From Pleurocapsa sp. MO_226.B13 (GTDB lineage: Bacteria; Cyanobacteriota; Cyanobacteriia; Cyanobacteriales; Xenococcaceae): 18,975 nucleotides of DNA. The notes under the pieces are model-generated. The model had not been told where the DNA came from and did no database searches. It saw nothing but the letters and a program-made list of their open reading frames with translations. Each line of letters begins with the position of its first letter. Position 1 is the first letter of the stretch. The translations under genes and the position numbers were made by a program. The stretch is from NCBI GenBank assembly GCA_030064795.1, contig JASJEI010000283.1, positions 1 through 18,975 of the forward strand, given 5' to 3'. Positions 1 to 18,975 of the stretch are shown in pieces.

Positions 1-516
1 GACACCACTTTTCAAAACATGGAGGCAAGGATTCGAGGGATATTTCTTTCACGAGCGATTCTGGGTCTAATTCAAGTACAAGTATTACTAGGTAGTTATT
101 TTAGCCGATTTCCTCGATCGCATTCCCAAAGTCCAGTTACTCCCAATGATCTATCTACTTCAGAACAATTTGTCATTGGTGGGGCGCAGTCGGTTCGCGG
201 TTATCGTCAAAATGCTCGTCTCGGTGAAAATGGATTGCGTCTATCTATCGAAGATAGGATTACACTAATTAAAAATCAAGAAAATACTCCCCTATTACAA
301 ATTGCTCCTTTTGCCGATTTTGGTATAGTTTGGGGTGACTCTACCGAAGATACTGAAGATAATTTTCTGGCAGGTATTGGCTTAGGATTAATTGCCGAAC
401 CAATTTCGGGTTTAAGTCTTCGCCTTGACTATGCACCACCACTAGTTAATCTAGATGACACTGGGGATAACGTTCAAGAAGATGGTTTCTATTTTCGTAT
501 TGGCTATCGTAATTAA
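1..516 (+). CDS. TpsB/BamA-superfamily outer membrane protein, C-terminal part (5' truncated by window)
   Basis: This is the C-terminal part of an outer-membrane beta-barrel of the ShlB/FhaC/HecB type, which translocates partner proteins across the outer membrane. The visible signature is EQFVIGG followed by SVRGYRQN, the Omp85/TpsB barrel-plug motif. After it come alternating beta strands (LQIAPFADFGIVWG, FLAGIGLGL, LRLDYAPPLV) and a C-terminal strand ending FYFRIGYRN, close to the family's usual barrel end. The frame is open to base 1, so no start is visible; the ATG at 19 is unlikely to be real because the family is usually about 500-600 residues. Residues before about base 130 (frame 1) do not resemble the family, and a better-looking stretch (FLDRIPK) is in another frame around 105-128, so a frameshift or rearrangement near CCCAAAG is possible. 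It reads toward a transposon-end-like sequence and could be cargo. Confidence 0.75.
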   Translation, partial: DTTFQNMEARIRGIFLSRAILGLIQVQVLLGSYFSRFPRSHSQSPVTPNDLSTSEQFVIGGAQSVRGYRQNARLGENGLRLSIEDRITLIKNQENTPLLQIAPFADFGIVWGDSTEDTEDNFLAGIGLGLIAEPISGLSLRLDYAPPLVNLDDTGDNVQEDGFYFRIGYRN

Positions 517-849
517 ATCAAATTATTAATTTTTGTTCGAGGATGCTGTGAATAGCTTAAAAGACAGAGGCACAGAGGCTTTCAACATCGCTTTTCGGTA
601 AATACTCCTTCCTGTACCCGATCCTTGAATTGTTGGTATGACAACCTCTTTCTCACGTCAATACTCTAATTAGTAAATAGATACTACTATCTTAGATAGT
701 CACAGTCGTAACATATTGCAAATCTCAAATCTGAGCGGCATTCAATTTGTTAAAGCGACAGTAATTTGTTACCGATGACAAATAAAGTGTTAATGTACAT
801 GGGAGATTTTTTTAAGCTCGCTTAAATAATATTGAATATTGTCTATAAA
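517..849. other. Gene-free spacer between TpsB end and tRNA-Thr
   Basis: No coding sequence is evident. The right half holds the transposon-end-like repeats (737-799, listed separately), a short palindrome ACTATCT-T-AGATAGT (686-700) and a 7-bp hairpin TTTAAGC/GCTTAAA (811-826) between the TGTACA edge and the tRNA 3' end. The left half (517-680) shows nothing recognisable. Confidence 0.6.
737..799 (-). mobile_element. Tn7/Tn5053-like (type V-K CAST-like) transposon end next to tRNA-Thr
   Basis: Read on the minus strand from base 799 leftward, the sequence starts with TGTACA and continues into three 17-bp direct repeats at 793-777, 773-757 and 753-737. The period is exactly 20 bp. Each unit follows the pattern TAACA, then 7 AT-rich bases, then TGTC (TGCC in the third). 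From memory, the left end of type V-K CRISPR-associated transposons such as ShCAST begins TGTACA and carries TGACA...TGTC repeats at the same 20-bp spacing as TnsB sites; the terminal bases and repeats here agree closely. The end sits about 50 bp from the 3' end of tRNA-Thr, and such elements home beside tRNA genes. No tnsB, tnsC, tniQ or cas12k is visible, so it is either a decayed or solo end, or the edge of an element extending beyond base 1. Other Tn7-like families remain possible. Confidence 0.6.
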
Positions 850-921
850 AGCTCTCGGCGGGATTTGAACCCGCGATCTCTCCCTTACCAAGGGAGTGCT
901 TTACCCCTAAGCCACGAGAGC
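850..921 (-). tRNA. tRNA-Thr(GGT)
   Basis: A complete cloverleaf reads on the minus strand. The acceptor stem GCTCTCG/CGAGAGC has 7 pairs, the D stem is GCTT/AAGC, and the anticodon stem CTCCC/GGGAG encloses the loop TTGGTAA with anticodon GGT. The T arm is GCGGG-TTCAAAT-CCCGC and the discriminator is T. CCA is not encoded. The anticodon lies at 887-889 on the plus strand (acc). The T-loop supplies a GTT triplet (870-868 on the minus strand) pointing toward the TGTACA edge at 799. Confidence 0.96.
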
Positions 922-1018
922 AGGACTTCTTAATATATCATGCTTTGAATAAATTGGTAAAGTCGAGCCAGATTTAATTGCTAATTACTCTTTGAGGCGA
1001 TCGCACTAGGCGATCGCT

Positions 1019-1051
1019 GTAGAAGAGGCAAAATCAGTCTGCCCCTTCTAC
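1019..1051. terminator. Hairpin downstream of nfu (possible terminator)
   Basis: An inverted repeat GTAGAAGAGGCA (1019-1030) / TGCCCCTTCTAC (1040-1051) pairs in 11 of 12 positions around a 9-nt loop. It lies 34 bp beyond the nfu stop codon on the minus strand. There is no clear U tract on either side, so it may be a processing or stability hairpin rather than an intrinsic terminator. Confidence 0.4.
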
Positions 1052-1084
1052 TACTCTTAATCTTAGTACTGTCAAACAGAAAAA

Positions 1085-1321
1085 CTAAAGTATTTGTTCT
1101 ACTTCAGCAATTTCAGGGATTTTTTCGCGCAAACGACGTTCGATCCCCATTTTTAAAGTCATTGCCGAACTCGGACAAGAGCCACAAGCACCTTGAAGTC
1201 TTAATTTAACAATTGGACCTTCGATTTCGGCTAATTCGACATTACCGCCGTCAGCCATAAGATAAGGACGTAGCTCGTCTAAAACATTTTCTACGTTATC
1301 TTGAGTTAATGCTAATGCCAT
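1085..1321 (-). CDS. nfu: NifU-like (Nfu) iron-sulfur scaffold protein
   Basis: A 78-residue protein consisting only of the NifU C-terminal (Nfu) domain. It assembles a transient [4Fe-4S] cluster, usually shared between two subunits, and delivers it to apo-proteins. The sequence shows [14 protein letters not shown] near the N-terminus and the cluster-binding C46-G-S-C49 motif inside [14 protein letters not shown], followed by the helix [13 protein letters not shown]. Length matches the stand-alone Nfu of cyanobacteria (the Synechocystis form is about 76 residues and is regarded as the major scaffold there). The start ATG at 1321 leaves only a few residues before the domain. It has no close co-directional partner; the DUF3386 gene lies upstream on the same strand with a 74-bp gap containing a GCGATCGC site. 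Confidence 0.93.
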
Positions 1322-1395
1322 AGTTAATGTGATTTGATTTATTCGTAATTACTATTAAACCTATCCTAGCGCGATCGCACTTCTTTTAGTCTCGA

Positions 1396-2049
1396 TTAGG
1401 CTACTGTAGCAGGTTCTAATAACTTAGTTTCAGAAAAGATAAACTCAGTAGTGATTTTATCACCACCTGCATCAATAGATTCAATTACCTGATGTTTGGG
1501 AACATAGTATTTACCAAGCTGTTCGTAACTCTCGTGGAACTCTCGTTTGGCTTTGAGAGCGTTGGTTTTAGAGTCGCGGAAAACTGCATTGTAACCTGTA
1601 GAAATGTAACCCTCGCCAGTATCGAGGCTTTCATTGGTATTAATGACAAATGCCATTGGACCCATAACCCGACTCACCTGACAGATTTCTTTGCCTCGGA
1701 TCTTGTAGTTAGACCCCATTGAGTCTCCCTTAACCAAAATTTCTACCGCACCACTAGTATCTTCTTCCCCTAGAGTAAAAGTGCTTTTGCCGTGAGCATT
1801 TTCAAAAGTATTGCGTTTGCGATGAGTAATGATGTCTCGCATCTGGTTGTAAACACTTTCGGCTACTTTTTCGTCTTCAATACCAGTAACTTCTACTGAT
1901 AAATCACTGTTGACTTTGATCTCGGCGGTATAGGTTTCATCTCCTTGTTTTAGCTCTAACTTGGTAGTGTAACCAGGAAAACCGCTATCCCAGGTATAAC
2001 GGTTTTCATAAGCTGCTTGAAAGCGATCGCGTGCAGTATTATCTGTCAT
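1396..2049 (-). CDS. DUF3386 family protein
   Basis: A protein of unknown function matching the DUF3386 family, found mainly in cyanobacteria and plastid-bearing organisms. Recognisable landmarks are ARDRFQAAYENRYTWD at the N-terminus, FPGYTTKLELKQGD, a central HGKSTFTLGEEDTSGAVEI, and INTNESLDTGEGYISTGYNAVF. It is probably soluble, with no signal peptide or membrane span, and rich in beta strands. I chose the ATG at 2049 (217 residues) because family members begin just before ARDxFxAAYENRYTW. The same frame extends to an ATG at 2139 (247 residues), but those 30 extra residues are Lys/Asn-rich and unlike the family. Neither start has a clear Shine-Dalgarno sequence. It may be co-transcribed with nfu. 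No catalytic residues can be assigned. Confidence 0.85.
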   Translation of the reverse strand: MTDNTARDRFQAAYENRYTWDSGFPGYTTKLELKQGDETYTAEIKVNSDLSVEVTGIEDEKVAESVYNQMRDIITHRKRNTFENAHGKSTFTLGEEDTSGAVEILVKGDSMGSNYKIRGKEICQVSRVMGPMAFVINTNESLDTGEGYISTGYNAVFRDSKTNALKAKREFHESYEQLGKYYVPKHQVIESIDAGGDKITTEFIFSETKLLEPATVA

Positions 2050-2256
2050 ATTGAAGTTAAAATTCCATTTATTGTCATTATCTAGTTTAGAAAATTTGCT
2101 TGAAATTAACCTATATTTGCCCAAATCGATTTTCAACATAAGTAAAACAAATATAAATTTGTCTCTAATTCCTCTTTAGTTGGTATTGCTCAAAACATAG
2201 ATTTCCCCGACCATAAGCTAAGTTTAAAGAGAAGACATTTCTCAGGAAGAGCGATC

Positions 2257-2442
2257 GTGCAGTTTAATACATCTTGTTTTGTTACGGACAATCCTGAATC
2301 ATGGCTAATTTTGTCGATCTATATCGGCTTTTGGGGATACAGTTACTATTCTTTGGTCATCTTTTTGATTCACACCCACAGACGACATCGTTTGCAGGAA
2401 AATATGGATTTAGAAGAGAAGGGATTGAGTGCGGGAGATTAA
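2257..2442 (+). CDS. Small single-pass membrane protein, unknown function
   Basis: A 61-residue open frame starting at GTG 2257, with AGGA 9 bp upstream (2244-2247) supporting translation. Residues 16-39 form one hydrophobic span (WLILSIYIGFWGYSYYSLVI), followed by a basic patch HTHRRHR and an acidic tail, so an N-out, C-in topology fits the positive-inside rule. I do not recognise the family. It is divergent from the DUF3386 gene and 117 bp upstream of the LolA-like gene. A small membrane subunit or regulator is possible, but nothing in the sequence assigns a partner. The ribosome-binding site and well-formed membrane segment argue it is real; its shortness and GTG start leave doubt. Confidence 0.5.
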   Translation: MQFNTSCFVTDNPESWLILSIYIGFWGYSYYSLVIFLIHTHRRHRLQENMDLEEKGLSAGD

Positions 2443-2493
2443 GAAGTAGCAAAATTTAACTTGAAAATCCGAAGGCAACCAGCCAACAAATAG

Positions 2494-2550
2494 GAGCAAT
2501 AAGACCAAAATCCCGTCTAAAATTGTATTCTTGTGAAGATCTTATTGCTC
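2494..2550. promoter_or_regulatory. Perfect 11-bp inverted repeat in leader of the LolA-like gene
   Basis: GAGCAATAAGA (2494-2504) is exactly repeated as its reverse complement TCTTATTGCTC (2540-2550), separated by 35 nt. The right arm ends 9 nt before the ATG at 2560, where no Shine-Dalgarno sequence is seen. The arms could form an RNA hairpin covering the translation start region, or a split operator. Confidence 0.4.
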
Positions 2551-2559
2551 TAAAATTAA

Positions 2560-3420
2560 ATGAAATCATTATTAATATTAAGCTGTATAGCGATCGGTAT
2601 TAGTGGTGCAACCCCTGTAACTTTTCCGACGCGGGTAAATGCCGAGACATTTTTCGCTCAAACTAATCCGCCTCCAGCTACACCCAACTCTCAAACTGCC
2701 CCACTGATTCAAGCTGCGAGTGCATTACTGCGTCAAGAGCGTTATCAACTCGAATCAACGATGGAGATAACGGGAGATATTCCAGGTACTTTTTTTAAAT
2801 CTGCTGCTCAAGTCAATACGATCCTTGAAGCACCCAACAAAATTAACTCAGAGATTACTTTTGTCAGTCCCAATGGACTAGAGGGCAAGACATATCAGAT
2901 CGTCTCTGATGGCACTCAGGTATGGATTTACAATTTGGCAACCAATCAATATTCCATCAGCGATCTCAAACAATTTCTCCAGACTAGAGAGGCTTTTTTG
3001 ATGGGGACACTATCTTATTTTTATGTCACTACTCGCAGTAATTTCGGCAGTTCGACTATAACAGCTAATGTTTTAGCCAAGCTTCCTGAAGATCGGCTAG
3101 TTAGGTATTTCCAAAGATTTGCTAATGTCGATCTGCAAAGTCCCCTAATCAAAGATGAAACTATAGAGGGGAAAATCTACAAGGTTTACGATCTTAATGC
3201 CACCAATAGAGGCTTTGAACTAACCGCTTATGTCGCTCCCGAACCATTAGCCCTCGAACGAATAGATCTTGCTGGTACTAAAGACGGCTTACAACTGGCT
3301 ACCCAAGAACAAATAATCAACCAAACTATTCTCGAATCAATCCCTGCTGAGACATTTAGTTTCTCTCCTCCAGACAATGCAGAACAGGTTGCACGACCAA
3401 TTGCGATCGAGCCATTTTGA
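2560..3420 (+). CDS. Secreted LolA-fold-like (DUF2092-like) periplasmic protein
   Basis: A 286-residue exported protein. The N-terminus MKSLLILSCIAIGISGA with a probable cleavage after VNA (about residue 28) is a Sec signal peptide without a lipobox. A Pro/Gln/Thr-rich linker (29-48) leads to a beta-rich domain. Features such as YQLESTMEI, APNKINSEITF, YQIVSDGTQVWIYNLATNQYS and a C-terminal LDLAGT/IPAETFSFSPP pattern resemble DUF2092/LolA-type proteins, which fold as an open half-barrel and bind lipids or other hydrophobic ligands in the periplasm. The ligand cannot be read from the sequence. The gene ends 76 bp before amt; a promoter-like sequence just after its stop suggests amt is transcribed separately. 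The family assignment is by pattern and is moderate. Confidence 0.65.
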   Translation: MKSLLILSCIAIGISGATPVTFPTRVNAETFFAQTNPPPATPNSQTAPLIQAASALLRQERYQLESTMEITGDIPGTFFKSAAQVNTILEAPNKINSEITFVSPNGLEGKTYQIVSDGTQVWIYNLATNQYSISDLKQFLQTREAFLMGTLSYFYVTTRSNFGSSTITANVLAKLPEDRLVRYFQRFANVDLQSPLIKDETIEGKIYKVYDLNATNRGFELTAYVAPEPLALERIDLAGTKDGLQLATQEQIINQTILESIPAETFSFSPPDNAEQVARPIAIEPF

Positions 3421-3431
3421 ACAACCTCAGT

Positions 3432-3459
3432 TTTACAGCGTCACCTATATAATTATAAA
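3432..3459 (+). promoter_or_regulatory. Candidate sigma70-type promoter for amt
   Basis: TTTACA (3432-3437) and TATAAA (3454-3459) are separated by 16 bp, placing a transcription start about 30 bp upstream of the amt GTG. No GTA-N8-TAC NtcA site was found between 3421 and 3496, although cyanobacterial amt genes are often NtcA-activated. Confidence 0.35.
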
Positions 3460-3496
3460 ATCTTAGGACAAACATATTACAAGTATCTGCTTAAAA

Positions 3497-5044
3497 GTGG
3501 CGATCGCAACTAAATCTAATTATCGGTATTTTGGTTTATTTTTAATTAGCATTTTTTTATTGCTGATTACCGAACCTGCCCTAGCTCAAGTACCCAAAGC
3601 CAGCCAATCAGAACTAAATACGCTCTGGCTGGTGATAGCGGGGAGTTTGGTGTTTTTTATGAATGCTGGCTTTGCCATGTTAGAAACAGGCTTGTGTCAA
3701 GTCAACAATTCGACCAATGTTTTAGCCAAAAATCTAATTGTCTTTTGTATTTCCATTCTGGCTTTTTGGCTGGTTGGCTTTGGGCTAATGTTTGGCAATG
3801 GAAATTCCTGGGTAGGGGAGACAGGATTTTGCTTTCAGGCTTTTACCCCACCTTTACAAGATGATGTGAGCGGGAGTTTTGATAGCTTAGAGATACTATA
3901 TCCAGGACAACCCTGGATGGTGGCATTCTTTTTCCAATTGGTCTTTGCAGGGACTGCTGCCACAATTGTTTCTGGCGCAATGGCACAAAGAGTCAAATTT
4001 TGGGCTTTTTTTGGTTTTAGCTTTTGTCTAGTTGCAGTTGCCTATCCGCTCACTGGGCGTTGGGTATGGTATCCTAACGGTTGGTTAGCTACCAATTTCC
4101 ATTTTCTAGATTTTGCTGGTTCGACGGTAGTTCATTCTGTGGGCGGAATGGCGGGGCTGGTGGGAGCAATTCTCATTGGGCCGCGCAGAGGATGGCAGGG
4201 TTATAATCCCGATCGAGTTAGAGGTAATCGCTTTACTATTCGTCCTCAAACTTTTAGTCACTACAGTCTTTCTCTTGCCACTCTAGGGTGTCTAATTCTC
4301 TGGTTAGGCTGGTTGGGTTTCAATGGAGGCTCGGCTCGTTCCCTTGCCGATGTTCCCCATATTATTGCTACGACTATGTTAGCGGGAGCATCGGGAGGGA
4401 TTTTTGTCCTGTTGTTGAGGGGGCTGCGTAGTCGCAAACCACCATTATCCTCAGTAATCAACGGTATATTAGGGGGATTAGTGAGTATTACCGCAGCTTC
4501 GATGTATGTTAGTTTGGCGGTGGCTCTAGTTATAGGTGCAGTGGGCAGTTTGTGGATTATCTCGATCGAAAAACTGCTAGAACGCCTAAAGATTGATGAC
4601 CCCGTCGGAGCGATTCCAGTTCACTTGGGTTGTGGCATTTGGGGAACTTTGGCTGCGGGTTTGTTTGCTCATCAAGTCCCACCCTATATCAATCAGCCAG
4701 TGATTAGAATAGAACAAATATTCTCTCAGGCGATCGGTATCTTAGCAGTTAATTTAACTACTTTAGTTTTAAGCCTAATTTTTTGGTTGTCTATTGGTTT
4801 GGCTATTTATGCCCTAGAATCTTTCAACGATACTTTGAAATCTGCTTTTGGTCGGCAAAGTTCTCCCCAGAGCGATACCGATAATTTTGACCAACGGTTA
4901 CCCGCAGGCACCTTAGTTTCACGGAGGTGTACGGGTGACGATCTGAATGCTAACAATCTTAAAAAATATTTGAACTTAGCTTGCCAAGCTTTAAGAGTCT
5001 CTCAACAAGAAGAAGCACGAGGTAGTGATGGAACGTTTTTTTGA
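3497..5044 (+). CDS. amt: Ammonium transporter (Amt/MEP/Rh family) with repeat-derived C-terminal insert
   Basis: An inner-membrane ammonium channel of 515 residues, slightly long for the family. A cleavable leader (about 1-30, ending PALA) precedes eleven predicted spans. The Amt signature appears as DFAGSTVVHSVGG (205-217), with the third Gly of the usual DFAGG replaced by Ser. The pore twin histidines are H213 and H376 (DDPVGAIPVHLGCGIWGT). The segment FVFAGTA-like FQLVFAGTAATIVSGAMAQR (146-165) is also typical. The start is a GTG overlapping a GCGATCGC site; no Shine-Dalgarno is seen. The cytoplasmic tail after residue about 445 is unlike the canonical Amt tail: residues F464-D481 are encoded by a copy of a palindromic repeat also present at 5319-5487. 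The tail normally couples subunit gating and PII (GlnK) control, so the insertion could alter regulation. No glnB/glnK neighbour is present. Confidence 0.95.
   Translation: MAIATKSNYRYFGLFLISIFLLLITEPALAQVPKASQSELNTLWLVIAGSLVFFMNAGFAMLETGLCQVNNSTNVLAKNLIVFCISILAFWLVGFGLMFGNGNSWVGETGFCFQAFTPPLQDDVSGSFDSLEILYPGQPWMVAFFFQLVFAGTAATIVSGAMAQRVKFWAFFGFSFCLVAVAYPLTGRWVWYPNGWLATNFHFLDFAGSTVVHSVGGMAGLVGAILIGPRRGWQGYNPDRVRGNRFTIRPQTFSHYSLSLATLGCLILWLGWLGFNGGSARSLADVPHIIATTMLAGASGGIFVLLLRGLRSRKPPLSSVINGILGGLVSITAASMYVSLAVALVIGAVGSLWIISIEKLLERLKIDDPVGAIPVHLGCGIWGTLAAGLFAHQVPPYINQPVIRIEQIFSQAIGILAVNLTTLVLSLIFWLSIGLAIYALESFNDTLKSAFGRQSSPQSDTDNFDQRLPAGTLVSRRCTGDDLNANNLKKYLNLACQALRVSQQEEARGSDGTFF
4885..4939 (+). 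repeat. Short palindromic repeat copy embedded in the amt coding region
   Basis: The 55 bases share TTTTGACCAACGG at the left, a near-identical middle (GCACCTTNGTTTCAC) and GGAGGTGTACGGGTGAC at the right with the intergenic element 5319-5487. The ends GTTACCCG (4897-4904) and CGGGTGAC (4932-4939) are near-perfect inverted repeats. Relative to the intergenic copy it lacks a 24-bp module and a roughly 90-bp nested palindrome. It keeps the amt frame open, encoding 18 residues. Confidence 0.8.
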
Positions 5045-5152
5045 GTCTCACAAATTTCTCAACTTCTTTTTCTATAATTTAATTTAAGCTTTGAACGAGA
5101 TGTTATGTCGTTTCAGTTTTGACTAAGATACATTTCTTCTTTTTAGTCATTA

Positions 5153-5250
5153 GTAAGGGCGATTCGCGCGAAGCGTCCTAAAGGATACACTCAATGCGAC
5201 AAGTGCAAGCCGCTTCGCATAAAGCGAGTCCTTTAGGGAATCGCCCTTAC
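5153..5250. repeat. 98-bp palindromic element with 13-bp terminal inverted repeats
   Basis: GTAAGGGCGATTC (5153-5165) and GAATCGCCCTTAC (5238-5250) are perfect inverted repeats. Inside are GCGAAGCG (5168-5175)/CGCTTCGC (5211-5218) and CCTAAAGGA with its near-complement TCCTTTAGG (5229-5237). The element is flanked by the 9-bp direct repeat GTCATTAGT (5146-5154 and 5252-5260, overlapping the left terminus by two bases). It looks like a small non-autonomous mobile repeat, without coding capacity. Confidence 0.75.
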
Positions 5251-5269
5251 GGTCATTAGTTGCCTAATC

Positions 5270-5304
5270 TACTAACTACTGATTACTGATTACTTCTTAC
5301 TTCA
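5270..5304. repeat. Degenerate heptamer tandem repeat (STRR-like)
   Basis: Five consecutive 7-mers run TACTAAC, TACTGAT, TACTGAT, TACTTCT, TACTTCA. Short tandemly repeated heptamers are a known feature of cyanobacterial intergenic DNA. Confidence 0.55.
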
Positions 5305-5318
5305 TCTGTCTTTATCTG

Positions 5319-5487
5319 TTTTGACCAACGGTCACCCGCAGGTGACGCATAGCTAGTCCTTTAGGGCACCTTCGTTTCACAAGTCCGCGTCGCCTGAATT
5401 TATGAGGACACGGTTTCCGAGGTCTCCTCGGAAACGTGAGATGTCCGTTTCAGGCGTTTATGACGGACGTGGAGGTGTACGGGTGAC
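5319..5487. repeat. Nested palindromic element (second, longer copy of the amt repeat)
   Basis: The outer arms are GTCACCCG (5331-5338) and CGGGTGAC (5480-5487). Inside them lie, in nested order, GTCCG/CGGAC (5383-5387/5464-5468), CGCCTGAA/TTCAGGCG (5391-5398/5449-5456), GGACA/TGTCC (5406-5410/5442-5446) and the 10-bp hairpin GTTTCCGAGG/CCTCGGAAAC (5413-5422/5426-5435) with a 3-nt loop. Compared with the amt-internal copy it carries two extra blocks: 24 bp (5343-5366) and about 90 bp (5381-5470). Confidence 0.75.
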
Positions 5488-5637
5488 TAAAAAGTAAAAC
5501 AATATTAGCTCTCCAGCCTGGAGCAACCAAAGCGGAACTGGAAGAAGCGTCAAGGGAGATTCAGCAGAAGGCGTTAAAGAAAAAAATGCGATCGCTTCTA
5601 TTTCTTTTTGTGCATCAACTTTGAGGAGGTTACAGTC

Positions 5638-5919
5638 ATGGTTAAAAATCAAGAACTTTCTAGCTTAATTAACTATTGGGAAAATCAATTAGCCAATTGG
5701 GAAAAGGAATATCGTCTTTTTGGCCCCAAAGGAGAAATTGAAAAACATCAGACAGGTTTTATCAAAACAGATCTTAATGGTTTGAGAAGCCGAATCAATA
5801 AACTCCATAATTTGCAAAAACAACTAGACTCCACGGTTACAGAACTAGAAAATTATCGACAAAAAGTATTAGAACAGAGTAACCAAAGAATGAACCGATT
5901 TCACATCCAACAAATTTAA
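5638..5919 (+). CDS. Small coiled-coil protein, unknown function
   Basis: A 93-residue soluble protein, starting at ATG 5638 with a strong Shine-Dalgarno sequence GAGGAGGT at 5623-5630, 7 bp upstream. The frame continues upstream to a TTG at 5608, but the ribosome-binding site decides for the ATG. The protein is almost wholly helical, with heptad-like spacing of Leu/Ile in LRSRINKLHNLQKQLDSTVTELENYRQKVLEQ (about 51-83), indicating a coiled coil. I do not recognise the family. It precedes the phosphoribosyltransferase gene by 208 bp and shares its orientation. No cysteines or catalytic motifs are visible; a structural or adaptor role is only a guess. Confidence 0.7.
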   Translation: MVKNQELSSLINYWENQLANWEKEYRLFGPKGEIEKHQTGFIKTDLNGLRSRINKLHNLQKQLDSTVTELENYRQKVLEQSNQRMNRFHIQQI

Positions 5920-6127
5920 ACAGGAGAAATTCACGACTGAAGGCGATCGCTCAAATCGGGAATAAGAAATTACGTCCTCCACAAATTCAGTCAGAGCAGA
6001 ATATTCGTACTAGCTAGGGAAATCGAGATAAGATTGAAGTAGAAAGATCGATCTAGCTAGACGAAAAAGCAAGGATGCTCGTCAACTAGTCGCGCTGGAT
6101 GACAAATCTTGTCCAGAGGTGAGAAAC

Positions 6128-6820
6128 ATGACCAGACAATTTCGCGATCGCCTCCAAGCAGGTCGCTTACTGGCACAACAACTACAACCAACTTATGCCC
6201 ATCGCTGGGATCTTATAGTGTTGGGTTTACCTCGTGGTGGCGTACCAGTGGCTTATGAAATCGCTAAAGTTCTCCAGGCCCCTTTAGATATTTGTCTTGT
6301 TAGAAAGCTAGGCGTACCAGGACATCAAGAATTAGCCATGGGGGCGATCGCCCTTGGTGGGACTAAAGTTGTAAATCAAGATTTAGTGCGCTCGATGAGG
6401 ATTTCTCAAACAGCGATCGCCGAGGTGACCGCTAGGGAACAACGAGAATTAGAACGACGCGATCGCCTTTATCGCGGTTCTCGTCCCCTTCCCGATTTGA
6501 GCGCTCGTACTGTTATCGTAGTTGATGACGGCATTGCTACGGGTTCGACTCTCAAAGCTGCTTTATTTAACATTAAACAACAGCAACCAAAACAGATTGT
6601 CGTCGCAGTTCCCTTGGCACCACCAGATGTTTGCCAGGAATTAAAGCGAGAAGTAGATGAAGTAGTTTGCCTGCTTACTCCTCAGTGGCTTCATTCAATT
6701 AGTCTTTGGTATGAGGACTTTTCACCCACTACTGACGAACAGGTACGTAATTTACTAGCGCAGAATGTTGCTTGGCTAGAGCGATTAAATTCTCAAGATC
6801 GAACAACAATCAGTCAATAA
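6128..6820 (+). CDS. Predicted phosphoribosyltransferase (COG1926 type)
   Basis: A 230-residue soluble type I phosphoribosyltransferase-fold protein. The PRPP-binding signature is VIVVDDGIATGST (129-141), with the paired Asp and the Gly/Thr-rich phosphate loop intact. The N-terminal half contains FRDRLQAGRLLAQQL, LGLPRGGVPVAYEIA and LDICLVRKLGVPGHQELAMGAIA, which are characteristic of COG1926 proteins. Their nucleobase or other substrate is not established. The start at ATG 6128 has GAGGTGA 5 bp upstream (6116-6122); an in-frame GTG at 6119 would overlap that site. The gene is 26 bp upstream of the 70-codon gene at 6847, so the two are likely co-transcribed. COG1926 proteins often occur beside stress or dormancy-type genes, but nothing here specifies that. 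Confidence 0.9.
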   Translation: MTRQFRDRLQAGRLLAQQLQPTYAHRWDLIVLGLPRGGVPVAYEIAKVLQAPLDICLVRKLGVPGHQELAMGAIALGGTKVVNQDLVRSMRISQTAIAEVTAREQRELERRDRLYRGSRPLPDLSARTVIVVDDGIATGSTLKAALFNIKQQQPKQIVVAVPLAPPDVCQELKREVDEVVCLLTPQWLHSISLWYEDFSPTTDEQVRNLLAQNVAWLERLNSQDRTTISQ

Positions 6821-6846
6821 TCTAATACATTCAGGAGATTAGACTC

Positions 6847-7059
6847 ATGCTTACCAAACAAAAAAATAAACACTTTCATATCTTTGACTATTTTTTAGAT
6901 GGACAGTTTCTCAGATGGGAAGAAGTTGAGGGAAATATGCCAGTCTGCGGACAATACTGGGTAGTTAACTTAGAAAATAATACTCAGGTAATCACCAAAG
7001 TTGAGGAAATCGAGCCAGTTAGTGAAACTGAAACGAGAATCTTGCTCTGTTCTTGTTAA
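6847..7059 (+). CDS. Small conserved-looking protein, unknown function
   Basis: A 70-residue soluble protein starting at ATG 6847, with AGGAG at 6833-6837, 9 bp upstream. It follows the phosphoribosyltransferase by 26 bp and so probably belongs to the same transcript. The body is beta-rich (FDYFLDGQFLRWEEVEG, GQYWVVNLENNTQVITKVEEIEPV, ETRILLCSC), consistent with a small barrel, and ends in CSC. A single Cys lies at about residue 34 (PVCGQYW). I do not recognise the family. The strong ribosome-binding site and operon position support it as a real gene. Confidence 0.65.
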   Translation: MLTKQKNKHFHIFDYFLDGQFLRWEEVEGNMPVCGQYWVVNLENNTQVITKVEEIEPVSETETRILLCSC

Positions 7060-7146
7060 GGGGATGGTTTGTCGAGCGTTATGGCGATCGCTGTTGCTTT
7101 CGCTCCAAATTTGATTAGCAAAAATATTGTTAAAACCCAGAAAATA

Positions 7147-7347
7147 ATGGAACTATCAAACACCGAAGTAAAAAAACTTGCTACTGAGATCCTCTCAGGA
7201 ATGCTGGCTAATCCTCACGTATATCCAATGGTAAGCGATGACTTGGGTAGAGGGCCGCGAGAACAAGATTTGATTATCGCTTCAATTGAGATGGCCGAAA
7301 GTTTAATTTCCCATGTTGAGAGTAGAAATAAACAAAAGAAAAATTGA
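7147..7347 (+). CDS. Small acidic helical protein, unknown function
   Basis: A 66-residue protein: two amphipathic helices (EVKKLATEILSGMLANP and EQDLIIASIEMAESLISHVES) joined by HVYPMVSDDLGRGPR. The composition and the GPREQDLI motif look like a folded two-helix domain, but I cannot name the family. I chose ATG 7147 because the conserved-looking part starts there. The frame extends to ATG 7081 and TTG 7069; an AAGGGGAT at 7058-7065 would suit the TTG, so the true start is uncertain, and the additional residues (MAIAVAFAPNL) derive partly from a GCGATCGC site. It is third in the apparent phosphoribosyltransferase transcription unit. Confidence 0.55.
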   Translation: MELSNTEVKKLATEILSGMLANPHVYPMVSDDLGRGPREQDLIIASIEMAESLISHVESRNKQKKN

Positions 7348-7442
7348 AGTCGATCGGGTTATCTAATGCGGGATTGCTGGAAAGTATTAAACAAAATTTT
7401 CAGGAAGCTGGTGTCAAACTGACTATTAACGATCGCACTTAA
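7344..7442 (+). pseudogene. Possible gene remnant, C-terminal fragment
   Basis: A short frame directly after the 7147-7347 gene encodes GLLESIKQNFQEAGVKLTIND and stops at 7440-7442. It has no proper start (only TTG 7344) and the frame is closed just upstream at 7329-7331. The peptide looks natural, a helix followed by a strand, but no family can be named. It may be the tail of a deleted gene. Confidence 0.2.
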
Positions 7443-7567
7443 TCATCTAACTTGCCTAAATCTATAATGGGAAAAAGCGATCTATAGTCAGGTTCTGAGA
7501 TACCTGCAAAGTATCTGATAGATTTACAAGTGTTGGAGTTTTTATTTAATTAACAAAACATCCATTG

Positions 7568-8623
7568 TTACTTTACTGGATCGAGAAATTCTTGTTGAAA
7601 AGCGATCGCCATTTTTTCTAGAGCTAACTGGCGATCGCTAGCACTAAGGATACATTTTTCAGAAGGTAAAACAAGTGGTTCAAATAACAATCTGGATGTA
7701 GGAGTATTATTAGCATCAACAATATATATTCTCCGATCTTTTTTGTCTCTCAATATATCTAATTCGCCATAGTCTAAACCTAATTTTTGACAGAAATTTA
7801 AGATGTTATTTATTTCGGTTTTATCAAAAATTTCTGAGGTTTCAACTAGTCGAACTGACAGTAAACTGAGATAACCATAAAAGCGTTGTCTTTCGGTTTT
7901 GCTTTCTTTTGTATAGATGTAGACAAAAGGAATTTTCTGTTTAAATATAGGAACTCGATACTCCAGAACTTGATTATTTTCTAGTTCGTTATCAACTAGT
8001 TTTTGATAGACAACTCCCGACTCCACCTCATCAATAGGACAAGAAAGTATTTTGCCATCGTGTTTAGCATTGAAATTAGACTTGGCTACGCATTTTGCTG
8101 TATATGTCAAGGGATTTACACCAATACTATAACCAAAAGCCTCGTCAAATACTTGATTGACTAATAGCTTACTGACATCTTGACAATGAAGATTAACAAC
8201 ATGATTATTTTGTTCTGACCATTGAGTTAAAATTGGTTCTTTAGCGAAGAAAGTTTGGTATCTTTGCCATTTGATTGCTAAATCGAATTTTTTTTGGGGA
8301 TTATTGGTAACATCGTATCCTAAAAAAAGACAAATCTGATAAATTGCTGCTTTTCTGTAAGGAAAATCTGGATAGAATAGGATTTTTTTTCTATTGTTTA
8401 ATAACTTTTGCGTTGTGGTTACTAGTTTTTGAATAACAGCTAATGGTTGTTCATTGACTCCAACTGAAAGATTATATTTATACGTCCTATATAAATTAAG
8501 TAAAGAAATAGGTAAAAACTTTTGAATAAATATTTTGGTTTTATCGAATAAACTATCGGGATTAACTGCTTGTTTTTTGGCAATACTTAATAATAAGGAA
8601 AAAGGAGCAAAATTAATCGACAT
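7568..8623 (-). CDS. ATP-grasp-like protein in polysaccharide locus
   Basis: A 351-residue soluble protein of uncertain function. The C-terminal part carries LGLDYGELDILRDKKDRRIYIVDANNTP, which resembles the metal- and ATP-binding region of ATP-grasp ligases (E...D...N residues that coordinate Mg-ATP: ELD and DANN). The middle contains IYTKESKTERQRFYGY, possibly the lysine/arginine-bearing strand. The N-terminal half (KKILFYPDFPYRKAAIYQICLFLGYDVTNNP) could be the substrate-binding pre-ATP-grasp domain. ATP-grasp enzymes form carboxylate-amine bonds, and relatives occur in exopolysaccharide clusters where they may modify sugars or linkers. It is last of three minus-strand genes after the flippase and sulfotransferase, with a 170-bp gap. 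Codon usage is AT-rich relative to the flippase. The family call rests mainly on the C-terminal motif. Confidence 0.6.
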   Translation of the reverse strand: MSINFAPFSLLLSIAKKQAVNPDSLFDKTKIFIQKFLPISLLNLYRTYKYNLSVGVNEQPLAVIQKLVTTTQKLLNNRKKILFYPDFPYRKAAIYQICLFLGYDVTNNPQKKFDLAIKWQRYQTFFAKEPILTQWSEQNNHVVNLHCQDVSKLLVNQVFDEAFGYSIGVNPLTYTAKCVAKSNFNAKHDGKILSCPIDEVESGVVYQKLVDNELENNQVLEYRVPIFKQKIPFVYIYTKESKTERQRFYGYLSLLSVRLVETSEIFDKTEINNILNFCQKLGLDYGELDILRDKKDRRIYIVDANNTPTSRLLFEPLVLPSEKCILSASDRQLALEKMAIAFQQEFLDPVK

Positions 8624-8793
8624 AAGTATATCTCTACAAAAAATATTATTGAACTATTTTATTGGTAATTTACTAGTTATTAATCCGAACGATATTTAGT
8701 TACCAAAGTTTTTCTGGAGTAAAAAGAAGACGATTTAAAAACAAAGATTCGACTTTACACCCATTTCAATTAGCCTAACTATACTATCAATTG

Positions 8794-9600
8794 CTATAGC
8801 GACCAATCTGAAAAAGTTAAACCTGTAAACTGTCGTAATTTTTCAATGTCGGGTGCAATTTCTTCGACAAGTATCTCTTTGTCACCTGACGATAAAGTGG
8901 GTCGCTCAATCGATTGTCGCAAAGGCTTAGTAATCTTGCGGATACTGGCTAGCAGATAGGGATTATTTGTTCTTCGGCAAAGCGATCGCTCTAATCTGGA
9001 CAAACGTTTTTTGTCACTAGACTCGTGGAAACGTTCCTCAAGCAGAGTTGGATCGTAGTTATCTGATATTCCTAAGAATCTAAAAACAATACTAAGTACA
9101 TTTGTAGTATGTTTATTTAGTTGCTCCGATTCCAGTATTAACAATTGCCGATCCGAGTAATATTCTAAAAAAGCTTGTATTTGAAAATAGTATTTACTGG
9201 TTTGAATATAGTTGCTGCTGGTGTCCTTTACCACCTGCGAAAACGCTCGCGATTCCCGTCCGCGAGCGTAGTTATGAACGTAGTGAGATACAATTCTCTC
9301 GATTGGATCGCGAAGCACGTAAATCAGTTTCGCATCTGGCAAGATAGAGTACATTCTCGCAGGAACATCGGGAAATAGGTGTCGCTTGGTGTAATTGGGA
9401 GAGGCTTCAAAAGCATATTCTCCATTACCGTAGAATAGATTCTGATACCAGTCAATTCCTTTGTTGAAATCACTGCTAGTTTTAAAAAAGTCTGTTTCCT
9501 TGCTTGAAGAAGGTACGATCTGGGGATGAGAAGCAATATAGCGATACAGGCTGGTTGTCCCGCCCTTCATTGCACCAATGATTATAAAATTCGGTAGCAT
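8794..9600 (-). CDS. Sulfotransferase (PAPS-dependent)
   Basis: A 268-residue sulfotransferase that would transfer sulfate from 3'-phosphoadenosine 5'-phosphosulfate (PAPS) to a hydroxyl or amino group, most likely on a sugar. The 5'-phosphosulfate loop is GAMKGGTTSL (9-18), with K12 as the likely catalytic Lys. The 3'-phosphate-binding motif is YVLRDPIERIVSHY (94-107), with R97 and S105 in the expected positions. FEASPNYTKR (64-73) resembles the region following the nucleotide loop in heparan-sulfate-type (NDST-like) bacterial enzymes. It is cytoplasmic, with no signal peptide. It lies 82 bp downstream of the flippase in the same direction, suggesting modification of the exported glycan before flipping. 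No Shine-Dalgarno is visible; an 18-bp palindrome lies 5 bp upstream of the ATG. Confidence 0.9.
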   Translation of the reverse strand: MLPNFIIIGAMKGGTTSLYRYIASHPQIVPSSSKETDFFKTSSDFNKGIDWYQNLFYGNGEYAFEASPNYTKRHLFPDVPARMYSILPDAKLIYVLRDPIERIVSHYVHNYARGRESRAFSQVVKDTSSNYIQTSKYYFQIQAFLEYYSDRQLLILESEQLNKHTTNVLSIVFRFLGISDNYDPTLLEERFHESSDKKRLSRLERSLCRRTNNPYLLASIRKITKPLRQSIERPTLSSGDKEILVEEIAPDIEKLRQFTGLTFSDWSL

Positions 9601-9605
9601 TTTAG

Positions 9606-9623
9606 TTTTATAGATCTATAAAA
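9606..9623. promoter_or_regulatory. Perfect 18-bp palindrome upstream of the sulfotransferase start
   Basis: TTTTATAGATCTATAAAA is self-complementary across 9606-9623 and ends 5 bp before the sulfotransferase ATG, where a ribosome-binding site would be. On the minus strand it is preceded, not followed, by a T run, so it does not fit an intrinsic terminator of the flippase. An operator or a translation-masking hairpin is possible. Confidence 0.4.
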
Positions 9624-9682
9624 AAAATGGTATTGAAGAATATTATTGCGAGTCAATCGACTCCGTTTAAAAGTAGATCGCT

Positions 9683-11041
9683 TTAAATTAGTTTGCCAAA
9701 AACACTACAGTGAATGCCGAGCTTTTTGCGTACCCAAAGAGTATTCTCAATATTTAACAAAATCGAACTACTAGCTGTGGCGATCGCTGCTCCCTCAAGT
9801 CCCCAACGAGGAATTAATAAGGCGTTTAAAATTATATTCAAAATGGTACTAGCTCCACGACTGATGGAGGTATAACGTTCGTTTCCAGTCATATTGAGCA
9901 ATAAACCTACCGAACCCGTAACTACATTGACTATTTGCCCTACACAGAGAATAATCAGAGCTTTTGTGCCTTGAGTAAACTCACTACCAAACAGCGATAA
10001 ATACCAAGAGCCAAGAAAGACCAAACCGATAATTATCGGCAAAGAAGCTAACGACACGGTACGGGAACTTTTAATCAAAATTCTTTGTATCTGTTCGCTT
10101 TTGCCTTCCGCATAGAGACTGGCGATATTTGGGCCGAGAACATTGTTGGCAGCATTGGTAACGAAGTCGATTAATTGCGCTCCTCGACTAACAGCAAAAT
10201 AAATTCCCACTGCTTCAGCACCCTGAAACGCTCCCAGCATGATTATGTCAGTCCGAGATTTAATCATATACATACTCCCCATAAACATGAAGGGCAAGGC
10301 ACTGTAGAGCCAAATTTTTCCTTGATATTGGGGAGTTGCTTGCTTAGTAGCAGCGGGCAAAATCTGATATAGCAACCTGACACCAATTACCAGAGTAACA
10401 ATAGCAGCAAAGACTCTGATTGAGGCTACCCAAACCGCAGTCAAACCATCTCCTAATAGTAGATAGGCGCATCCACTCAAGACTAGTAACAATACAGGAG
10501 CAACAATCCATTCTGGAATCAGCCCTATCAAGATTTTATTCAGTCCCCTCATCGCTCCCAGACGTAAATTTCTCAGAGTCTCGATCGGAATTAGCAGCAT
10601 AGCCACACAGAAGACTCCGAACTGTTGGGGATTAGCCTGCATATTAAAGCTCCAGGCTATAGCGATCGCGATCGCAATTAACCCGAGCGAAGCGATTAGA
10701 ACTATTCCGTTAGCCCAATACAATAAACCCCGCATCAAGCCCCAGGAAGCTCTAGTTTTGTAAATAGCAAATTCGCGGACGACTAATTTATCCAGTCCCA
10801 AAGTCGCTCCCAAAGTTAGTAATTGAGTCCAGGTAAAAGCGTAGGTATAAACTCCAAACCCCTCTACTCCCAACAAGCGAGCCAAAATAATCCCAGTAAC
10901 AAAATTTAAGCCCGTAGCAGCGATCCTCAAACCCAAAGTACCTGCTGCACCTTTGAGCAAACGTTGCTTGAGGTTATTTTTTTGCTCCTTGGCGATCGCA
11001 GTTTGCACTAGGTTTTGGATCGGCTGAATCCATCTATTCAT
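9683..11041 (-). CDS. Polysaccharide flippase (Wzx/MATE-like, oligosaccharide flippase family)
   Basis: A 452-residue integral membrane protein with about 12-14 hydrophobic segments. It would flip lipid-linked glycan repeat units from the cytoplasmic to the periplasmic face of the inner membrane. The N-terminal segment GAAGTLGLRIAATGLNFVTGIILARLLGVEGFGVYTYAFTW is typical of the family, as are DKLVVREFAIY, the central SRTDIIMLGAFQGAEAVGIYFAVSRGAQL, and the late LLNMTGNERYTSISRGASTILNIILNALLIPRWGLEGAAIATASSSIL. Length is normal. The start ATG at 11041 begins MNRWIQ. It heads the minus-strand arm of the locus and is divergent from the glycosyltransferase at 11337. I infer it works with the plus-strand co-polymerase and glycosyltransferases. 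Confidence 0.93.
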   Translation of the reverse strand: MNRWIQPIQNLVQTAIAKEQKNNLKQRLLKGAAGTLGLRIAATGLNFVTGIILARLLGVEGFGVYTYAFTWTQLLTLGATLGLDKLVVREFAIYKTRASWGLMRGLLYWANGIVLIASLGLIAIAIAIAWSFNMQANPQQFGVFCVAMLLIPIETLRNLRLGAMRGLNKILIGLIPEWIVAPVLLLVLSGCAYLLLGDGLTAVWVASIRVFAAIVTLVIGVRLLYQILPAATKQATPQYQGKIWLYSALPFMFMGSMYMIKSRTDIIMLGAFQGAEAVGIYFAVSRGAQLIDFVTNAANNVLGPNIASLYAEGKSEQIQRILIKSSRTVSLASLPIIIGLVFLGSWYLSLFGSEFTQGTKALIILCVGQIVNVVTGSVGLLLNMTGNERYTSISRGASTILNIILNALLIPRWGLEGAAIATASSSILLNIENTLWVRKKLGIHCSVFGKLI

Positions 11042-11336
11042 AATAATTAGTAACGAAATAAGCGTGTCAACATGATTGGAGTTAATCAGTTGTCTTCGCG
11101 ATCGACAACTACCTAAACTCCAGCTATTGTCCCATTTAGGTAGTCATTTTGCAGTAAATACTGAGATGAGTTGCCAAAAACGAGCGCTTTTTTTAAGTAT
11201 TTATACTGAAAATAGCTAATTTGTGTATCGAGTTTATCACTTTTACTTCAGTATGATGAACTAACACCAGCTTGCAATTCTACAAAAATCAGGCAGAGTG
11301 CGAGTGTCCAAACGTTGTTTTAGTTATTCGGACAAA
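11042..11336. promoter_or_regulatory. Divergent control region with overlapping hairpins
   Basis: This spacer separates the two arms of the polysaccharide locus and must hold both promoters. Two inverted repeats overlap: GTTGTC (11089-11094)/GACAAC (11104-11109), and ACTACCTAAA (11108-11117)/TTTAGGTAGT (11135-11144) with a 17-bp spacer. The first ends where the second begins, so as RNA the two are nearly mutually exclusive. No convincing -35/-10 pair was identified. Confidence 0.45.
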
Positions 11337-12482
11337 ATGAAGCGTAAACTATTAATTTTAGGAACGAGAGGTATACCAGCAAGACATGGCGGATTTGAGA
11401 CTTTCGCAGAACGGTTAGCTCTTTATTTAGTTAAGAAAAGATGGGAAGTAACCGTTTACTGCCAAGTCGATTGCCCCAAAATTTATCAAAAAAAATGGAG
11501 GGGTATTACTTTGGTACATATCCCCAGTAAAAATGATAATTCCCTCAATTCGATCGTTTTTGATTATCGATCTACTCTTCACGCGCTCAAGCAAGAGGGC
11601 ATAATTTTGGTTCTCGGTTATAATACCGCCGTTTTTTCGGTCTTATATTGGCTCAAAAAACGAGTCAGTATGATGAATATGGATGGCATGGAATGGTGGC
11701 GTAAGAAATGGAGTTTTTGGCAAAAAGCATGGTTATTTTTGAACGAGCGTTGTGGAACTATTTTTAGCACTCACCTAATTGCCGATCATCCTCAAATCAA
11801 AAAATATTTAGCAAAACACGTATCTCCCCAAAAGATTAGTGTGATTGCTTATGGAACAGAACAAGTAACTAGAGTAGATCCACACTTACTAGAACCTTAC
11901 CAACTTGCCCCCAATCAATATCTTTTGATTATTGCTAGACCAGAACCAGAAAATTCAATTCTGGAAATTGTTTCGGCTTTTTCTAGTCGCAACTGGGGCG
12001 TAAAATTAGTAGTTTTAGGACGCTATTCACCTCAAACAGTCCCCTACCATCGAAAAGTAATCGAGGCAGCTAGTGATGAAGTGATTTTTCCTGGGGCAAT
12101 TTATAACAAAGAAGTAGTCGATAGTTTAAGATTTTATACTCGTTTATATATTCACGGACATACAGTCGGCGGTACCAATCCCTCTCTAGTCGAAGCTTTA
12201 GCTGCTGGTTCTCCCGTTCTGGCTCAAGATAACTCTTTTAATCGCTGGGTTGCTGGAGAAGATGCTCATTACTTTAGAGATAGGGTTCATTGTCTTCAAA
12301 AATTAATCCAGCTTGTCAATAATACCGAACAACTAAAAAAAATGAGGTTGGCAAGTACAGTCAGATACTGGGAGCAATTCTCAGATAATCAAGACCTTAA
12401 AGCTTACGAAAAATTACTATCAATATATACGATCGCAGCAGAGTCCCCAAAAGTTGCTTTGAAAAACAGTCCAAAAAATTAG
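11337..12482 (+). CDS. DUF1972/GT4-family glycosyltransferase
   Basis: A 381-residue cytoplasmic GT-B glycosyltransferase with the DUF1972 N-terminal domain found in rhamnosyltransferase-like exopolysaccharide enzymes. The N-terminus LLILGTRGIPARHGGFETFAERLA is highly characteristic. The acceptor domain includes MMNMDGMEWWRKKW. The C-terminal donor-sugar site shows HGHTVGGTNPSLVEALAAGSPVLA, the GT4 nucleotide-sugar motif with its conserved Glu. I chose ATG 11337 because the family starts directly before LLILGTRG; the frame extends upstream to GTG 11298 and GTG 11304, with AGGCAG at 11291-11296 that could serve the latter. The donor and acceptor sugars cannot be deduced. It is first in a plus-strand operon: 36 bp to the co-polymerase gene, then 8 bp to the GT2 gene. 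Confidence 0.92.
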   Translation: MKRKLLILGTRGIPARHGGFETFAERLALYLVKKRWEVTVYCQVDCPKIYQKKWRGITLVHIPSKNDNSLNSIVFDYRSTLHALKQEGIILVLGYNTAVFSVLYWLKKRVSMMNMDGMEWWRKKWSFWQKAWLFLNERCGTIFSTHLIADHPQIKKYLAKHVSPQKISVIAYGTEQVTRVDPHLLEPYQLAPNQYLLIIARPEPENSILEIVSAFSSRNWGVKLVVLGRYSPQTVPYHRKVIEAASDEVIFPGAIYNKEVVDSLRFYTRLYIHGHTVGGTNPSLVEALAAGSPVLAQDNSFNRWVAGEDAHYFRDRVHCLQKLIQLVNNTEQLKKMRLASTVRYWEQFSDNQDLKAYEKLLSIYTIAAESPKVALKNSPKN

Positions 12483-12518
12483 TAATCTTTAAAGCAGAGA
12501 AATGTTTAATGTAACCTG

Positions 12519-14474
12519 ATGATTAATCTGCTTATAGTAGAAGACCAGAAGACAATTTTACAGCTTTTAAAAAGCTATTTAGAGCGAGAATCAGACTTGA
12601 GGATTGTGGGAATTGCTGCTGATGGTCAAACAGCGATCGCCAAAGTAGAACGTTTAAGACCAGATGTGGTGTTGATGGATGTGGAAATGCCTGGAATAGA
12701 TGGGATCGCAGCTACTCGAACTATTTCTCAACGCCATCCAGAAGTAAAAGTACTAATTTTAACTACTCACGATGACGATCGCGTCCTCAACTATGCCTTG
12801 CAAGCTGGAGCGAAAGGATATTTGCTCAAGAATACTCCTCCTAGAGAACTAATCGACTTTATCCGCTCGGTTTATCGAGGACATTTACAGCTGGACTCTG
12901 GTTTAGTCCAGAAGTTACCACAAGAGCAATACTCTCAACTCCATCAAGAAAACTCGAACGGACAGGAAATTTTTAGTCAGAAAACTTCAAAATTTCCTTA
13001 CTTTTTGCTGGGAATTATCCTTAATACTTGTGTGTGGTTAGTAGCGATCGCTTACTGGAAATTAGTACCGCCTCAATATACCAGTGAATGGGGATTTAAA
13101 ATTTTGGGCAAAGGAACGGGAGTAGAATTAAATTTACCTACTATTGGTAAGGCATCATCTGGTACTGGTTCTGGTAAAAGTAGTGATGACACCAGGGTAG
13201 ATTATACCTATATCGCTAGCGATTCTTCTCTTTTGGAGGAAACCGCTACAGAAGTGGGAATGTCTGTTGGAGAGTTTGGCAGACCAGAAATTATTACCGA
13301 TGATGAAGGCAATATTGTCTCTTTGTCAATTGAGGGAGATACCCCTGAAGAGGCACAGAAAAAAGCTCATGCTTTTCATCATGTTTTGACCGAGAAGATT
13401 GAAAACTTGAGACAAGCTGAAATCGAACGCCAAGAACAGCATACTCAAGCTACCCTCGAAGCAGCACGTCAGAAGCTCGATTTAGCCCAAGAAAAACTTT
13501 CTGAATATCAAGTTTCATCTACCCTAAGTTCTGGGGAGCAGGTTAAGCAATTGACTAGTAATTTGGAAGAGTTATACCGTCAAAGGGCGGAGTTATCAGC
13601 CCAAGAACGGGGCTTAAGAAAAATTACTCAGCAGTTAGAGGATGAATTGAATCTATCTTCGACAGAAGCAACTTCTGCTTATCAATTACTCGACGATGAT
13701 GTTTTTCAACAACAGTTACAACAATATGCTCAACAAAGTAGAGAACTGAGTAATTTATTGTCTCGCTTTACCGAGGTAAATCCTTCAGTAATCGAAAAAC
13801 AAGCCCAGTTAGAAGAAATAACTACAGATTTACAACAAAGAGCCAGCTTTTTGCTCAATCGACCAATAAGCCAACAAGAGCTAGAAAGAATCAGCTATCT
13901 TACCCTCGATCCGAAGGTAAAAACAGTAAGACAAGAGGTTTTTAAAGATTTAATTGCCAATGAAGCCCAGGAGCAAAAATTAGAAGCGCAAATTCAAGAA
14001 TTGGAAAATCAGATGGGGCTGCTAGAAAACCGTCAAAAAAATATCACTCAAGATAAGTTGAAGATGGATAGCTTTCAGCGCGATCTACAGGTAGCAGAGG
14101 CAGTTTTTGCCACAACTTTAGCGGAATTAGATTTAGGTAAAGAATATGTCTATTCCCTTTATCCTCCAATTCAGTTAATTAAAGAGCCAAGTTTGCCTAA
14201 AGAAAATAATCCCACCAGTCCCAATCTTCGCTTGATAATGTTGGGAGGCATGGCGGGTTCTTTTCTGGTTACTACTGGCTTGATTTTGCTTTGGCTCGAA
14301 CGCCGTCCTCATGCTTATGCTACGGCATTAAACTCAGACGAAACACCTTCTTCTTCTACCTTGGATGTCAATCGCCTACAACAAGTAAACTCAAAATCCC
14401 AACGGCACAATGCCTTAAACTCTAAATCCCAACGGCACAATGCCTTAAACTCTAAATCCGATAGACATAACTAG
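12519..14474 (+). CDS. Response-regulator receiver fused to Wzz/GumC-type polysaccharide co-polymerase
   Basis: A 651-residue two-domain protein. Residues 1-125 are a complete receiver domain of NarL/LuxR style: acidic pair E8/D9, phospho-acceptor D54 in VLMDVEMPG, switch T82/T83, and K104 in GYLLKN. No HTH DNA-binding domain follows. Instead, after a linker, a first membrane span (about 159-181) leads to a Wzz-like periplasmic region with long coiled coils (about 290-380 and 470-525). The region before the second span (about 571-593) is Pro-rich (IKEPSLPKENNPTSP), as in polysaccharide co-polymerases that set glycan chain length. The tail after the second span is cytoplasmic and ends in 2.8 copies of a decapeptide. 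Cyanobacterial co-polymerases more often carry a tyrosine kinase; none is visible here. The cognate histidine kinase is not in the window. No clear Shine-Dalgarno precedes ATG 12519. Confidence 0.88.
   Translation: MINLLIVEDQKTILQLLKSYLERESDLRIVGIAADGQTAIAKVERLRPDVVLMDVEMPGIDGIAATRTISQRHPEVKVLILTTHDDDRVLNYALQAGAKGYLLKNTPPRELIDFIRSVYRGHLQLDSGLVQKLPQEQYSQLHQENSNGQEIFSQKTSKFPYFLLGIILNTCVWLVAIAYWKLVPPQYTSEWGFKILGKGTGVELNLPTIGKASSGTGSGKSSDDTRVDYTYIASDSSLLEETATEVGMSVGEFGRPEIITDDEGNIVSLSIEGDTPEEAQKKAHAFHHVLTEKIENLRQAEIERQEQHTQATLEAARQKLDLAQEKLSEYQVSSTLSSGEQVKQLTSNLEELYRQRAELSAQERGLRKITQQLEDELNLSSTEATSAYQLLDDDVFQQQLQQYAQQSRELSNLLSRFTEVNPSVIEKQAQLEEITTDLQQRASFLLNRPISQQELERISYLTLDPKVKTVRQEVFKDLIANEAQEQKLEAQIQELENQMGLLENRQKNITQDKLKMDSFQRDLQVAEAVFATTLAELDLGKEYVYSLYPPIQLIKEPSLPKENNPTSPNLRLIMLGGMAGSFLVTTGLILLWLERRPHAYATALNSDETPSSSTLDVNRLQQVNSKSQRHNALNSKSQRHNALNSKSDRHN
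14388..14474 (+). repeat. 30-bp tandem repeat encoding a decapeptide (2.8 copies)
   Basis: Units at 14388-14417, 14418-14447 and 14448-14474 (partial) are nearly identical at DNA level and encode NSKSQRHNAL, NSKSQRHNAL and NSKSDRHN. They form the extreme C-terminus of the receiver/co-polymerase protein. The low divergence suggests recent expansion by slippage or unequal crossing over. Confidence 0.9.
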
Positions 14475-14482
14475 AGCAGACA

Positions 14483-15364
14483 ATGAATCGATTTGTTTCT
14501 GTAATTATTCCAGTTTTTAACGATCGCGATCGCCTGGAAATCTGTTTAACCGCTTTAGAAGGGCAAACTTATACCAAAGATAATTATGAAGCGATCGTCG
14601 TCGATAATGGCAGCGATGAAAGTCTAGAAAATTTAGTTGAAAAGTTTCCTCAAGCTAAATTGGCTTATTGCCAGCGTCCTGGTTCTTATGCTGCTCGCAA
14701 TCATGGCATTGCTCTGGCTAAAGGAGAAATACTCGCTTTTACTGATGCTGACTGCATCCCTCAACCAGACTGGTTGGAAACTGGGGTTAAAAGGCTTTTG
14801 GATACGACCAATTGTGGATTGCTAGCGGGAAAAATTGAGCTTTTTTTTCAAAACCGCGATCGCCCGACCATAGTCGAACTCTATGATTGGGCTACATTTT
14901 TTCATCAAAAACAATATATCGAAGCCCAAAAATATGGCGCGACCGCTAATATCTTTACCTATAAATCCGTCTTCGACCGGGTGGGTTTATTTAATTCTCA
15001 GCTAAAATCTGGAGGGGACAAAGAATGGGGTCAAAGAGTGTTTGCCCAAGGCTATAATTCAGTTTATGCTGCTGAAGTTTGCGTGGCTCATCCTGCAAGA
15101 CATTCCTTCAGACAAATGTACCGTAAAGTAGCGCGGGTCAGGGGAGTGGGTTACGAACAAGCCAGAGCGACTCAACCACTATTGGTTTATCTCCTGACCA
15201 CTCTGTCTCATCTAAAACCTCCATTGCGCTCCACTCAACATAAACTAACTCGCCTCTCTCAAGCAAATAAGTTACAAAATCCTCTACAAGTAATTCAAAT
15301 GATTTGTTTCATTTTCGCGCTTCACTATCTAGGATTCTTTGCTCAAAGTTATAGCGAGGGTTAG
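14483..15364 (+). CDS. Family 2 glycosyltransferase
   Basis: A 293-residue GT-A glycosyltransferase. The N-terminus VSVIIPVFNDRDRLEICL begins the nucleotide-binding fold, followed by VVDNGSDES (39-47). The metal- and sugar-nucleotide-binding DxD is TDADC (87-91). The catalytic acidic region appears as GGDKEWGQR (177-185), in place of the common ED motif. The C-terminal stretch VIQMICFIFALHYLGFFAQ (273-291) is hydrophobic and probably membrane-associated. The start ATG 14483 is 8 bp beyond the co-polymerase stop with AGAGCAGA upstream, so it is translationally adjacent and surely in the same operon. Together with the DUF1972 enzyme it would extend the lipid-linked repeat unit. Donor sugar is unknown. 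Confidence 0.93.
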   Translation: MNRFVSVIIPVFNDRDRLEICLTALEGQTYTKDNYEAIVVDNGSDESLENLVEKFPQAKLAYCQRPGSYAARNHGIALAKGEILAFTDADCIPQPDWLETGVKRLLDTTNCGLLAGKIELFFQNRDRPTIVELYDWATFFHQKQYIEAQKYGATANIFTYKSVFDRVGLFNSQLKSGGDKEWGQRVFAQGYNSVYAAEVCVAHPARHSFRQMYRKVARVRGVGYEQARATQPLLVYLLTTLSHLKPPLRSTQHKLTRLSQANKLQNPLQVIQMICFIFALHYLGFFAQSYSEG

Positions 15365-15540
15365 AGAAAATAAATTAAGCGAGGTAGTCCGAAGGAGGCA
15401 GGAGGCTTTTTGAAGTCGTGATGTCAGAAGTCAAAAGTCAGTCAGAAGTCGTGATGTCAGTCCGCAGGGGGCAGGGGACAGAACTAACTAACTACTAACT
15501 ACTAACTACTAACTCCGAATTCAAATTTTGCATAGATTAC
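15365..15540. repeat. Short direct repeats and heptamer array between convergent genes
   Basis: GAAGTCGTGATGTCAG occurs twice (15412-15427 and 15445-15460), and related blocks GTCCGAAGGAGGCAGGAGG and GTCCGCAGGGGGCAGGGG flank them. Four perfect copies of the heptamer ACTAACT follow at 15487-15514 (STRR-like). No gene or clear terminator hairpin is seen. Confidence 0.7.
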
Positions 15541-17589
15541 TTAATCATCCCCCTCGCGTTCTTTTTTAAGCTTGTCCAATTTAAAAGTAGGAGGAATCGC
15601 TTCTAGCTCGCGAGGCTCTAGTCTAATTTGCCAAATTTTAATCTCGTCTTGAGCCCTGGAAAAGCTGGTAGTACCAGAGGGGACTTGTTGGGCAATGGCG
15701 ATCGCCTCTTCCAAAGAGAAATCCGAAGCCTGTCTTGCCATAGCTAAAATTTCTGCTGCCCAATCATTGACATCCCGCACCACTTGAGGATAAACCGAAC
15801 TAGTAGTAGCAGCTTGTCTTGCAGTTTTAATTGCTCGTGCTAAAGCTTCCGGTGTTCTTCTTCTGGCAAGCTCGTTGGCTTCGCTAATATATCTTTCTCC
15901 GTCTATTTCCTCTTGCCAACGGGTAATTCTGCTTTGAGCATCTGAGTATAAAGCTCTACCCGATTTGATTTTTTTGGCAGCATCAATCGCTGCTACGTAG
16001 TTGTTGAAATTGGCAAAAGAGTCAGCCTCGTCGAGAATTGGTTGGTCTTCTACGCGCTGAATATCTTCCCGCCAGATTCGAGCATAATCCCGAGCTTCTT
16101 TGTAAAGAGGACTACCAGGGGAAATCAGGTTAACCTCGGCGATCGCTCTGCGCCAAGCATTGACGTTATTGCCATAGGCTAATTCTTTAGCTCGATTGAG
16201 TATGGGTCGATCTTCAATGATCTGAATTTGACCGCGCCATTTTTTTATTTCTTGACTGGCTTCACGGTAGCGGGGGTTAGAATCGGGAATCAGTTTTGCT
16301 TCGGAGATTGCCTTACTCAGATTGGCGATCGTACCAACTCTAGCTAAATCTCTGGCTTTCGACAAATGGCGGACATCGTTAATTTCTAATTTCCAGCGAC
16401 GAGTTAATTTTTGCCCTAGTTGGTAATATTCACTGTTTTGGTCTAGTTTTTCTACTTCTTCAATTGCCTCTTCAATGCCAAATACTGTATCTAATTGCGC
16501 GCTAGAACCAGCATTTGCCAATATTTGCCAATCTTCACTTCTTTTTTGTAGATTGAGGCTGCGTGGAATCTGAGGTGTGATTCTTAATAGTTGCTGCCAG
16601 TCTCGCCGTTCGATTAATTGCTCGATATTGGCTACCAATTTTTCTTTGCCCTCGGCAATAATTTCTTGAGCCTGTTCGTAAGCATAGCTCTTGCTATCAA
16701 TATCATCTGCCTTGTCAATTGCGAGGATTAAATCTTCAATGTTACCGTTAGTTATCTTAGTCTGGGCTTTACTAAGGCTGGCGTTTTCTTCCTGAGCAAC
16801 ATTAATATTATTAATGCTTTCTTCATATTTAGTAGTTGCCCAATATTCATTAGTACTATCAGTCAGACGTACTGCCCAATTAAACGCGCCATTCCAGTCA
16901 GCTTCGCGGAGTTTGTTTTCTACTTGCTGATAAGTTTCTTCTCCCTTCGTCCAAACAGAATTCCAGCTGGCGATTTTTTCGTCAACTATTTCTTTCGCCG
17001 AGAGATTGGGGGGGATTTTGTTTGCCGTGGCGATCGCCCCCTTTAAATTTCCTGCTTGAAACTCTTCCTCGGCAATGGTTAAAATTCCCGTTGCCCATCT
17101 GTCGATGTTACGGTCGATTTCTGGTCTGAGGGGGTGATTTTCGGGTAATACTGCCACTAAATCGATTGCAGAGAGTAATCCTGCTACATTACTCTCCTCA
17201 GCAGCGGTTTGAGCGCAATAAAGACGAATTGAAGCCGAAGCGATCGGCCAGAAAACTTTAGAACAACTTTGAGTTTTGGGTAATTTAAGCAGCATTGTAG
17301 TTGCTCCATAGCCCACTCCACCCGAACATAACACCAGTAAGATTCCCCATAGCTGCCACATTTGCCATAGGGGTCTGTTTTTGGTTCGCTCAAATGCGAG
17401 CGAGTTTGCCTGCTTGGGTACAGAGCTAATTGAAGGAGATTTTTGAGGGGTCGAAGGCACTAGTCTATCTTCCTTAAAATCCTGATTAAGATATGGGTCT
17501 GGCTGTTTTGGCTTTTCACCATTAATTTTAGCGTTAGATTCATCTTTAGTTGAATCCGAGCCGAATTGTGGTCTTTCGTTTGTCGCCAT
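15541..17589 (-). CDS. Membrane-anchored helical-repeat protein, unknown function
   Basis: A 682-residue protein. A hydrophilic, Pro/Lys-rich N-terminal segment (1-73) precedes a single transmembrane span (about 76-101, MWQLWGILLVLCSGGVGYG). The remainder is helical and presumably periplasmic or lumenal. From about residue 395 a unit of 43-55 residues repeats, marked by Trp at 399, 451, 506, 558, 610 and 653. Each unit follows the pattern EA-x(4-5)-I-x(2)-W-x(2)-EI, then an Ala-rich helix and AI-x(2)-A. Similar cyanobacterial proteins are sometimes labelled chromosome segregation ATPase, but no Walker motif is visible, so I do not adopt that name. The repeats suggest a TPR-like solenoid for protein binding. 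It lies 187 bp downstream of hslO in the same direction and converges on the polysaccharide operon. Confidence 0.75.
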   Translation of the reverse strand: MATNERPQFGSDSTKDESNAKINGEKPKQPDPYLNQDFKEDRLVPSTPQKSPSISSVPKQANSLAFERTKNRPLWQMWQLWGILLVLCSGGVGYGATTMLLKLPKTQSCSKVFWPIASASIRLYCAQTAAEESNVAGLLSAIDLVAVLPENHPLRPEIDRNIDRWATGILTIAEEEFQAGNLKGAIATANKIPPNLSAKEIVDEKIASWNSVWTKGEETYQQVENKLREADWNGAFNWAVRLTDSTNEYWATTKYEESINNINVAQEENASLSKAQTKITNGNIEDLILAIDKADDIDSKSYAYEQAQEIIAEGKEKLVANIEQLIERRDWQQLLRITPQIPRSLNLQKRSEDWQILANAGSSAQLDTVFGIEEAIEEVEKLDQNSEYYQLGQKLTRRWKLEINDVRHLSKARDLARVGTIANLSKAISEAKLIPDSNPRYREASQEIKKWRGQIQIIEDRPILNRAKELAYGNNVNAWRRAIAEVNLISPGSPLYKEARDYARIWREDIQRVEDQPILDEADSFANFNNYVAAIDAAKKIKSGRALYSDAQSRITRWQEEIDGERYISEANELARRRTPEALARAIKTARQAATTSSVYPQVVRDVNDWAAEILAMARQASDFSLEEAIAIAQQVPSGTTSFSRAQDEIKIWQIRLEPRELEAIPPTFKLDKLKKEREGDD

Positions 17590-17776
17590 AAATCACCTGA
17601 TTACGATGCCAGTAAGGATATCTTAAGATTTCCCCAAGCTGACGGTTAAATCGTAACCCATCTTATCACTCTTATTTATGGAGTAAACAATACACTTATG
17701 TCTATATTGTCAAGAATTAATTTAGATTTAAAGGTTTGCCTACATCTTAAAGATTTATTTAACCCAAGACTGCAAT

Positions 17777-18670
17777 CTACTCAGCTTTTAGATCGGCGAT
17801 TAATTGAGTTAATTGGGCTTCGTTTGCCTGATATACTTCTCCACAGAACTGACATACTGCTTCTGCTCCTTCATCTTTTTCAATCATGTCTTGTAATTCT
17901 GCTTCTCCTAACATCTTGAGCGCGCCCAAAACTCGATTAAACGAACATCCACAGTCAAATTTGACTTCATGATATTCGGGGAAGACAAAGAGGTCTAAAT
18001 CTCCTAATAATTGTTCCATGATGTCTCTTAGGGTTTTACCTTCCCGCAATAAAGGAGTAAATCCTGATAATCCACCAACTCGCGATTCTAAGAGTTCAAT
18101 TAAAGAGCGATCGCTTGCTGCTTTAGGCATTATTTGCAATAAGAGTCCCCCAGCTGCGGTTACTCCAGCCTCTCCGACAAACACTCCTACTAAAAGCGCG
18201 GAAGGCAATTGTTCGGAAGTAACTAGATAATTAGCTATATCTTCTCCCACTTCTCCCGAAACCAGGTTGACCGTACTAGAGTATGGTCGTCCATAGCCGA
18301 CATCTCTAACTACGTGTAGATAACCATTGTTACCGACTGCTCTACCTACATCTAACTTTCCTTTATCGTTAGGGGGAAGCTCAACCCCAGGATTTTGTAC
18401 GTATCCTCTCACTGTCCCATCTAGCCCAGCATCTGCTAAAATCGCTCCCAAAGGCCCATCTCCCTTGACGTGGATATTGATTCTAGAACCTTCTTTTTTC
18501 ATGCTAGAAACTAATAGTAATCCACCAGCCATCGAACGCCCCAAAGCTGCTGTGGCCACATAAGAAAGCTTGTGTCTTTGTCTGGCTTCTTCGGTTAGAT
18601 TGGTAGTAATTACACTAACGGCTCTAATGCCACCGTCTGCTGCTGTAGCTCTAATTAATTTGTCTGTCAT
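17777..18670 (-). CDS. hslO: Redox-regulated chaperone Hsp33
   Basis: A 297-residue cytosolic holdase chaperone activated by oxidative unfolding. The N-terminal domain starts MTDKLIRATAADGGIRA and includes GRSMAGGLLL and a GDGPLGAILADAG motif typical of Hsp33. The C-terminal redox switch holds the zinc-binding cysteines C240-G-C242 (FDCGCS) and C273-QF-C276 (VCQFCGEVY), matching the CxC/CxxC pattern exactly. Length is normal for the family. The start ATG 18670 gives the expected N-terminus. The 228 bp upstream are very AT-rich and carry the promoter, which I could not define. The downstream gene is the repeat protein at 15541-17589; shared transcription is possible, but the 187-bp gap makes it uncertain. 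Confidence 0.97.
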   Translation of the reverse strand: MTDKLIRATAADGGIRAVSVITTNLTEEARQRHKLSYVATAALGRSMAGGLLLVSSMKKEGSRINIHVKGDGPLGAILADAGLDGTVRGYVQNPGVELPPNDKGKLDVGRAVGNNGYLHVVRDVGYGRPYSSTVNLVSGEVGEDIANYLVTSEQLPSALLVGVFVGEAGVTAAGGLLLQIMPKAASDRSLIELLESRVGGLSGFTPLLREGKTLRDIMEQLLGDLDLFVFPEYHEVKFDCGCSFNRVLGALKMLGEAELQDMIEKDEGAEAVCQFCGEVYQANEAQLTQLIADLKAE

Positions 18671-18898
18671 TATTAAATATCTAAATGTTTTCAGTAGATG
18701 TTATTTCGCCAAGAGTGGAAATAAATCATAGCTAATCTCAGAAATTTTTACTTCAGGTAAAAATCTGATATTTTTCTTTACTTATTTCATAATGTACTCA
18801 AATTTCAACACTCTAAGCTGCTAAAAATATTATAAGTTTTTCTTATATTAATTAATTTGCGAATTTTAAATAAAATTTGATATGATTTATTTCATTGC

Positions 18899-18972
18899 GT
18901 CAGAGTAGCTCAGTTGGTTAGAGCATCGGACTCATAAGCCGAGTGTCGAGAGTTCAAGTCTCTCCTCTGACA
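18899..18972 (+). tRNA. tRNA-Met(CAT), elongator type
   Basis: A full cloverleaf is visible: acceptor GTCAGAG/CTCTGAC (7 pairs), D arm GCTC...GAGC, anticodon loop CTCATAA with CAT, T arm GAGAG-TTCAAGT-CTCTC, discriminator A. The first pair is G-C, not the C-A mismatch of initiator tRNA. The anticodon stem TCGGA/GCCGA has an A-G mismatch at its base by the loop. tRNA-Ile with a lysidine-modified CAT is the alternative. CCA is not encoded. Confidence 0.9.
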
Positions 18973-18975
18973 TTT

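Follow-up and report, generated by a model that had tools for sequence, protein, structure and literature searches.

A putative type V-K CRISPR-associated transposon left end beside a tRNA-Thr gene in Pleurocapsa sp. MO_226.B13, probably left by an element that has decayed

In an intact type V-K CRISPR-associated transposon (CAST), cas12k, the tracrRNA and the CRISPR array lie between the left end (LE) and cvkR, with a CvkR or Arc gene beside cas12k, and tnsB, tnsC and tniQ are found near the far end. The anchor spacer, i.e. a truncated repeat followed by around 17 nt of the tRNA, is situated inside the LE. The ends of ShCAST carry TGTACA, and its integration takes place around 60-66 bp from its PAM.

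Among the relatives, the element on G013:C4 (L159 7991-16439) has TGTACA at both ends, the 5-bp sequence AAACT outside both, and a tRNA-Gly gene just outside its Cas12k-side end. Its genes follow in the order TnsB-like, TnsC-like, two short ORF pieces and Cas12k. The TnsB-like protein (651 aa) matches the Pfam integrase core and Mu C-terminal domains, both below the curated cut-offs, and the TnsC-like ATPase matches AAA_22 above and TniB just below the cut-off. The two short ORF pieces look, by eye, like a broken TniQ, and Cas12k was recognised by NF038191 with 619 bits (cut-off 150).

The published V-K architecture (PMC9938897) terms the tRNA-side end the left end, places it downstream of a tRNA gene directed at the transposon, gives GTN as the PAM and reports PAM-to-LE distances of 46-82 nt, from which a single case of 147 deviates. 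The stretch of Pleurocapsa sp. MO_226.B13 DNA analysed here (contig JASJEI010000283.1, 18,975 nucleotides, referred to as the window) resembles this architecture in its spaced TnsB-site-like repeats, in an LE at which a tRNA gene is directed, in the spacing from a GTN PAM and in the orientation of cvkR, but differs from it in that the LE and cvkR do not enclose an anchor spacer, an array, a tracrRNA or cas12k, and in that cvkR is broken. The LE at tRNA-Thr belongs to a known kind of element, and the result for this locus is an ordinary one. The features are listed in Table 1.

Table 1. Features in the first 921 bp of the window, with the evidence or analogy on which each assignment is based
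Feature	Position	Strand	Remarks	Basis
Right part of a dispersed palindromic MITE-like repeat	1..139	+		96% to L152 1881-2020 and L153 5447-5585
C-terminal part of an Omp85/ShlB-type outer-membrane gene	142..516	+	Cargo or host flank	Pfam
cvkR fragment (MerR-type repressor gene), HTH region	595..681	-	In-frame stops	tblastn and CvkR HMM
Putative LE of a type V-K CAST	738..799	-	Tip at 799 (TGTACA), reads leftwards	Model R2 and blastn
Three TnsB-site-like units inside the LE	793-777, 773-757, 753-737	-	Putative TnsB binding	
Expected place of the 5-bp target duplication	800..804	.		Analogy with the G013 element (AAACT outside both ends)
tRNA-Thr(GGT)	850..921	-	Points at the LE, 50 bp from the tip	ARAGORN; Rfam RF00005, 72 bits
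Candidate anchor protospacer (the 17 nt that follow the PAM)	851..867	-		Analogy with relatives using GTT and CAAATCC...
Candidate GTN PAM, GTT in the tRNA T arm	868..870	-	68 bp to the tip	Read directly

Judged by sequence comparison, the stretch 738-799 (-) of the window is the left end of a type V-K CAST. The model R2, trained on 16 other ends with the window excluded and thus providing an independent test, matched exactly this stretch with 70.3 bits (E=2e-21); even with a limit of E=10, no further match was obtained in the window, although R2 consists of left ends and a right end could escape it. The window and the 16 relatives' ends align without gaps over 64 columns, and all 20 columns that are invariant among the 16 are retained in the window LE. 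By blastn, the window LE is 75-97% identical to the ends of relatives, which served as the comparison set instead of a curated one: the outer 60 bp reach 97% identity with the LE of G002:C290 (L154), which lies beside a tRNA-Val gene, other loci compared show 85-94% across 38-66 bp, and 75-79% was obtained for a small number of more distant ones. The similarity to relatives' ends therefore extends well beyond TGTACA, i.e. the outcome that the earlier note had named as speaking against a transposon end did not occur.

The internal features of the LE are far less telling by themselves. TGTACA, which is also present in the relatives' ends, is indeed located at 794-799, as had been noted before; it occurs once in the window, and the hexamer alone is uninformative because 2.9 copies would be expected there by chance. 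With respect to the three 17-mers described in the earlier note as having an exact 20-bp period, the positions hold and the TGTC, TGTC and TGCC ends are exactly 20 bp apart, whereas the TAACA cores are spaced by 21 and 19 bp. The summed pairwise identity of this array (793-737) is 25, compared with 28 for the best three-unit array in the window and a mean of 27.0 (range 25-31) for the best arrays of 200 window shuffles. Since the shuffles and the best window array score the same or higher, the array alone is at chance level, and its significance arises only through comparison, i.e. from the identity to G002:C290 and the R2 match. An A+T-rich stretch in which a palindromic hexamer and loosely periodic words came together by chance would explain these internal features, but has a practically negligible probability in view of the E-value of R2, for which the window was not in the training set, and of the docking next to a tRNA gene in the family's usual orientation.

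An Rfam search of positions 500-1000 returned the tRNA and two sub-threshold overlaps with that same tRNA. The GTT at 870-868 and its distance of 68 bp to the transposon edge had been read correctly. This distance lies within the published 46-82 nt. Among the 21 relatives with an anchor, the PAM-to-tip distance is 42-72 bp in 20 and 95 bp in one, the latter with an extrapolated tip; the 68 bp of the window exceed 19 of these 21 values (42-65 bp), leaving only 72 and 95 bp above, which counts against reading the end as a remnant. In the position of its GTT and tip, the window resembles four relatives in which GTT followed by CAAATCC in the same tRNA arm is used and whose tips lie 34-46 bp past the tRNA.

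V-K-like ends were counted in 27 genomes from the family of G002. Most of the ends used for model building came from these same genomes, and the census is thus not independent of the model. At least 104 matches to the end model up to E=0.01 were found in 21 of the 27 genomes. From the best 53 of them, 52 ends were classified, the match G009:C15:5872-5927 being dropped as it lies on the opposite strand beside one already counted; tips were extrapolated where matches begin inside the model, and all counts are lower bounds because 150 candidates were scored in each genome. A tRNA gene is located 2-77 bp from the tip in 37 of the 52 classified ends (the best of at least 104), and in all 37 it points at the tip; four of these genes are tRNA-Thr. 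The other 15 ends comprise six with a TnsB match inside, which we read as right ends, and nine that are unexplained.

The anchor search looked for GTN plus the adjacent 17 nt of the flank, repeated inside the element after TTGAAAG, with a maximum of 24 points. An anchor-like tRNA copy next to a GTN PAM was detected at 21 of the 52 classified ends with 18-24 points, and the remaining ends reached at most 17. Together with the 37 docked ends, this corresponds to the V-K architecture of PMC9938897. In the window, no match of 12 nt or more shared with the tRNA was found, and the best anchor candidate allowing mismatches obtained 15 points, a score reached by 42 of 100 interior shuffles (mean 14.4, maximum 17). 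In this respect the window differs from L154, the locus with the nearly identical LE, which retains a 17-nt anchor spacer identical to its own tRNA.

Of note, 25 of the tRNA-docked ends among the 52 classified have an interior of 2.9 kb or more, and in 14 of these 25 no Cas12k was detectable within the 2.9-5 kb examined, a range beyond which Cas12k may still lie; in G017:C24, for example, it starts 4.0 kb in. Eleven of the 14 are on contigs without any listed Cas12k, and the G019 chromosome carries the remaining three. Cas12k matches below the cut-off were obtained in 2 of 14 control genomes as well. G019 has three Cas12k loci, and related genomes can thus hold several elements. On G019:C1 (L199, 3024-15209), two V-K-like ends face each other at a distance of around 12 kb. 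The first follows tRNA-Thr and has Cas12k inside; the second, whose tip is degenerate or extrapolated, follows tRNA-Ser. Twelve degenerated Cas12k are mentioned for V-K CASTs in PMC9938897. These degenerated elements and the 14 LEs of the census share with the window a tRNA-docked end without a detectable working Cas12k; the window differs from them by a cvkR fragment that is joined almost directly to the LE.

This fragment was recognised in two ways. In a tblastn search, the CvkR protein of L204 matched the window at 598-669 (-) with 18 of 24 residues identical, including an in-frame stop (E=4e-8), and a CvkR profile HMM of 8 rows, 5 of them distinct, matched 595-681 (-) with 21.4 bits and an i-E of 7e-8, against E=0.028 for the next best frame. 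The match is short, i.e. 24-29 residues, which counts against the remnant reading, and a 20-residue piece of it had no match in Pfam. The name CvkR is based on the MerR domain of the L204 protein (PF13411, 7e-15), on its position, as the gene starts beside that for Cas12k in reverse orientation, and on PMC9938897; the whole L204 protein had no match in NCBIfam. Ten CvkR-like loci (11 matches) were found in the 27 genomes, seven of them with an adjoining Cas12k match. The CvkR-like fragments on G028:C165, G012:C185 and G028:C315 lie on contigs without a Cas12k match, which again counts against the remnant reading.

In the window, the cvkR match begins 131 bp inside the tip. Of four relatives in which Cas12k is largely whole, three have a corresponding distance of 2779, 3085 and 3092 bp, and in the fourth, G017:C24, it is around 5.9 kb by coordinates. 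Two relatives with a partial Cas12k and a partial cvkR have distances of 1977 and 2015 bp. The orientation of cvkR relative to the tip is the same in the window and in the five measured relatives. The 131 bp leave no room for cas12k, tracrRNA and array between the LE and cvkR. Counting inwards from the tip, the bases 64-130 are accounted for in part, which is a further point against the remnant reading. In agreement with the earlier note, which had seen no cas12k gene on the visible element side, Cas12k had no match in these 799 bp of the window, which starts inside the repeat at 1-139. By comparison with the relatives, in which it holds the anchor, array, tracrRNA and cas12k, a segment of at least about 2.7 kb is missing from its usual place.

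The cvkR fragment also bears on the type of element. Type I-B2 and I-D CASTs likewise attach at tRNA genes, as stated in PMC11406308, and the end might accordingly stem from another tRNA-targeting Tn7-like element, i.e. a type I-D or I-B2 CAST or a TniQ-only element. We regard this as highly implausible: among the 12 ends that scored higher than 55 bits in the 27 genomes, 10 have Cas12k, an anchor-like copy or both, and the cvkR fragment inside the LE of the window points to type V-K. The earlier proposal of a CAST or a relative of it integrated beside the tRNA-Thr gene is thus supported and can be narrowed to type V-K, since the relatives have the same end beside tRNA genes, in many cases enclosing Cas12k or a copy of the guide, and since the cvkR fragment lies just inside the LE of the window.

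Taken at the level of sequence, the window contains a remnant, i.e. a V-K end together with the remains of a V-K-associated gene, with the machinery missing from its usual place. It is very probable that an insertion of a type V-K CAST downstream of the tRNA-Thr gene took place in the past and that the element has since decayed. Going by the relatives and the literature, the target read by the Cas12k-guide complex was most likely the 3' portion of the tRNA, adjoining the GTT at 870-868; TnsB, TnsC and TniQ would have attached the left end at a distance of 68 bp, so that the tRNA stayed intact. Later, an internal deletion of around 2.7-3.0 kb with respect to three relatives, and of more with respect to a fourth, would have removed the anchor spacer, the CRISPR array, the tracrRNA and cas12k. 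The parts are missing and the stops are present; a single deletion is the event we infer from this. The 62-bp end would thereby have come to lie against the start region of cvkR, which itself is now a pseudogene. As guide and Cas12k are not in place, the window copy should be unable to re-target itself, and its remaining role may at most be that of a TnsB-binding end acting in trans.

The sequence to the left of the cvkR fragment would be read differently if the element were still mobile. In positions 1-513, Pfam recognised PF01103 (3.7e-13) and PF03865 (2.6e-11), and the Omp85 part is 75.5% identical over 364 bp to G007:C242 by blastn. The LE could belong to a rearranged or non-autonomous V-K element with Omp85 as cargo and its second end beyond base 1, moved in trans by TnsB, TnsC, TniQ and Cas12k of another copy. 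The good preservation of the LE, with its full set of invariant columns, would suit such an element, as would the possibility of several elements per related genome, exemplified by the three Cas12k loci of G019. Nevertheless, it is very unlikely: a second end was not found in the window, within the reach of a left-end model that might overlook a right end, the best Omp85 DNA matches (G007:C242 and G028:C124) are on contigs without a listed end, and at about 139-142 a repeat interrupts the Omp85 gene and replaces its upstream part.

Copies of this dispersed repeat were found in the window (1-139), L152 (1774-2018), L153 (5393-5585), L208 (7567-7728) and L209 (996-1184), and partial copies occur in several related genomes. 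The L152 copy is 245 bp long and has 58-nt inverted arms (1774-1831 and 1961-2018) that are 78% complementary; no inverted arms were present in L153, L208 or the window part of the repeat. An IS701-type transposase fragment adjoins the L153 copy, and an IS701 end was considered for 1-139, but was dropped in favour of a MITE-like repeat, which fits better because of the inverted arms in L152.

With regard to the surrounding locus, the DUF3386 protein of the window is 84-91% identical (best segment) to those of the six closest loci, which belong to Pleurocapsales, Pleurocapsa (two), Hyellaceae, Myxosarcina and Waterburya. No tRNA gene was found at 15 loci around the neighbouring DUF3386 gene; a nifU match lies beside DUF3386 in 11 of the 15, one of which, L001, extends just 180 bp past nifU. 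G021 and G024 have tRNA-Thr genes 97% identical to that of the window, but these sites are not comparable with it because they share no flanks. Among these non-comparable loci, i.e. the 15 DUF3386 loci and the tRNA-Thr sites of G021 and G024, no empty insertion site was found.

Two further observations concern the remainder of the window. In the stretch 18899-18975, a tRNA-Met(CAT) gene stops 3 bp short of the last base of the window and is directed outward. In relatives, four V-K ends follow a tRNA-Met gene at 2-12 bp, and two of them have anchors, with PAM distances of 62 and 64 bp; by analogy, a second docking site is possible at this gene just past the end of the window, where a tip would fall given the spacing of the relatives' tRNA-Met ends. 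The second observation is a 651-aa protein encoded at 12519-14474, which starts with a response-regulator receiver domain (PF00072) and continues with a long membrane and coiled-coil part that had no Pfam match and resembles, by eye, a polysaccharide chain-length regulator. Its neighbours encode glycosyltransferases, a sulfotransferase and a flippase-like protein.

Whether solo ends keep a function was looked at in three aligned pairs. G003 and G005 share an orthologous V-K-like end at tRNA-Asn (G003:C86:22300-27504, L288, and G005:C94:3509-8700, L287), with no Cas12k match in either genome. The pair is 92.6% identical over 5 kb, and the end reaches 77%, whereas the five remaining stretches are at 91, 94, 86, 94 and 92%; among 1009 windows of 62 bp, 5.2% show an identity as low as that of the end. 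The end is thus more diverged than its surroundings, which speaks against selection for it. Between G003 and G025, whose insertions are not necessarily of common descent, the end is 71% identical, the tRNA part 81%, the outside 51% and the inside 35-41%, figures that, taken alone, would look like those of a kept end. For G017:C12 and G019, the end is 50% identical, with an extrapolated tip. It is tempting to speculate that solo V-K LEs at tRNA genes are widespread, countable scars that outlive their transposon and perhaps stay active as TnsB-binding decoys or as immunity sites sparing the same tRNA, which we nonetheless hold to be improbable.

The main value of this locus lies in providing an example of V-K element decay, together with a count of solo ends. 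V-K transposons can leave recognisable tRNA-side ends behind after the loss of guide and Cas12k, and past RNA-guided insertions are therefore countable from such ends, which a survey starting from cas12k alone would miss.
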